This document shows positions 1 through 64,000 of a stretch of 64,000 nt of DNA, one piece after another. Positions within the stretch are counted from its first letter, which is position 1. The number at the start of each line of letters is the position of its first letter. Origin of the DNA: Methanolinea mesophila (GTDB lineage: Archaea; Halobacteriota; Methanomicrobia; Methanomicrobiales; Methanospirillaceae). The stretch covers positions 248,001 to 312,000 of the forward strand of contig NZ_JAGGKR010000001.1 of the NCBI RefSeq assembly GCF_017873855.1. The letters are read 5' to 3'. Below the pieces are notes generated by a model. It was given only the letters and a program-made list of their open reading frames with translations, was not told the DNA's origin and made no database searches. The position numbers were made by a program, and so were the translations under genes.

Positions 1-33
1 TTCGCGTATAGCAAAAAAGAGGTGAACAAATAA

Positions 34-708
34 ATGTTAAAAGGAAGGAAAAAATTCAAAATTTTTTCATTACTGGTGCTGATCTCATCGATCGGCATCT
101 TCTGTGTTCCGGTATCAGGACTGTATATATGGAATGTCAATGATCCAGACAGCTGTCCGCTTGAGGCAGAGATCGGCGAATCCATCATTATCAGGGGCGA
201 TCCACCGCCTGATGAAAATATCGTGAAAGATCCTTATAATGCAACCGACGAACAAAAACAACTCTGCAGCGAGCTTCGGGGGAGCGACATTACGATGGGA
301 GAATTCCTGAGAATCGTGTATCCACATTTATGGAACGGCCTCTCACCTGAAGATCAAAAAATGTATGATAGCTATAAGAAGGCCTGGGGTGCGGTCGATC
401 CTATCCCGCTCCCCCCTTGGCATGAGCCCGGTGAGGCAGCTCCGTCAAAGACTGACTCCTCCCCATCATCAGGCACCCTCGCGAACACATTACTCTCCAG
501 AGTAGCCATATCGAAATTTTCGATGGTGACCACCGCCCCCGCGGCCTTGCCCGTCTTGCAGGACAAGATTTCTTCGGTCGGTGAGACCACAACGGGCGGG
601 AGCTTCGACATGGCATCGTTTGCGGCCTCATACAGGAGCGGTGGCACAGCGATCGCATCGAAGGGCTTCGGGTCGGATATACTGGCGGCACGGGGGATCG
701 GGGGATAA
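34..708 (+). CDS. Secreted or membrane-anchored hypothetical protein, probably a composite ORF
   Basis: The protein opens with a basic stretch and a hydrophobic segment (about residues 9-30) that reads as a signal peptide or anchor. Residues 73-120 resemble the small secreted protein at 35980-36303: both have a G-E-[FY]-L core, then V-[YF]-P, then a run ending in a conserved W. The two look like paralogs of one short extracytoplasmic family of unknown function. After about residue 130 the composition changes to Ser/Ala/Gly-rich, and the opposite strand reads as better protein there. The last 90 codons may therefore be read-through into an inverted foreign fragment, and the stop at 706-708 may not be native. 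The start at 34 follows a GAGGTG-type ribosome site. Confidence 0.55.
   Translation: MLKGRKKFKIFSLLVLISSIGIFCVPVSGLYIWNVNDPDSCPLEAEIGESIIIRGDPPPDENIVKDPYNATDEQKQLCSELRGSDITMGEFLRIVYPHLWNGLSPEDQKMYDSYKKAWGAVDPIPLPPWHEPGEAAPSKTDSSPSSGTLANTLLSRVAISKFSMVTTAPAALPVLQDKISSVGETTTGGSFDMASFAASYRSGGTAIASKGFGSDILAARGIGG
372..690 (-). pseudogene. Possible inverted gene fragment inside the 3' half of the preceding ORF
   Basis: On the minus strand one frame reads openly for about 100 codons with ordinary protein composition, including the run LPPVVVSPTEEILSCKTGKA. The plus-strand reading of the same bases is Ser/Ala-rich, which is typical of an antisense frame. The fragment has no convincing start or end and its family was not recognised. 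It could be part of a conserved archaeal protein inserted backwards downstream of the secreted ORF. The alternative, that the plus frame is the true one, cannot be excluded. Confidence 0.3.
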
Positions 709-741
709 AGGGTAAAAAGAAAATTGGCTGAAATAATTTAT

Positions 742-966
742 TCATCCCCCTTTCCCACCTCCCTTCAATAACCCGTACTCGATCTCGTAATAGCACCCGG
801 GCACCGAGATCAGGTACTGGATCTTTTTCTGCCCTTCGGCATCTGCGATCTGCTTCAGCAGCGATGCCTGGTCCTCGGGCGAGTGCCCGCAGATGACCCA
901 CTTCTTCGTCTCATCGGTCATCTTCCAGGACCTGGCCGCCACCTCGGGCGGGGGCGGTCTCGGCAA
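742..966 (-). pseudogene. Tail repeat, copy A
   Basis: This copy matches the last ~66 residues of the membrane gene at 31066-31500. It keeps the W-K-M-x-D-E-T-K-K-W-V run, SPEDQASLL and the terminal VPGCYYEIEYGLLKGGGKGG followed by a stop. The membrane helix and the first half of the parent gene are missing, so it cannot make the full protein. It is the best preserved of the partial copies and the only one lying on the minus strand. Confidence 0.8.
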
Positions 967-1170
967 ATAACCCGCGCTTTACCGGGCGCTTCATTTTCCT
1001 TATTCATTTTTTGAAAATGAGACAATCCAGAGGGGATTCGAACTTCGTGTCAGGAATCCCCATAGCAGCACTCTAACGCTTCTTTTCGCTATTTTCAAAA
1101 TCGTTCGTGAGTTCATGGTATTGTTCCTCACATGTGAAAAAAGAACTCTGACCTCGAGAGGACATTAGTA

Positions 1171-1432
1171 TTATTTCCAGGTTTGTCGTTCGGGAAATGA
1201 ATCGCCGAGTGTTGGTGTCCGGGCCATAGCGACGAGCGATCTGCCGTGAAATTCGTGAGGAGCGGGAAGGCCCAGGCGATCCGAAGCGAATGCATGAGCG
1301 AGCATGGCCGTCATCGTATCAAGGATGAACCGGAAGAAGCCGCCCCGTGTTGCGGGTGCGGGAGAAGGGAGTACCGGGCGATGAGGAAGAGCGGACCGGC
1401 GAAAAAGGAAACGAACACGGTGGGGCGCCACA
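1171..1432. repeat. Dispersed ~200-bp repeat, copy 1
   Basis: The GC-rich sequence around gcgagcatggccgt recurs at 4985-5194, at 7710-7911 and, much decayed, at 41150-41345. In copies 1, 2 and 4 it lies directly beyond the 3' end of a histidine kinase gene or kinase fragment. The rest of 967-1601 has no convincing gene. Minus-strand frames through the copies conserve a little peptide sequence, but they are broken by indels between copies. Whether it is an RNA, a mobile remnant or old coding sequence is unknown. Confidence 0.7.
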
Positions 1433-1512
1433 TTTCGGTCCTTTCCGGGATGGTGAAGATGAACGTGCTCCCCCTACCCGGCTCCGGTTCGACCAAAATC
1501 GGCCGCCGGGTC
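1431..1512 (-). pseudogene. Histidine kinase C-terminal remnant
   Basis: The minus strand encodes the end of a HATPase domain, VEPEPGRGSTFIFTIPERTE. It is nearly the same as the last residues of the intact kinase at 41361-43454 and of the other kinases here. Nothing upstream continues the domain, so only the tail survives. It sits between a copy of the ~200-bp repeat and kaiB. Confidence 0.75.
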
Positions 1513-1601
1513 ATACCACGGGGGATCAATTTCGATAAAGTGTCCCCCTTCCCTCGCTACCGATATGCACGCAGACTGGTCAAAGTCTTGAAACAGCCGG
1601 T

Positions 1602-1901
1602 CTACCCTCCCGGCCGTATATCGAGCCCCACCAGGACCCGCTCGGTCTTGGAGAGGTCCCCTATGATCTTCCGGATCGGCGGGGGCAGCTGCCGGATGAG
1701 CGTGGGAACGGCGATAATCTCGTCGTTCTTTGCAAGCTCCGGGTGCTCGAGCAGGTCGATCACCTCGATCTCGTACTTCCCTGCCAGGTGCTCCCTGCAG
1801 ATCAGTTGCAGGTTCTCCAGCGCCCGATCGGCCTTGGAGGTATGCCCCGCGATATAGAGCCGGAGCCGCCAGAAGTCCTTGTCCATTTCAGAATTCGTCA
1901 T
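1602..1901 (-). CDS. kaiB: KaiB-like protein
   Basis: This 99-residue protein has the thioredoxin-like KaiB fold signature: a first strand L-R-L-Y-I-A-G-x-T, then a helix with A-L-E-N-L, E-V-I-D-L-L, V-P-T-L-I and [11 protein letters not shown]. It ends in the R-V-L-V-G-L-D run typical of KaiB. In cyanobacteria KaiB is the fold-switching partner that binds the KaiC CI ring. Archaeal KaiB homologs probably act with the adjacent KaiC-like ATPase, though usually without a known clock. The ATG lies inside the end of kaiC (14-bp overlap), so translation is probably coupled. Length and motifs fit the family fully. Confidence 0.9.
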
Positions 1902-3648
1902 GATGTACCTTTTTTTCCATGTCCCTGGAATTTTCCCCCGGATCGGCTTTCCGCCGGTCGGCGACCTGTTGCCGCTCTTCTAAGTCGACCCCTTTCTGCT
2001 CTTTTTCCCGTTCCGCCAGCCGGGAGAGCTCGCTCCTGCCGGCCTCCGCTTCTGCGTTGAGCGATTCGATCTGGGCATTTAACGCCTTTACCCTGTTCTC
2101 AATCTGCAGCTTCCGGGTGCGGAGTTCCTCCTCTTTCTGGCGTCGTTCTTCCCGGTCCTTTGCCTCCTGCAGGAACCGGGACGTCCCGGTGAGCAGCGAG
2201 CCGGGCCCCAGGTAGACATCGGAGAGCGAGATCCCCTTATCCGAAAGGATGAGCTCCCGTATCTGGTTGGAGTGGGCCATCCCCCTCGACTTCAGCACGT
2301 ACAGGCCTTTGTTCCGCTCCCCGGGCTCCTCGATATCGGCAAGCATCAGCCAGGTATCGATAAGGGACGAGATCCGGGTGCTGCTTCCCCGCATTCCCTG
2401 TTCGTATTCCAGCTCGGTCATCACCGAGGTGATGTGGTTGACCTTTATCGAGTCGATGATCCTGGTGATCATCGCTTTGGAATCATCCGTGGTGCCCACC
2501 GCCTGGAGGTTGGAGATGGGATCGACGATCACCGCCGACGGGGAATAATCCCGGATCATCTTCAGCATGAGGGCGAGGTGCATCTCCAGCCCGTACAGTG
2601 CCGGCCTCGCGGCATGAATGTTCAGGAGGCCCGAGGCGAGGTGGGGTGAGAGGTCGATCCCGATAGACTGCATGTTCCGGACGATCTGGTCCGGGGACTC
2701 CTCGAACGCGAAGTAAAGGCATTTTTCACCTCTCCTGCAGCACGCGTTCGCGAATGCGGCCGCGAGCGAGGTCTTTCCGCTCCCGGCACTCCCCGAGATA
2801 AGCACGCTGGAGCCCCGGTAATACCCCTTCCCCCCGAGCATTGCGTCCAGCCGCTCGACCCCGGTGGAGACCCTGTCGCGGAGCGCCTCGTGGTGTAACC
2901 CGAGCGAAGTGATGGGGAGGACCGAGATGCCGTCCTCGCCGATCAGGAAGGGATATTCGTTCGTCCCGTGGGTCGAGCCACGGTACTTGACCACCCGGAG
3001 CCGCCGGGTGGATACCTGGTGGTCCACCCGGTGGTCGAGGAAGATCACGCAGTCAGAGACGTACTCCTCGAGCCCGTGCCGGGTGAACATCCCGTCCCCG
3101 GACTCGCCGGTAACCACCGCGGTAAGCTCCTTTTCTTTTATCCAGGAGAACAGCCGCACCAGTTCGGACCGCAGGACCCCTTCGTTCTGAAGGCCGGAGA
3201 AGAGGGACTCGATCGTGTCCAGGACCACTCGTTTCGCCCCGATCGACTCGACGGCCATCCCGAGCCGGATGAAGAGCCCTTCGAGGTCGTACTCGCCGGT
3301 CTCCTCGATGGTCCCCCGGTCGACGACCACGTGGTCGAGCGCGACCAGTTTCTCTTTCTGGAGGTCCAGGAGGTCGTACCCGAGCGACCTGACATTCTTC
3401 GCGAGGTCCGGGACCCTCTCCTCGAAGGAGATGAATACCCCGGGCTCGCCGTACTTCACTGCACCGTTCACCAGGAACTGGACCCCGAACAGGGTCTTTC
3501 CACACCCCGCCTTCCCGCAGACAAGCGTCGGCCTCCCTTCAGGAAGCCCGCCGCCGGTGATCTCGTCCAGTCCCTCGATCCCCGTCGGGCTCTTGGGGAA
3601 TACGGGGGTCTCTCCCCCGGAATCCTTTAATCTGGCAGATTCTTTCAT
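1888..3648 (-). CDS. kaiC: KaiC-like double RecA-domain ATPase
   Basis: Two RecA/KaiC domains are present. CI has Walker [10 protein letters not shown] at residues 44-52 and the F-E-E motif near 75-77. CII has SGSAGSGKT at 285-293 and F-E-E near 315-317. The CII region R-I-S-S-L-I-D-T (425-432) aligns with the cyanobacterial phosphorylation-site segment H-I-S-T-I-T-D-T, so both positions are serines here (427-428). After about residue 490 comes a charged coiled-coil tail rich in E, K and R, longer than the usual KaiC tail. The gene lies in an apparent operon: PAS kinase (15 bp upstream), kaiC, kaiB. It is probably a cytosolic hexameric ATPase in signal processing; a circadian role is not shown. 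Confidence 0.9.
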
Positions 3649-3663
3649 GCGAATGTACCCCTC

Positions 3664-4848
3664 TCATCCGGTCCGTGCGTAACGGGCCTGATCGCCGGTA
3701 CCCGGCGCCGCGGGAATCGTGAAGAAGAAAGTGCTCCCGTTTCCTTCCGACGATTCCACCCATATACGTCCCCCGTGCCGTTCCACGATCTTCCTGCAGA
3801 CCGCAAGCCCGATCCCGGTGCCGGGATAGGTCTTCTGGGTATGCAGCCTCTGGAAGATCTCAAAGACCTTGTCACTATATTCGGGATCGATCCCGATACC
3901 GTTGTCCTTCACGGAAATGCGCCACTCGTCGCCATCCCTGCGCCCGCCGATCCGTATCCGGGGATCTTCAGTCCCCCGGAACTTGAGCGCGTTCGAGATC
4001 AGGTTCTGGAAGACCTGGATCATCTGGGAATGGTCGGCGGAGACGACGGGAAGGACCTCCCACCGGATGTCCGCATTGCTCTCCTCGACCTGCACCGAGA
4101 GGTTCTGCAGGGCTTCGGCAAGGACCACGTTCAGGTTCACCTGCCCGAACGGTTTTGCCTGCGAGCCCACCCGCGAATATTCCAGCAGGTCGTTGACCAG
4201 TGCGTCCATCCTTGCGGCCCCGTCGACAATGTACCCGATGAACTCGTCCGCGTCATTGTCCAGCTTTCCCTGGTATTTCTGGGCCAGGAGCTGGGAGAAG
4301 CTCGTGACCATCCGGAGCGGCTCGCGGAGGTCGTGCGAGGCGATGTAGGCGAACCGTTCCAGTTCATTGTTGCTCTGCTGCAGGGCCATGGCGATCTTGT
4401 GCAGTTCCTCCTCGGCCCGTTTCTGCTCGGTGATGTCTGAAACGAGCACGATCCCGTACCGGATCGTACCCGTATCGTCCGGTACTGCGCTCGAACTGAC
4501 ATAAACCGCGCTCGTTTTTCCTTTCCCGTGAAAAAGCTCGACTTCCTCGTGGATGATGGTCTCGCCGGTCGCGAGCGTCCGTGCCAGCGGCCATTCGTCG
4601 ACGAGGTACGGCCTCCAGTCGAGATGGAAGTCCTGCCCCGCGAGGGACTCCTGTTTCGGGATGGGGTGGCCCCATAACTCCCGCATGCGGCGGTTGACAA
4701 AGAGACACCTCCCGGAAGGAGCTTCGGTAATGATCACCCCAATCGGCAGATAATCGATAACAGGAAGAGGAGGGAATGAGGGTCCGGGGATGGGTTGATC
4801 CATCACGGCGGCACTGATCTCCGGTTCATTTTTATTGCCAGGGCTCAC
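3664..4848 (-). CDS. PAS-domain sensor histidine kinase in the kai operon
   Basis: This is a soluble kinase with one PAS domain (about residues 28-140), a HisKA dimerisation helix with S-H-D-L-R-E-P-L-R (His162), and a HATPase domain. The latter has an N-box F-Q-N-L-I-S-N-A, G1 D-N-G-I-G-I-D-P, G2 G-T-G-I-G-L-A, and an end of the form G-S-T-F-F-F-T-I-P. There is no membrane segment. The gene is followed after 15 bp by kaiC and kaiB, suggesting that the kinase, KaiC and KaiB share one pathway. No response regulator is next to it. The HisKA and HATPase parts are very close to those of the kinases at 5.2-7.6 kb and 41.4-43.4 kb, so they belong to one expanded family. Confidence 0.9.
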   Translation of the reverse strand: MSPGNKNEPEISAAVMDQPIPGPSFPPLPVIDYLPIGVIITEAPSGRCLFVNRRMRELWGHPIPKQESLAGQDFHLDWRPYLVDEWPLARTLATGETIIHEEVELFHGKGKTSAVYVSSSAVPDDTGTIRYGIVLVSDITEQKRAEEELHKIAMALQQSNNELERFAYIASHDLREPLRMVTSFSQLLAQKYQGKLDNDADEFIGYIVDGAARMDALVNDLLEYSRVGSQAKPFGQVNLNVVLAEALQNLSVQVEESNADIRWEVLPVVSADHSQMIQVFQNLISNALKFRGTEDPRIRIGGRRDGDEWRISVKDNGIGIDPEYSDKVFEIFQRLHTQKTYPGTGIGLAVCRKIVERHGGRIWVESSEGNGSTFFFTIPAAPGTGDQARYARTG

Positions 4849-4984
4849 GTTTTCCCCCTTTTACTACCATGAAGTAGCGCATATCGGATAAAGTATTCGG
4901 ACCTGACCTGCGACTCAGGCGATACAGACACGCCGGGTGATCTTTTTAACCGGGCTGCAAGCGGGAACGAGCGTCTTCGCTGGT

Positions 4985-5194
4985 AGACATAGGAGCGACG
5001 AGCGGTCTGCCCGGGAGCAGTCCGTGAGGAGCGGGAAAGAGCAGGCGATGCGACGCGAATACATGAGCGAGCATGGCCGTCGTCGTGTCATGGATGAACC
5101 AGGAGAGGCAGCCCCACGTTGTGAGTGCAGGGAGATCGGGAGCACCGGACGTCAGGAGGAGCGGACCGGCGACCGGAGCGAACATGGTGGGGCG
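4985..5194. repeat. Dispersed ~200-bp repeat, copy 2
   Basis: The block runs from gcgacgagcggtctgcc to the bases just beyond the kinase stop at 5195. It is highly similar to copy 3 (7710-7911) and copy 1 (1171-1432). It fills most of the gap between two kinase genes. The remainder (4849-4984) contains nothing recognisable. Its position directly downstream of a kinase 3' end matches copies 1 and 4. Confidence 0.75.
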
Positions 5195-7653
5195 TTACTT
5201 TCCGGTCCTGTCCGGTATGGTAAAGAAGAACGTGCTGCCCATCCCGGGCTCCGATTCGACCCGGATCCGGCCGCCGTGCCGCTCGACGATCCGCTTGCAG
5301 ATGGCGAGCCCGATCCCCGTCCCCTGGTAGTCGCCCCTCGACTGCAGCCGCTGGAAGAGCTCGAAGATTTTTTCATGGTAATGCGGATCGATGCCGATCC
5401 CGTTGTCCCGGACCGAGAATTCCCATTCGTTTCCAATTTCACTGCACCGACAGAGACAACCGGCTCTTTGTTGTCATGGAACTTTATCGCATTCGAGAGC
5501 AGGTTCTGGAACACGAGCGTCACCTGCGAACGGTCTACGTAGACCGTGGGAAGGACGCCCACCTCGATTTTTGCCTTATTCTCCTTTATCGCCATGGAAA
5601 GACTTTTCCGTGTTTCTTCCAACACGATATTCATGTCGGTCGGTTCGAACGGTTTCCCCCGGGACGTGATCCTTGAATACTCGAGGAGGTCGTTCACCAG
5701 GGCGTCCATCTTCCTCCCGCCCTCCACGATGTAATCGATGAATTCATCGGCATCCGCATCGAGCCGGCCCTTGTAGTTCTTCTCCAGGAGCTGGGAGAAG
5801 CTGGTCACCATCCGGAGCGGTTCCCGGAGGTCGTGGGACGCGACGTAGGCGAACCGTTCCAGGTCCTCGTTGCTCTGTTTAAGGTTCTCGGCGTAGTTTT
5901 TTAGGCTTTCTTCAGCGTTCTTTCTCTCAGTGATATCCTGGCCCTGGGCGACGGTGGAGAGCACCGTCGTCCCGTCAGGTGAAAAAAGAGTCGCCGAGTT
6001 CCAGAGAACCGTGCGGATCGCTCCATCGGCATCGAGGATCGGGATCTCGACCACCTCCATTCGTTCCCCTGAAGAGGTCCTCCGGACCGCTTCCATTGCG
6101 GCATCGCGGAACTGGTCCGGGAACAGGACCGCAAGGTCTTTTCCGATCATGGATTCGGCCGGTTTTCCTGTCAGGAGCTCGAATGCATGGTTGAACCGGG
6201 TGATACGGTATCCGGGGTCCCAGACGATGATCGGGGCGTTGGCGTAACCGATCAGGTTCTCAAGGTACTGACTCGTCTCGCGCTCGGCGTGCTCGGCTTT
6301 CATGAGCTCTTCATAATTCTGTCTCAATTCTTCCTGGGTAGAGACGAGCTCTTCGTTCAGCTCGTTCAATTCTTCAAATTTCACTTTAAGGGCCTCTTCG
6401 GCACTTTTCCTGTCCGTGATGTCCCGGATGATACAGGTCCTCGCCCAGGTGGACCCGGCCGGATGCCCGAACACCGACATGTCGACCGGGAACTCGTTTC
6501 CATCCTTTCGCAGGGCAATCGTCTCGATGTGGTCACTGACCGGCAGTCCCTCGTTCCCCGTTGCCTCAGTGGAACACACTGCCCGGATTGCGGAGAGGAA
6601 TCCGACTCCGGGAGCCATCAGGGCAATGGGGGTACCGACTGCCTCCTCCTGCGGATATCCGAACATCCGCTCGGCGGCCGGGTTCCAGACAAGCACCCGG
6701 TCGGCAGGGTCGAGGACCACGATCGCGCTGGTCGAGGCCTCCACGAGTGCCCGGTATCCGACCTCGGCTTCCCCGAAGAACTGAGCCAGCATCTCTTCGA
6801 CGGGAACACCCTGCGCCGATGCGGTCCTTCTCACTCCGAGGTAGGCGACCAGAGCATAGCACGCCCCGACATATTCGGCGGTCCTCCCGAACCAGCCGAC
6901 CAGCCCCCCGACCACCATCTCCTGGGCGAATGCGAACAGGCCGATTGAAAGGAGGCCGAAGGAGATTGCCATCCAGAAGAAGAAATCCTCCTTCTTCCTG
7001 GTGTTCTCCAGATAGAACATTACCGCCGAGGCCGCGAGCAAAACGATCGCGCTGATGAGAATGCCCTGGCGCAGCAGGGTCGGGCCGATGTCCTGGGTAA
7101 AGAACCGGGGGACGAGTCCCGCCAGGGTCGTGCCGGTGAAGAGAAGTATAAAAAGGCCCACTCCTGTATACAACAGCCCTGCGGTCCGGGTCCTTTTCGG
7201 GTCCGACAACCAGGCGGGATGATAGGTATTCGCCAGTGCGGCCGAGAATGCAAAAACTGCACCTACAAAAAATGCGGTGTTATAGACGGTGACGTTCAGG
7301 TTCGCCCCGTCCGGGAGTGATCGCACGAGCGCCGCGAGGATGCTGCCCATCCCCATGGCAAGCATCCCCCCGCCTATCAGCAGCACCGCGGGCCGCCCAT
7401 ACAAAGAATAGGTCCGGAAGGAGAGATACGCGATGAAAAGCGGGATAATTCCGACGAATATGGTGTTCGTGATCAGCAGCAGATAGGGGGGTTCGAATAC
7501 CGTCTGGATACCAGAAAGCACGAGAATTTCAATGATAATGAAAAAAATCGGGATAAGTGCGAGACTCGCGAGCTTCCATCGTTCCTGATGTTGCGGGATT
7601 GGCATAGAAATCAAAAAAAAATGTTGGTATTGACTATGATGTCCGCTATGCAC
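5152..7653 (-). CDS. Membrane PAS histidine kinase with a frameshift in the ATPase domain
   Basis: The likely start is the ATG at 7605 (MPIPQHQER). Residues after it form about seven or eight hydrophobic helices (to about residue 270), then two PAS domains, a coiled coil, HisKA with S-H-D-L-R-E-P-L-R, and the start of a HATPase domain. Around 5428-5440 the frame is lost. The minus-strand +1/-2 frame then continues [15 protein letters not shown] and [10 protein letters not shown], and stops at 5195. The open frame to 5152 encodes a nonsense Ser/Gly/Arg-rich tail instead. As written, the kinase would lack its ATP site. It is either a recent pseudogene, a phase-variable gene or a sequencing error. 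The membrane part probably senses or anchors. Confidence 0.8.
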
Positions 7654-7709
7654 GTATAAAGGTGCGCTTTTAGAAATATCGCGACCCGGTGAAAAGATTT
7701 ACACGTTCG

Positions 7710-7911
7710 GGCCACAGCGGCGAACGGTCTGCTCGGAAGCAGTCCGTGAGGAGCGGGAACGGGCAGGCGATGCGAAGCGAATAAATGAGCGAGCATGGCC
7801 GTAATGGGGGTGAACCAGGAGAAGCAGCCCCATGTTGCGAGTGCGGGGGAGAAGGAGCACCGGACGTTAGGTGGAGCGGCCCTGCGACCGGAGCGAACAT
7901 GGTGGGGCGTC
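7710..7911. repeat. Dispersed ~200-bp repeat, copy 3
   Basis: This copy lies upstream of the large kinase gene and carries the shared core gcgaataaatgagcgagc. It is close to copy 2 along its whole length, but small indels shift any reading frame. Unlike the other copies it has no recognisable kinase tail beside it; a short unrelated stretch follows. Confidence 0.7.
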
Positions 7912-8017
7912 TGGATTAGACCGCCCGCGTCGAAGTCACACTCAACTACATTTTTCAAAATAGGGACAAAAATAATGATATTCGTGTCAGGGATTCGTGC
8001 ACCTAAAAAAAGGGTAT

Positions 8018-8111
8018 TCCCCTTGTGGGGGGCACTGTCCGGCCCTTATGCGGGATTACGGACGTGCGGAAGTTTCTCCTCACCCGGGAATGACGGTCAT
8101 GATAGTCTGCC
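8018..8111 (+). repeat. Duplicate of the antiporter 3' end, in permuted order
   Basis: The segment gtgcggaagtttctcctc and the following ~35 bp repeat the last codons, stop and downstream bases of the Kef-type antiporter (55285-55330). The ~60 bp before it (gcccttatgcgggatta and surrounding bases) resemble the stretch that lies after the antiporter, near 55356-55405. The two blocks are thus in opposite order at the two loci. No gene is present here; the rest of 7912-8144 shows nothing else recognisable. Confidence 0.75.
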
Positions 8112-8144
8112 GGAGTTCTATTATTTAGAATTTGAATTTACGAT

Positions 8145-8591
8145 TCAATCGGGAGCTCGTGCAGAATATTCACTCGTGACGGAATAAGTAAGGTTATATT
8201 TTTCATTAATAACCACTATCAATGCTGATCTTTCAAAATTGTAATATCTTATCTTGGTTTCTTTCGGCTTGAGATCTCCGATATCAGCTAAAAATCTGTT
8301 ATCGCTGATACAGTTTCGGAACGGGAAATCATTTTGGTTATTGCAATAAGAAAATTGTTCAATTTTCACATTTTTGGCGGTAAAATTACTATTATTGAAA
8401 ACAGTTACGGTAATGAGATATTTGTTTTCAGCATCGACATAATTTTTTACGTAAGTCCCATTATATTGAAAATCAGCCGTTACACAGATATCGGGATTAG
8501 GACCGCGATATGTGTGGGTGAGGCACCCTACAAAAAGTATGGATACACAGAGAATTGAGGTTAGTCCAGTTATTAGGACAATATTTTTCAT
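8145..8591 (-). CDS. Putative lipoprotein of unknown function
   Basis: The 148-residue protein starts with a lysine, a hydrophobic segment and the lipobox-like end L-F-V-G-C (Cys about residue 23), so it is probably exported and lipid-anchored. The mature part is rich in Asn, Tyr and Thr, and contains I-T-V-T-V-F-N-N and K-P-K-E-T-K-I-R-Y. That pattern is typical of a small beta-sandwich domain of the kind that follows conserved archaeal lipoprotein signals. It ends close to the permuted antiporter fragment. The gene is AT-rich compared with its neighbours. No family was recognised. Confidence 0.7.
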   Translation of the reverse strand: MKNIVLITGLTSILCVSILFVGCLTHTYRGPNPDICVTADFQYNGTYVKNYVDAENKYLITVTVFNNSNFTAKNVKIEQFSYCNNQNDFPFRNCISDNRFLADIGDLKPKETKIRYYNFERSALIVVINEKYNLTYSVTSEYSARAPD

Positions 8592-8767
8592 TTTTTTCTT
8601 TCCTAGAATATCTTATTATAATAATCAAATATATCAATTCGATTAAATTATCTTTTTCAAATTGTTTTACGTTAAGAGTTGCCCATTTACCAGCAAAATA
8701 ATGAATTCCATAGCAGCATTCTGTTTTATTGATGGTTCGATTCCTGTCTATTCATTTTCAAGATTGT

Positions 8768-8778
8768 TTTATATATTA
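8768..8778 (+). promoter_or_regulatory. TATA-like box ahead of the DUF3303 gene
   Basis: The AT-rich stretch tttatatatta lies about 70 bp before the ATG at 8846. An archaeal start would then fall near 8800, leaving a ~45-base leader. A G-rich ribosome site (gggggt) precedes the ATG. The remainder of 8592-8845 shows no gene. Confidence 0.45.
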
Positions 8779-8845
8779 GACGAATGATATTTCCAGCTAC
8801 CTCATCCAACAATCATCCGGAGGGGTAGGAAACGGGGGTAAGAAA

Positions 8846-9103
8846 ATGCTGTTCATGATTACGTTCCAGTGGGAACCGGGAAAGACGGATGAAGTGATGC
8901 AGATGCGGAAGAAGGAGACTCCGCATCCGGGAAGAAAGGTACTAAAAGAATGGATCGCACTCGAGTCAAATCTCGTGTACAGACTGGTAGAGCTCACCGA
9001 TCCCGCAGCGCTGCTCAAGGCGACCCAGGGGTGGAGCGACATCGGATATATCGAAATGCACCCGGTGATGGAATCAGAAGAAGCGTTCAAGCTGCTGAAA
9101 TAG
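8846..9103 (+). CDS. DUF3303-family small protein
   Basis: This compact 85-residue protein begins M-L-F-M-I-T-F-Q-W-E-P-G-K and ends with a short helix. It carries the central pattern of the DUF3303 family (P-G-R-K-V-L-K-E-W, then L-V-E-L-T-D-P-A-A-L). Members are small cytosolic alpha/beta proteins of the ferredoxin-like (dimeric barrel) type, with no established biochemical role. The length is normal for the family. It stands alone with its own TATA-like box. Confidence 0.75.
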   Translation: MLFMITFQWEPGKTDEVMQMRKKETPHPGRKVLKEWIALESNLVYRLVELTDPAALLKATQGWSDIGYIEMHPVMESEEAFKLLK

Positions 9104-9241
9104 GAAAAAGTCAGCCTGAAAATTCCTTTTTTTTCCGGATAATAGAATTGGACCGAATGATCTGAAGTACGAGAACTCTTTAAATTTTCGTAAAAAAGAG
9201 CATGGAACGGATATAATTGTCAACGAAGGGGTATTTCCCCG

Positions 9242-10093
9242 TTACGCCCCGCCGAGTTCCCTGATAATAATCAGCCGCCACTCGGTGCCGTACAACCCGA
9301 CCGTCGTCCAGTAGGCCTCCTTCTGCACCGTGCGGGAAAATCCGGTATCGTAGAAGGAGTAGGTCGCGTGCCCCGACCAGTTGCCTGCATACGTATGGGC
9401 GAACGCGAGGATCTCGGGGAAAGCCTCGTAGAGCGACTCGTTGAACGTCTCTTTCCCGACCTCTTCAGGGTCGGGGTCGTAGAGCACCCTACCGCCGGCC
9501 TCGGCAACCATCGCGGTGTAGGGCGTGCCGTTCAGCACCGGCTCGATCTTCTCTTTGCAGAGCAGGTAGGGATCGAATGTGATGCTCATCGCCCCGGCCA
9601 GGCACTCGTCTTCTCCGAAGACGGGATACTCGATGATCGCCGCCTGCCCGCCCTCGTGGAGCGGGATGACGTCGGTCATGATCGGCACTTTCTTCTCGAA
9701 CGTCTCCCTGACGACCTCCCGGCCACCGAGGTCCTCGCCGACGAGCGACGCGACGGACTCCGGAACGGCAGCGAGGCAGGTCCCGTTCCTCGCGATGGTG
9801 ATGGCGGTGGTGACGGACGGGTCCGCCGCGAGGGCATCGTTGAGCTCCGCATCTGCGTCGGCTCCGGCCAGACCGGTCGCGGTCAGGTTCCCTGCCGTCG
9901 CCTCCACCTGTCCGTCGAGCCCGGCAAGAGCGCCGTCGATCTCGCCCTGCAGGAGATTCAGGTAGACAAGCATCTCCTTCTGCCCGGTAACGTCGCTACA
10001 GGCATCCCCGGCATCCGGTGCGCCGATGCACCAGCACAAAGAGACGCCGAGCAGCAGGAGTGCGCAGACCAGAACAGACGTCTTCTCTTTCAC
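9242..10093 (-). CDS. Secreted Cache-like sensor domain protein
   Basis: A signal peptide (residues 1-24, ending C-W-C-I-G-A) is followed by an extracytoplasmic region with Cache-type features: an early long helix, T-T-A-I-T-I-A-R-N-G, then I-I-E-Y-P-V-F-G-E-D-E, and a distal half with V-L-Y-D-P-D-P-E-E-V-G-K. The end W-T-T-V-G-L-Y-G-T-E-W-R-L-I-I-I-R-E-L is the typical closing strand pair of a Cache domain. No kinase or methyl-accepting domain follows, so this is a stand-alone ligand-binding protein that would have to act through a partner. A related distal Cache half is fused to a solute-binding domain at 56610-57875. Confidence 0.7.
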   Translation of the reverse strand: MKEKTSVLVCALLLLGVSLCWCIGAPDAGDACSDVTGQKEMLVYLNLLQGEIDGALAGLDGQVEATAGNLTATGLAGADADAELNDALAADPSVTTAITIARNGTCLAAVPESVASLVGEDLGGREVVRETFEKKVPIMTDVIPLHEGGQAAIIEYPVFGEDECLAGAMSITFDPYLLCKEKIEPVLNGTPYTAMVAEAGGRVLYDPDPEEVGKETFNESLYEAFPEILAFAHTYAGNWSGHATYSFYDTGFSRTVQKEAYWTTVGLYGTEWRLIIIRELGGA

Positions 10094-10294
10094 GTCACAC
10101 AGCTTAACCGCAACTCTCTTTAGTCACTCGGATTGCCCGGGAGACGAAGCATGGAAAGTGATATGATAGTGGAAAGTTCGGATAATTCTAAAAAATTTAA
10201 GCGAAAAATTTTTGATTATCTTTATTTACTCTTTTTTTGAATCTCTACATACCAATTTTTCAGGGGAAATAGTGGCGGACCCCGGTGGCAGGAA

Positions 10295-12973
10295 ATGACA
10301 GCCGAAAGCGAGAGAAAAACTCGAAAGAAGAGAATCGATCCTAAATTGAAGGCTGCCGGTTGGATCATAGTGACATTCGATGAGTCGAAGCCCCTTTCAT
10401 CCTACCATGGATGTGCAATAGAAGAGTATCCCACGGAGAAAGGGCCGGCAGATTATGCCCTCTGCGTTGACGGCTTGATTCTCGGAGTCGTAGAAGCTAA
10501 GAAAGTCTCGCTTGGGCCCCAAAATGTGCTCACCCAGGCGGAACGCTATTCCCAGGGGGTACACCACAGTCCCTTCAACTACCGGGGATTTCGTGTCCCC
10601 TTTCTCTACTCCACCAATGGGGAAATTTTCTGGTTCCATGATATCAGAAATCCAAACAGCCGATCCCGTCAGATATCCGGGTTCCATACACCCGGCGCAT
10701 TGAGAGAGTTCCTGGCAACCGATACCGAATCAGCAATTCAGCGATTCTCAGATATCCCTGATAACTCGCGGATGCGCCCTTATCAGCGGGAAGCATGCGA
10801 TGCCGTCGGAAACGCAATGGTTGAGAGGAAACGCACCATGCTCCTCGCGATGGCAACGGGGACGGGAAAGACGGTCACGGTGGTAAATCTTATTTACCGG
10901 CTGATGAAATCCGGAGCGGCAAAACGAATCCTGTTTCTTGTGGACCGTCGGGCCCTGGCCGCCCAGGCGGTCCGGACCTTTGCCTCGTTTGATACCGAGC
11001 GGGGTTTGAAATTCAATAAGGAATATGAGGTGTACAGCCAGCGGTTTCAGCAGGGTGACCTTGAGGAAGGAGAATCGTTCGACGCCACAATCATGCCTGA
11101 GTCGTACCTTACGAACCCGCAGCCGGGAAATGCGTTCGTGTATGTCTCTACCATCCAGCGGATGACGATCAACCTTTTCGGGCACTCTTCGGTGTTCTCC
11201 TGTTGCGATGAATCGCCGGATGAAGAAGCCCGGAGACTGGATATCCCTATTCATGCGTTTGATATCATCATCGCCGATGAATGCCACCGGGGGTACACCA
11301 CCGCCGAACTCTCGGTATGGCGGAATACGCTGGATCATTTTGACGCCACAAAAATAGGACTCACCGCTACCCCCGCTGCGCACACAACTGCGTACTTCCG
11401 TGATATCATCTACCGTTACGAATACGAGAGGGCGGTCCGCGAAGGGTACCTGGTCGATTACGATGTGGTCGCGATAGAATCCGGCGTGAGAATGAACGGT
11501 ATATTCCTTCAGGAAGGGGAGATTGTCGATATCGTCGACCCGGAGACTGGAGTCCGTAACGTAGATGTCCTCGAGGATGAGCGTGAGTTCGGGGTGACCG
11601 AGATTGAAGCGACGATCACCTCACGGGATTCAAACCGGAAAATTCTCCAGGAGATCAGGAACTATGCCGATGAACATCAGGAACGATATGGACGTTTCCC
11701 GAAAACCCTGATTTTTGCAGAACAGGATGTCCCTCATATTTCCCATGCCGATCAACTGGTTGACCTCGCCCGTGATATTTTCGGCCAGGGGGATTCGTTC
11801 GTCCAAAAAATTACCGGCAAGGTGGACCGCCCTCTTCAGCACCTGCGAGAATTCCGGAACCGCCCGAGCCCCGGAATTGCGGTCACGGTGGACCTTCTTT
11901 CTACCGGGGTAGATATCCCGGACCTGGAATATATCGTGTTTCTCCGCACCGTCAAATCCCGTATTCTCTTCGAACAGATGATGGGACGCGGGACACGAAA
12001 AGGAGAGAATATCCCTGACAAGTCTCACTTCGTAGTCTTTGACTGTTTCGGCGGCTCTCTTCTGGAATATTTCAAGAAGGTCACAGGGGTAACTGCAGAA
12101 CCTCCGGTCCGTGAAACGAAACCTATTACCCAGTTAATTGAAGAGATCTGGAACGGCCAGGACAGGGAATACAATATCCGCGTTCTTGCAAAAAGGCTGA
12201 ACCGTATCGACAAGGAGATGTCGGGGGAGGCCCGGGACCTTTTCTCCGCATTCATCGAGAACGGGGACCTGAAACGATTCGCGGTCTCGCTGGAACGACG
12301 GCTCCATGAAGATTTCTCCGGGACAATGAAGCTCCTCCGCGATACGGATTTTCAGAACCTTCTGGTCAATTACCCGCGACCTCCCAGGACGTTCTATATT
12401 GATGATGTTACCCAGGATACGGTCACTTCTCGCTGGCTGGTCCGGGATGCTTCGGGGAACGAATACAAGCCCGAAGATTACCTCACGGCATTTTCCAGGT
12501 TCGTGAAGGAAAATCCCGAGCACATCCAGGCCATCGGGATCCTTCTTAACCGGCCGAGGGACTGGGGGACCGATGCGATCTCTGAACTGAAGTCCAAACT
12601 CGCCGCTACCCCGATGCGGTTTACGCTGGATAACCTCCAGAAGGCTCACCAGGTCCAGTACCACAAGGCCCTGGTCGATATCATCTCCATGGTGAAACAC
12701 GCCGCCCGGGAAGAAGAAGCCCTCTTCACCGCCGAGGAGCGGGTAGCCCGGGCGTTCGATAGAGTCACGTGGGGAAAGACGTTTACGCCCGAACAACAGG
12801 CCTGGCTCACGAGGATTCGGGAACATTTAATTGCGAATCTCTCCATCAATGAAGAAGACTTTGAGTACATTCCCATTTTTACGGACCATGGGGGATTACG
12901 AAGAGCGACCCAGTTATTCGGGCCGGACCTTCCCGGATTATTGCAGGAACTGAATGAGGCGGTTGCCACGTGA
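10295..12973 (+). CDS. hsdR: Type I restriction enzyme, R subunit
   Basis: This 892-residue subunit cuts and translocates unmodified DNA in the HsdR2M2S complex. The N-terminal nuclease has the PD-(D/E)xK pattern with Asp53 and E67-A-K69. The superfamily 2 motor has Walker A ATGTGKT at 187-193, D-E-C-H in motif II near residue 328, T-A-T-P in motif III and Q-M-M-G-R-G-T-R in motif VI. A C-terminal helical domain follows that should contact HsdM. The ATG at 10295 has the ribosome site GGCAGGAA. The stop overlaps the hsdM start (GTGA). All key motifs look intact, so the enzyme is probably active. Confidence 0.93.
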   Translation: MTAESERKTRKKRIDPKLKAAGWIIVTFDESKPLSSYHGCAIEEYPTEKGPADYALCVDGLILGVVEAKKVSLGPQNVLTQAERYSQGVHHSPFNYRGFRVPFLYSTNGEIFWFHDIRNPNSRSRQISGFHTPGALREFLATDTESAIQRFSDIPDNSRMRPYQREACDAVGNAMVERKRTMLLAMATGTGKTVTVVNLIYRLMKSGAAKRILFLVDRRALAAQAVRTFASFDTERGLKFNKEYEVYSQRFQQGDLEEGESFDATIMPESYLTNPQPGNAFVYVSTIQRMTINLFGHSSVFSCCDESPDEEARRLDIPIHAFDIIIADECHRGYTTAELSVWRNTLDHFDATKIGLTATPAAHTTAYFRDIIYRYEYERAVREGYLVDYDVVAIESGVRMNGIFLQEGEIVDIVDPETGVRNVDVLEDEREFGVTEIEATITSRDSNRKILQEIRNYADEHQERYGRFPKTLIFAEQDVPHISHADQLVDLARDIFGQGDSFVQKITGKVDRPLQHLREFRNRPSPGIAVTVDLLSTGVDIPDLEYIVFLRTVKSRILFEQMMGRGTRKGENIPDKSHFVVFDCFGGSLLEYFKKVTGVTAEPPVRETKPITQLIEEIWNGQDREYNIRVLAKRLNRIDKEMSGEARDLFSAFIENGDLKRFAVSLERRLHEDFSGTMKLLRDTDFQNLLVNYPRPPRTFYIDDVTQDTVTSRWLVRDASGNEYKPEDYLTAFSRFVKENPEHIQAIGILLNRPRDWGTDAISELKSKLAATPMRFTLDNLQKAHQVQYHKALVDIISMVKHAAREEEALFTAEERVARAFDRVTWGKTFTPEQQAWLTRIREHLIANLSINEEDFEYIPIFTDHGGLRRATQLFGPDLPGLLQELNEAVAT

Positions 12974-14394
12974 GTGATATTGTCCAGCGTTTATGGGGTT
13001 TTTGCCATACCCTCCGGCACGAAGGGATTGATTACGGGGATTACATCGAACAGATTACCTATATCCTCTTCCTCAAGATGGCACACGAGCAGAACCGGCA
13101 GCTCCCTGCAGGATGTTCATGGGATACCCTGAAGGAGAAGTCCGGGACGGAGCTCACGGATCACTATACCGATGTCCTCAGGACCCTTGGAAAGCAGGAG
13201 GGGCTGCTCGGGGATGTCTTTGCCGGAGCACTCTCGCGGTTTCATAACCCGGTTAGCCTGAAGAAAATTATCGGCCTGGTCGATGAAACCGAATGGACCG
13301 CTCTGGATATCGACGTAAAGGCGGCCGCGTTCGAGGGACTCCTTGAAAAGGCAGCAAGCGAGGGTAAGAAGGGTGCCGGGCAATATTTCACTCCGCGCCT
13401 CCTGATCAAAACCATCGTCCGCTGCATGAAACCGGACCCCCGGCCATACCGTGAGTTCACCATCATGGACCCGGCCTGCGGGACAGGCGGGTTCCTGGTC
13501 TGCTCTTACGAATGGTTGAAGGACCAGACCGGCGGCGGGGCGTTTGACCGCGACCTCGCCAAGCGGATCCGGCATGATACCTACTTTGGAAAGGACCTGG
13601 TGGAACGGCCCCGGCGGCTGGCCCTGATGAATCTCTTTCTCCACGGGTTGGACCCGGAGATCCAACTGGGGGACTCTATCTACGAGGTGCCGGATTCCCG
13701 GCGATATGACGTGGTGCTGACCAATCCGCCATTCGGGACGAGAGGAGCGAACCAGTCTCCGGGACGGGAAGACTTCCTCATCGAGACGAGCAACAAACAG
13801 CTCAATTTCATCCAGCACGTGATGACCATCCTGAAGCCCGGCGGCCGGGCCGCGATCGTGGTCCCGGACAACGTGCTCTTCGCGGACCAGGCCGGTGCGG
13901 TGTTCGAGGACCTGACGAAGCAGTGTGCCCTCCACACGGTCCTCCGTCTCCCGAACGGCACCTTCTCCCCCTACTCTCCCGGGACGAAGACGAACGTGAT
14001 CTTCTTCACCAAGGGGATGCCGACAGAGACGACCTGGGTCTACGACGGGAGGACGAACGTGCCCTCCATCACCAAGAAGGACCGCCCGCTCACCTCTGCA
14101 CACTTCGCAGAGTTCGAGGACTGTTATGGCCCGGACCCGAACGGGAGATCTCCCCGGAACCCGGGGCAGTCAAAGGAAGACCGGTGGCGGTCGTTCCACA
14201 TCACCGAACTGAAAGAGCGGGACTTCAAAGTTGATTCACTCAAGTGGCTCAGGGACGAGGGGCTCGGCGATGCGGATGAAATCGTATCTCCGGAGGACCT
14301 TGCGACCGAGGCAATCGAGGAACTGGAAGCAGCGGTCGAGGACCTGAACACCATTGTAGAGATGTTGGGGAACGGGTATGACTGGGGAGAATGA
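12970..14394 (+). CDS. hsdM: Type I DNA N6-adenine methyltransferase, M subunit
   Basis: The subunit has an N-terminal helical domain of about 130 residues, then the amino-methyltransferase fold. The SAM-binding motif is DPACGTGG (167-174) and the catalytic motif IV is NPPF (252-255). G-Q-Y-F-T-P-R, typical of HsdM, lies near residue 138. The start is a GTG that overlaps the hsdR stop, and its end overlaps hsdS by 17 bp, indicating coupled translation. It methylates the adenine in the bipartite target chosen by HsdS. At 474 residues it is of normal length for the short archaeal/bacterial subfamily. Confidence 0.93.
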   Translation: MSDIVQRLWGFCHTLRHEGIDYGDYIEQITYILFLKMAHEQNRQLPAGCSWDTLKEKSGTELTDHYTDVLRTLGKQEGLLGDVFAGALSRFHNPVSLKKIIGLVDETEWTALDIDVKAAAFEGLLEKAASEGKKGAGQYFTPRLLIKTIVRCMKPDPRPYREFTIMDPACGTGGFLVCSYEWLKDQTGGGAFDRDLAKRIRHDTYFGKDLVERPRRLALMNLFLHGLDPEIQLGDSIYEVPDSRRYDVVLTNPPFGTRGANQSPGREDFLIETSNKQLNFIQHVMTILKPGGRAAIVVPDNVLFADQAGAVFEDLTKQCALHTVLRLPNGTFSPYSPGTKTNVIFFTKGMPTETTWVYDGRTNVPSITKKDRPLTSAHFAEFEDCYGPDPNGRSPRNPGQSKEDRWRSFHITELKERDFKVDSLKWLRDEGLGDADEIVSPEDLATEAIEELEAAVEDLNTIVEMLGNGYDWGE

Positions 14395-15757
14395 GCTGCC
14401 GGAGGGGTGGGTTGCTTGCCAAATGGGAGATATTTCTGAGGTGATTGCGGGAGGGACTCCGAATACTAAAAATCTTGGGAATTTTATCGATGACGGGATA
14501 CCTTGGATTACACCTGCCGATTTAAGCGGTTTTAAAGAGATCTATATCTCAAGAGGTCAACGGTCACTATCAATAAAAGGGTTTGAGTCAAGTTCTGCAA
14601 GATTAATGCCAAAGGGAACTGTGCTTATGTCGAGCAGGGCACCCATTGGTTATATTGCGATTGCATTAAACCAGATAAGTACAAATCAGGGATTTAAAAA
14701 TTTTATCTGTTACGAAGGAATCCTTCCGGAATACGTCTATTTCTGGATAAAATTTCAAACGCCGCTAATTGAATCGATGGGAAGTGGTTCGACTTTTAAG
14801 GAAGTATCAGGGAGTCGAGCCAAAACCATCCCCATCATAATCCCTCCCCTCGCCGAACAGCGCCGCATTGTCGCTGCGATTGAGGCACTCCTCGTCAAGG
14901 TGAACGTCTCTCGGGAACGGCTCGACCGGGTGCCGGGGCTGCTGAATGCGTTCCGGCAGGCGGTCCTTGAAGCGGCGTGCAGCGGGAAGTTGACGGAGAC
15001 GTGGCGGGAGAATTCTTTTCTTGGAAATAATCACCATCAAGAAATCCCCTTCGGTTGGAAGTTGGTGAAAGTTGAAGAAGTATGTCATTCTCGACTTGGT
15101 AAGATGCTCGATAAATCTAAAAATAGAGGCGAATTCGTGCCATATCTCCGTAATATAAATGTTCGTTGGTTTGACTTCGATTTTTCTGATATAAAAACCA
15201 TTAGAGCAACCCAGAGTGAGATTGAGAACTTAACGCTTAGAAAGGGAGACCTATTAGTTTGTGAAGGTGGGGAACCAGGTAGATGTGCAATTTGGAGAGA
15301 TGACGATAAATCTTTTATATATCAAAAAGCACTCCATCGGCTCCGCGTCAAGGACGATGTTATCCCAGAGTGGATATGCTATTGTTTAAAAAACGCTGCT
15401 GATTCTGGTCGTTTATCAGATCTATTTACGGGAAGTACAATAAAACACCTTACTGGAGTATCTCTAAAAGAATTCTCCTTTCTATTACCACCCCTCCCCG
15501 AACAACACGAAATTGTCCACCGTGTGGAATCCCTCTTCGCTCTCGCCGACCACATTGAGCAGAGAGTGGCCACCGGGAAAGAACACGCGGACCGGCTGAC
15601 TCAGGCTATCCTTGCGAAGGCGTTCCGTGGAGAACTGGTGCCCACTGAAGCGGAACTTGCAAAAATTGAGGGGCGGAAGTACGAGCCGGGGAGTGCGTTG
15701 CTGGAGAAGATAAATGCTCAAAAGGGATTCAAATCGGGTAAAGGAAAAGAGAAATGA
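14378..15757 (+). CDS. hsdS: Type I restriction-modification specificity subunit
   Basis: Two target-recognition domains are visible. Each ends in the conserved P-P-L-[AP]-E-Q block (near residues 160 and 371) and is followed by a long helix that sets the spacer of the bipartite target. The first domain starts L-P-E-G-W-V and contains G-G-T-P-N-T-K. The second contains G-E-P-G-R-C-A-I-W. The recognition domains are AT-rich while the two helical conserved regions are GC-rich, a mosaic expected when domains are swapped by recombination. The stop overlaps the next gene by 4 bp (ATGA), so the membrane protein that follows is in the same operon. Confidence 0.92.
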   Translation: MTGENELPEGWVACQMGDISEVIAGGTPNTKNLGNFIDDGIPWITPADLSGFKEIYISRGQRSLSIKGFESSSARLMPKGTVLMSSRAPIGYIAIALNQISTNQGFKNFICYEGILPEYVYFWIKFQTPLIESMGSGSTFKEVSGSRAKTIPIIIPPLAEQRRIVAAIEALLVKVNVSRERLDRVPGLLNAFRQAVLEAACSGKLTETWRENSFLGNNHHQEIPFGWKLVKVEEVCHSRLGKMLDKSKNRGEFVPYLRNINVRWFDFDFSDIKTIRATQSEIENLTLRKGDLLVCEGGEPGRCAIWRDDDKSFIYQKALHRLRVKDDVIPEWICYCLKNAADSGRLSDLFTGSTIKHLTGVSLKEFSFLLPPLPEQHEIVHRVESLFALADHIEQRVATGKEHADRLTQAILAKAFRGELVPTEAELAKIEGRKYEPGSALLEKINAQKGFKSGKGKEK

Positions 15758-17505
15758 GATATATTAAAAATTTAGAGGTTGGCCTTAAACAACACGCAAC
15801 TTTTAAAAATATCCTATTATATTTTGGAATTTTCTTTTTAGTAATCCTACTCGGGAGTATATTCGTTTTCAATGTGAATATAAATCCTACCAACGTAACT
15901 GGGGCTAGATATTTTTTAAGTGCTCTAATTCAAAGCCAAGCTGCAATTATTGCGATAATAATAAGTTTGTCATTAATCGTGATTCAAATCAATTCATCAA
16001 ATTCCATCCGATTAATTTCTTCATTGAAAAAGAATTCTGACCTATGGATCCTTTTATTTCTCTATCTTTTCGCAATTTCGGTTGAATTATATGCGTTGAA
16101 AGAATTTTCAGGAGATACGGGTAATCTTTCTGAAACTGGTTCAAAAATAGCATCGATTTTGTATTTCGTTGCCCTATCGACATTCATCATCCTTTTTCCA
16201 TATGCATACCATATGTTGGACCTAATCTCGCCAAGGAAAATTGTTGAAAGACTGATCCAAGAAATTAAGATAGCAGATTTCATTTCCGAATCTGATAGAT
16301 TTTTATCCTTATTTGATCTTACTAATAAATCTATAAAAGAAAGTGACCATTCCACTTTGAATTATATGCTAAATTCCATAACCGCTCTTTTCGAAATAAC
16401 CTTTAAGGAAAATCTTCAAGAAAATGACAAAAATCAATTATGTCAGCATTTAACCCATCAATTAAAAAAACAAGGACGTTACTGTTTATTAGAGAAGAAT
16501 GAAGAATGCCTTGCTGAAATAATTGATTGTTTTGGTCGATGTGGAATCATATGTGTAAAAAAGCATTCAAATGAAAATGCTAAAATTTTTGTTGAAGATA
16601 TCTTATTCTTTATTCCTCCTTCGCTCGAAAACCACTCTGATTTAGTTTTAAGCCAAATTTGTGAATCATTAGGAGATACTTCAATCGCAGAAACCTCTAG
16701 GCGCTCCCATGTTGTTTTACCTAAAGAGGGGGAAGAAGGTTGGTCATCAACTGACGAATTGGGAGATATTTCGATTTCAACTCTTGGATGGTATGATGAA
16801 ATTATTATTAGAACACGTGAAAATCAAGAGGAATATTATCAGACAATATCTACAATCGCTTCATTGTTATCAAAAATATGCTCATGCAGTATTAATTCAG
16901 GTTTCCAAACTCAAAGTATATTGAATACTTTAGAGGGTTTAGTTAATAGTTCAATAGATTCATCAAATTCAAGTTCTTTCTTAAAATCCCTCACTTCAAT
17001 TAAAGAAATTCTCAATGCCTCCTATTTTGAGGGTGTCGAGACGGAGCATTGTGGGATTAAATTGGACACTTTTCATGCGATTTTTAAATTAATCGACTCA
17101 ATTACAATTAGAGTTTTCAACATCTTTGGGGAACTCGAAATTTTTCGTTTGTTCAGCATCATTGATAATATCGCAACAACTTCAAAAGACGATCCTTTGG
17201 GTCGGGATGCTACTCAAATGGGGGTTCAATATTTCTTGAAATATGGCGCTTACGCTTTGAAAAACAAGAGCGAAATCAGGCATGATATCGCCACATTATT
17301 GGGAGGGATATGTGCTTTTAATGAGGATTTAGTCAGATATACGATTAAACAAATATTAGAAGCAAATCCAGCATTCGCAGAGGAATCAGAGGATTTTATT
17401 AGATTTTCCTATAATGAGTGTGAAAGACTTAAAAGAGTTATAAAAATGAGAGAGCAAATGAAAACTCCAAATGTAAAGCCCAAACTTTACAACTTAAAAA
17501 CATAA
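15754..17505 (+). CDS. Four-helix membrane protein, fourth gene of the hsd operon
   Basis: The 583-residue protein has four hydrophobic helices at about 20-40, 52-76, 92-111 and 130-152. About 430 residues of mostly helical, charged, cytosolic sequence follow. The N-terminal part resembles DUF2254-like membrane proteins, but no family is certain and no catalytic motif was seen. Its ATG overlaps the hsdS stop (ATGA), so it is translated together with the restriction system. Its base composition is far more AT-rich than hsdR and hsdM. Known extra genes in hsd operons, such as prrC, encode back-up effectors that act when restriction fails. A membrane-acting effector is an inference from position only. 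Confidence 0.75.
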   Translation: MRYIKNLEVGLKQHATFKNILLYFGIFFLVILLGSIFVFNVNINPTNVTGARYFLSALIQSQAAIIAIIISLSLIVIQINSSNSIRLISSLKKNSDLWILLFLYLFAISVELYALKEFSGDTGNLSETGSKIASILYFVALSTFIILFPYAYHMLDLISPRKIVERLIQEIKIADFISESDRFLSLFDLTNKSIKESDHSTLNYMLNSITALFEITFKENLQENDKNQLCQHLTHQLKKQGRYCLLEKNEECLAEIIDCFGRCGIICVKKHSNENAKIFVEDILFFIPPSLENHSDLVLSQICESLGDTSIAETSRRSHVVLPKEGEEGWSSTDELGDISISTLGWYDEIIIRTRENQEEYYQTISTIASLLSKICSCSINSGFQTQSILNTLEGLVNSSIDSSNSSSFLKSLTSIKEILNASYFEGVETEHCGIKLDTFHAIFKLIDSITIRVFNIFGELEIFRLFSIIDNIATTSKDDPLGRDATQMGVQYFLKYGAYALKNKSEIRHDIATLLGGICAFNEDLVRYTIKQILEANPAFAEESEDFIRFSYNECERLKRVIKMREQMKTPNVKPKLYNLKT

Positions 17506-17700
17506 ATTCTCACGCTCCCAACACCCCTCACAAACCTTCACTCCACGCTCCCCGATAATACTTTCGCAATCCATTCCGCCTTTTGCAAGCCGCATATCGT
17601 GCATCCCCCCAAATCCACACCGATCCGCTCTAATCGTTCTACATCCATCACTCCGGTACCGGAGGTGCCGAGGCCCTATCCCTCTGGACAACCGCGTTCT
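17494..17700 (-). CDS. Possible small zinc-binding protein or remnant
   Basis: The minus strand between two larger genes reads openly with six cysteines, ending V-C-E-G-C-W-E-R, and with C-G-F-G-G-M-H-D-M-R. The Cys spacing suggests a small metal-binding module. No good start is visible, and a second frame (starting MDVERLERIG) is also open. The 3' end overlaps the end of the membrane protein gene by 12 bp. It may be a remnant. Confidence 0.25.
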   Translation of the reverse strand, partial: RTRLSRGIGPRHLRYRSDGCRTIRADRCGFGGMHDMRLAKGGMDCESIIGERGVKVCEGCWERENLCF

Positions 17701-17705
17701 CAGGA

Positions 17706-18467
17706 TTAATACCCTCTTGTAAAAGTTGAATGCTCTCCACGGAATGAAACTATTTCGAGAGTCTGACAATCGGGAGAAATCGTGATAGTATTCCCTGCGC
17801 CGGCATCGACGCCGCCAGTCCAGGTATGACGAATTTTATTAGGTGCGATTATCTCGTAAGGGCCCCATGATCTAAGCTGATTATTTTGATATATCTCGAT
17901 TCGATTATCGGGAAAAATCTGAATATACACTCCTGATACGGGCGTATTTTCATATTGGGTTTGCGTCCATTTTCCGATACTGTTACAGGACAAGTCTGAT
18001 AATTGGGATGATTGATAGGTACTGGTGATTGCCGTTGTTACAGGTATAGTTGTGGCAAACGTTGATATTGTTGGGCTTATTGCTTGTGATGGAATTTGAG
18101 CGGATAATGTACCGCCGACAAATAGCCCCACAGAATAAAGGAGGTAATAAACAGGAAGCGCTCCAATTAGAGCAACAATTAACACTGTTAGTATACATGA
18201 AAATAGGTGACATCTTTGATATTTATCAGATACCCGTTTTTCACATTTAAGATCTTGATGCCATATGTAGATCGCAATAACAACGCATCCAAGGCCTGCA
18301 ACTACAATGAGAATATCAGATTCAAAATAGCCCCCTAAACCGCCAAGAATTCCTAGGAAAAATGCCGCGATATATAATTGTTTGAAATCCAGAATCATAA
18401 ATTGGAATATATATTCACAGGCATTAATTCTCTGGCGAAGATTCAGATGGCTATAAGCAATATACAT
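17706..18467 (-). CDS. Hypothetical membrane protein with an extracytoplasmic domain
   Basis: The protein has hydrophobic segments at about 30-50, 52-68 and 90-120, then a Ser/Thr-rich linker. The C-terminal domain of about 100 residues begins G-K-W-T-Q-T-Q-Y and contains Y-I-Q-I-F-P-D-N-R-I-E-I-Y and W-G-P-Y-E-I. Such short strands with a W-G-P-Y core look like a small beta-barrel (lipocalin-like) domain often found in methanogen lipoproteins. The gene is AT-rich. It lies between the restriction operon and the TIR gene but in its own transcription unit. Function is unknown. Confidence 0.6.
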   Translation of the reverse strand: MYIAYSHLNLRQRINACEYIFQFMILDFKQLYIAAFFLGILGGLGGYFESDILIVVAGLGCVVIAIYIWHQDLKCEKRVSDKYQRCHLFSCILTVLIVALIGALPVYYLLYSVGLFVGGTLSAQIPSQAISPTISTFATTIPVTTAITSTYQSSQLSDLSCNSIGKWTQTQYENTPVSGVYIQIFPDNRIEIYQNNQLRSWGPYEIIAPNKIRHTWTGGVDAGAGNTITISPDCQTLEIVSFRGEHSTFTRGY

Positions 18468-18722
18468 AATAGGTACGACTCAAATTCGTCAACCGAATTC
18501 TAATTGATGGCATTTGTCGGGTTAATTTACATTAATCTGGGTAAAATACGAGCTTTTTTGGGAAGTCGGGTTTTTGAGGGTCGCTCGGGAGGGCCTGTGG
18601 ACCGGTAGAGGTGGTGGGTCTGGGTTTTACTGTTACAGAACGAATAAAAACGAGAGGACTCTTTCAACTGTTAGAGATAAATCAGGGGTTAACCTGGTAG
18701 TTTACCCAAAAATATCAAAGGT

Positions 18723-21425
18723 TTAAGTCAATTTTGCTCTTTCAATATGAAACGTAGATTCAATTTGCTGTCTCTGTCTGTAACCTACATTATGTAAAGC
18801 GCAATGACCGACAATCATCATTTCAGCAGATCTCTTTGCAATTAATGAAAAATCCTTTTGAGATATTCTTCGATGAAGTTCTTCGACCGGTATATTTTTT
18901 AAATATTTCATGAGGATTCCATATTTAATCAGGGCCGTTGCGGGATTATCAATTTCATCACAAACTTGATTGGAAATCTCAATTAATTTGTCCGAACCTA
19001 GCGAATTAACTATTTTGAAAATATTCCCATATACGATGATAAAACACATATTCCAGAATATCGTTTGAGCCATCTTTCTTTTATCTTCTTCGGATAATTT
19101 TTTATTGGCATCTCTTTTTTCATCTAACTGACTCAATCTTATTGTCATATAATCTAAAATCGCTTTTTGTGACTCTTCACTTTTAATCGAATTGATGAGA
19201 GATGTTAGAATTCGTAAATGAACATTCATACCATATAAGAAAATATTTCGAAGTCGATCTTTTTCTAGCGATCCCGAACGGTTTCGAATTATCACTCCCA
19301 TAACTTCAACAGTTTTTACTGCTTTTCTCAAATCTATGAGATACTCCTTATTTTCTGTTACTTGATCGTCGTTTGTTTCAAAATTGTGATTTTCTTCAAA
19401 ATCATCTTCAAATTTCGATAACTGTTCTCTATGCATTTCAGGAGTATGGTTTTCTGAGGGTAATATCGCACGAATGACATTATGCATTTCCTCATCAAAA
19501 AAAGCCATTTCATCTTTGCTTAAAGTTGCGGGATCATATTGATTAAATAAAGAAAGTGAAATCGTTTCTATTTCGTTAAGGACTTGAACATTTTTTGAAT
19601 GATGTATTATGAATACAGCGATATAGGCATTTTCGGGATTCTGAAGGTTGTTAAATATTTCTTTGATTGTTTCAATTACATCGGGTTTATCAAGATTTTC
19701 TGAAAGAGTCTTGCCAACAAAGAAATAATAAAAACATGGGTATTTGAAGGAAAAATTATTCAAACCATCTTTAATTACAACATCGGAGAGATTTTTAAGC
19801 AGTTTTTCGGGTTTTATATGTAAATTAAAATTATTTGAATAATCCTCCATAAAAACAGAAAATTCATTAAAATTTAGTTGATTTTGATTTTTTTGGCGTA
19901 AAAATGATGCAAATTCGCTCATGAAATTAAAGTAAGTATCAATATCATCACTCTCCACATTGCGTTTTTTCAGATAATAGACGAGAAATGCATGATAACA
20001 ATATCCTTGAGATGTGATGTCTTCGTTGAGCGATAACGCAAATGCTTCATAAGTTATCAGTGCGGACAAAATAAAAAATGGGTACGCTGGAATTAGTCCT
20101 TTTCCGATGTTTCTCCCTAATGTTACATTGATGAGTTCAACTTTTTTATCGATTTCTTGATACGTATCAAGATCGATTTCTTTGTCATTTAAACTCAACC
20201 ATCTTTTAATTAATTCGGACCTGATGGACGGTTTTAATTCCTTAATTCTGAAAGTGATAAACGATGAGATCAAGCTTTCATCTTTGAAATTTAATCCAAA
20301 AATATCATCGATAATGATAACACAAAGAGGGAAATTCAATAGGGCTTTAATTCGCTTCTCTTTATCTTTCGAAAGATGAAAATCATCAACAATTGGAACA
20401 ATTCTATCAAGATTAATTACATTTTCATCAAAATTTTGATACTGTTTACGAAGGGATTTAATTAGAATATTATCTATTTTTCCAGGAGTTTTGATATCAT
20501 CACCAGATATGTAAACAGGAATAAAATTTAATTTTCGAAGTTCACAAAACATCCTCTTTGCGATAGTTGTTTTTCCTGATTGATCTTCTCCGGCGATGAT
20601 GATTCGATTTTCAGAGAACAGATTTTCAAACAACTCGGTCGTTTTGATAGTAGAGGTACTTTTCTTTGCAATGTCAAATTTTTCCAACTCCGTTTCTATG
20701 TAGATATCTTTGAGGGAAACGGATTCTTTTTGAGAATGAGCTTTGTTTAATAACTCGGTGTCAAATAAGAAAGATTGAAATTCATCTCTAATCGATAATT
20801 GTTTGATTTTTTGTTCTCTTTCAACTATTGCTTTTATCCCAAGATACACACTATGCCAAGCATCATTGGGATCGTTAAAAGATGTTATTGGTTTACCATC
20901 ATCTGGGTACGCAAGTACATGAGAGATATTTGGATCATCCTTCCATGCACACTGAGATAATATAATTGGAATAACCGGTATCCCCTTCAATTTTCGAAGT
21001 GTAAATGCTATCTTTTTCTCATTTTGACATTCAGGGGATGCAAGAAATTTTGCAGAAACAAACAAACAAATAATGTCAGCTTTTTCTAAATTTTGACCGA
21101 TAATCTCTTGAAAATCATCTCCACCTAACAAATGTCGGTCATACCACTCTTCAATCGAACCATTAGTTTTAAGGGGTGCGACATGTGTTTTGAAATCTTC
21201 GACATTTGGTTTTTCAGGGGTGTTATCAGCGTGTGAATAACTAATAAAAACCTTTAATTTTTTGTTTTCCTGGGAAACAAAATTTCCTTCTCGAATTTTT
21301 TCTGACGTATGCTTACCCCCATTATTTGAAATTGAATCAAACAGATAATATTTCGTGCAACATATATGTGAATTTCGAACTAAGTATTCTAATTCCCAAA
21401 GTCTCCCCACACCACTTTCCTGCAC
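18723..21425 (-). CDS. TIR-STAND NTPase, probable antiviral effector
   Basis: This 900-residue protein has an N-terminal TIR domain (about 57-200) starting K-V-F-I-S-Y-S-H-A-D. It carries the S-P-E-C-Q-N-E motif, in which Glu136 sits at the place of the NAD-cleaving glutamate. A STAND-type NTPase follows, with Walker A GEDQSGKT (279-286) and Walker B I-V-P-I-V-D-D (342-348). A long helical C-terminus contains F-K-Y-P-C-F-Y-Y-F-F, like the end of NACHT modules. In known systems such proteins sense phage and deplete NAD. The GTG start at 21425 follows GGGGGAGG. The first ~55 residues are not part of the domain, and no other ATG precedes the TIR. The next gene upstream encodes an Abi-alpha-like protein, 36 bp away on the same strand. 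Confidence 0.85.
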   Translation of the reverse strand: MQESGVGRLWELEYLVRNSHICCTKYYLFDSISNNGGKHTSEKIREGNFVSQENKKLKVFISYSHADNTPEKPNVEDFKTHVAPLKTNGSIEEWYDRHLLGGDDFQEIIGQNLEKADIICLFVSAKFLASPECQNEKKIAFTLRKLKGIPVIPIILSQCAWKDDPNISHVLAYPDDGKPITSFNDPNDAWHSVYLGIKAIVEREQKIKQLSIRDEFQSFLFDTELLNKAHSQKESVSLKDIYIETELEKFDIAKKSTSTIKTTELFENLFSENRIIIAGEDQSGKTTIAKRMFCELRKLNFIPVYISGDDIKTPGKIDNILIKSLRKQYQNFDENVINLDRIVPIVDDFHLSKDKEKRIKALLNFPLCVIIIDDIFGLNFKDESLISSFITFRIKELKPSIRSELIKRWLSLNDKEIDLDTYQEIDKKVELINVTLGRNIGKGLIPAYPFFILSALITYEAFALSLNEDITSQGYCYHAFLVYYLKKRNVESDDIDTYFNFMSEFASFLRQKNQNQLNFNEFSVFMEDYSNNFNLHIKPEKLLKNLSDVVIKDGLNNFSFKYPCFYYFFVGKTLSENLDKPDVIETIKEIFNNLQNPENAYIAVFIIHHSKNVQVLNEIETISLSLFNQYDPATLSKDEMAFFDEEMHNVIRAILPSENHTPEMHREQLSKFEDDFEENHNFETNDDQVTENKEYLIDLRKAVKTVEVMGVIIRNRSGSLEKDRLRNIFLYGMNVHLRILTSLINSIKSEESQKAILDYMTIRLSQLDEKRDANKKLSEEDKRKMAQTIFWNMCFIIVYGNIFKIVNSLGSDKLIEISNQVCDEIDNPATALIKYGILMKYLKNIPVEELHRRISQKDFSLIAKRSAEMMIVGHCALHNVGYRQRQQIESTFHIERAKLT

Positions 21426-21461
21426 CGCCCTCCCCCATGCACCAAATAATAAGCGGTTAAA

Positions 21462-22382
21462 TTATGATGAAAAAGAGATTTCCTTCAATTTTAAAGAAGG
21501 TTTAAATATTTCATTTGCTAAACGATGTCCTTCACCGTGTACCCATAGATATAATTGGGCTCCCAATGGTGAAGGTGTGCATACAATATACGAATCCTCA
21601 TCCACTGCGTCTTCTCTAGCAGTAGATGCAGAACTATAGGCACTAAGTATTAATTGATCCTCACTAGACCTTGGTGCAACTCCAATACTAGCATCAACAA
21701 CCGAAAATCGAGGTCTAGCTCTTGCGCCTTCTTTTTTTCGAACAAACAATGCTCTTTGTCGCTCCGAACAAAAACTTCTAGGCCCAAAAATACAGTCATT
21801 CAATAGCTCTTCTTTTAAAAGACGTGGTACAAATTCAGTAAGAATGTCTATCTCCTCGTATGTATCTTTATAATATTTCCTAAATTCTAAAAAGAATTCA
21901 TTAACAGGTATCCTACAAAAAAGGCGGTGCCTATCTTCAACTTTGAAAATTGAATGAGATGTCCCTAAATGTTTTTCCCTCATTTTTGAATAGAGAATAT
22001 AGTGGGCTTTTAAATCCACATTTGACATTTTAATAATCAAATCTAATAAATACAACCCTCTATCATCAGTTCCGGTTGTTGTTCGTGAGGCAGCCATTAC
22101 CCCGGCGAAATATCTTTGAACAAGATCATCTTCAATATACGAACCCGAATTTATTAGTCGTTCAACGATTCTTGGATTTATTATTCCTTCTTCTTCGACT
22201 CCATCTCCGAGGACCTCTCCTGTTTTAATAACAATTTCCTCGAGATTTTTTTGTCGTAACGCAATTAAATCACGTAATTTTTCTCCAAGATAGTCTGAAG
22301 TTGGTCCTAAAATTCTTTTTACTTGTTCAGGTAAAGTTAGGGTAGCAATTCCCACAGCACCTAACAACAGAGGATCTACCAT
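21462..22382 (-). CDS. Abi-alpha (DUF4393)-like protein
   Basis: This 306-residue protein has a short hydrophobic N-terminus (L-L-L-G-A-V-G-I-A-T-L). A helical core with I-N-P-R-I-V-E-R-L-I-N-S-G and D-L-V-Q-R-Y-F-A-G-V-M-A-A-S follows, which is the pattern of the Abi-alpha / DUF4393 family. Proteins of that family occur in defence islands and are linked to abortive infection, but their biochemistry is unknown. The gene precedes the TIR-STAND gene on the same strand with a 36-bp gap, so the two are probably one transcript. The assignment is by pattern only. The AT-rich composition agrees with its neighbours. Confidence 0.6.
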   Translation of the reverse strand: MVDPLLLGAVGIATLTLPEQVKRILGPTSDYLGEKLRDLIALRQKNLEEIVIKTGEVLGDGVEEEGIINPRIVERLINSGSYIEDDLVQRYFAGVMAASRTTTGTDDRGLYLLDLIIKMSNVDLKAHYILYSKMREKHLGTSHSIFKVEDRHRLFCRIPVNEFFLEFRKYYKDTYEEIDILTEFVPRLLKEELLNDCIFGPRSFCSERQRALFVRKKEGARARPRFSVVDASIGVAPRSSEDQLILSAYSSASTAREDAVDEDSYIVCTPSPLGAQLYLWVHGEGHRLANEIFKPSLKLKEISFSS

Positions 22383-22588
22383 ACATCAAAGCCTAATTAG
22401 AAAGAAGAAGTATTCATTTAAAAATATTTTCATAACCTAATTTTTAAATTCAATAAAGGAAATCAATTAATTTTTCAAAAATTCTTTTAAAAATGCTTTC
22501 GCCAGTTGTTTTTCAAATCGATCATCTACATATTTTCCTAATTGCACGGATATATTAATTCATATTTATTCTAAAATCCAGAAAAAAT
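22383..22588. promoter_or_regulatory. Divergent promoter region of the defence genes
   Basis: This ~200-bp, very AT-rich stretch separates the minus-strand Abi-alpha/TIR unit from the plus-strand caspase-like gene. It must contain both start sites. Several TATA-like runs are present, so single boxes cannot be chosen. A shared spacer is compatible with joint control. Confidence 0.4.
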
Positions 22589-23368
22589 ATGAAAATAAGC
22601 GAAGTTATCTTGAGGCATCCTACTCAAGGTTATTTAAGTGGATTATTTTTTATCGTCCTCGATTGCATATTTTTGTTTATAGAATTTGTTGTTCCACTCA
22701 TAGTATACATCAACGCCTTATATACATCATATGCACATCCTTGGGATGAAAAGAATTCAAATATTCCTCAAAATTGTCTAGAATCTAAATATTCACATTT
22801 TATTCATTATATAAAAATTAAAATTCCATATTTATATAGGAGAAGGGATTACATCCGATATTTATTGCTACCCATTCTAATCGACTGCATTTTTGGTTAT
22901 CATCTTGCAGTAACAAAACGAGAATATATCCAAGGTCGCGAACACGATGGAATTGTTATTGTTCATGAAAATATTGCAAAAATGAGTTTTTATGGCGATG
23001 GCGTTGGGATACTCATAAAATTTTTCTATGAACAGGAACCCCCTATTCCCTATAAAGTCTATCATTGTGATACTTTACAAAAATTTATAGAAGTAGTTAG
23101 AAATCCAGATGTTACTTCATTATGGATATTTGGCCATGGTCAACATTCGGGTATTGGTTGTGGTGTAAATCACTTAATTTATGAGCTTACTTTTCCACCA
23201 CCTCCCAAAACCCCGGAAAAGAAATACATCTATCAATTACATTGCAATTCGGGTTGTGGTATATCTTTAACTGATATTTTATCGCATCAAAGAGGGTTTG
23301 CAAATTATCGAAATAGTGACCCATACATAAACCAATTCTACGTGAAACAAATAATTAAAAATTTTTAG
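22589..23368 (+). CDS. Membrane-anchored caspase-like (CHAT-like) protein
   Basis: The 259-residue protein has hydrophobic helices at about 15-49 and 88-108, then a soluble domain. In it L-W-I-F-G-H-G (His183) follows a beta-strand, and I-Y-Q-L-H-C-N-S-G (Cys219) follows another about 36 residues later. This His-then-Cys order, each at the end of a hydrophobic strand, is the pattern of the caspase/CHAT protease clan. The family identity is therefore likely but not proven. It diverges from the Abi-alpha and TIR genes across a ~200-bp spacer. Caspase-like proteases act as effectors in several antiphage systems. A membrane-tethered version beside a TIR-STAND gene is unusual. Confidence 0.6.
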   Translation: MKISEVILRHPTQGYLSGLFFIVLDCIFLFIEFVVPLIVYINALYTSYAHPWDEKNSNIPQNCLESKYSHFIHYIKIKIPYLYRRRDYIRYLLLPILIDCIFGYHLAVTKREYIQGREHDGIVIVHENIAKMSFYGDGVGILIKFFYEQEPPIPYKVYHCDTLQKFIEVVRNPDVTSLWIFGHGQHSGIGCGVNHLIYELTFPPPPKTPEKKYIYQLHCNSGCGISLTDILSHQRGFANYRNSDPYINQFYVKQIIKNF

Positions 23369-23679
23369 CTTGATTTCCTTCCACAAATAGTCATTTCCCC
23401 AAGTGGAATAAACAAGTATCTCGCTGAAAAGATCGCAAGTATCAATAAAAAGATCTTTTTCGATATTCCATCATTTTCTCCCCCCCTATCCTCCCCCCCA
23501 GTGCCGCACCTCCCCCACCATTTCCCCTTCCTTTTAACCATCCACCCCACAATTCCGCGCGGTTTCCATTTCAGGGCATCTCCATCAAATAAAAACAAAA
23601 TTTCGCCACAATTTTTCCGCCATTTTCCAATTCAACCGCAATCCTTATCTTATCCATAATAGTATCCTTATGTACAGCA
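23369..23679. other. Junction between the AT-rich island and the GC-rich element
   Basis: There is no convincing gene. The plus strand is pyrimidine-rich (runs of c and t around 23470-23540) and the base composition changes from AT-rich to GC-rich across it. It is a reasonable place for the left boundary of the integrated element, but no direct repeat or attachment core was found by eye. Confidence 0.35.
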
Positions 23680-23922
23680 ATGATCCGGGAATTCGTCGTG
23701 AAGATGGCCGTGGCGGTGCGGGAAGTCGTTTCAGACCCGCGATTGAGACGCCCGGTCATCTTCATGATCTCCCTGATCTGGTTGCAGGTCAACGTGCTTA
23801 TCGGCACGGTCCTCCCCGAGGAAGCGGAAGAGTTCCCGGCGCCGGTCCCCATGTTCGCCGGACCGGTCCCGGCCCCGGTATGCCCCTGCAGCCACTTCTC
23901 CCTCTTTTTCGATCGACGGTGA
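23680..23922 (+). CDS. Small hypothetical protein with one hydrophobic segment
   Basis: The 80-residue frame starts M-I-R-E-F-V-V-K-M and has a hydrophobic stretch, P-V-I-F-M-I-S-L-I-W-L, near residues 25-43. A proline-rich end follows. It could be a small membrane protein of the element. Minus-strand frames across the same bases look less protein-like but cannot be excluded. No family was recognised and no clear ribosome site is present. Confidence 0.4.
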   Translation: MIREFVVKMAVAVREVVSDPRLRRPVIFMISLIWLQVNVLIGTVLPEEAEEFPAPVPMFAGPVPAPVCPCSHFSLFFDRR

Positions 23923-24121
23923 CGGACGACACCTCCGGGTCCGTGCCATCATAAAATCCCGAAAGGTCATTTTTTTTCGCCTTGCGAGACCTACCGGGAT
24001 TTTTACCGCGATCTTCCGGGCCCGGACATTCGTCCATTTCATTTGAACCATCGTAGCCTGGGCGGTTTTTAGCCCGTTTCCCGAGTCGTTGTTGAATAAA
24101 AAATTTCGAAGTGATAGAGCC

Positions 24122-24589
24122 ATGAAAATATTCGATGAACCAGAAGTGGAGCTGGTAGAATCCTGCACGGACGCCGGCTCCGTAGGTCGTATAAGAAAAG
24201 CCGGAGCAATGAATCTCCCCGAGTCCGGGGAGGACGATAGAATACGACGGGATTTGTGGATACTCTCCGATAAGAACCTGATTCTGCACCATGAAAATGG
24301 GGAGCCGAAAGATGCAGGTCAGATTTTACACCGTGAGAGGGAGGAGCCGGAAACTAGAGGCCTGATTCTCCGACCCGACGGAGAAACCCTGTATACTCCA
24401 AATTCAATTTCGCACCGGGAGAGGCAGGGAGCGTACGATACTCATCTGATGCTCAAGCCAGACGGGGAAGTGCTATCCGCACCAGACCCGATTCACTGTC
24501 CTGAAGTGGGAGCACTGCCCGATACGAGCCTGGTTCTTCCTTCAGATACGACCCGCCTTCCAAAAGAAACAAAGGGGGTGTACCGGTGA
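24122..24589 (+). CDS. Acidic protein built from 14-residue tandem repeats
   Basis: The start is taken at the ATG 24122 (MKIFDEPEVE). From about residue 62 the protein is made of degenerate units of about 14 residues. Examples are LILRPDGETLYTPN, SISHRERQGAYDTH, LMLKPDGEVLSAPD, PIHCPEVGALPDTS and LVLPSDTTRLPKET. Alternate units share L-x-L-x-P-D-G-E. Such repeats usually build beta-rich solenoids or binding arrays, but no known family matches. The stop overlaps the GTG of the nuclease-like gene, so both belong to the operon of the integrated element. The function is unknown. Confidence 0.65.
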   Translation: MKIFDEPEVELVESCTDAGSVGRIRKAGAMNLPESGEDDRIRRDLWILSDKNLILHHENGEPKDAGQILHREREEPETRGLILRPDGETLYTPNSISHRERQGAYDTHLMLKPDGEVLSAPDPIHCPEVGALPDTSLVLPSDTTRLPKETKGVYR

Positions 24590-25248
24590 CCAAGCGCTAC
24601 CGGAAGTTTTGCGATGCGGAGTACGAGGCCTGCCGCCTCCTGAAAGACGAGGGGTGGCAGGCGTACCGGATCGCAGGAGGACTTTCTCCGCCCGACCTCG
24701 TGGCGATGGGTCCGGCAGGCTGGGTCGCGATCATGGTCCGCAGTTCGCGAAGTCCGGTCCCGGACGCACACGCGGCGGCCCTCAAATATCCCCGGGAAGT
24801 TGCGAGGATGCGGACCGTCGCGGGAACGGCGAAGCGGAACTTCCGGGTCGAGGTGTGGATACGGTCGCCGCCGGACGGGTGGAAACGCTACCGGGTCTTT
24901 CCCTTCGGGTTGATGCGGGTGTTCCCGGGAGAACTCTACAACACGCCTCCGGAACTGCTGGATCTGGCCGGAGAGGAGGGTCAGCCCGACCGGCTCATGC
25001 CCTGGGAAGAACTCTTCAGGTTGGACCACCTGGGGGAGGAGGACATTGTTCCGGACCGGGAGGAAGATGACCAGGTTGGAGATGCGGGCGACGGCTGTAC
25101 CCTGCGAAAAGACGCGAGGAATATAGAGGACGGCAGGGACCGGGAGGAACACGACCCTGTTGAAGGGCCTGCCCGTAACCCCACGGGCTGGCCCGGACCC
25201 TTGGCAACTGCGAACGCTGCCTGCGACCGGGTGACCAAGCATGCCTGA
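24586..25248 (+). CDS. Resolvase-like / PD-(D/E)xK nuclease-fold protein, degenerate active site
   Basis: The N-terminal 130 residues follow the archaeal resolvase-like nuclease pattern: a helix A-C-R-L-L-K-D-E-G-W, then Y-R-I-A-G-G-L-S-P-P-D-L-V-A (Asp37), then a strand W-V-A-I-M-V-R-S-S. In active members the strand carries E/Q-V-K; here it reads M-V-R, so catalytic ability is doubtful. The C-terminal 80 residues are acidic and disordered. The GTG start has a GGGGGTG ribosome site and overlaps the previous stop. It overlaps the primase-helicase start by 8 bp, suggesting a role in element replication or DNA binding. Confidence 0.6.
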   Translation: MTKRYRKFCDAEYEACRLLKDEGWQAYRIAGGLSPPDLVAMGPAGWVAIMVRSSRSPVPDAHAAALKYPREVARMRTVAGTAKRNFRVEVWIRSPPDGWKRYRVFPFGLMRVFPGELYNTPPELLDLAGEEGQPDRLMPWEELFRLDHLGEEDIVPDREEDDQVGDAGDGCTLRKDARNIEDGRDREEHDPVEGPARNPTGWPGPLATANAACDRVTKHA

Positions 25249-28200
25249 TGCCGTATCCCCTGTCGGTACGGCATCCATGCGGGACGAGGTCGAGCGGGCG
25301 GTCCGGGTCCTCTCCGTCCCGGGCGGGGTGGTGGAAGTCCGGGCCGTCGCGGAGAACGGCACCCACAGCGGGTACTTCGACGACCCCGTCCTGCTCGCCC
25401 GGTCTTCCGAGCTCCTGGACCTCGCCACGGTCCACGGGGTGTACGTCACCCTGAACGAGGTGGCACCGGCGCTGATCGCCCGGCGGGCGAACCGGGTGAA
25501 GATGCGGCTCGGCGCAAAGGACGCCACCACCTCGGACGGGGATATCCTCCGGCGGAGGTGGTTCCCCGTCGATATCGACCCGGTCCGGCCGAGCGGAGTC
25601 TCCGCGACGGACGAGGAACGGGACCTGGCCTTCCGGAAGGCGGATGAACTCGCCGCGTGGCTCGCGGAACAGGGGGTTCCCGAACCGGTCTGCGGGGATT
25701 CGGGGAACGGTGCGCACCTCCTTTACCGGATCGACCTCCCGAACGACGAAGAGAGCAAACAGCTGGTCCAACGGTGTCTCGCGGTGCTCGCCCTCTTCTT
25801 CTCGGACGAGCGGTGCACGGTCGATACTGCGGTCTTCAACGCCGCCCGGATCTGGAAGCTCTACGGTACGGTCTCCAGGAAAGGGGACCACACCCGGGAA
25901 CGTCCCCACCGGAGGTCCCACCTCCTTTCGGTCCCCGACCCGGTCCCACTCGTCTCCCGGGAGACCCTGGAACGGCTTGCCGGGCTCCTTCCCACCACGG
26001 ACCCGGGACCGGAGAATGGAATGCAGGGACCGGCCGGGAATCCTCTTCCGGATCGTCGGGCATCCCCGGGCCTCGACCGGAGTGCCAGCCCGAACCACTG
26101 GAACTCCAGGGGACTCGCGGAACCTTCCGGTCAGAGTCGGGGAAAATCCCCGGGCCTCACCGGACCCTCCGGCCTCTCTCCCGGGACCTTTCCGGCCCGT
26201 AAAGGAACGGTCCCCCCGAATGCGTTTTCGCGTGCATTTCCGACCGCAACCGCGAGCGTACAGGGCCGGGACCGGACGAAGGTCTACGAGGACGGGAACG
26301 TCCCCATCGAACTCCGGGGATGGCTCCGGGAGCACGGGATCGCCGTCCGGTACGAAAAGCCCTGGCAGGGAGGGACCCTCTTCGTCCTTGAAGAGTGCCC
26401 GTTCTCCTCCGCCCACCGGGACGGGGCCTTCGCCATCCGGTTCCCGAGCGGAGCGGTCTACGCCGGGTGCAAGCACGCGAGCTGCGGGGGAGGAACACAA
26501 CGGTGGCAGGAACTGCGGCGGATGTACGACACCGAGTACGCCGAGCGGGAACGGGAAGGGGAATCGGCTGCGGTTCCCGGGACGGGTCCGGGGGTGACCG
26601 GGGACCCGATGACCACTTCCGCTTCGCGACTGTCCGGAACATCTCAGGGGGTGGCCGGGAATGCAGTGATAAATTCTGCTCCCGGACTGACGGGGACATC
26701 TCTGGGGAAGAACGGTAACCCGATGACAAACTCCGGTACTCCACGAGCGGGGACACCTCCGGGGAGGACTGGAAATGCAGTGACAAATTCCGCTACTGGA
26801 CTAGCGGGGACACCCCTGGGGAAGGCCGGTAACCCGATAACAAATTCCGCTTCGCCACTGTCCGGAGCGAACTCTGGTACGGAATCCGATCCCGAAAACG
26901 GATCGGTTCGCATGGACAGGAGCGCCACGTCTCCATCCCGGCAAGAACCAGGATTGCCTCCGAACCTTAATGACCCACCCGGAGCAGCCAGCGACAACCC
27001 GCTCCGCGACCGGGCGAGGGAGATTCTTTCGTCCGGCGATCCCCGGAAGTTCATCCTGGACACCTTTGCGAAGTGCCACGTGGGAGACGAGGTCGTAGCG
27101 GCGTGCTACCTCGCGAGCATCCTCTCCACGACGGTCGCGAACTCCCGGGGCCTGCACGTCTGCCCCACGGGAGACTCGGGGAAAGGGAAGAGCGACTCGG
27201 CGAACGCATTCCTCCGTCTCCTCCCCGCCGAGGCGAAGATGCAGGGCTCGATCACCTCGAAGGCCCTCTTCTACCACGGGGTCCCGCCCGGCTCCGCGAT
27301 CATCTTCGACGACTTCTCCATGAGCGAGGACCTCCGGGAAGTGCTGAAGAACGCGACCTCGAAGTTCCAGCACGGCCTTTCCCACTACACCCTGAACGCG
27401 AACCGCCAGCCGGTGGTCCTCGAGCTCCCGCCCCGGTGCGTGTGGTGGGTCCTCTCGGTGGACAACCCCGGCGACGACCAGGTGCTGAACCGGATGATGA
27501 ACCCCTGGATCGACGACTCCGAGCAGCAGGACATGCGGGTCCGGGACCACATCTTCGCCCGGGCCTGCCGATCGGGCGGAGCGCCAGAGGAAGACGAGGA
27601 CGTGGCCGTCTGCCGGGAGATCTTCTCCCTCGTCCGGGAACAACTCTACACCGTCCGCATCCCGTTCGCGAAACGAATCCGGATGGACAGCATCCGGAAC
27701 CGGAGGAACCCGATCATGTTCCTCGACATCGTCCGGTCGTTCGCGGCGCTGCGGTTCATGCAGAGGGGGAGCCGGACCCTTCCGGACGGGACGACCGAGA
27801 TCGACGCCGCGGAGGAGGACTTCCGCGACGCCGCCGGGCTCTTCACCGCACTGGACTCCACCGACGGAGGCCAGACCTCGAAACTGCTCAAGAACGAGAA
27901 GCTGCTGCTCGACTCGGTACTCGCAATGAAGACCGGGGAGTTCACCCTCAAGGACGCCCAGGCCTGGATGGGACTCCCGTACGTCGCGGTCCGGCGCATC
28001 CTTCACGGGCGGCTGGAACGGGACCGGGACACCGGGGGGCTCCTCGCGAAGTGTCCCGCACTCGGCGTCATCGAAATGACGGTCAGCGAAGGGACCATCG
28101 CGGCGGTCACCCGGAAGAGGGAGAACCACTATACCTTCGACTACGAACGCTACCGGAGCTGGACCCGGGGCAACGGGGTGTGGCTCTCTGAAGGGGACCC

Positions 28201-28984
28201 TGACCATAAGAATCGCGACGGACCTGATCCCAATGATCCCATAAAAAAACGCGATGGGATCACAAATGGGATCAGATCGGATTTCCTGGAAAACGGTCAG
28301 ATAGAAAATCCGGATGATATTAAAGAGAATACTAAGAATAATTGTACATTAAGATCCCATAATTCCAAAAGCGCAGCATCTCCTCCGGACCCCGGAAATT
28401 CCCACCAGGGGGGCGAGGGGTCGGAGGTATGCTCCCGCGATCCGGGATCATGGGATCACGAAAATGAAAATATTCCGGAAAATGAACGAAATGGGAAAGA
28501 AGATGAGGAACGCGAGAATCTCGTGATCCCAGACCTGATCCCATCCGGTCCTCCGATGGGATCATGGGATCATCTCAGGGAACAGGACTACATTGCACTT
28601 CCCTACGATTCCGACGAACCCTGCCACCTGTGTGGGAGTGCTCCCACGTCTTCAGTGAAGATCCGGCAACTGACCGATCCTCCGGACGGGGAAGAGAAGT
28701 ACCTGTGTTTCGTATGCCTGAAACGGGTGCGGGAACGAGAGAGAACTGCGAAGCGGGACAACTTCAATACGAAGTCCGGACCGGCACAAGTCAAAGGAAT
28801 TGCACCTCTCCCGGGCCTCCTGAACCCCGGCGATTTCACCCGGGCGAAGTGCTCCCAGGGGAAATGCGCAATCTGCGGGGGAAATGATGCGGTGTTCCGG
28901 AGTGCATCGAAGGCGATGTCCTGCTGCGAGAAGTGTTACGGGCGGCTGGTCCGGGAGGGAAACCGGGCCGAGGGGGCGGGGTAA
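25241..28984 (+). CDS. Element primase-helicase (AEP-like primase fused to a P-loop ATPase)
   Basis: This 1247-residue replication protein has several modules. An AEP-type primase region has V-D-I-D-P (about 110-114), G-N-G-A-H-L-L-Y (about 155-161) and A-R-I-W-K-L-Y-G-T (about 204-212). A Cys/His zinc-binding module lies at about 385-416. Five 19-residue tandem repeats follow. The helicase-like ATPase has Walker A PTGDSGKGKS (about 641-651) and Walker B I-I-F-D-D-F (about 687-692). After a winged-helix-like region, two C-terminal zinc modules (C-H-L-C-G..C-F-V-C and C-A-I-C-G..C-C-E-K-C) close the protein. Such fusions start replication of plasmids and viruses. It overlaps the nuclease-like gene and is the core of the integrated element. 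Confidence 0.8.
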   Translation: MPDAVSPVGTASMRDEVERAVRVLSVPGGVVEVRAVAENGTHSGYFDDPVLLARSSELLDLATVHGVYVTLNEVAPALIARRANRVKMRLGAKDATTSDGDILRRRWFPVDIDPVRPSGVSATDEERDLAFRKADELAAWLAEQGVPEPVCGDSGNGAHLLYRIDLPNDEESKQLVQRCLAVLALFFSDERCTVDTAVFNAARIWKLYGTVSRKGDHTRERPHRRSHLLSVPDPVPLVSRETLERLAGLLPTTDPGPENGMQGPAGNPLPDRRASPGLDRSASPNHWNSRGLAEPSGQSRGKSPGLTGPSGLSPGTFPARKGTVPPNAFSRAFPTATASVQGRDRTKVYEDGNVPIELRGWLREHGIAVRYEKPWQGGTLFVLEECPFSSAHRDGAFAIRFPSGAVYAGCKHASCGGGTQRWQELRRMYDTEYAEREREGESAAVPGTGPGVTGDPMTTSASRLSGTSQGVAGNAVINSAPGLTGTSLGKNGNPMTNSGTPRAGTPPGRTGNAVTNSATGLAGTPLGKAGNPITNSASPLSGANSGTESDPENGSVRMDRSATSPSRQEPGLPPNLNDPPGAASDNPLRDRAREILSSGDPRKFILDTFAKCHVGDEVVAACYLASILSTTVANSRGLHVCPTGDSGKGKSDSANAFLRLLPAEAKMQGSITSKALFYHGVPPGSAIIFDDFSMSEDLREVLKNATSKFQHGLSHYTLNANRQPVVLELPPRCVWWVLSVDNPGDDQVLNRMMNPWIDDSEQQDMRVRDHIFARACRSGGAPEEDEDVAVCREIFSLVREQLYTVRIPFAKRIRMDSIRNRRNPIMFLDIVRSFAALRFMQRGSRTLPDGTTEIDAAEEDFRDAAGLFTALDSTDGGQTSKLLKNEKLLLDSVLAMKTGEFTLKDAQAWMGLPYVAVRRILHGRLERDRDTGGLLAKCPALGVIEMTVSEGTIAAVTRKRENHYTFDYERYRSWTRGNGVWLSEGDPDHKNRDGPDPNDPIKKRDGITNGIRSDFLENGQIENPDDIKENTKNNCTLRSHNSKSAASPPDPGNSHQGGEGSEVCSRDPGSWDHENENIPENERNGKEDEERENLVIPDLIPSGPPMGSWDHLREQDYIALPYDSDEPCHLCGSAPTSSVKIRQLTDPPDGEEKYLCFVCLKRVRERERTAKRDNFNTKSGPAQVKGIAPLPGLLNPGDFTRAKCSQGKCAICGGNDAVFRSASKAMSCCEKCYGRLVREGNRAEGAG
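26591..26875 (+). repeat. Five 57-bp in-frame tandem repeats inside the primase-helicase gene
   Basis: Five units encode 19 residues each, for example GVAGNAVINSAPGLTGTSL and GKNGNPMTNSGTPRAGTPP. Units 2 and 4 carry N-A-V-[IT]; units 1, 3 and 5 carry [DN]-P-[MI]-T. This alternation shows that the array grew as two-unit blocks. The repeats form a flexible linker between the zinc module and the ATPase. Their number may vary between strains by slippage. Confidence 0.85.
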
Positions 28985-29047
28985 GAATCTGAATAGAGGT
29001 CCGGGAGACCGGATAGCCACGAACGCGCCGTATTGAGAGCCCGGCAT

Positions 29048-29197
29048 TTACAATTCTTCGAGCGGGACATACCGGGCATTCTCTTCAATCCGGTCCATTT
29101 CCTCGTGGAAACGAATTCGGCATTTTTTCCCGGGGTCCGGGAGAGACGGGGCACGCAGGCGTACCCGTGTTCTCGAGGGGATGCGCCGATCACGCAT
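29048..29197 (-). CDS. Possible 49-residue small basic protein
   Basis: The minus strand has a short frame from ATG 29197 to the stop at 29048. It encodes an Arg-rich protein that ends E-E-M-D-R-I-E-E-N-A-R-Y-V-P-L-E-E-L. The ending resembles antitoxin or chromatin-type small proteins. It lies downstream of the RelE-type toxin gene on the same strand. It has no strong ribosome site and no recognised family. Other frames are poor. Confidence 0.35.
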   Translation of the reverse strand: MRDRRIPSRTRVRLRAPSLPDPGKKCRIRFHEEMDRIEENARYVPLEEL

Positions 29198-29264
29198 GAT
29201 AATAAAGATGGAGCAATCGATAAAAAACGTATCGTCGGTCCGACCGCGCTCGTTTCCGCGCTCC

Positions 29265-29345
29265 ATTGCACTGCTTCCGCTGCCCGACCCCCTGGACCCC
29301 GGGGACTTCACCCGGGCGAAGTTCATCCCCACCGGCGATATTCTT
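29265..29345 (+). repeat. Partial duplicate of the primase-helicase 3' end
   Basis: The bases around 29291-29322 repeat the 28822-28853 segment of the primase-helicase gene (shared core ttcacccgggcgaagt). The frame reads L-D-P-G-D-F-T-R-A-K against L-N-P-G-D-F-T-R-A-K. It lies just 3' of the gene and overlaps the end of the toxin gene. It looks like a leftover of a second zinc-finger tail. Confidence 0.7.
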
Positions 29346-29604
29346 TGTGGGCCTGTTCGATCGTCATGACCTTCAGGACCCGGACGGTCCTGGTCTCTTC
29401 AATAACGAGGTAGAACACCGTGATGACCCTTCCGACGTGCAGCCTGTACACCCGGTACCCGTCGGGGAGGACGAGCAATTCGCTCTCCTTCGGTCGGGGT
29501 TCTTCACGCAGGGAGAGGAGCCGCTCGCGCACCTTCCCGTGGATTTTTTCCGGTAACGCCTCCAGGAACGCCCTGGCCTTCCGGTGGACTTCCAGCGTAT
29601 ACAA
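29323..29604 (-). CDS. RelE/ParE-family toxin
   Basis: This 93-residue protein starts M-Y-T-L-E-V-H-R-K-A-R-A-F-L-E-A-L-P. It continues with a helix and the strands Y-R-V-Y-R-L-H-V-G-R and V-F-Y-L-V-I, the pattern of RelE-type toxins. RelE toxins cut mRNA on ribosomes or inhibit gyrase, depending on subfamily; the basic residues fit the RNA-cutting type. It follows an antitoxin-like gene by 20 bp on the same strand, so the two form a toxin-antitoxin operon. It lies inside the integrated element, where such modules commonly stabilise the element. Confidence 0.8.
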   Translation of the reverse strand: MYTLEVHRKARAFLEALPEKIHGKVRERLLSLREEPRPKESELLVLPDGYRVYRLHVGRVITVFYLVIEETRTVRVLKVMTIEQAHKEYRRWG

Positions 29605-29624
29605 ACCCGGGCCTCACTTTCGCG

Positions 29625-29846
29625 TCAGTCCAGTTCTTCGAACTCCCCGGCATCCTGTTCGAGCGCCTGCAGTTCACGGGAGAGCCGCAGTCCGGCTTCC
29701 ATCTCCAATAACCGCGTGAGCAGTTCGTCGTAGGTCTCTCCGGGTTCCTTGAGACGTGAGAGGTTCGCCCACGTATCTGCGCCTACCGGAATTCGCTTTG
29801 TCACCGTTCCCATTCGTGCCGACCTTCCTTTCGCGGGCATGCTCAT
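29625..29846 (-). CDS. Antitoxin of the RelE-type module
   Basis: The 73-residue protein has a DNA-binding-like start (K-R-I-P-V-G-A-D-T-W-A-N-L) and an acidic helical end (L-L-T-R-L-L-E-M-E-A-G). This is the arrangement of small ribbon-helix-helix or VapB-type antitoxins that neutralise the partner and repress their own promoter. The ATG at 29813 (MGTVTKRIPVG) fits better than the upstream ATG. It is the first gene of the pair; the toxin starts 20 bp downstream. Confidence 0.75.
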   Translation of the reverse strand: MSMPAKGRSARMGTVTKRIPVGADTWANLSRLKEPGETYDELLTRLLEMEAGLRLSRELQALEQDAGEFEELD

Positions 29847-30051
29847 GCCGCGTGAATTGCATACTCAGATGGATTGTGCATTATTATCAATATTGTCTTA
29901 ATTGCCATAATTGCACATATGATCCAAAAGACACCGGATACCGCCTGGTCTTCCTCCGCATTCCGCCCTCTCAACACCCCTCAATCCTCAATCCCATCAC
30001 GCATCGCGCCCAGTTCCGAAACCCGGTGAGCAGCTAAGATCTTTCACGTCC

Positions 30052-30060
30052 TATATATAT
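30052..30060 (+). promoter_or_regulatory. TATA box of the three-gene cassette
   Basis: The run tatatatat lies 36-44 bp before the ATG at 30096. Transcription would start near 30078-30082, giving a ~15-base leader with a gcaggaag ribosome site. The rest of 29847-30095 shows no gene. Confidence 0.6.
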
Positions 30061-30095
30061 GTGCCTCACGAGACGAGGCAGGAAGTCGAACACAC

Positions 30096-30599
30096 ATGGC
30101 AGACTTTGTCCAGACCATCAATACCAAGACCGCCGTCCGGGAGCTCTCCACTCCCATCGCGGACGTGAACGCCTTCAACGGGATCATCCAGGGGATCCTC
30201 GACGACAACCCCTTCGGGTGCACCTCCTACATCCAGAACGACGTGACCCAGGACCCCGTGATGAAGAGTCGGGAGGCCTACACCGCCCGGATCAACTTCG
30301 AGGACAACCTGGCCGCGACGGTGGGGTACATCACCGCACGTGCCCCGAGCATCGCCGGGTTCACCGCGAACATCACCGAACTCCTCGCAAACGAAGCCCT
30401 CGCCACCGCGATGGGCGGAGACGCCGTCCGGGACACCGACCGGGACTCCTTCACCTGCACCCTGAAGTGCCACGACCCCTCCGGGGAGATCTACTATGTG
30501 GCATTCACCCGGGACCACGTGACCATCTCCTCCTACTCGGATGACGCCATCCGGACCGCCGTGGAGACCTGGGCCGATACCGTCCCGGCGCTCGCCTGA
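30096..30599 (+). CDS. Hypothetical acidic protein of the integrated element
   Basis: This 167-residue soluble protein is acidic and has regular alternation of hydrophobic and charged residues, with G-C-T-S-Y-I-Q-N-D-V-T-Q-D-P and R-D-T-D-R-D-S-F-T-C-T-L-K-C-H-D-P-S. No signal peptide or membrane segment is visible. A strong TATA box precedes it, so it is probably highly expressed. It leads a cassette with two small membrane proteins. A structural (virus-like) or partner role is inferred from position; no family was recognised. Confidence 0.6.
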   Translation: MADFVQTINTKTAVRELSTPIADVNAFNGIIQGILDDNPFGCTSYIQNDVTQDPVMKSREAYTARINFEDNLAATVGYITARAPSIAGFTANITELLANEALATAMGGDAVRDTDRDSFTCTLKCHDPSGEIYYVAFTRDHVTISSYSDDAIRTAVETWADTVPALA

Positions 30600-30911
30600 A
30601 CGGGCAACGGCAACAGATGATGAGGAGATTTGGGGAGAGGAGGGAGGGATTCCCATAGATTCCCATCCTACGCCCAAACCGGCGAAGAAATTTCGCACCG
30701 CATGATGAGGGCAGGGAAGGATAGGAAAAAGGAGAGGAAATCCCAGCCCATCCCTCCTTATCCAAGGACCGTGCGTCCCGACCGGGTTTTCGCCATTTCC
30801 CGACCGGGACGTGAACGGCCCCGGTAAGGAGGCTACTGGAGAGAGTTCCTTGGTGCATCCTCCCCTCTTCCCAACCTCTCCATTCTCCTGGTGCCACCAC
30901 GGAGAGACCTC
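30600..30911 (+). other. Untranslated spacer within the cassette
   Basis: There is no convincing gene. The plus strand is purine-rich at 30618-30730 (many gga and gag triplets), and short open frames have no ribosome site. It separates the acidic protein gene from the small membrane protein gene. A terminator or regulatory RNA is possible but not visible. Confidence 0.3.
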
Positions 30912-31082
30912 ATGGAATACGAACTCATCGCGGTCCTGCTCTGCGCCGTGCTCCCCGTCTACCCCGCACTCTTCGTCATTTACCAGAAGATCGGGAAATA
31001 CGACGTGATGTGCGAAGAGCTCGAGAAGCTCAGGGGAGAGCACGACCGCGTTCATTCAGGGAAAGATGCACATGGGACCTGA
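30912..31082 (+). CDS. Small single-helix membrane protein
   Basis: The start is the ATG at 30912 (MEYELIAVLL), preceded by GGAGAG. One hydrophobic helix (about residues 5-24) is followed by a charged C-terminal helix (E-E-L-E-K-L-R-G-E-H-D-R). The stop overlaps the start of the next gene by 17 bp. Size and layout fit virus-type holin or spanin-like partners, but this is inference. Confidence 0.6.
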   Translation: MEYELIAVLLCAVLPVYPALFVIYQKIGKYDVMCEELEKLRGEHDRVHSGKDAHGT

Positions 31083-31500
31083 TATCATCCACATACTGGA
31101 GATGATCGCCGCCGTCATCGCGACCATCATCGCCGTCTGGCAGAACCGGCAGAAGAACGACGCCATCCAGGCGAAGGAAGAAGCCGTCGACCTCATACAG
31201 TTCGCCCGGGCCACCCAGTGGGAGACCGAGGCGGATAAGCAGGACCTGATCTCCTTCTTCGACCCGGCGGACGACCGGGTGACCGAGGCCCCGGACACCA
31301 TCCCGGCCCGGTCCTGGAAGATGAACGACGAGACGAAGAAGTGGGTCGTCTGCGGGCACTCACCCGAGGACCAGGCTTCGCTGCTCACGCAAATCGCCGA
31401 GGCGGAACAGCAGCGGAAGGTGAGCTACCTCATCTCCGTGCCCGGCTGCTACTACGAGATCGAGTACGGGCTGCTGAAGGGAGGGGGGAAAGGGGGGTGA
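31066..31500 (+). CDS. Membrane-anchored protein; parent of the dispersed tail repeats
   Basis: The 144-residue protein has one N-terminal helix (I-A-A-V-I-A-T-I-I-A-V-W, about 13-25), a charged helix, and a soluble C-terminal domain. That domain contains SPEDQASLL and ends VPGCYYEIEYGLLKGGGKGG. It starts inside the preceding small membrane gene (ATG 31066), so the pair is coupled. The last ~66-80 codons recur at eight other places in this window, always without the membrane helix. Parts of the domain are conserved in the decayed copies. The function is unknown. It probably forms a membrane complex with the preceding protein. Confidence 0.75.
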   Translation: MHMGPDIIHILEMIAAVIATIIAVWQNRQKNDAIQAKEEAVDLIQFARATQWETEADKQDLISFFDPADDRVTEAPDTIPARSWKMNDETKKWVVCGHSPEDQASLLTQIAEAEQQRKVSYLISVPGCYYEIEYGLLKGGGKGG

Positions 31501-31507
31501 GTGAATT

Positions 31508-31535
31508 ATTCTTTTTTCATTTTTTTATTTCTCGT
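31508..31535 (+). terminator. T-rich putative terminator after the cassette
   Basis: Poly-T runs (ttcttttttcattttttt) follow the stop at 31500 on the coding strand. Archaeal RNA polymerase commonly stops at such runs. Similar T-runs follow several of the tail copies. Confidence 0.5.
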
Positions 31536-31637
31536 CTTCCCCACATAGGACATCTGACCTGAAGCCTCCCGATAAGGTGATACTGTCATTCCAGGCACGA
31601 GACCATGCAATTCCTGAATAGATACAAATAATTGTTC

Positions 31638-31650
31638 AAAAAATATATGA
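31638..31650 (+). promoter_or_regulatory. TATA-like box of the PIN toxin locus
   Basis: The run aaaatatatga is centred about 22 bp before the ATG at 31665. A start site about 26 bp downstream of the box would coincide with the ATG, so the message is probably almost leaderless. Confidence 0.5.
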
Positions 31651-31664
31651 TGTGTCGTTCTAGC

Positions 31665-31799
31665 ATGGCAACCAAAAGAATCCACAATCCTGTCACAGGT
31701 AAATATTACGAGCTAAGGCAGCGCTCTACGGTGAACGGGCAAGCCGGGCAGATCAAAGGGTTGTGGAGCTCGAAAAAGAAATCCCGGGGCAAAATTTGA
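31665..31799 (+). CDS. 44-residue putative antitoxin of the PIN locus
   Basis: The protein begins M-A-T-K-R-I-H-N-P-V-T-G-K-Y-Y-E-L and ends in a Lys-rich stretch. It is small and basic and lies directly ahead of the PIN-domain gene, whose GTG start lies inside it (37-bp overlap). Such overlaps and sizes are common for antitoxins of PIN toxins. It is short enough to be missed by usual gene calls. No domain is certain. Confidence 0.55.
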   Translation: MATKRIHNPVTGKYYELRQRSTVNGQAGQIKGLWSSKKKSRGKI

Positions 31800-32471
31800 A
31801 GAGCGCTCCTACGAGATGGTGCATCGATACCAATACGCTTGTTCCTTGGTTGATGACCAATTCCGGGGTTCTTGACCTTCTGATATCAAAATATCAAATC
31901 CCTGCTGATTTCAAGGAAGTATATCTGAACAGGCATCAGTTTTCAATTGAGTTTATCCAGAAAATTATCGATTTAAAAATAAAAGAGGTCCCCGATGAAT
32001 TTTATTTTTCTTACCTCGCGATGAACGAAGTGTTTTCTGCGATACGGGATGAGATTAGATGTATACTCCTGTTTAGGAATGGAACACCGCTCTCGCGCTG
32101 GAACGAGGAGAAAAATGCCTTGGACCTTCCGGAAGATTCCATGGAAACGGTGTATGAGAGTATCGAAAAGAAATTCGATATCCTCTTCGGCAATAGTACA
32201 ATAATACCATTGTCTTACGAACCGGAGGAAACAGGGGATAATTATTCGGAAATTATTGCATCACTTATTTTTAAAATTCAGGCGGGTGAAAACTCAGGAT
32301 GCAATACTCCTTGCAACAGCCATATCCGTAAAAACAAATTATTTCGTTACAATTGACCAAAGACTCATAAAAGAAGTATCGAAGGATCTCGCAGAGAAAT
32401 ATGGTCTCCATTTAATTCCCCCCAGCCGAGGATATTCCATGTTAAAGGGGAAGGAGAAACGTCAAAAATAA
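31763..32471 (+). pseudogene. PIN-domain toxin gene broken by a frameshift
   Basis: The first frame (to 32356) has the PIN start I-D-T-N-T-L-V (first Asp) and N-E-V-F (the conserved Glu). Near 32265-32290 the domain continues in another frame: T-Q-D-A-I-L-L-A-T-A (Asp) and Y-F-V-T-I-D-Q-R (last Asp). All four metal-binding acids are present, but they are split over two frames. In working PIN toxins these residues bind Mg2+ and cut RNA. The gene follows the 44-residue antitoxin-like gene and overlaps it. It is a pseudogene or contains a sequencing error. Confidence 0.75.
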
Positions 32472-32675
32472 AATTTCGCTGCGAAAGCGGTGTCTCTGCT
32501 ATTCATCAATCATACCCCCGATACGTGTAATATGACCTTTCTGTCGCTTTTTCCCCCGCCACAAAAAATCCCTGGTGATACCTATGAATGAAATAGTACT
32601 GGGTCTGCGCCGGTTATCCATCGCAAAATAGTGTTGTTATGGAGTTATTCCCCACGAAAAACAATTTTTACCCTG

Positions 32676-33926
32676 CTAAACTCTCACCGGCCTGTTGTCC
32701 AGGATCGTGATCGCGTCCCTTCCCGGGCGGATCAGCAGCCCGTTCCGGTTGAGGGTGTCGAGGGCCTCCTCGAACTCCCAGTCGTTCCGAAACGATACGG
32801 CCTGCCTCCTGGCCTCTTTCAGGGGGATCGGGGTCTCCAGCTGGAACGCGTCGACCAGGTCGAGGTAGAGCCTCCTTGACCTGTCGTCCAGCCTGAAGAG
32901 ACGGGATACCTCATACTGGGTGCTCACCACCTTTCTCGCCCGGTAGTACATGTCCGACCAGAGGTCCACCGCCCCGGTAAGGTCGTCCCGGGATACCTTC
33001 CGGTGCGAGTGGTACCGGGCGAAAGCCATCCCGAGCCTCGGCACGAGCGAGCCGAAGTCCTGCTTGTAGGGAACCCACCCGGAACTCTTGAACTCGTCGA
33101 TCAGCGCGTGAAACGTGTCGGTGATCGAGGAGGAGAGCGATTCCGGGACCGCGGGCCTGACCATGAGGGAGTCGAGGAGGAACGCGGTCACCAGCGGCGC
33201 CTGGCTCTGCATGTCGAGGGTATATTCCTTCGCCGGCCGGACCTCGACCTCGTCGAGCACGACCGGGATGTGCATGGGGAACGTCTCGGGGTTCAGGTAC
33301 GCCAGGTTGATCTCCTCCGCCCGGATATCGACGACCTGCTTTTCCCGGTCCGCGACCGAGTAGTAGACCGGTGCGGTCTCGCGGGAAAACTCCCGGGGGA
33401 TGACCCCCATGGACTTCTTGAACCCCTGCCAGGGCCTCTTCTTCCCGAGGACCGCGGCATGCACCCCGCCCTTCTCGTCGGGGAGCGGCGGGGAGGAGAC
33501 GGAATAGAGGGCGGAACACAGTGCGATCCCGTCCACGATCTCCTCCTCCCCGAGATAGGGGCGAGTGAAATACTCGTGCACCTCGCCGGGGGAGAGGGGG
33601 CCCGGCCGTACTAGTGCAGAGGGGTCCACGGGCGACCAGGAGTCCACGTATTTTATCGTGAGCGTATAGTACCCCGCCCGGTCTTTCATGATCTCCTGCT
33701 TCTCGTCGTAGACCGAGGCGAAGACCCAGGTCCCGTTCTCCGGGGGCGTGCAGTGTGCGATGTACACTACCCGTTTCGGGGACTGGAGGAACGGTGACGG
33801 GTCGAGGGAAAAGAGCGCCCCGGAGGTATGCAGGGAGCGGACGTATCCGGTGTCCTCGCGGGAAAAAATCAACTCCTTCTCGATCGATGAAAGCGAATGC
33901 CCGTATATCCTTGATGTTAACACCAT
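32676..33926 (-). CDS. Hypothetical protein with a C-terminal winged helix
   Basis: The chosen start is the ATG at 33926 (MVLTSRIYGH), because a GGGGGA ribosome site sits 6 bases upstream. The earlier frame start is unsupported. The last 80 residues (L-Y-L-D-L-V-D-A-F-Q-L, then E-A-L-D-T-L-N-R-N-G-L-L) form a winged helix. The segment before it, with L-G-M-A-F-A-R-Y-H-S-H-R-K-V-S-R-D-D, resembles the lid and end of archaeal MCM or AAA+ proteins. No Walker motifs are present. A degenerate MCM relative is possible but weakly supported. The N-terminal half is not recognised. Confidence 0.55.
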   Translation of the reverse strand: MVLTSRIYGHSLSSIEKELIFSREDTGYVRSLHTSGALFSLDPSPFLQSPKRVVYIAHCTPPENGTWVFASVYDEKQEIMKDRAGYYTLTIKYVDSWSPVDPSALVRPGPLSPGEVHEYFTRPYLGEEEIVDGIALCSALYSVSSPPLPDEKGGVHAAVLGKKRPWQGFKKSMGVIPREFSRETAPVYYSVADREKQVVDIRAEEINLAYLNPETFPMHIPVVLDEVEVRPAKEYTLDMQSQAPLVTAFLLDSLMVRPAVPESLSSSITDTFHALIDEFKSSGWVPYKQDFGSLVPRLGMAFARYHSHRKVSRDDLTGAVDLWSDMYYRARKVVSTQYEVSRLFRLDDRSRRLYLDLVDAFQLETPIPLKEARRQAVSFRNDWEFEEALDTLNRNGLLIRPGRDAITILDNRPVRV

Positions 33927-34116
33927 GATATTCCCCCTGCTGCAGGTCGGCTCAGCAGCATACACTGGAACCACCAGTGATAAGAGTGCATCGGTTGTGT
34001 CGCGAAAGTGCGGTGGGGATGATATGCCGGCACGAGGGGGTGAGGAGAACCCCGGACGATCTCGCTATCCGGGCGAGCCTGTGCGGAGTCCTGGAAATCT
34101 GTGCCAATATTTTGGT

Positions 34117-34527
34117 TTATTTCAGGACGCGTGAGCGGATCGGATATCCGAGTCCGTCCAGCTCGTCGATTGCGGCATCAATCTCCGCGGGAGTAAGCCC
34201 GTCGACCGATTCCAGGAGGGTGCGAGAGACGGTCCCCTCGGGAGAGTTCTCCAGGGCGTCGAGCACGATCTCCGTTTCCCGCCGGATAGATAATTCCCGG
34301 AGGCTTTCATCCTGGAAAAGATCGTAGTCGCGTCCGTAAGGAGAAAGTTCTCCGGTCATGTCCTCTGTTATAAGAAGGTCTTTTTCCGCAAGCGATTTGA
34401 ATATTCTCACCACGTCACGTTCGTCGTATCCGATTTCATACGCGACCTTTTCGGCAAGAAAAGGCAGGTCCTCTTCCTGGAAGAATCTGAGAACTTTTCT
34501 TTCATCAGGATTCAGGGTGTAGATCAT
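34117..34527 (-). CDS. Winged-helix regulator-like protein
   Basis: The 136-residue protein contains two wHTH-like units: D-E-R-K-V-L-R-F-F-Q-E-E..V-A-Y-E-I-G-Y-D-E-R-D-V, then E-I-V-L-D-A-L-E-N-S-P-E-G..L-T-P-A-E-I-D-A-A-I-D-E-L. It is soluble and acidic. It lies upstream of the 33926 gene on the same strand, 190 bp away, so co-transcription is possible. It may bind DNA as a regulator; no ligand domain is visible. Confidence 0.6.
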   Translation of the reverse strand: MIYTLNPDERKVLRFFQEEDLPFLAEKVAYEIGYDERDVVRIFKSLAEKDLLITEDMTGELSPYGRDYDLFQDESLRELSIRRETEIVLDALENSPEGTVSRTLLESVDGLTPAEIDAAIDELDGLGYPIRSRVLK

Positions 34528-34618
34528 TGATATTCACCGCTCAATTCCCATTTAGCCCCTACTGTATTAACCGGAACCTATGGGGGGCGAAACTGTAACG
34601 AATGAATTACGGACGATG

Positions 34619-34880
34619 TGCATCGATACCTCAAACGTTTTTTCGGACGACCGGGTGACCGGGGCCCCGGGACACCGTCCCGTCCCGGTTTCCTGGAAGA
34701 TTTTTCGACGAGACGAAGAAGTGGGTCATCTGTGGGCACTCTCCCGAGGACCTGGTCTCGCTGCTCACGCAGATCGCCGAGGCAGAACAACAGCGGGAGG
34801 TGAGTTACCTGATCTCGGTGCCCGGCTGCTCCTACGAGATCGAGTACGGACTGCTGAAGGGAGGCGGGAAAGGGGGGTGA
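34619..34880 (+). pseudogene. Tail repeat, copy B
   Basis: This copy covers about the last 80 residues of the 31066 gene, from D-D-R-V-T-G-A-P to the end. A small indel near 34700-34710 shifts the frame. The terminal part reads V-S-Y-L-I-S-V-P-G-C-S-Y-E-I-E-Y-G-L and G-G-G-K-G-G and ends in a stop followed by T-runs. It is the longest partial copy. The rest of 34528-35035 shows no gene. Confidence 0.85.
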
Positions 34881-35035
34881 GAAAACTTTTTCATTTTTTT
34901 CGCCCTTTCCCTTTTTTCTGTTTTCTGTCCTAACCTCCTTTATCGGTTGCAGGTCCGTCTGCCGATCGGCCCGGAATAGATGGTTTGAATACCGGTAAAT
35001 AAATAATAGGACAACATTTTTTATTTGATTATAAA

Positions 35036-35752
35036 ATGATTGTAAAACCATACCTTTTCGTGTTCCTGTCTTTTGGATTTATTCTAGTTTCCACGGGGTG
35101 CATGAGTCTCACTTCACTTCAACTATCGCATCCGATGTATGTGGGAAATAACAATTCGATTTCTTCAATAGGGGAGAAAACGCTGGAGACAACAGGTATT
35201 GACCGTGAAACGGTTCATTTCTCAGAATTTAATTTCCGTACAGACTCCACCGGAAAGATCGATTCTTTCGAAATGCTCTTTTCAGGGATTCAAAATGGGA
35301 GAGAAGTGAGTTATCGTGCCTCATTGTATGGTGAAGATAAGGTAATCATTGCAGAACAGGATAAATCTTTATTCTCTGATTCCGGACCGGCCCCTGGTCA
35401 AATTTTCAATACGGTTCACAGTTATCTTCAAACCGTAACTCCCGGAAGCTCTCCAAATATTTCGTTCAATCTAGAAAATGGAGCGAATATTATATTCGAT
35501 TCCAAATACGTTCCTGTTTATGCCGTTGAAAACGGGCAACTGATTGCATTGCAACGCATAGCATTCATCGAAAATGAAGTGGTGCATTACTTTACCATCT
35601 GCAATGGTTCGAACCCTATCCTGCCAACCATAGACGACAATAAAATCGTTGGAGGTTCGACGAGCGGGGTATGCAGGACCTGTGAAAGAAATTGCATCAT
35701 CCTGCTCCATCAGGACCAATTACCAAAAGCACGAATTTTAGAGTACGGTTAA
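35036..35752 (+). CDS. Hypothetical lipoprotein
   Basis: The 238-residue protein has a lysine-containing signal peptide ending V-S-T-G-C (Cys about residue 22), so it is probably exported and lipid-anchored. The mature part alternates short strands and polar loops (F-N-F-R-T-D-S-T-G-K, S-Y-R-A-S-L-Y-G-E-D-K-V-I-I-A). Near the end it has V-C-R-T-C-E-R-N-C, a Cys-rich hook. Proteins of this layout are frequent in methanogen genomes, but this one was not recognised. It stands alone on the plus strand. Confidence 0.65.
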   Translation: MIVKPYLFVFLSFGFILVSTGCMSLTSLQLSHPMYVGNNNSISSIGEKTLETTGIDRETVHFSEFNFRTDSTGKIDSFEMLFSGIQNGREVSYRASLYGEDKVIIAEQDKSLFSDSGPAPGQIFNTVHSYLQTVTPGSSPNISFNLENGANIIFDSKYVPVYAVENGQLIALQRIAFIENEVVHYFTICNGSNPILPTIDDNKIVGGSTSGVCRTCERNCIILLHQDQLPKARILEYG

Positions 35753-35979
35753 GATTTACCCGAAGTATATTTTGAAGAAAAGCGGTATTTTCTCTTCGTG
35801 AGTGTGGATTTTTACTGACTGTTGACAGAAATTTAAACATTCAGGTAACGGCTCTGAATATTTAATTGAGGGATTGTATGTTCCACTGCCACCAGATCCA
35901 TCTTATCCCGATGAGATATGTTATTATTTCCTGGTAACCAGATCTGGATATCGCGTAATTCTTCGAGTAAGGTAGTCAC

Positions 35980-36303
35980 ATGAAGCTCTCAAAAAAACAC
36001 ATCCTTTTTTCGGTTGTGCTCGTTATCATTGTATTTGCATTCGTTGTTATGGTTCAGGCTTATTACAGCGGGAATAATAATAGTGGATGCGGATGCATTC
36101 CACCACAGAATCTCTCAACCGATGGAGAGGCTTTGGTGAATGAAGAAATGGCCGCGAAATTATGGAACCAGAACGTATCCCTCGGTGAATATCTGGAAAA
36201 CGTTTTTCCTGACTATTTCAATAATTTAACAGAGGAATGCAAAGAGCAATATTACAACCAATCAATGAACTGGCCGGATCTTCATCCCGATTTACACCGA
36301 TAG
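35980..36303 (+). CDS. Small secreted or anchored protein
   Basis: One N-terminal helix (I-L-F-S-V-V-L-V-I-I-V-F-A-F-V-V-M-V, about 9-27) is followed by a Gly/Asn-rich stretch and a helical part with G-E-Y-L-E-N-V-F-P-D-Y. That part matches residues 73-120 of the protein at 34-708, so the two are paralogs. The start has no strong ribosome site. It converges with the next gene and overlaps its end by 12 bp. Confidence 0.6.
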   Translation: MKLSKKHILFSVVLVIIVFAFVVMVQAYYSGNNNSGCGCIPPQNLSTDGEALVNEEMAAKLWNQNVSLGEYLENVFPDYFNNLTEECKEQYYNQSMNWPDLHPDLHR

Positions 36304-36846
36304 GGTTTCTGCAGTTATTGAAGGCCAATACCAGGCATTTAAGAGAAATAGCACCCCGATGATCGGCATTCCCAGCATCCAGTAGAAATACAACAGTCCG
36401 AGCATCGGAATGTAACCCCCATAGAGCAGGAGCACTGCGGTGATTCCGGAATATGCACTGACGAGGGCTGCAAGATAGAGTGAAGTCTCCCGGAACCTCC
36501 CGCTTTCCGGGATCGAGAACAGTACCGCTGCCGCACAGGGAGAGAGTATCAGGAGCGTGAACGCCCAGAGTTCCCCGATGGGTCCCATAGGAAACGATCC
36601 TGAAATGGAAAAGCTGAGCAGTCCCGTGACGAGGAGCGCAAGAATATCGATGCTGAATGGAAGGTTCAGATACCGGCGGGTCGAATCAGTCTTCGACTCA
36701 TAGAAAAGGAGCACGGAGCCGACCAATGTAACCATGCCGGTGGAAATCATTATTATAACCCATAAAATCGGGTGGAATGCCCATAGCGAGAGTATCGGCC
36801 ACCAGAAGAACACTGCAGAGGCCAGTGCCAGGGCATATTTCATCAT
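36292..36846 (-). CDS. Hypothetical multi-spanning membrane protein
   Basis: About five or six hydrophobic helices are spread over 184 residues, with short polar loops and a conserved-looking P-F-S-I-D segment near residue 65. No charged catalytic residues stand out. The protein is likely an integral membrane protein of unknown function. It converges with the small secreted gene at 35980. A short leader region precedes it. Confidence 0.6.
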   Translation of the reverse strand: MMKYALALASAVFFWWPILSLWAFHPILWVIIMISTGMVTLVGSVLLFYESKTDSTRRYLNLPFSIDILALLVTGLLSFSISGSFPMGPIGELWAFTLLILSPCAAAVLFSIPESGRFRETSLYLAALVSAYSGITAVLLLYGGYIPMLGLLYFYWMLGMPIIGVLFLLNAWYWPSITAETLSV

Positions 36847-37370
36847 CTAATATCTCTTGAAAAATATAAATAAATCTGAGTTTTTACCCGAATTTGGATT
36901 ACATTTTCTTCCCAATAGCTCTGAACGTGCACAGCCCCGAGGACCAGGCTTCGATAGATCCTGGGTTTCTGATGAATCGACCGCTGATACCTATTGAAAA
37001 ACTTGTTCTTTGCTATTTCCTTGACATTTTCACATGTGAAGACATACACGGGGAGGACAAATTGCCAAAGAGAATTTCCAACCTTACCTTGTTCACCGGT
37101 AACAACATCAACACCCGCTTTTCATGTTACATATTACAATATTTATCATAATTAGTATAACAAAAATAAAAAATTTTATTACTATGAATCACGCACATAC
37201 CGTCTGCAGCAATTGAATGTTGTTGCCCGTCGGTAAATCGACACCCGCGAAGAGAATGCAAAGTCGCCTCTTCACACATTACAAAATTCGCGTACCGTTG
37301 GGGGGTATAATGAAGAAGACTGTAAATGATGCAGGAAAAGCAGTGCTGAATACCGAAAAAAGACACCTGT
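36847..37370. other. Region without a recognisable gene, holding tail repeat copy C
   Basis: Bases 36928-36957 (cccgaggaccaggcttcg) repeat the S-P-E-D-Q-A-S part of the 31066 gene. Nothing else of that gene is visible. The rest is AT-rich and has no convincing coding frame. Confidence 0.5.
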
Positions 37371-37637
37371 TTGTTCCAGGCACCGCGTGACCTGAAAGGA
37401 GACGCATACCAGAGGGGAAGAGACCTGTACATCCATACACGGAGGGGACTTCCCCCGATTTACTACCTTCACCGGTGGTCCCGGATGAAAGACGAGCAGG
37501 AGAAACTGACCGTGATATCGAACATAATGGCCAGCCGGTTCCTCGAAAATCGCGGGTTGCTCTGCCCGGGAGCCGGCGACCAGAAGGCGGCAGTAATACT
37601 GAGGAACTGGGGGTACGGGATCCTGGAGGAATTCTAA
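37371..37637 (+). CDS. Possible small protein or gene fragment
   Basis: The frame of 88 residues has ordinary composition (R-G-R-D-L-Y-I-H-T-R-R-G-L-P-P, then E-K-L-T-V-I-S-N-I-M-A-S-R-F-L-E-N) and ends with W-G-Y-G-I-L-E-E-F. It looks like the C-terminal part of a larger lost gene. No domain was recognised and the start is uncertain. Confidence 0.35.
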   Translation: MFQAPRDLKGDAYQRGRDLYIHTRRGLPPIYYLHRWSRMKDEQEKLTVISNIMASRFLENRGLLCPGAGDQKAAVILRNWGYGILEEF

Positions 37638-37659
37638 GGCCGGCTCCCTGAAAGGCAGT

Positions 37660-37788
37660 ATGGCACGATCATCACGCAGGATGGCGTTAAGCCGACGGTA
37701 TTACATGAACAGGGGGGAACGGCTACGTGCCGGACTCTATTTTTCCCGGATCTGGCTCAGGGACCCGGACAGATACCGATACTGTTAA
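37660..37788 (+). CDS. Possible 42-residue basic protein
   Basis: The frame starts M-A-R-S-S-R-R-M-A-L-S-R-R and ends D-P-D-R-Y-R-Y-C. It is Arg-rich, lies 22 bp after the preceding frame on the same strand, and may be a remnant. No ribosome site is obvious. Confidence 0.25.
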   Translation: MARSSRRMALSRRYYMNRGERLRAGLYFSRIWLRDPDRYRYC

Positions 37789-37982
37789 TCGGGTTCCACC
37801 ACCTTAAAATCCGAGCCAGAACGGAATCCATCCCCCCTTTATTATGGATCAGACCGGAACTGAATTGCGGGACTATTTTTTTTCGAAGGAATGCGGTAAT
37901 CCCTAAGCGAGTCATCCCGCCAAGGATCTCTCTGAGAGGACAAAGGGAAACAGGACCGGGATCACGGTCCTCGAAGAGGAAC

Positions 37983-38158
37983 GATAAGACGAAGAAGTGG
38001 GTCATCTGTGGACACATGCCCGAGGACCAGGCTTCACTCCTCACCAAAATCGCCGAGGCAGAACAACAGTGGAAGGTGAGCTCTATCATTTCGGTGCCCG
38101 GCTGCTCCGACGAGATTGAATACGACTGATGAGGGAGGAGGGGGGAAAGAGGAGTGAA
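37983..38158 (+). pseudogene. Tail repeat, copy D
   Basis: The frame reads K-T-K-K-W-V-I-C-G-H-M-P-E-D-Q-A-S-L-L and V-P-G-C-S-D-E-I-E-Y, matching the end of the 31066 gene, then breaks before the Gly/Lys end. It lies directly beside a histidine kinase tail on the opposite strand. Confidence 0.8.
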
Positions 38159-38185
38159 TGAATTCTCCAGGATCTCCTTCCAGGT

Positions 38186-38268
38186 TCATTTTTTTCAGCG
38201 GGAATCGCAAAGAAAACGTGCTCCCCTTCCCGGGCTCCGATTCGACCCAGATACGGCCCCCGTGCCGA
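38186..38268 (-). pseudogene. Histidine kinase C-terminal remnant
   Basis: The minus strand encodes H-G-G-R-I-W-V-E-S-E-P-G-K-G-S-T-F, the end of a HATPase domain as in the kinase at 41361. It ends abruptly at about 38268, where the methyltransferase remnant starts on the other strand. Only the last ~28 codons remain. Confidence 0.75.
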
Positions 38269-39283
38269 TATCGAGGAATGGCAAAACCACCTGGCACATA
38301 ACCTTGCACTTAGGAACCCATCGCTCACCGATGAACTCAACGTAGCGGTGCAGAAGACCATCGACCGGATCCTTTTCCTCCGAATATGCGAGGACCGGGG
38401 GATCGAACATTATGGGTGCCTCCAGAAACTGCTGGAACAACCGGATATTTACCTTCGCCTCCTCGGCCTCTTCCAGAGAGCCGATACCCGGTACAACTCC
38501 GGCATCTTCCATTTCAATAAAGAAGCCGGATGGGACGAGTTACCCGACATACTTACGCCGGGCTTCACGATTGACGATGCAATATTCAAGAAAATTTCCA
38601 AGCGGCTCTATTACCCCGAGAGTTCTTACGAATTTTCCGTTATTTCACCGGTCATCCTCGGCCAGGTCTACGAGCAGTTCTTGGGAAAAGACATCCGGCT
38701 CACTCCCGGGCACCAGGCGAAGGTGGAATACAAGCCCGAGGTGAAGAAAGCCGGGGGTTTTTACTATGCCCCTCAGTTCATCGTGGACTACATCATTCAG
38801 CACACCGGCGGGGAACTCGTGAATGAGAAGACCCCCCGGGATGTAGTGAAACTCCCCGTCCTCGACCCGGCCTGCGGGTCCGGATCGTTCCTCCTCGATG
38901 CCTACCATTACCTCCTCGACTGGCATCTCAACTGGTACATCCACAACCTGGTCCCTGTACTCGCCGACAAGCCTGCAACTTCCCAGGAGGTCCAGGCCTT
39001 CCTACCCGAACCGGCTAAAAAATCCGGGAAGAAAGGACCGGGGGGCGACTCCATTCTCCCCATTTACAAGGCTGCAAATGGGAGCGGATCGCGGACCCGG
39101 AGCGACTGGAAACTGACCACTACTGAGCGGGAAGCGGATCCTACTGAACAACATGAGCCCGTGCGATGGCTTGAAATCAGTTCGCTCGCACTGATCGCGA
39201 GGACCGGCGCACATACGAGCGTTACTATGAAAAATACTAAAATGAGAGACCAAATTTTCAGTCTAATTCTACGGTGGATTTAA
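38266..39283 (+). pseudogene. Type IIG restriction-methyltransferase fragment
   Basis: The piece begins inside a gene (E-E-W-Q-N-H-L-A-H-N-L-A-L-R-N-P) and contains the family hallmark I-L-F-L-R-I-C-E-D-R-G-I-E, G-F-Y-Y-A-P-Q-F-I and the SAM motif DPACGSGSFLL. Near 39128 a single-base shift breaks the frame. The proper continuation (T-T-E-R-K-R-I-L-L-N-N) then runs into unrelated sequence. The nuclease part, the NPPY motif and the recognition domain are missing. Only a non-functional remnant of a type IIG enzyme remains, joined at its 5' end to a kinase tail. Confidence 0.8.
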
Positions 39284-39450
39284 AATCTATATAATATTTA
39301 AAATATTATAATTGTCCCGGTAAAAAAAAGTAGAGAACGAAACTCGAAAACCCGTTATTAAATTCTTATCTAATCGAAATAATCATAATTTTTGTCGCAT
39401 TCTTCACCAATTCCGAAAATAGGATTTAGAATCATCAAAAGGGTAAAAAA

Positions 39451-40641
39451 TTATGTTTTTTTTCCGAAACGAATACATACAAATGAAATGAGGATTCCAA
39501 GAGACAAAATAATGATATTCGATCCCGCAACAGGGGTTGTAGTAGGGATTGGGGTGAAATTTTCCGTGGAAGTAACATTCTGATTATCATATGCCTGACC
39601 GTCAACTGTCGGCTCATTAGAGAATAGTACACCTGACCAGCAATCGTTCAAAAAATTATCATAGTAGGGATCCAAACCCCCAAACACAACGATACTATCA
39701 TTTATTACAACAACACCCTGGCCATATCGGGGAGAGAAACCTGACGAATTCGGGTCCTTGGTCCAGTTTATCCCATCGGAAGAAATCCATACGTCATTAT
39801 ACGCCAAACTGCCTGGCACTGATGCAACTCTTGTAGCTCTCATAGAATAACCATAACTCCCTCCTCCGATGACATACATCGAACCATTTGCAGAGATAAC
39901 GGGAACAAATTCTCTTCCAGGGAATGGGCTGTCGCTATTTTGCTGTATCCAATTTACGCCATCGACCGATGACCATACGTCGGATAACTCTCTCTCTGTC
40001 GTTGTCCCCCTCGTATCAGTTAAACGTGAATATCCTCCGATAACCCAGATCTGGTTATTAAAATCGATTGTACCTTCTCCATGACGAGGAAGAAAGTTTG
40101 CCGATTTCGTCTCGCGGGTCCAGTTGATACCATCGAGAGAGGACCATATGTCATTTAATGTATTGGTCTGTGAAGATGAGCCTCCGATTACCCATAAACG
40201 GTCATTAAATACCACAACTCCGTGAAAATATCGAGGGCTGAAACCAGCGTGGTTTGTGACACGTGTCCAGTTTTTTCCATCGGTCGACGAATACACATCA
40301 TTCATAGGGGTGTTATCTGAAATTCCCCCAATAATCCAGAGTCGGTTCTGAAATGTTGCAATCCCATGACCATATCGTGGTGTGAAAGCAGCATGATCGG
40401 TTACTAGGTTCCAGAATTCCCCATCTTCTGAAGACCATACATCGTTCATGCTCGATGTATTCGTGAGTCCACCCAATAGCCAAATCTTACCCTGGAAAGC
40501 GGTCATGCCCGAAAATGCACGCGGGGTAACATTCGTAATTGGAGCCTTTTCGACCCATATAATATTGTCCTGACTATCGGCAACGCATAATCCTATGGAT
40601 AATAAGAAAATCACTACCCCAATGAATTTTAGAGATTTCAT
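39451..40641 (-). CDS. Secreted kelch-repeat protein with a C-terminal anchor
   Basis: A signal peptide (about 1-21) is followed by six kelch motifs. Five of them carry N-D-[VI]-[WY]-x-S-x-D-G-x-x-W, and between them lie the glycine pairs I-G-G or G-G of a six-bladed beta-propeller. After a Thr/Pro-rich linker, a hydrophobic helix and the basic end F-G-K-K-T anchor the protein to the membrane. Such propellers bind proteins or sugars on the outside of the cell. The ATG overlaps the stop of the small gene upstream. The gene is AT-rich compared with neighbouring metabolic genes. Confidence 0.85.
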   Translation of the reverse strand: MKSLKFIGVVIFLLSIGLCVADSQDNIIWVEKAPITNVTPRAFSGMTAFQGKIWLLGGLTNTSSMNDVWSSEDGEFWNLVTDHAAFTPRYGHGIATFQNRLWIIGGISDNTPMNDVYSSTDGKNWTRVTNHAGFSPRYFHGVVVFNDRLWVIGGSSSQTNTLNDIWSSLDGINWTRETKSANFLPRHGEGTIDFNNQIWVIGGYSRLTDTRGTTTERELSDVWSSVDGVNWIQQNSDSPFPGREFVPVISANGSMYVIGGGSYGYSMRATRVASVPGSLAYNDVWISSDGINWTKDPNSSGFSPRYGQGVVVINDSIVVFGGLDPYYDNFLNDCWSGVLFSNEPTVDGQAYDNQNVTSTENFTPIPTTTPVAGSNIIILSLGILISFVCIRFGKKT

Positions 40642-40808
40642 AGGTATCCTCTATTAGTTTGGTAATCATTCACTTTTGGGAACGAGGCGGCAGGGAGAAT
40701 AGATCCTGTGATTCCCACGAATGGTGAAAATATGAAGATGCTGAAAATTATTGCAGCTATCGCAATGCCGCTGATAACGATTACCCATGTTAAGTTGTCT
40801 CGGTTCAT
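40638..40808 (-). CDS. Small single-helix membrane protein ahead of the kelch gene
   Basis: The 56-residue frame starts M-N-R-D-N-L-T-W-V-I-V-I-S-G and has one strong hydrophobic helix (about 8-30). Its stop overlaps the kelch start by 4 bases (ATGA), so the two are translationally coupled. It may help to insert or anchor the kelch protein, or it may be a partner in a surface complex. No family was recognised. Confidence 0.6.
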   Translation of the reverse strand: MNRDNLTWVIVISGIAIAAIIFSIFIFSPFVGITGSILPAASFPKVNDYQTNRGYL

Positions 40809-40924
40809 GACTCGTTGTGAAAAGAATAGTTTCAGTGTAAATATATATTTCCAAAATATTAAATTGTAAAATTTTATTGATATCGAGAGAATATCAAAAA
40901 AGATAGATTTTCTTATTAATTTAG

Positions 40925-41064
40925 CACCCGAAGGACCAGGCCTCGCTGCTCACCCAGATCGCCGAGGCGGAGGAGCAGCGGAGGGTGAAGCTACCTCATC
41001 TCTGTGCCCGGCTGCTATTACGAGATCGAGAACGGGCTCCGAAGGGAGGCGGGAAAGGGGGGTG
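40925..41064 (+). pseudogene. Tail repeat, copy E
   Basis: The bases match the end of the 31066 gene (gaggaccaggcctcgctgct-like start, then cggctgctattacgag and gggaaaggggggtga). One or two indels break the frame. A T-run follows. Confidence 0.8.
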
Positions 41065-41149
41065 AATATTTTTTTAAACCTTTTTTGGAATTCTTTTCAA
41101 AAAATGTGGAGTGACGGAAATAATCTCATCCATTACTGCGCGAAGCTCC

Positions 41150-41345
41150 AGCCGATACAATACAACTGCCTGAGCGTACATGGTCGCCGTTATATCCGGG
41201 ACTGTGAAGAGCACTCCACACATAAATGCAGGAAATCGGAAGCGTTGGAGGATGAGAAGAAATTGACCCGGAACGAACATCGTGGGAGCATCATATTCAG
41301 GGTGTGTCGTATCAAAAATCGGTTCATTAAAAAATTCTGCAGAAT
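41150..41345. repeat. Dispersed ~200-bp repeat, copy 4 (decayed)
   Basis: The core gagcgtacatggtcgccgt and later pieces (ggaacgaacatcgtggga) line up with copies 1-3 but with many changes. It lies between tail repeat copy E and the stop of the third kinase, the same arrangement as copies 1 and 2. Confidence 0.55.
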
Positions 41346-41360
41346 CGCCCGAAATCAATT

Positions 41361-43454
41361 TCAGGTCCTTTCCGGAATGGTAAAGAAGAACGTGCTCCCC
41401 TTCCCGGGCTCCGATTCCACCCAGATCCGGCCCCCGTGCCGCTCGACGATCCGCTTGCAGATGGCGAGCCCGATCCCTGTCCCATGATAATCGTTTCGCG
41501 AATGCAGCCGCTGAAAAATCTCAAAGATTTTTTCATGATACGCGGGGTCGATCCCGATCCCGTTGTCCCGGACCAGGAATTCCCATTCCTTTTCTCTCCT
41601 GACTGCCTTGACCGAGACGACCGGGTCCGTGTCGTCATGGAACTTTATCGCATTCGAAAGCAGGTTCTGAAACACGAGTAGGATCTGCAAATGGTCGACA
41701 TTAACGGTAGGGAGCACCCCAACCTCAATTCTTGCCTTGTTCTCCTCGATGGCCATGGAAAGACTATTTTGAGCTTCTTCGAGGACGATATTCAGGTCTG
41801 TCGGTTCGAACGGTTTCCCCTGGGAAGTGATCCGTGAGTATTCGAGGAGGTCGTTTACCAGGGCGTCCATCTTCCTCCCGCCCTCCACGATATACCCGAT
41901 GAATTCGTCGGCATCCTCGTCGAGCCGGCCCTTGTAATTTTTCTCCAGGAGCTGGGAGAAACTGGTTACCATACGCAGAGGTTCCCGCAGGTCGTGGGAA
42001 GCGACGTATGCGAACCGTTCCAGGTCCTCGTTGGACCGCTTGAGGTTTGCCGCGTATTCATTGAGCGCGTCCTCTGCGATCTTGCGCTCGGTGATATCGA
42101 AATTAACCCCGACGATGGCCTGTGGCGCTCCCGCGTCGTTTCGGATGATGCGGTATCTTCCGGCCAGCCAGTGAATGCTGCCGTCGGGCCAGATGACCCG
42201 CCATTCGTCTTCAACGGTCTCGTTTGTCTTAAAGGCCCTCTGGACTGTGGCTACCGCTCGTGCACGGTCCCCGGGGTGAACCAGTTCCTCCCAGGCCGGC
42301 TGCGTTCCTGCGAACCCGCCCTCCGGAAGACCATACAGCGCTTCCAACTCCGGCGTCCAGGTGTTCACCCCCGTCACGATGTTCCACTCAAACGAACCCA
42401 CGCAGGTGATTTCCTGGGCCAACCGCCGGAGATACTCGCTCTCCCGCAGGGCTTCTTCCACCCGCTTACGCCTCGTGATGTCCCGGGTGATGCCCCGGTA
42501 GCCCTTCAATTCCCCGTTGCGGTCGAAGAACGGGACGCCGCTTACCTCGATATGGATGAGGTTCCCTCTCCTGTCGCATGAGTTAATTTCCAGGCCCTCG
42601 AACCGGATGGAAGACCTAATTACGTTCCTGAACGTTTCCCGGACGCGTTCTCTCTCGGGCGGAGGGATCATGTCAAGGAACGACTTCCCGATCATCTCAT
42701 CGGGCCGAAGCCCCCAGAGCCGTTCCATCTGCGGGCTGCAATAGGTATATCTCCCCTGGGCGTCCGTTTCCCAGATGAAGTCCGAGGTGGTCTCGGTCAG
42801 GGCCTGGTACTTTGCCCTGCTTGCCTTCAGTTCTTCCTCCGCCCTCTTGCCCTCGGTGATGTCCCGGATTACCCACCGCAATCCTGTCCCGGGTCCTGTT
42901 GTTGACGAAGTAGAGGTGATGCTGATCAGGACCGGAATACATTGACCTTCAAACGACTTCATCCAGGCTTCTCTGGTAATACCAACCCCCGTCAGTAATT
43001 CCTGCACTTTCTGACCGGTATCGCTACCGTCCGTTTTTTCTATAAAGATCCCGATGGACCTGCCCTTCAACGATTCGGGATGGATATGGAGCATTTCCCC
43101 TATCAGCCGGTTGGCGGTAGTTATGATGCCGGTGCCATCGGTCACCACGTATCCGACGGGCGCATTTTCAAAAAGGTCGAAGTATTTTTCCCGTTCTTCC
43201 GCAAGTTTTTTCTGGGTTGCGCGAAGGATTTCGTTTTGTGTCCGGAGTTCTTCTTCGAAGGTACGGAGGGCATCATTTTGTTTTCTGAGTTCCTCCTCCG
43301 TGGCCCGGAGTTCCTCATATGCGATATAAAGTTCTTCCGTTCGTGTTCTCTCCTCTAAATCGTGCCGTTCGGAATGTTCGGAAGAATCCGGAACGGACGT
43401 TGTTCCCTGCATTTTTTTGGGCTTTTTATCCTTATTCGCGGGAGTTATTGGCAT
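41361..43454 (-). CDS. Multi-PAS sensor histidine kinase
   Basis: This soluble 697-residue kinase has an N-terminal coiled coil (about 20-90), PAS domains at about 90-200, 205-330 and 345-460, and a HisKA helix S-H-D-L-R-E-P-L-R with His487. A full HATPase domain follows, with D-N-G-I-G-I-D-P and [10 protein letters not shown]. No membrane segment is present, so it senses a cytosolic signal through the PAS pockets. No response regulator lies near it. Its HisKA and HATPase part is very similar to that of the frameshifted kinase at 5.2-7.6 kb, suggesting duplication or gene conversion. Confidence 0.9.
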   Translation of the reverse strand: MPITPANKDKKPKKMQGTTSVPDSSEHSERHDLEERTRTEELYIAYEELRATEEELRKQNDALRTFEEELRTQNEILRATQKKLAEEREKYFDLFENAPVGYVVTDGTGIITTANRLIGEMLHIHPESLKGRSIGIFIEKTDGSDTGQKVQELLTGVGITREAWMKSFEGQCIPVLISITSTSSTTGPGTGLRWVIRDITEGKRAEEELKASRAKYQALTETTSDFIWETDAQGRYTYCSPQMERLWGLRPDEMIGKSFLDMIPPPERERVRETFRNVIRSSIRFEGLEINSCDRRGNLIHIEVSGVPFFDRNGELKGYRGITRDITRRKRVEEALRESEYLRRLAQEITCVGSFEWNIVTGVNTWTPELEALYGLPEGGFAGTQPAWEELVHPGDRARAVATVQRAFKTNETVEDEWRVIWPDGSIHWLAGRYRIIRNDAGAPQAIVGVNFDITERKIAEDALNEYAANLKRSNEDLERFAYVASHDLREPLRMVTSFSQLLEKNYKGRLDEDADEFIGYIVEGGRKMDALVNDLLEYSRITSQGKPFEPTDLNIVLEEAQNSLSMAIEENKARIEVGVLPTVNVDHLQILLVFQNLLSNAIKFHDDTDPVVSVKAVRREKEWEFLVRDNGIGIDPAYHEKIFEIFQRLHSRNDYHGTGIGLAICKRIVERHGGRIWVESEPGKGSTFFFTIPERT

Positions 43455-43644
43455 AAATTTCTATTCAGGTTCGTAATGGGCATTGTTCGTACTTAATAGT
43501 ATGCGAACAACCAGAAGAGGATTACCGCGAGCGCCAGGCAGTCTCCCGGGGAGCGTGAACTGGAGGTATTGTATCGGGGCCGTTCCGTTACTCCTCGATT
43601 AGGAATATCTAAGAGACACCGGTATCGGACCTGGAACTCCTTCT

Positions 43645-43680
43645 GATGAGGTCGCCGTGCCTGGCTCCTGTTACGAGGCC
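43645..43680 (+). pseudogene. Tail repeat, copy H (very short)
   Basis: The bases cgtgcctggctcctgttac lie in a frame reading V-P-G-S-C-Y-E and resemble V-P-G-C-Y-Y-E of the 31066 gene. Only about 30 bases are recognisable. The rest of 43455-43860 has no gene. Confidence 0.45.
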
Positions 43681-43862
43681 AATCACAATTGCACCATCGA
43701 AGTTAAACCTGGCATGTTGATGGTGACCGGGAAACTCTTTCCGACGACGGTCCGTACCAAATGGTCAATTAACAGGGAAATAGCCAGGCGATCCCGGTCC
43801 CGTGAATATCGTCCCGCGAATCCAGCCGCGGGAAGAGCCCGGAGATTTCCCCGACCAAAATC

Positions 43863-43870
43863 ATTTATAC
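43863..43870 (+). promoter_or_regulatory. TATA-like box of the ComEC-like gene
   Basis: The run atttatac is centred about 32 bp before the ATG at 43898. A start about 26 bp downstream of it leaves only a few bases of leader. Confidence 0.5.
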
Positions 43871-43897
43871 TCCCGGCCATAGTAACCCCCCGAACAG

Positions 43898-44776
43898 ATG
43901 AGCCGTAGCGACATCATCGCGATAGGGGTCCTGGTCCTGGTGTTATCCGGGTCCGGCATGATGTGGAAGACTCACGAGATCGTTACGCCTCGTCCGGGAT
44001 CGGGATTTTCAATTGCGTACCTGGATGTCGGACACGGGGATTCGGCGGTAATCATGAATGGAAATAAGACCATGGTGATTGATACCGGGAGAAGTGTCTG
44101 GACCCCCCGTGTGGCAAGTTACTTGAGAGAGAATCGAATACAACGAATCGATTATTTAATCCTGACACATCCGCATTCCGATCATGACGGCGGTGCATGG
44201 TTTATCGAACGTCTTTTTCCCGTTACGGCGGTGTACCGGTCCGGGGATCTTCATGCGCACGATACGCTGGATATGGGAGACGATATCAGCGTAACAATAC
44301 TCAGTCCGGAAAAAGGAGTGAATTATGAGAATACCAATTGCGGATCGACGGTGATGATGATAGAGAAAAACGGGATAAAGTTTCTGTTTGCAGGGGATAT
44401 TGAAAAAGAGACGGAAGATATCCTCTTCTGGGAGGGTATCGATCTCGATGCGGACGTGATCAAAGTTCCGCATCATGGAAGTCTGACCTCGTCGACGTGG
44501 GAATTTGTCGCGAGTGTGGTACCCGGAGTGGCAATCATATCGGCAGGCGAGTCGTTCACCCAGCCGTACCAGGAAGTGATCGATACCTACGAATCCGTGA
44601 TGACCCCGGATTCATCCGGAAAGTACCCTGTTTTCGTTACAAGGGACGATGGCGATGTGATTGTCGAGTCCTGCGAAGAAGGAGTCTATACGGTTTATAC
44701 CACGAGGACGCACGAATATGGTCTGTTCAGGGTGAATCAGGCGGTTATGGATACCGGATCCCTGCTCCGGACATGA
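43898..44776 (+). CDS. ComEC C-terminal-like metallo-beta-lactamase-fold hydrolase, membrane-anchored or exported
   Basis: A hydrophobic N-terminal segment (about 6-22) is followed by an MBL fold: Y-L-D-V-G-H-G-D-S, then T-H-P-H-S-D-H-D-G-G (metal ligands His91, His93, Asp95, His96), F-A-G-D-I-E and P-H-H-G-S. This pattern is that of the stand-alone hydrolase domain found at the end of the DNA-uptake protein ComEC, which is thought to degrade one DNA strand. Here the transport channel is absent. The protein may act outside the membrane as a nuclease or a phosphodiesterase. It is not in an operon. Confidence 0.8.
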   Translation: MSRSDIIAIGVLVLVLSGSGMMWKTHEIVTPRPGSGFSIAYLDVGHGDSAVIMNGNKTMVIDTGRSVWTPRVASYLRENRIQRIDYLILTHPHSDHDGGAWFIERLFPVTAVYRSGDLHAHDTLDMGDDISVTILSPEKGVNYENTNCGSTVMMIEKNGIKFLFAGDIEKETEDILFWEGIDLDADVIKVPHHGSLTSSTWEFVASVVPGVAIISAGESFTQPYQEVIDTYESVMTPDSSGKYPVFVTRDDGDVIVESCEEGVYTVYTTRTHEYGLFRVNQAVMDTGSLLRT

Positions 44777-44855
44777 TCCGTTGCCTGGCCCACCTGGTAT
44801 GCAAAAAAATGCAAGAGACGGTGGTAAAAAACCCTCGTCCCCTGTCATGAAACCA

Positions 44856-46763
44856 TCAGGGCGTCACGATATTGAACCAGAACTCGAACGAATCCAGCAG
44901 TGAAACCAGTTCGTGGACCTTGCCTGCATTCCCGGCGACCTGCACCCCGCCGCTCCCGACTTCCTTATCGAAGGTCGATTCCTGCAGGATAATCCTGTTC
45001 AGTGCGTTTCGCGTCAGAGTGAGGGTCGCATCGGCGTGGGGGTCCTGCCGGTCAAGTGAATGATTCAACGTGGCGTTGACCAGGACGAGCACGGCTTGTT
45101 CCCCGGTATCGGTAAAGTTGAGGTTGATCACACTCTTCTTCCCCACCGCTTTGGGGCCGTTCAGGCGCACCCCCAGGTAATCAAAGAAGGTGTCCAGGCT
45201 CATCGCACGCACCGAATCGGGACTCACCGAATTTGGTGCAGGAAGCTGCATGACACCTTCGCGCAATTCCTTCGCTCCTGTCAGGTAAAAGTTCCGCCAC
45301 GGGCCGGATTCCGCCCGGTAGCCCAACTGCTCGAACGTGTCGGCGAGCAATTCACGTGCTCCCTTGTGCCCGGGGTCGGCGAAGACCACGTGCTTCACCA
45401 CTTCGGCCACCCAACGGTATTCCCCCCTCGCAAAGTAGGCGGCCGCCTTTTCCACCACGGCGTCGGCACCGCCCATCATGGCGACGTAGTTCTTCGCCGC
45501 CGCCTCCGGCGGCAGGACGTGCAGGTTCGCCGGATTTCCGTCGAACCACCCCAGGTACTTCACATAGGTCGCTTTGACATTGTGGTTGAAGGTACCGTAA
45601 TAGGGACGCAGGGCCCAGTGGCCGGCCAGTTCCGGCGGCAATTCGAACTGCTCGGCAATTTCCACCGGAGTGTACCCGTGATTCGCGAGACGCAGGGTCT
45701 GGTCGTTGATGTAGCGGTAACAATCCCGTCCTTTCGTCAGGATCTCCAGGACACGTTCGCGACCCCAGACCGGCCAGTGGTGCATGCCGTACATCACCTC
45801 GGACTTGTCGCCCCACATGTCGATGGTCTGGTTGAGATACTTCGACCATGCCTGCGGGTCACGTATACTCGCTCCACGAAGGGTGTAGGTGTTGTGCAGG
45901 GTATGGCAGCAGTTTTCGGCGGCGGTAAGCGCTTTGAGCTGCTCGATGTACCAGTGCATCTCTGCCGGAGCTTCGGTGCCCGGGGCCAGAAGGAACTCGA
46001 AATCCAGGCCGTCGATGCGCATCCTCTGCCCGGTTGCGGTGATCTCGTGGGTGGGCGGGATCAGGGTGACGGTACCGCTGGACGTCGACATCCCGAGACC
46101 GGCACCGACCATCCCTCGGGGACCGGGCGGCAGCAGGTTGCCATACATGTACGTGGCGCGACGGCTCATCGCCGTGCCGGCCAGAACATTCTCGGACACG
46201 GCCGCGTCCAGGAAACCGGCCGGAGCGACGATCATCGCTTTTCCGGCCTTCACATCTTCTTCGGACACGACCCCCTTTACGCCGCCGTAGTGGTCCACAT
46301 GGCTGTGCGAATGGACCACGGCGATCACGGGTTTCTTCGGGCGGTGCTGATAATAGAGATCGAGAGCCGCTCCGGCCGTTTCAGTGGAAACGAGCGGATC
46401 AATAATGATAAGACCGGTGTCTCCTTCCACGATGGTCAGGTTCGATAAGTCGGCAGTGCGGACCTGGTAGAGCCGGTCCACGACTTTATACAGCCCGGCC
46501 TTGACCACCAGTTGCGATTGCCGCCACAAACTGGGGTTGACCGTCGGAGGTGCCGGGGCATCCTGCGTGATGAAGCTGAAACGGGCCAGGTCCCAGACAA
46601 TTCGTCCGTCGCCGGTTTTAATCACGCCGTTGTCGGGCAAGGGAGCGATGAAGCCGCGGTCGGCCTCTTCAAAATCACGGCGGTCGGTAAACGGCAGTTC
46701 CTTTAACAGTTTCGAATTGGCAGCTTTGGTATTTTCGGTTGCCTCTTTCGGTTGAGCGGTCAT
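44856..46763 (-). CDS. Alkylsulfatase (SdsA1-type, MBL fold with SCP2 end)
   Basis: This 635-residue enzyme splits primary alkyl sulfates (for example SDS) into alcohol and sulfate. The binuclear zinc site is visible as H-S-H-S-H-V-D-H-Y-G-G. Later ligands lie at A-E-M-H-W-Y and A-E-N-C-C-H-T-L-H-N. A dimerisation domain with G-H-W-A-L-R-P-Y-Y-G-T-F-N-H-N follows, then an SCP2-like end (about 510-635). No signal peptide is seen, so the enzyme should be cytosolic, unlike Pseudomonas SdsA1. The gene is full length and GC-rich, and looks bacterial. Divergently transcribed ahead of it is a SulP-type anion transporter, which could export or exchange the released sulfate. Confidence 0.85.
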   Translation of the reverse strand: MTAQPKEATENTKAANSKLLKELPFTDRRDFEEADRGFIAPLPDNGVIKTGDGRIVWDLARFSFITQDAPAPPTVNPSLWRQSQLVVKAGLYKVVDRLYQVRTADLSNLTIVEGDTGLIIIDPLVSTETAGAALDLYYQHRPKKPVIAVVHSHSHVDHYGGVKGVVSEEDVKAGKAMIVAPAGFLDAAVSENVLAGTAMSRRATYMYGNLLPPGPRGMVGAGLGMSTSSGTVTLIPPTHEITATGQRMRIDGLDFEFLLAPGTEAPAEMHWYIEQLKALTAAENCCHTLHNTYTLRGASIRDPQAWSKYLNQTIDMWGDKSEVMYGMHHWPVWGRERVLEILTKGRDCYRYINDQTLRLANHGYTPVEIAEQFELPPELAGHWALRPYYGTFNHNVKATYVKYLGWFDGNPANLHVLPPEAAAKNYVAMMGGADAVVEKAAAYFARGEYRWVAEVVKHVVFADPGHKGARELLADTFEQLGYRAESGPWRNFYLTGAKELREGVMQLPAPNSVSPDSVRAMSLDTFFDYLGVRLNGPKAVGKKSVINLNFTDTGEQAVLVLVNATLNHSLDRQDPHADATLTLTRNALNRIILQESTFDKEVGSGGVQVAGNAGKVHELVSLLDSFEFWFNIVTP

Positions 46764-47182
46764 GGTTTCTCCTGTTTTCGGGATTGTTCTAAATTATTGG
46801 GAGATTGGCGAAGGGGGCGAGGATTCATCAGGGCAAGGTCCCCCTTCCCCCCTGCTCTTTTCCAATGACGTGAGGACTCTTTGAACGTTACTCTTTTCGG
46901 TCCTGTTTGGCGGTCGTATCGTATGACCTGCGGGGCGATCTCCGGAGCAATCCGGCCCTTGTACTACCGCCTTCGGAGGTGCGTGTGCGGAGAAGATCTC
47001 CCCGGAGTATGCGGGTTCCTTATCCGGTCCCCCTCCCGTCTCCACCCTCTCTTCATTGTGTCGCACTTCTTTCACCACAATTTGGACAGGTTATTCTGTC
47101 ATTGTTCCTGTCCCTTATCGGCTGCGGGGATAAACGACCCCTTTTCAAAATCAATAAATAATTTTGATCCAAGGGAACTATC
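46764..47182. other. Intergenic region between alkylsulfatase and SulP genes
   Basis: It contains both divergent start sites. The AT-rich run caataaataattttgat just before 47183 may hold the SulP promoter. No gene or repeat is recognisable in the remainder. Confidence 0.35.
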
Positions 47183-48892
47183 ATGCAGGACCCTTCGGGA
47201 TGGCTGAAAAAACATGTCCCGATCCTCGATTGGCTTCCGAAGTATACGCGGAAGTACCTGGTACGGGATCTCGCGGCAGGAATCACCGTCTGGGGGGTCC
47301 TCGTCCCTGCCTCCATGGCCTATGCCGAGATTGCGGGCATTCCACCCCAGGCCGGCCTTGCCGCCTCTACGGTCGCCCTGGTCGTGTATGCGATCTTCGG
47401 GACAAGCCGGAACCTCAAAGTGGCCATGACCTCGTCCATGGCGATTACATCGGCGGCAATTGTAGTGTCCCTTGCCCTCGGGGATCCGTCCTTAACCATC
47501 GCCTACACGGCCGCCCTTGCCCTCCTTGCCGGAATTATCCTCCTCCTCGCGGGAATTGCGAGGTTCGGGTTTATCTCGGATTTCCTTTCGAAATCGGTGA
47601 TAACCGGGTTTGTCTTCGGGATCGCACTCACGATTATCGTCGGGCAGATCCCAAAGGTCCTCGGAGTCCCCGGGGGTTCCGGTACATTCCTGGAACAGCT
47701 TGTCTCGCTCATCGGGAACCTCGGGCTCACCAACCCGTGGAGCCTTGCGATCGGTGCGGGTGCCATCGTCCTGATCCTCGTGATCCGGCGGACCTGCCCG
47801 GTCATCCCCGGGGCTCTCGTCGCGCTTGTCGCGGGTATCCTCGTGGTCTCCCTTTTTCACCTTGACCAGTTCGGAGTCAGCATCGTAGGGACCATCCCTC
47901 CGGGGTTCCCTCCGCCGACTCTCCCGCACGTGGGCCTGGCTGCAATTCCTCTGCTCCTGGCAGGTGCGGTCGGCATCGTCTTTGTTGCCGTCGGGGAGTC
48001 CATCGGGATCGCCAGGGCCTATGCGGCACGCCACCACTATGAAATCAACCCGGACCAGGAGCTGGTCGCCCTGGGATGTGCAAACATCGGCTGCGGGCTC
48101 TTCCAGGGAGCGACCGTCGATGCGACCCTTTCTTCCACGGCAACCGGAGAGGCCGCGGGAGCGAGGACACAGGTCTCCGGGATCCTCACCGCGGCCCTGA
48201 TCTTTCTCACGCTCCTCTTTCTCGCGCCCTTCTTTACGAACCTGCCCCAGGCGGTCCTCGGGGCGGTGGTTATCGTTGCCGTCATCGGGATGCTGGACGT
48301 GGCAGGCCTTCGGAGCTTCTACACCATGCGCCGGACAGATTTCTGGCTTGCGGTGACCGCCCTTCTCGGGGTGATCCTGGTCGGAATTCTTGAGGGCCTC
48401 CTCTATGCCGTGCTCCTTTCAATCATCGTGCTCCTCTACAGGGCGAGCAGGCCGGGCCTGGCGATCCTGGGAAGAGTGCCCGGCCAGGAAGGGTCGTACG
48501 GGGATATTGTCAGAGCACCGGAGAACGAACCGGTCCCCGGGCTCCTGATCCTCCGGGTGGATGCTCCCCTCTACTTCTTCAATGCCAACGTTGCCCGGAA
48601 AGGCATCATCGACCTCGTCGACGCCAGGAAGGACCTCCGGACTGTCATTCTCGACATCGGGGCGAGTAGCGACCTCGACCTAGCCACCGTCGATATGCTC
48701 CGCGAGCTTGTGGATACCCTCCGGAAGAGAGAGATCGTGCTGCTGTTTGTACATGCCCGCGGGCCGGTGCGGGATCGTATGAGGATCACCGGTCTCTACG
48801 ACCATATTGGCGAGGGAAACATCTTTCTCACCACGGAGGCGGCGGTACGGGAATATAGCAGGCGGTTCCCCGGGATAACCAGGGTTCCGTGA
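47183..48892 (+). CDS. SulP-family anion transporter with STAS domain
   Basis: The 569-residue protein has about 10-14 hydrophobic segments up to residue 420, with P-A-S-M-A-Y-A-E-I-A-G-I and P-Q-A-G-L-A-A-S, the sulfate-transporter signature. A C-terminal STAS domain (about 445-560) includes D-L-A-T-V-D-M-L. SulP proteins move sulfate, bicarbonate or other anions through the cell membrane. The neighbouring alkylsulfatase suggests sulfate as substrate, but bicarbonate is also possible. The ATG at 47183 has the AAGGGAA ribosome site. Confidence 0.87.
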   Translation: MQDPSGWLKKHVPILDWLPKYTRKYLVRDLAAGITVWGVLVPASMAYAEIAGIPPQAGLAASTVALVVYAIFGTSRNLKVAMTSSMAITSAAIVVSLALGDPSLTIAYTAALALLAGIILLLAGIARFGFISDFLSKSVITGFVFGIALTIIVGQIPKVLGVPGGSGTFLEQLVSLIGNLGLTNPWSLAIGAGAIVLILVIRRTCPVIPGALVALVAGILVVSLFHLDQFGVSIVGTIPPGFPPPTLPHVGLAAIPLLLAGAVGIVFVAVGESIGIARAYAARHHYEINPDQELVALGCANIGCGLFQGATVDATLSSTATGEAAGARTQVSGILTAALIFLTLLFLAPFFTNLPQAVLGAVVIVAVIGMLDVAGLRSFYTMRRTDFWLAVTALLGVILVGILEGLLYAVLLSIIVLLYRASRPGLAILGRVPGQEGSYGDIVRAPENEPVPGLLILRVDAPLYFFNANVARKGIIDLVDARKDLRTVILDIGASSDLDLATVDMLRELVDTLRKREIVLLFVHARGPVRDRMRITGLYDHIGEGNIFLTTEAAVREYSRRFPGITRVP

Positions 48893-49089
48893 GGCAGGAT
48901 ACGGGGACATCAGATATCTTCCATTGGACCCCATCGCTCATGACCCTGAACAGCCGGGGGAGAAATTTCCCGGTAACCAGTGATAACGACGGCCGTATCT
49001 GGGTCATAATCGGTACCGATTCGGGTTTCGAAGGACCCACCACGGTATACTACGACACGGTTGAAATTACCCTTCGGGAAGACGAGTAA
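48889..49089 (+). CDS. Possible remnant of a secreted beta-sandwich protein
   Basis: The GTG overlaps the SulP stop (4 bp). The 66 residues contain I-W-V-I-I-G-T-D-S-G-F-E-G-P-T-T-V-Y-Y and end E-I-T-L-R-E-D-E, as in the last strands of a carbohydrate-binding-like domain. It is too short for a full domain and has no signal peptide, so it may be a remnant. Confidence 0.4.
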   Translation: MRQDTGTSDIFHWTPSLMTLNSRGRNFPVTSDNDGRIWVIIGTDSGFEGPTTVYYDTVEITLREDE

Positions 49090-49172
49090 GCGGTGGGGTG
49101 GCGGCACGCCGGTGCACGGGAAAAAGTGCCTTGCGAATGCTCCGGGACAAATTCAGCAACGGTTAAATATCC

Positions 49173-49184
49173 GTATATTTTAAA
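49173..49184 (+). promoter_or_regulatory. TATA-like box of the secreted paralog 1 gene
   Basis: The stretch gtatattttaaa lies 40-51 bp before the ATG at 49224 and is followed by an AGGAGG ribosome site (49213-49218). Confidence 0.55.
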
Positions 49185-49223
49185 AAAAGAATGTTAAACC
49201 AACGCAAAATACAGGAGGTATGG

Positions 49224-50147
49224 ATGAAAATCCGGATTATTCTGACAGCACTTTTAATTATCCTTGTAGCAACCGGTGGTGCGCTCGCCGACATCGGGGT
49301 GCCACAGGTTGAAGAGACGCAGGGGTTTGAGACGAGTACGCTCATGCAGCTGATCGGGACCGCTACGGAGACCGACAGCATTACCACGACAATCGATAAC
49401 GGATACACGGCATATTGGCCTCCGGCTCCCCCGTTGGGAGGGTATTCGTTCATCTATTCGAGCGCCTATTCGGAGCACACCATCGCCGACCAGGGCCTCG
49501 TCTCCATTGCCAGGACCGTCGCGTATGACACTGCCGGAATGGCGGCAGAGAACCAGTATAACCTTGTCACCGACACCCTCGCGGAGTTTATCGGGAGTGA
49601 GACCGGCAGGATGGTCTCCGGGGAATCGCTGCTCCTCGATGGTGCAGGGGCCGGAACGAATGCCAATTTGACGCTAATCTGCCCGTTTGCAACAGAGAGT
49701 GGTGACGATGTCGTCGCGCCGCTCTGCAATATCGTAGAAGAGGGAAGTTCGGTAGATATTACCCTCGGCTCGCTTTCTTCACAGTCGGCGGAACGCTTTA
49801 TTATGCTGGCAGTTCCGGAACCATCCTTTTATGGCATGGCCTGGCCGTATCCGGTTGCAGACCCCGGTGTCGAGGCGGACTATAGCGTGAAGCTTACCGG
49901 GTTCGGTGATGTCGCGGCAGTCGGGAGTGCATCCGCATACATGAATGCACATGTGCAGGAAGGACGTACGTTCCTTCAACGCGGTACCGGCAACCTTTAC
50001 GAGGACTATCAGTACCCGAAGGCCGAAGACCTGGTATACTCGGAACTGACCACGGCAACCGGGGAGATCACGCTCTTCCAGAAAACGATGAACTATAAAT
50101 CACAGTTCACCGGTCCTGCCGAAAAATATATCCCGGTCGAAACGTAA
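49224..50147 (+). CDS. Secreted protein, paralog 1
   Basis: A signal peptide M-K-I-R-I-I-L-T-A-L-L..A-L-A is followed by D-I-G-V-P-Q-V-E-E-T-Q-G-F. The ATG at 49224 is chosen because AGGAGG precedes it. The mature part contains A-D-Q-G-L-V-S, G-R-M-V-S-G-E-S, V-E-E-G-S-S-V-D-I-T-L-G-S-L and S-A-Y-M-N-A-H-V-Q-E-G-R. The same elements occur in the same order in the protein at 57984-58904, so the two are paralogs. No family is known. It is probably a cell-surface or secreted beta-rich protein. A poly-T terminator follows. Confidence 0.75.
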   Translation: MKIRIILTALLIILVATGGALADIGVPQVEETQGFETSTLMQLIGTATETDSITTTIDNGYTAYWPPAPPLGGYSFIYSSAYSEHTIADQGLVSIARTVAYDTAGMAAENQYNLVTDTLAEFIGSETGRMVSGESLLLDGAGAGTNANLTLICPFATESGDDVVAPLCNIVEEGSSVDITLGSLSSQSAERFIMLAVPEPSFYGMAWPYPVADPGVEADYSVKLTGFGDVAAVGSASAYMNAHVQEGRTFLQRGTGNLYEDYQYPKAEDLVYSELTTATGEITLFQKTMNYKSQFTGPAEKYIPVET

Positions 50148-50164
50148 GGCGAACGGAAAAATCG

Positions 50165-50190
50165 TCTTCTATTTTTTTTTCTCTTTTTTT
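50165..50190 (+). terminator. T-rich putative terminator
   Basis: The run attttttttttctctttttt-like stretch follows the stop of the secreted protein gene and is typical of archaeal termination sites. Confidence 0.5.
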
Positions 50191-50239
50191 ACAGACCTTG
50201 CACGGTCACTTCGTGCAGTGGGGCCGCCTGCAATCCGAC

Positions 50240-51070
50240 CTAATGGGAATATTCACCGTCCGCTACCTTTCGGCTCACAACCCGGCGCTTTGCATCCATG
50301 GCCGAAAGGACCGCATCCATTACGTCCGGGAGCCGGTCCTCGAGTACTTTTACCCCCTCCTCCGTAATGCCGCCTTTCGTTGCCACCCTTTCAATGACAC
50401 CATCGAACGTCGTATTTCCGGCTTCGAGGATCAGTGCAGTCCCGATCATCGTCTCCTTTACCAGATATTCCGCGAGATCGGGCGGGATAGTCCCGGTCCG
50501 GACTGCAGCCCCGCCAAACTCCCGCATCATCGCGACCATCAGCGCCGGGCCGCAGCTCGTCAGGTCCGTCAGGGAATCAAAATTCCGCTCATCGGTTTCC
50601 ACGGCATTACCGATAGCATTCAAAAGTCCGAGGACGAGCTCCTTGTCTTCCTGTCGGACGTCATGCCCCCACGCTACGAGTGAAATCCCGGCACCCTCTT
50701 CAGCAGTCACGCTCGGGATGATTCGGACACAACGGATGGCATCACCTGCCCAATCCCGGAGGTTTTCAAGGCTGACACATCCTGCGATTGAGACAAGCAG
50801 GGTATCGTGTTTCAGCACGTCCCTGACCTCATGGAGAACACCCCTGACTTCGAGCGGTTTCACACAGATAAAAAGAACATCGGAGTTTCCCGCCACCGAC
50901 CGGTTGGATGGTTCCGCAGTGATGCCGGTAGTTCCGGCAAGGGCACGAGCCGATATCCCTGACTTCGAACTGGCCGAGATCGCACCCGGTGCAACAAGAC
51001 CGGTCCCGATAATTTTCCGGATCAACATGCTCCCCATGGATCCGGTGCCGATGAACCCGTATCGCATCAT
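50240..51070 (-). CDS. proC: Pyrroline-5-carboxylate reductase
   Basis: The enzyme reduces pyrroline-5-carboxylate to proline with NAD(P)H. The N-terminal Rossmann motif G-F-I-G-T-G-S-M-G is present. C-V-K-P follows in the second half of the NAD domain. The C-terminal domain has the family signature with L-T-D-L-T-S-C-G-P-A-L and P-P-D-L-A-E-Y-L-V-K-E-T. The length (about 275 residues) is normal. The ATG at 51070 is preferred over the earlier GTG. The gene stands alone on the minus strand. Confidence 0.9.
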   Translation of the reverse strand: MMRYGFIGTGSMGSMLIRKIIGTGLVAPGAISASSKSGISARALAGTTGITAEPSNRSVAGNSDVLFICVKPLEVRGVLHEVRDVLKHDTLLVSIAGCVSLENLRDWAGDAIRCVRIIPSVTAEEGAGISLVAWGHDVRQEDKELVLGLLNAIGNAVETDERNFDSLTDLTSCGPALMVAMMREFGGAAVRTGTIPPDLAEYLVKETMIGTALILEAGNTTFDGVIERVATKGGITEEGVKVLEDRLPDVMDAVLSAMDAKRRVVSRKVADGEYSH

Positions 51071-51126
51071 GAAAACCACTCTAACGTTTTAACCGGGTGG
51101 TAAAAAAGAAGCGGGCTTTCACCCGG

Positions 51127-51354
51127 TCAATCCTTAGGGAGAGGAGATGAGCCGGGTCCCTCCTGACCCGACGGTTCACACTTTTCCTCATCTACGACGG
51201 ATACGAAATAATCGCCCAGGTACTTCAGCTCGGGATTCCACGTTCCGCCCGAAATCCTATTTATTACCTCACTCCACGAAAAGAAATAATCGGCATCATT
51301 TATTAAGTGTGAATGAATAATCAGCACATTATCTTTCAATGAAACGCACTGCAT
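51127..51354 (-). CDS. Hypothetical 75-residue protein
   Basis: The protein starts M-Q-C-V-S-L-K-D-N-V-L-I-I-H and has a plausible fold (N-P-E-L-K-Y-L-G-D-Y-F-V-S-V-V-D). It is followed by an unstructured Gly/Pro-rich end. It lies upstream of proC on the same strand, 57 bp away, so co-transcription is possible. No family was recognised. Confidence 0.45.
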   Translation of the reverse strand: MQCVSLKDNVLIIHSHLINDADYFFSWSEVINRISGGTWNPELKYLGDYFVSVVDEEKCEPSGQEGPGSSPLPKD

Positions 51355-51416
51355 GTGCCAGAAATTCGATAATTCTGTTCACGTGCAGAAAAGAAACGTA
51401 ATCGCAAGGTGAAGAG

Positions 51417-51848
51417 ATGAACCGCGAAGAAGTTAAGGCACTGACCGCACCGTGCGGTCTCGATTGTTTCAACTGCCGCCTGTATCTGGCAGGCAGTGAC
51501 GACGACATCAGGAAAGAAAACATGGCGATGTTCCATGTGTCGCACGAAGAAGCGGCGTGCAAAGGATGTCGCCCGGAGAACGGGCTCTGCCCGGTCCGCC
51601 GGCTGAACGGCCTCGGACTGTGCAAGGTGTACCGGTGCGTTGCAGAAAAAGGCATCTATTCGTGTGCCGAGTGTTCTGATTTCCCGTGCGATAATCTGCA
51701 TCCCTTTGCCGAACATGCGTCGCTGCTTCCGCATAATACCAAGGTGTTCAACCTCGCGCTCATCCGGAAGATGGGTCTAGAAAAGTGGGCGGAGGAGAAG
51801 GCAAAAAGCGTGAAAGAGACCTATTTCTTCGGGAAATTCGAAATCTGA
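51417..51848 (+). CDS. DUF3795 protein (Cys-rich)
   Basis: This 143-residue protein has the DUF3795 arrangement: A-P-C-G-L-D-C-F-N-C, then C-K-G-C-R-P-E-N-G-L-C, C-K-V-Y-R-C and C-A-E-C-S-D-F-P-C. The twelve cysteines should bind iron-sulfur clusters or zinc. The function of the family is unknown. It is common in methanogens and anaerobic bacteria. The start follows an AGGTGAAGAG ribosome site. It is not in an operon. Confidence 0.88.
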   Translation: MNREEVKALTAPCGLDCFNCRLYLAGSDDDIRKENMAMFHVSHEEAACKGCRPENGLCPVRRLNGLGLCKVYRCVAEKGIYSCAECSDFPCDNLHPFAEHASLLPHNTKVFNLALIRKMGLEKWAEEKAKSVKETYFFGKFEI

Positions 51849-52162
51849 TACGAATGGTGGCTCACGATTTTCTCCCGGGGGAGAAGAGGGACAGGAGAGC
51901 AATACTCCAGTTATAGCGGGTATCTGCTTCATGATAACCGACAACGCAGGGATGAAATCCGGGATCCTTTGACCCATTCATCGGAATAGCTCCCATGGAA
52001 CGTGTACGAAAGAGAATCGGAAACCCAGGGAAACAGGATGTTCGCGGGATCGCAGCCGGGTGAATGTCGTCCAGACGCACGTGGAAGATGTAGTGCGCCA
52101 GGAGGAAATCGAGGGGTCGAAATCCATGCCGGGCAGGTCCCGCACACTGATCCCCGGAGTAG
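51849..52162. other. Intergenic region, possibly holding a decayed gene
   Basis: The minus strand keeps an open frame of ordinary composition (with F-P-G-F-P-I-L-F-R-T and D-P-G-F-H-P-C-V-V-G-Y). It has neither start nor known domain. It may be an old fragment. No regulatory site is evident. Confidence 0.3.
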
Positions 52163-52171
52163 GTGAATAGT

Positions 52172-53155
52172 ATGGAAAGGTCTGACGAGTGGAAAAATAG
52201 AACTGATAAAATACCTGAACTACCGAGAAAGAAGACGAGCCTGAGTAGGACGGCAGAAGATATCGCCATGCAGCGGTTTGTCGAGTCCAACCTGCCGGAG
52301 GATGAGCGGATCTGTTACGACCCCTATGCGGTTCATTTTATCGACCCGGACCTGCTCCTTTGGGCGAGGTCGCACCCGGATGAGATAAAGGCCATGGCGG
52401 CGGCATGGGAGAAAAAGGTGCCGGGCTGGAGCAACGTGATACGGACCAGGGTCCGGTATTTCGACGATATGATCACGGCGGCAGCCCGCGACGGACTCGA
52501 GCAACTCGTCATTCTTGGAGCGGGATACGACACCAGGGCGTACCGTATCGGAGAACTGACCCCCAGCACGGTATTCGAGGTCGATCGACCGGCCATGCTG
52601 CACGTCAAGGCCGGTATCATCAAGAAAATTTTCGGATCCCTTCCCAGCCACGTCACTTATGTACCGACAGATCTCAGTGCCGGGGACCTGGAACAGGTAC
52701 TATCATCAGCCGGGTGCTCGGTGAAGAAAAAAACCCTGTTTCTTCTGGAGGGCCTCGTCATGTATCTGCCCGTCGAGGCGATTGGGAATCTGTTCGGGTG
52801 TATCAGACAGCATGCCGGGCCGGGCAGTATAGTCCTTTTCGATTACATCCAGGGCTTTGTTATCGACGGGACCCGCAACCGGGAGGATGCTCGTACCATC
52901 CTGGACTATACGCGAGCGCTTGGCGAACCATTCCTTTCCGGGTTTTCCGAGGGGGAGGTCGTGACGTTCCTCGCAGAGCTGGGGTTTACCGGCACGAAGA
53001 TTCTATCAGGCGAAGATTGCAGGAGAATGTATTTCCGGGGCAAACGTTCCGGGCAACCTGTATCGGACCTGATGGTGTTCGTCTCTGCCGAGGTGCCGGA
53101 ACGACCGATTGCATACGATCCCGACCTGCACGAAGACAGGAATTCCCTTAACTGA
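52172..53155 (+). CDS. SAM-dependent methyltransferase (leucine carboxyl methyltransferase-like, TIGR00027 type)
   Basis: The protein contains the motif I L-G-A-G-Y-D-T-R-A-Y-R, the following F-E-V-D-R-P acid loop and the T-L-F-L-L-E-G-L-V-M-Y-L motif of the Ppm1/LCMT clan. In bacteria relatives of this TIGR00027 group modify small molecules or are involved in polyketide pathways. The substrate here is unknown. The ATG at 52172 is preferred; a GGAGTAGGTG site precedes it. No partner gene is adjacent. Confidence 0.85.
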   Translation: MERSDEWKNRTDKIPELPRKKTSLSRTAEDIAMQRFVESNLPEDERICYDPYAVHFIDPDLLLWARSHPDEIKAMAAAWEKKVPGWSNVIRTRVRYFDDMITAAARDGLEQLVILGAGYDTRAYRIGELTPSTVFEVDRPAMLHVKAGIIKKIFGSLPSHVTYVPTDLSAGDLEQVLSSAGCSVKKKTLFLLEGLVMYLPVEAIGNLFGCIRQHAGPGSIVLFDYIQGFVIDGTRNREDARTILDYTRALGEPFLSGFSEGEVVTFLAELGFTGTKILSGEDCRRMYFRGKRSGQPVSDLMVFVSAEVPERPIAYDPDLHEDRNSLN

Positions 53156-53160
53156 CTCCG

Positions 53161-53260
53161 TGCCGCGGAAAGTGCGCCGCATCGTTTCGGTGCCCGGCGG
53201 TCACAACGAAATCGAGGTCGGGCTGCTGACGGGTGGCGGGAAGGGGAGCGAATTCCAACC
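53161..53260 (+). pseudogene. Tail repeat, copy F
   Basis: The bases read I-V-S-V-P-G-G-H-N-E-I-E-V-G-L-L and then a G-G-K-G-run, matching the end of the 31066 gene. The earlier S-P-E-D-Q part is absent. It lies between the methyltransferase and the antiporter. Confidence 0.7.
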
Positions 53261-53349
53261 CAGAATAGACCCCGATTAATTTTTCAACTCCTGATCCGGC
53301 GGGTTAAGGGGCCATTTTATGGTGCTCCCGGATCATAGTATGAACTCGC

Positions 53350-55314
53350 ATGGACCCGGTGTTCCTCCTGGAGATCATGTTCATCGTGATCCTCGCCCTC
53401 ATCGTCCTCTTCATCTGCAATTTCCTGAAGATCCCGTCGATCATCGGGTACATACTTTCAGGTATTCTCGCCGGCCCGTTCGTGCTGAGCCTGGTGGGGA
53501 GCCGGGACATCATCGAGCTGTTCGCGGAGATCGGGATCATCTTCCTCCTCTTCACGATCGGGATACAGTTCTCGTTAAAGACGTTCTTCGAGTCAAAGAA
53601 ACTGGTCGTGATCGGCGGGGCGTTGCAGCTGGTCCTGACCACGGGCATCGTCACGGCCGCCACCCTGTTCGCGGGTGCTCCCCTCCCCCAGGCGCTCTTC
53701 CTCGGGTTCCTCGTATCGTTGAGCAGCACCGCGATCGTGATGAAAATCCTCCAGGAACGGGGAGAACTCGAGAGCATCCAGGGAAAGACCGCACTCTCGA
53801 TCCTCATCTTCCAGGACCTCATGCTCATCCCCCTGATGTTCATCACTCCCATCCTCGCCGGGACCGGGTCCTTCAGTCCTGCATCGATCGCGCTCCTGGT
53901 CGTGACGGGGATCGTCATCCTCGTGATAGTGCTGATCACGAGCAGGTACGTCATCCCCCGCCTCCTCTATTACTCGGCGAAGGTGAGGAGCCAGGAACTC
54001 TTCCTGCTCTCCGTCATCGCCATCTGTTTTTCCGTCGCCTGGATCATCAGCCAGACGGGGGTGTCGCTTGCGCTCGGTGCGTTCATCGCCGGGCTGATCC
54101 TGTCCGAGTCCGAGTTCAGCGTGGCTGCTTTAAGCCACATCATGCCGTTCCGGGACCTGTTCGCCGGCTTCTTTTTTATCTCGATCGGCATGCTGCTCGA
54201 CGTCGGCGTCTTCTTTTCCATGCCCGTGCTCATCATCGCCCTGGCGATCGGGGTCATCGCCCTCAAGTTCTGCACCGGGGCCATGGCGACCCTCTTTCTC
54301 GGCCTTCCCGCGAGGACGGGGATTCTCACCGGGTTCGCGCTCTGCCAGATCGGTGAATTTTCGTTCATCCTGGCCAGCACCGGCGAAGGGCTGGGGCTGA
54401 TATCCGGGACCGTCTACCAGGTAATCATCGACATCACCCTGATCACCATGGTCGCGACTCCCTTTTTCATCGCCGGGTCGCACCGTATCGCGGCGAGGAT
54501 CTCGGGTGGGATGGAGCAGCTCGTCGGGCCGTCCTGCGAGTTCGACCTCACCAGGGCTCCGGCCATGACAGGACACCTCATCATAGTCGGATACGGGTTC
54601 AACGGCATGAATGTCGCCCGTGCGGCGAAGTATGCCGGGATCCCCTACCGGATCATCGAACTGAACCCCGACACCGTCAGGGAATACTGCGAAGCCGGCG
54701 AGCCGATCTTTTACGGCGATGCCACCCAGCAGGCGGTGCTCGAACTCGCAGGTATCAGGGACGCCCGCCACCTCGTGGTGGTCATCGCGGACCGTATCGC
54801 CACCGAGCAGATCGTCCAGGGCGCCCGGGCGCTGAGTGCCCGGGTCCACATCCTGGTCAGGACACGGTTTATGAACGAGGTCCCCGTCCTGCAGAACCTC
54901 GGTGCCGACGAGGTGATCCCCGAGGAGTTCGAGACCTCCATCGAGATATTCACCCGGGTGCTGCGTAATTTCAACATCCCGGCACCGGAAGTGAACCATC
55001 TCGTCGGGGAAGTCAGGACGGAGAACTACGAGATGCTCAGGCAACCTCTCCCCTCGCCGGTGCCCCCGCTCCCGAAACAGTTGCCCGAACTGGAAGTCGG
55101 GTCTTTCAGGGTGGGTCCGGAGGATTCTTTCACCGGGAAGAACCTGGCCGAGATCTCATGGCGGAAGGAGAAGGGGATAAGCGTCATCGCCATCCAGCGG
55201 GGAGGGCAGGCACTCCTGAATCCCGGCCCCGATACCTCCCTCGAGCGCGATGACCTGGTGTATTTCATCGGCAGCACCGACAACGTGCGGAAGTTTCTCC
55301 TCGCCCGGGAATGA
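53350..55314 (+). CDS. Kef-type (CPA2) cation/proton antiporter with TrkA domains
   Basis: The first ~390 residues have 12 or so hydrophobic segments with G-Y-I-L-S-G-I-L-A-G-P and S-S-T-A-I-V-M-K, typical of monovalent cation:proton antiporters (CPA2). A TrkA-N (RCK) domain follows with I-V-G-Y-G-F-N-G-M-N (NAD-binding), then a TrkA-C domain at the end. It likely exports potassium or sodium under nucleotide control. The end (from V-R-K-F-L-L-A-R-E) and the stop are repeated at 8018-8111. It complements the Kdp uptake system in the same window. Confidence 0.9.
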   Translation: MDPVFLLEIMFIVILALIVLFICNFLKIPSIIGYILSGILAGPFVLSLVGSRDIIELFAEIGIIFLLFTIGIQFSLKTFFESKKLVVIGGALQLVLTTGIVTAATLFAGAPLPQALFLGFLVSLSSTAIVMKILQERGELESIQGKTALSILIFQDLMLIPLMFITPILAGTGSFSPASIALLVVTGIVILVIVLITSRYVIPRLLYYSAKVRSQELFLLSVIAICFSVAWIISQTGVSLALGAFIAGLILSESEFSVAALSHIMPFRDLFAGFFFISIGMLLDVGVFFSMPVLIIALAIGVIALKFCTGAMATLFLGLPARTGILTGFALCQIGEFSFILASTGEGLGLISGTVYQVIIDITLITMVATPFFIAGSHRIAARISGGMEQLVGPSCEFDLTRAPAMTGHLIIVGYGFNGMNVARAAKYAGIPYRIIELNPDTVREYCEAGEPIFYGDATQQAVLELAGIRDARHLVVVIADRIATEQIVQGARALSARVHILVRTRFMNEVPVLQNLGADEVIPEEFETSIEIFTRVLRNFNIPAPEVNHLVGEVRTENYEMLRQPLPSPVPPLPKQLPELEVGSFRVGPEDSFTGKNLAEISWRKEKGISVIAIQRGGQALLNPGPDTSLERDDLVYFIGSTDNVRKFLLARE

Positions 55315-55405
55315 CGGTCATGATAGTCTGCCCTCGACCGGGTGCATAACAAAAGTTATCCCCGTGTGTGGGCAAAGCCCGGCTCTTATACGGGGGTATG
55401 CCTCA
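55285..55405 (+). repeat. Antiporter 3' end and flanking block, source of the 8018 duplicate
   Basis: The two parts (antiporter end, then the stretch around gcccggctcttatacggg) recur at 8018-8111 in the reverse order. Each part is about 50-60 bp long. Confidence 0.7.
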
Positions 55406-55410
55406 GGAGG

Positions 55411-55692
55411 TTACAGCCGGAATCCGGGCCCCTTGTCATACAGTCCCTTGTACAACAGGGTAAACTGCGTGATGAATTCCTCTGCCCGGTCCGTTGCCAC
55501 ATAGTGCGACCGTTCACCGTCGTCCTCGACGTTCAGGAACCCGCGGCCGGCAAGGAGACCCAGGTATTTCTGCCCGTTCTTCGAGTTGAGATCGCAGCGG
55601 CCGACAATCGCCGTAAAGGTCCGGGGGACGCTGCAGAACGTAAGGATCTCCCAGCAGATCTCATACGATGTCCTTCGCTCGGCCACGTTCAT
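55411..55692 (-). CDS. Archaeal winged-helix protein
   Basis: The 93-residue protein follows the archaeal stand-alone wHTH pattern (PF14947-like): a first helix S-Y-E-I-C-W-E-I-L-T, a second region with R-C-D-L-N-S-K-N-G-Q-K-Y-L-G-L-L, and a wing with Y-V-A-T-D-R-A-E-E-F. Its ATG overlaps the stop of the membrane gene upstream (ATGA). It may control its own operon or the signalling of that membrane protein. Confidence 0.75.
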   Translation of the reverse strand: MNVAERRTSYEICWEILTFCSVPRTFTAIVGRCDLNSKNGQKYLGLLAGRGFLNVEDDGERSHYVATDRAEEFITQFTLLYKGLYDKGPGFRL

Positions 55693-56324
55693 TCCTTCCC
55701 CATCCCAAAGGATCGTTCCAGCTGCTCCGTACCACGTTCGATCTCGCGCTGCCTCCCGTCGGAGATCCTGGAGAATTTCGCGAAATACCAGGAACTGGCC
55801 AGGCTTACCAGCGCGATGAAGAGTGCGACAAGTGCCGGAGGGATAATGTGCACGCTTGAAATTGTCATCGTCCCCGAGGTGAGACTTATGGAATACGATT
55901 CAAGGGTCCCCGTAATTCCGAACACGAGAAGACAGACCCCCGATGCGATGCAGACAAGAATCATGGCCCGGATCGCTCCCCGGTTCTTCCGGTAGGAGGT
56001 GACCGTCCCGATGATCCATCCTGCGAGGGTCTTGTCCGGGACAGGTTCCGTCCGTCTTGTATACTCCCCCCAGATCCTTTGTATCCCGTTGAGGATTTTT
56101 GCACTGAGCGTAATCCAGAAGATACTGAGCAGGACGGACGCAACACCGGCCGCCACCCAGACCGTAAAGATACCGGGACGCACGGCCGGACCAGGAGGCA
56201 GGAAATTTATCGCAAATGAGACCGTCACAAATGCAATCGCGATCGCACCGGTGCAGAGGTTCAGGATCGTGAGATAATAGAAACTCGCAAGCTCGGTACC
56301 AAACCGCCGGAGGGAAGATTGGGT
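55689..56324 (-). CDS. Four-helix membrane protein of the wHTH operon
   Basis: The start is taken at the ATG 56324 (MTQSSLRRFG). Hydrophobic helices occur at about 16-42, 55-80, 120-145 and 165-190, with basic cytosolic loops and a C-terminal acidic/basic tail. The family is unknown. It is followed by the wHTH gene with a 4-bp overlap. Membrane protein/wHTH pairs are frequent in methanogens, and a joint sensor/regulator role is inferred. Confidence 0.65.
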   Translation of the reverse strand, partial: TQSSLRRFGTELASFYYLTILNLCTGAIAIAFVTVSFAINFLPPGPAVRPGIFTVWVAAGVASVLLSIFWITLSAKILNGIQRIWGEYTRRTEPVPDKTLAGWIIGTVTSYRKNRGAIRAMILVCIASGVCLLVFGITGTLESYSISLTSGTMTISSVHIIPPALVALFIALVSLASSWYFAKFSRISDGRQREIERGTEQLERSFGMGKE

Positions 56325-56609
56325 CATCGCTCTCTTTTCACCAGTCTGTAAGTATGGAGTGGTTTTGGGAATAAATGCCATGAAACTTAGGTACATGGGA
56401 TAGCGGCACGTTGCCGCAGGAAATCGTCGGCAATTATACCGTTCACCTGTGGTCAGGCGGAAAACCGCGGGGCTACAGGACTATTCACCCGGCGGGCGGA
56501 TTCCTCCCCGGCGACTCGTCAGGATCAATCTTGTTGCGGGAAAAAGGTCCCGCGAGATTCCGGAACACATAAGAGCGGCCGACAGAAAAAAACTTCCAGG
56601 CTGGTATCC

Positions 56610-57875
56610 ATGAAACGCACCATCATTGTGTTCCTTCTCGTCCTCGCTGCATGTGCGACCTTGTTTTCGGGTTGCACGACCCCTTCGTCCCTTCCGGAGT
56701 CCCCAGGAGCGACGGTCGCCGCATCCCCTGGCGGAGCGGACGAACTGAAGTTCGTCACCGAAGAGTATCCTCCCTTCAATTACGTGGAGAACGGCACGCT
56801 CGAGGGAATTTCCGTCGACCTGCTCGCCGGGGCGTACAGGGAGATGAACCGGACCCTCGCACCCGGCAGGATCCGCATGCTCCCCTGGGCCGAAGCCTAC
56901 CAGGCAGGCCTGGATGAGAATGATACCGTGATCCTCGCAGTGACGAGGCTCCCGGAGCGCGAAGCCCTGTTCAAGTGGGCCGGGCCGATCGGTTCCCTGC
57001 ACCAGGTGGTATTCGCCGTGCGGGGCGACCACATTGTCATCAATACCCCCGGGGACCTCGACGGCTACCGGATAGGGGTGGTGAAGGACGACGCGGCGCT
57101 CCTCCAGTTAGAGGACCTGGGCGTAAACCGGTCACATATCGTGACGATGGACAACGCCCCCGAACTCATCTCTGCCGTGCAGAACCGCTCCATCGACCTC
57201 TGGGTCTACGGCCAGGCTGCCGGACGGTATTTCGCCGGGAAGGCGACGGGAGACCCCGGGTACTTCGAGGCGGTGTACACCCTGGATTCCGCGGACATAT
57301 ATTACGCATTCAACCGGAATACGCCCGACGAAACCGTCGGAGCGTTCCAGGCCGCGCTTGATGCGCTCCGGAACGAGCCTGATTCCGAAGGGATAACGGC
57401 ATACCAGCGCATCGTGTACCGCTACGTGGGAGTGACCTGCGTGGACCGGCCTCCGGTGACCGCGGACCAGGTGACGAGCCTTGTAAACTTCACCGCGGCG
57501 GAGATGGAGAAGGATGCGCCGGGGACGATTGCAAGGATCAATACGGGCGAGCACCCGTTCTGGGATAAAAACAACCGGGCCCTCTACGTGTTCGTGTATG
57601 ATACCAACGAGACCATCGTCGCCGAGGCGGACAACCCCCGGCTCGTAGGGGTCAACATGCGGGGCAAGACCGATGTCGCCGGTACCCCGTTCCGCGACCG
57701 GATCACCGAAAAAGCACTGACCGAAGGGACCGGCTGGGTGGATTACATCTGGGTCATCCCCGAAGAGAGCGGCGTCTACTATAAGTCCGCGTATTTCCGG
57801 CTGATACAGGGGAGCGATTCAAAACCCTACATCGTGATCAGCGGGATGTACACCCCCTGTTCCTCAGTGCGATGA
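56610..57875 (+). CDS. Solute-binding (SBP_bac_3-like) lipoprotein fused to a Cache domain
   Basis: The signal peptide ends with the lipobox L-F-S-G-C (Cys about residue 21). A class-3 solute-binding domain follows (F-V-T-E-E-Y-P-P-F-N-Y, then R-L-P-E-R-E-A-L-F-K-W). It reaches to about residue 270. A Cache-like domain (about 300-420) with L-V-G-V-N-M-R-G-K-T-D and W-V-D-Y-I-W-V closes the protein. The fold should be outside the cell and anchored by lipid. It may sense amino acids or related compounds. No transporter is nearby. A related Cache protein lies at 9242-10093. Confidence 0.85.
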   Translation: MKRTIIVFLLVLAACATLFSGCTTPSSLPESPGATVAASPGGADELKFVTEEYPPFNYVENGTLEGISVDLLAGAYREMNRTLAPGRIRMLPWAEAYQAGLDENDTVILAVTRLPEREALFKWAGPIGSLHQVVFAVRGDHIVINTPGDLDGYRIGVVKDDAALLQLEDLGVNRSHIVTMDNAPELISAVQNRSIDLWVYGQAAGRYFAGKATGDPGYFEAVYTLDSADIYYAFNRNTPDETVGAFQAALDALRNEPDSEGITAYQRIVYRYVGVTCVDRPPVTADQVTSLVNFTAAEMEKDAPGTIARINTGEHPFWDKNNRALYVFVYDTNETIVAEADNPRLVGVNMRGKTDVAGTPFRDRITEKALTEGTGWVDYIWVIPEESGVYYKSAYFRLIQGSDSKPYIVISGMYTPCSSVR

Positions 57876-57983
57876 AGAAGGGGCGAAGAGACCCCAAATT
57901 CAATTTTAAAAAAAGATTTTTAATAATCCGGAATCATATCACCTCTTGCTGATACCATCAGTCAAACCCCAGGGGGAGTTATC

Positions 57984-58904
57984 ATAAAAGGTTTTTATCT
58001 ACTGGCTGCTATCGCGCTGACACTCTGCATCGGCACCGCAATGGCTGATACCGGCGTCCCGCAGGTTCCGGAGACCCAGGGATTTACCACCTCCACCGCC
58101 ATATCGGCAGTGGGGACGATAACAGAGACCGATAGCGTAGTGAATATTATTGCAAACGCTGCAACAGAGTTGCTCGGACCGTTGCCTTTTCCATTGGGTG
58201 AATGGGGGGCGTATGGATACCTTGCCGAATATACCAGTGCGTATACCGAGGAGACTGTTGCGGACCAGGGTCTCGTGAGTTACACGAAGACCATGACCAC
58301 CGACACGTCCGGGATGGCGACCACGGACCTGTTCAACGTGCAGACGGACAAGCTCGTCGAGTTCATCGGTACGGATACCGGCCGGATGACCTCGGGAGAG
58401 AGCTCTGTCCTTGACGGGGCCGGATTGGCATTTTATAACAGTGATATCATGATCTGTCCGTTTGCCAGCCCGAACGACAATGTAAACCCCGACTTCTGCT
58501 CCATCGTGCAGGAAGGCAGCAGTGTCGACCTGACCCTTGGTTCGCTCGCGACCCGCACCGATCAACGCTACATCATGGAATCCGCGGGCCACCCGCCCAC
58601 TTCACAGTTATTTGAGGAGGAGGTTCCGATCTCCGATGCCGGAGTGGAATCGAACTATGCGATCACGCTGAAAGGACTCGGGGATGTGCCTGCCATGGGC
58701 AGCGTCGAATCGCATATCGACGTCCATGTCCAGGAGGGGCGCCTGTATTTCATCCCGGAAGACTACCTCGTCGATTCGAAAGCGGAAGACCTGGTGTATT
58801 CCGAGACTACGACCGCGAGCGGTGATATCACCTTGTTCCGGAAAGTGCTGGGGTATACCTCAAAAATTACCGCTCCGGGACAGTCTATACCTCGTAATCT
58901 CTGA
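57984..58904 (+). CDS. Secreted protein, paralog 2, with a non-standard start
   Basis: The frame is paralogous to the gene at 49224. A signal peptide (K-G-F-Y-L-L-A-A-I-A-L-T-L-C..A-M-A) stands before D-T-G-V-P-Q-V-P-E-T-Q-G-F, but its first codon is ATA at 57984, not ATG. A good ribosome site (AGGGGGAG) is 4 bases upstream. The first ATG in frame (58041) would remove the signal peptide. So either ATA is used, the ATG was mutated, or there is a sequencing error. The body has G-R-M-T-S-G-E-S and V-D-L-T-L-G-S-L as in paralog 1. Confidence 0.75.
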   Translation: MKGFYLLAAIALTLCIGTAMADTGVPQVPETQGFTTSTAISAVGTITETDSVVNIIANAATELLGPLPFPLGEWGAYGYLAEYTSAYTEETVADQGLVSYTKTMTTDTSGMATTDLFNVQTDKLVEFIGTDTGRMTSGESSVLDGAGLAFYNSDIMICPFASPNDNVNPDFCSIVQEGSSVDLTLGSLATRTDQRYIMESAGHPPTSQLFEEEVPISDAGVESNYAITLKGLGDVPAMGSVESHIDVHVQEGRLYFIPEDYLVDSKAEDLVYSETTTASGDITLFRKVLGYTSKITAPGQSIPRNL

Positions 58905-59127
58905 GTTCGTCGGATATCATTTTTTATATTTTTCAGGGAAAGGGGTGAGAAGACCGAATAGGCAGGGGCATATCGATCACGGTAAAATTGCTGTTTTCTC
59001 TCCCTCCGGAAAAATTCCATTGTCACCGTTAATTGTAACAGGGACTCTCTTTCCCGCAATACCTCCCGTACATAATGGTTATTCACCCTTCTGCGGGGTT
59101 CGTGTGAGTCTTGTTGAACCACCATAG

Positions 59128-59204
59128 ATCCATCCATCGCCCGGCTGCTATTCGAAGATCGAGTACGGGCTGCTCCTGAAAGAGGGCAGGAAAGGAGGTG
59201 AATG
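59128..59204 (+). pseudogene. Tail repeat, copy G
   Basis: The bases read P-G-C-Y-S-K-I-E-Y-G-L-L-L-K and a G-R-K-G-G end with a stop, a short match to the last 20 codons of the 31066 gene. It lies between paralog 2 and the kdpD gene. The rest of 58905-59247 has no gene. Confidence 0.75.
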
Positions 59205-59247
59205 AACGTACTCACCGGCGTATCTTTTTATTCGAAAATCTGGGAAT

Positions 59248-61218
59248 TTATTCAATTTTTTCCAGGGAGAGCGCCCCCAACCGTCCAATCGTCTCCAGCA
59301 TTTCGAGGGTGTCCGGCGATATCCGGTGCATTTCCGCAGGGAAGAAGAACCCCATCACACCGAATTTCATGTTCTGGGCCTTGAGGGGAATATAGGTACC
59401 CGCGGCATTCGGAAGAGTGTCCGTCCCCCTTCCGGCGGGCAGACCGTTTTCGTAGGCCCACTCGGCAATCATATCCTCCTTTTCCGGTGAGGGGTAGTCC
59501 CGGTCTCCCTCCTTTATTCCCAAGAGGCCGTTCGAAGGGATGAATATAGTCACCTTTTCGGCCCCCAAAGACCTTCCCTGCCGAAGAAGCGCGTCAAGCA
59601 CTTCCCGGCGTCCACCGGCCTCCGCGAGTTCTTTTGAGAGCCCAGAGACCGCGGAGACTTTCACTTCGCTCCTCCATACCTGCTGGACCACGTAACGCAG
59701 GCGGGTTGCAAGGTAACTGACCAGCAGCGCGATGAAGACGTAGCCGATAAACGAGATGAAATACTCCCAGTCGTGCACGGTGAGGGTGAAATAGGGGCGG
59801 ACAAAAACAAAATCGAAGACCAGCACGCTCATGATCGCGGTAAACACCGAGGCCCCCCTCCCGAAGAAATACGCGACCAGCACTACGGGGAGCAGCTGGA
59901 GGATGAGCATGTTGGCTTCGCTGATCGTGCCCAGGAGGAAATAGTTCAAAAGCGTGACCGCGACGACCCCCACCAGCCCCATGAGGTAGTGCCGGGGGAG
60001 CAGCAGCGGGATGTTCTGGTGGAAAGGAATGGGAAACTCTGCTTTCCAGTCGAAGAGATAGATGTCGATTCCCTTGGTCGCCCTCATGATCCGGTAGACC
60101 GGGGAGATCAGGATATCCAGTCCTCGGGGCTTTCCGAGGATGATCATGGTCACGTTATGGGCGCGGGCATAACGGATGACCTCGTCCGCAACGTTTGCTC
60201 CCCGGAACCGCACGATATGCCCGCCGAGTTTGTGTGCCGTGGAAAGCGCCTCGTCTATCCACCTCTTTTCCTGGTCGGAGGCGTTCATCTCGTCGGGGGT
60301 TTCCACGAAGAGCACTTCCCACTCGGCATTGAGGCGCATCGACATCCGGTAGGCGGCGCGGACCATCCGTTCGGCATACGGTCCCGGCCGGATCCCGACC
60401 AGCACACGCTCGGTCGCGGGCCACGGGCCCTCGACCGCCTTCATCCGCATATGGCGGAGCAGGCGCTGGTCCGCCATTCCTGCGACCTGGCGGAGCGTCA
60501 GCTGCCGGAGGGCCATGAGGTTGCCCTCCTCGAAAAAGCGGACGATCGCATCGTTGGCCATGTCTTTTACGTACACCTTGCCTTCCTGCAGCCGTTTCTG
60601 GAGTTCATCAGGGGGGACATCGATCAGCTTGAGATGATCGGCGCCCCTGACCACCGAGTCGGGGACTGTTTCCTGCACCTGGATCCCGGTGATCTGGAGC
60701 AGCGCATCGTTCTGGCTCTCGAGGTGCTGGATGTTCATCGTGGTATAGACGGAAATTCCTGCGTTCTGGAGCTCCTCGACATCCTGGAATCGCTTTTTAT
60801 GGCGGAGGCCCGGAGCATCCGTGTGGGCGAGCTCGTCGATGAGCACGATCTCCGGTCTCCTCGCGATGATGGCGTCGATATCGGGTTCCCGGAGGTCCAT
60901 CCCCTCGTAGTGCACGGTCCTGGTCGGTATTCCGGGCAGGCGTGCCGCCAGGGCATCGGTCTCCACCCTCCCGTGCGTCTCCACGTACCCGATCACCACG
61001 TCCGTTCCCCCTGCTTTCCGTTGCAGGGCGTCGAGCAGCATGCCATAGGTCTTCCCAACCCCGGCTGCGTACCCCACGTAAATCGTGAGTTCTCCCCGGA
61101 CCTTCTTTCGTTCCTCTTCCTGCGCAACCGCGAGGAAATCTTCCGGCGAGGGCCTTTCGTCCGTGCCTCGTCCTTCCGGTCCCGGAGAGATATTTCCCGG
61201 AATATCGGAGAGTTTCAT
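59248..61218 (-). CDS. kdpD: KdpD-like sensor lacking the kinase domain
   Basis: The N-terminal KdpD domain has G-Y-A-A-G-V-G-K-T (Walker A) and I-V-L-I-D-E-L-A-H-T. A USP-like domain follows (about 240-370). Four hydrophobic helices occur at about 410-500, then a GAF-like domain to the end (about 530-650). HisKA and HATPase, which make up the last ~230 residues of E. coli KdpD (894 residues), are missing. The protein can sense but not phosphorylate. The ATG overlaps the kdpC stop. It is the last gene of the operon. Partner kinases are unknown. Confidence 0.88.
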   Translation of the reverse strand: MKLSDIPGNISPGPEGRGTDERPSPEDFLAVAQEEERKKVRGELTIYVGYAAGVGKTYGMLLDALQRKAGGTDVVIGYVETHGRVETDALAARLPGIPTRTVHYEGMDLREPDIDAIIARRPEIVLIDELAHTDAPGLRHKKRFQDVEELQNAGISVYTTMNIQHLESQNDALLQITGIQVQETVPDSVVRGADHLKLIDVPPDELQKRLQEGKVYVKDMANDAIVRFFEEGNLMALRQLTLRQVAGMADQRLLRHMRMKAVEGPWPATERVLVGIRPGPYAERMVRAAYRMSMRLNAEWEVLFVETPDEMNASDQEKRWIDEALSTAHKLGGHIVRFRGANVADEVIRYARAHNVTMIILGKPRGLDILISPVYRIMRATKGIDIYLFDWKAEFPIPFHQNIPLLLPRHYLMGLVGVVAVTLLNYFLLGTISEANMLILQLLPVVLVAYFFGRGASVFTAIMSVLVFDFVFVRPYFTLTVHDWEYFISFIGYVFIALLVSYLATRLRYVVQQVWRSEVKVSAVSGLSKELAEAGGRREVLDALLRQGRSLGAEKVTIFIPSNGLLGIKEGDRDYPSPEKEDMIAEWAYENGLPAGRGTDTLPNAAGTYIPLKAQNMKFGVMGFFFPAEMHRISPDTLEMLETIGRLGALSLEKIE

Positions 61219-61820
61219 GGCGGGTTCACCGTCCCGCGGCCGGTTCCATAGTGTCTGTCAAGGTCGAGGTTGATGAGGTAGACGTTGACATACTGGTCCT
61301 GGGTAAAGAGGAATGTCCCGCTCTCGGCATGGGAAAGGACGATTCCCCGCAGTTCTTCCTCATCCGCTCCCCTCGCGGCGGCGATTCCGGGGACCTGCAC
61401 CATCGCGGCATCGAGAGTGATATGAGGGTCAAGCCCGCTTCCCGAGGAGGTCACCAGGTCGGAGGGATAGGGGGAGAGGATCCCACGCGACTGGAGGCGG
61501 AGGATCGTCTCGTTCACCTCCGAAAAGAGGAGCGGGTTCGTGGGTCCCAGATTGGACGCCCCGGACGCCGATGCATTATACGGAGTTCCCGCCGTCGCAG
61601 AAGGCCTTCCGATAAAATACTCGTTTCCGGAAAACTCCTTCCCGATCAAAAGAGACCCCTCGATGCCTCCTGCTTCGTTGAACATGAGACTTCCCTTCGC
61701 CTGCATCGGGAACAGTGCCTGCCCCGCAAGAGTTACCACCAGAGGGTACGCGACCCCCACGACGACGAACAGTATGACGAAAAGGAGGACGGCGGTCCGT
61801 AGCGGTCGGAGGATAGTCAT
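61215..61820 (-). CDS. kdpC: Potassium-transporting ATPase KdpC subunit
   Basis: This 201-residue protein has one N-terminal membrane helix (about 8-30) and a periplasmic-side domain. The domain has Y-F-I-G-R-P-S-A-T and S-S-G-S-G-L-D-P-H-I, the KdpC signatures, and a D-Q-Y-V-N-V-Y-L-I-N-L-D-L end. KdpC stabilises the KdpFABC complex. It follows kdpB after 1 base and overlaps kdpD by 4 bases. Confidence 0.93.
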   Translation of the reverse strand: MTILRPLRTAVLLFVILFVVVGVAYPLVVTLAGQALFPMQAKGSLMFNEAGGIEGSLLIGKEFSGNEYFIGRPSATAGTPYNASASGASNLGPTNPLLFSEVNETILRLQSRGILSPYPSDLVTSSGSGLDPHITLDAAMVQVPGIAAARGADEEELRGIVLSHAESGTFLFTQDQYVNVYLINLDLDRHYGTGRGTVNPP

Positions 61821-61821
61821 A

Positions 61822-63897
61822 TCATACCACCCCCAGCCACGAGATGAGGAGGTCGATTGCCTTTATTCCGATGAACGGGGCAACGATCCCTCCAAGACCG
61901 AAAATCACCAGGTTGTAGGTGAAGAGCTGGCCCGCGGGCATGGGCCGGAACTTCACCCCGCGAAGTGCAAGTGGGATCAGGAGGGGGATCACGAGCGCGT
62001 TGAAAATAACTGCGGCAAGGATCGCGGAATACGGGCTTCCCAGCTGCATGACATTCAGGGCGGCAAGGCCCGGGTACATTACGATCAGGACCGCGGGGAC
62101 AATGGCAAAATACTTGGCGATGTCGTTTGCGATGGAAAAAGTGGTAAGCGCACCGCGGGTGATGAGAATCTCTTTTCCGATCTGGACGATATCGAGAAGT
62201 TTCGTCGGGTCGCTGTCCAGGTCGATGATGTTTGCCGCCTCACGCGCCGGCTGCGTCCCGGAGTTCATGGCCACCGCCACGTCCGCCTGTGCGAGGGCCG
62301 GGGCGTCGTTGGTGCCGTCGCCGGTCATGGCGACCAGGTACCCCGAAGACTGGTACTCCTTGATCAGCCGGAGTTTGTCGTCGGGTTTCGCCTCTCCGAG
62401 AAAATCGTCGACGCCTGCTTCCGCCGCGATCGCGGTGGCGGTCAGGTTGTTATCTCCGGTAATCATGACCGTCCGGATGCCCATCCGCCGGAGGTCGAAG
62501 AATCTTTCGCGGATGCCCTGCTTGAGAATATCCTTGAGATGCACGGCGCCGAGGATCCGTTCGTCCTTCGCCACGAGGAGAGGGGTACCTCCGCTCTTCG
62601 CGATCCCCTCGACCATTCCCTGCACTCCTCCCGGGACATCGCCATTTCGTTCTTTCACGAACGAGATGATCGCGTCGGGAGCTCCTTTCCGGTAACAACA
62701 GCCTCCGTTGTCCAGTCCCGACAGCCGGGTCTGGGCTGAAAATTTGACCACCGTACTTCCCGGGGGAATCAGGCGGCTGATTCCCGGCGTGTCCTTTTCG
62801 ATCAGGTCGATGATGCTTTTTCCTTCGGGAGTCTCATCGTCCAGAGAAGAATACAATGCCGCATTTTCGAGATCTCCGGCATCTTCCGGATTCACCGGGA
62901 TCAGTGCCACGGCCTGCCGGTTTCCGAGCGTGATGGTCCCGGTCTTGTCGAGGAGGAGGACGTTCACGTCGCCGGCGGCCTCGATTGCACGTCCCGACAT
63001 CGCAACGACATTTCTCCGGAACAACCGGTCCATCCCTGCGATCCCGATCGCGGGGAGAAGGGCTGCGATCGTGGTGGGTGCGAGGCAGACGAAAAGGGCT
63101 GCGAGGACCGCGATCGAGGCGGGCGCCCCTAACCCGGTAACCTCCGCACTGTACGCCGTGACCGGGTAGAGGTTGAACACCACCAGGAGGAACACCCCGG
63201 TAAGCGCGATAAGCAGGGTCTCGAGGGCGATCTCGTTCGGGGTCTTCCTTCTTTTCGCACCCTCTACCATCGCGATCATGTGGTCCAGGAAACTTTCCCC
63301 GGGGTTCACGGTGATCTTCACGATAATCTCGCTCGCGATAACCTTCGTCCCCCCGGTGACCGCGCTCCTGTCGCCTCCCGCCTCCCGGACGACCGGGGCC
63401 GATTCCCCTGTCACCGCCGCTTCGTTGACCAGGGCGGCCCCGAGGACCACTTCCCCGTCGCCGGGGATGAGATCGTTTGTTTTTACTAGAACCAGGTCTC
63501 CGGCTTTCAGCATGCCGGATTTGACACCCTCGCATGGTGAAGTAAAGGATACTTCCTGAATTCTACGGGCGTCCACTTCTCCCTTGGACTGCCGCAGCGA
63601 CGAAGCCCTGGCCTTTCCACGCCCTTCCGAGACTGCCTCTGCGAAATTGGAAAATATCACCGTGAGCCAGAGCCAGAGCGAGACCAGCCCGGTAAACAGG
63701 AGAGGCTCAGACGGCGCCGATGTAAAAAGCCCGAGTAAAAATGTGATCGTAGTGAGAATGCTCCCTAATTCCACGAGGAACATCACCGGGTTATGTGAGG
63801 ATACCCGCGGGTCGAGTTTCTTTATTGCGTCCCTTAGTGCAGTCGAGAGGATCTCCGGGTCGAATGCATTCACCTGATCGTATCTCTTTCTCGACAC
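61822..63897 (-). CDS. kdpB: Potassium-transporting P-type ATPase KdpB subunit
   Basis: KdpB hydrolyses ATP for high-affinity potassium uptake. The phosphorylated motif L-L-L-D-K-T-G-T has its Asp at residue 317. T-G-E-S (actuator) is near 163. G-D-G-T-N-D-A-P-A-L is near 535. The membrane segments fit the family. The start is a GTG one base after the kdpA stop. The length (691) is normal. The operon order A-B-C-D on this strand is the usual one, although no small kdpF is seen in the visible part. Confidence 0.94.
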   Translation of the reverse strand: MSRKRYDQVNAFDPEILSTALRDAIKKLDPRVSSHNPVMFLVELGSILTTITFLLGLFTSAPSEPLLFTGLVSLWLWLTVIFSNFAEAVSEGRGKARASSLRQSKGEVDARRIQEVSFTSPCEGVKSGMLKAGDLVLVKTNDLIPGDGEVVLGAALVNEAAVTGESAPVVREAGGDRSAVTGGTKVIASEIIVKITVNPGESFLDHMIAMVEGAKRRKTPNEIALETLLIALTGVFLLVVFNLYPVTAYSAEVTGLGAPASIAVLAALFVCLAPTTIAALLPAIGIAGMDRLFRRNVVAMSGRAIEAAGDVNVLLLDKTGTITLGNRQAVALIPVNPEDAGDLENAALYSSLDDETPEGKSIIDLIEKDTPGISRLIPPGSTVVKFSAQTRLSGLDNGGCCYRKGAPDAIISFVKERNGDVPGGVQGMVEGIAKSGGTPLLVAKDERILGAVHLKDILKQGIRERFFDLRRMGIRTVMITGDNNLTATAIAAEAGVDDFLGEAKPDDKLRLIKEYQSSGYLVAMTGDGTNDAPALAQADVAVAMNSGTQPAREAANIIDLDSDPTKLLDIVQIGKEILITRGALTTFSIANDIAKYFAIVPAVLIVMYPGLAALNVMQLGSPYSAILAAVIFNALVIPLLIPLALRGVKFRPMPAGQLFTYNLVIFGLGGIVAPFIGIKAIDLLISWLGVV

Positions 63898-63898
63898 G

Positions 63899-64000
63899 TT
63901 ACCCGCCTCCCACCATTACCAGGTATTCGGCGATCGGTCCCGCTGCGAGCAGAGGGAAGAAGGTGAGCGCCCCGACCACGACGATCACGCCGATCAGCCA
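63899..64000 (-). CDS. kdpA: Potassium-transporting ATPase KdpA subunit (3' end only)
   Basis: The window ends inside the gene. The visible 33 codons read [15 protein letters not shown] and end E-Y-L-V-M-V-G-G-G with a stop. This matches the last helix of KdpA, the channel-like subunit. It is just ahead of kdpB on the same strand. Confidence 0.85.

Follow-up and report, generated by a model that had tools for sequence, protein, structure and literature searches.

A 118-bp stretch at 55283-55400 of the window analysed here (64,000 nucleotides, C1:248001-312000, from the 2.66-Mb, two-contig genome of a methane-producing archaeon) recurs at 8 kb with its two adjacent pieces in swapped order. At 55 kb the 3' end of an antiporter gene (T, 55283-55332) is followed, after 9 bp, by a second block (B, 55342-55400), whereas at 8 kb B is placed first (7997-8060) and T second (8062-8111), all four on the plus strand. 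The alignment thus bears out the permuted order, T-B against B-T, that had been proposed from the letters of this DNA, and it is a true swap. The interval originally put forward, 8018-8111, takes in the whole of T but is too short on its left, where B begins at 7997. The arrangement is most likely a small scar of ectopic copying or DNA repair and not a new kind of element.

The gene from which T derives encodes a Na+/H+ exchanger (53350-55314, plus strand) with the domains PF00999, PF02254 (TrkA_N) and PF02080 (TrkA_C). T consists of the last ~31 nt of this open reading frame, including the stop codon, plus the 18 nt beyond it, and 49 of its 50 positions agree between 55283-55332 and 8062-8111, the two copies lying 47 kb apart in direct orientation. 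The expected number of such matches by chance is 0, and the edges of the match are sharp. T is present in two copies in the whole 2.66-Mb genome, with no third. As in a templated insertion, a short sequence has been copied almost without change from a distant locus, and the donor has stayed intact. Since T continues the antiporter gene, of which no second copy was found in the genome at the cutoff used, the copying ran from 55 kb to 8 kb. The nearest antiporters in other genomes show 66-72% identity, the highest (72%) being in genome G007, and the coding of NVRKF at the C-terminal end is common to the G007 antiporter and the 55-kb gene; the closest named relative comes from a Methanomicrobiales archaeon, which makes that order the probable one for the present genome. 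The DNA downstream of these relatives gave no convincing match to T or B, and a close relative carrying the 8-kb locus did not come to light.

The background rate of short copies was measured on a 384-kb sample of the genome. T was the only isolated near-identical short copy found there outside repeat families and longer duplications. The other short pairs, of 34-42 bp, were members of a large repeat family; among the further matches one belonged to the dispersed ~200-bp intergenic repeat described below, and two adjoined longer repeats or overlapped in tandem. As T is the sole unassigned isolated copy in 384 kb, such events are not common in this genome.

The similarity of block B between the two sites, doubted when the permutation was proposed, is significant. 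Aligning 7997-8060 with 55342-55400 gave 43 identical letters among 59, plus five gap columns, with a fitted chance probability of about 2e-7 to 5e-7 against shuffles and real pieces of the window, and the score of the pair was not reached by any of 5049 other pieces of the window. When only the 55-kb block was used to build a model for searching the genome, the 8-kb block was the top non-self place (E = 0.0017); the runner-up (E = 0.07), read by eye, was coding-like and lacked T. Exact occurrences of the 16-base signature CCGGCYCTTATRCGGG are confined to the two B sites. A model built from both copies likewise found just the 8-kb and 55-kb places in the genome. A search of 231 other genomes of the order, with filters that can lose weak matches, turned up no B, and neither T nor B had copies in viral contigs. 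A search of the 8-kb and 55-kb loci against Rfam returned nothing above chance. With two copies in the genome and none found in the 231 genomes so filtered, B was rejected as a dispersed family or mobile element. Membership of a G+C-rich intergenic repeat family was also considered, and neither copy of B matches it convincingly. That family has the core GATGGTTCCGCCGCCCCCGAAGGGCGCCCCGGCGGCGGATC, often with a second motif like GGCGCCGCAGCGGCGGGGCGACAGCCCCGGGAGCGTC ~100-190 bp later, and is seen at C1:398150-398380 (L213:6150-6380) and about 50 other places, with 53 matches in one search.

At its 55-kb site B lies between the convergent antiporter and winged-helix genes, and is predicted to form a hairpin of 16 pairs (-24.2 kcal/mol, z -3.4). 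Eleven of these 16 pairs are possible in the 8-kb copy, which has, close to its left end, a run of seven A (T7 on the minus strand), and there are no compensatory changes between the two.

B and T meet almost seamlessly at 8 kb, which is what a permuted circle would give: B ends at 8060 and T starts at 8062, leaving 1-7 bp between them. Beyond the two outer ends no significant similarity was detected, extension to the left giving p = 0.25 and to the right p = 0.17. No T remnant is seen left of the 8-kb B, where an old T at the identity level of B would have been obvious, and no second B right of the 8-kb T. The search for further copies or a tandem form in the genome, suggested earlier, gave two places for T, two for B and no tandem anywhere. 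Within the interval 7911-7996, an A-rich match of 23 bases containing one gap (7962-7984 against 39500-39521, at 39.5 kb) was marginal and, once the number of pieces tried was allowed for, unconvincing.

Several other repeats were noticed. A dispersed ~200-bp intergenic repeat at 7716-7910 (plus strand) ends 86 bp left of B and is outside the permutation. Its copies (7716-7910, 4994-5195 and 1217-1427 in the window, C1:1814013-1814211 and C1:1810373-1810566 elsewhere) are 76-85% identical, have conserved ends CAGCGACGAGC...GAACATGGTGGGGCG and unrelated flanks, and some of them are located between genes for PAS histidine kinases; the repeat resembles a small non-autonomous element. Another segment of ~200 bp is found at six or more places in the window, at least at 732-938 (inverted), 31304-31517, 34706-34918, 37966-38173, 40925-41065 and 53175-53248, one copy preceding the antiporter gene by ~100 bp; a 215-bp copy at C1:1807894-1808108 is 96% identical. 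In addition, a 57-bp tandem repeat occupies 26579-26863 within the long open reading frame 25241-28984.

T and B look different in age. T differs at one of its 50 positions, B at 16 of 59 with gaps besides (Fisher p = 3e-4). This contrast cannot be put down to constraint on the coding sequence, because the non-coding part of T beyond the stop is identical at all 18 of its positions, and at the identity of B a run of 18 would have a probability of 0.73^18 = 0.0035. The equal age expected of two pieces moved in one circle is thus not what is observed, although selection or conversion could mask it. Two courses would account for it: B became common to both sites first and T arrived later, or the two moved jointly and T was afterwards preserved or reconverted.

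The explanation that we prefer, tentatively and at somewhat less than an even chance, is that two events took place, an older sharing of B and a recent short templated copying of T beside the resident block. The intergenic, hairpin-forming B would have become common to both sites long ago, the copies now agreeing at 73% of positions. At some later time, repair or replication at 8 kb may have copied 50 bp of the antiporter 3' end to the right of the resident B by short-patch templated synthesis, that is, template switching or microhomology-finished repair, with pairing between B and B' perhaps holding the 8-kb and 55-kb sites together. The outcome would be the order B-T, permuted with respect to T-B. 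The two homologies, their order and copy numbers, and the unequal divergence are observed directly; the number of events, the tether of B with B' and the route of repair are what we infer. Some observations tell against this account. The landing of T a few base pairs from the genome's single other B would be a coincidence unless the pairing of B had guided it. At the donor site B follows T, so extension from B alone would miss T, and copying would need either a second end or a switch of template. The G+C-rich hairpin of the 55-kb B is, moreover, only partly kept at 8 kb.

The adjacency of B and T would be obtained in one step had the T-spacer-B stretch 55283-55400 been copied as a small circle that opened within the 9-bp spacer and then integrated at 8 kb in the order B-T. 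A circular intermediate of this kind, which the original prediction also named, is possible, if unlikely. Both adjacent pieces are present at 8 kb, their order is swapped, and the end of B is contiguous with the start of T, all as such an insertion would leave them. The intermediate could have been DNA or reverse-transcribed RNA, after which B would have decayed while T was kept by selection or by conversion from the antiporter gene. For a circle of double-stranded DNA, 118 bp would be a very small size. The unequal divergence (T at 98% identity, B at 73% with indels; p = 3e-4) and the lack of further copies both argue against a circle. The other origin first suggested, a shortened tandem array in which T-B-T-B formed at 8 kb and was later cut down to B-T, would equally yield the observed order; it is disfavoured, and we consider it very improbable, as no trace of T is left of B and none of B right of T, the genome has no tandem form, and there is no second antiporter gene.

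It may also be asked whether the two B blocks are homologous at all. They could be convergent, G+C-rich terminator-like hairpins beside one of which T landed by chance, and in keeping with this both are intergenic, the 8-kb copy takes a different best fold, and BLAST does not see the pair. BLAST needs an 11-base seed, and it misses the pair because the two copies share no 11-base word. The chance probability of about 3e-7, the top non-self rank genome-wide (E = 0.0017) and the confinement of CCGGCYCTTATRCGGG to the two B sites make convergence improbable.

T and B sit just past the stop codon of a putative small lipoprotein gene on the minus strand (8145-8591; 148 aa, with the lipobox-like ILFVGCL), which raises a functional alternative, namely that the 8-kb T was kept because the 3' UTR of the lipoprotein transcript acts as an antisense RNA to the 3' end of the antiporter mRNA. 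The predicted duplex has 50 pairs and -112 kcal/mol, the single difference forming a G-U pair; among 100 control pieces the strongest duplex reaches -66 kcal/mol. Beyond T, on the same minus strand, a terminator-like stem and T-run at 8009-8024, recognised by a consensus match only, could serve the lipoprotein gene. However, such pairing comes with any near-identical copy, and retention of T by this function is regarded as quite unlikely. Were the pairing selected, it would explain why T has remained identical while B has drifted. The fuller proposition, that the permuted transporter-gene fragment forms a lipoprotein 3' UTR serving as a 50-nt trans antisense regulator of the transporter mRNA, is less probable still. 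If the 8-kb T is transcribed, it would illustrate that a stray gene fragment can turn into an antisense RNA. If the locus is instead a repair scar, as preferred here, it would represent clean, recent short ectopic copying in an archaeon, and the homologous block beside the landing site may reveal how the 8-kb and 55-kb sites came together.

Among known systems, circular permutation through an excised circle resembles the present case in the swapping of two adjacent segments, and differs from it in the unequal ages, the 118-bp size and the lack of further copies. In natural transformation of Acinetobacter, short pieces reportedly integrate without long homology by double illegitimate recombination; that system is bacterial and not archaeal, and here, unlike there, a homologous block adjoins the insertion. 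The Acinetobacter work is cited in PMC13344027. Templated insertions mediated by template switching and microhomology (FoSTeS-type) have been described for human rearrangements, with palindromes suggested as stimuli (PMC2583991). As in the present case, a short, direct-orientation copy has come from a distant site and the donor is unchanged.
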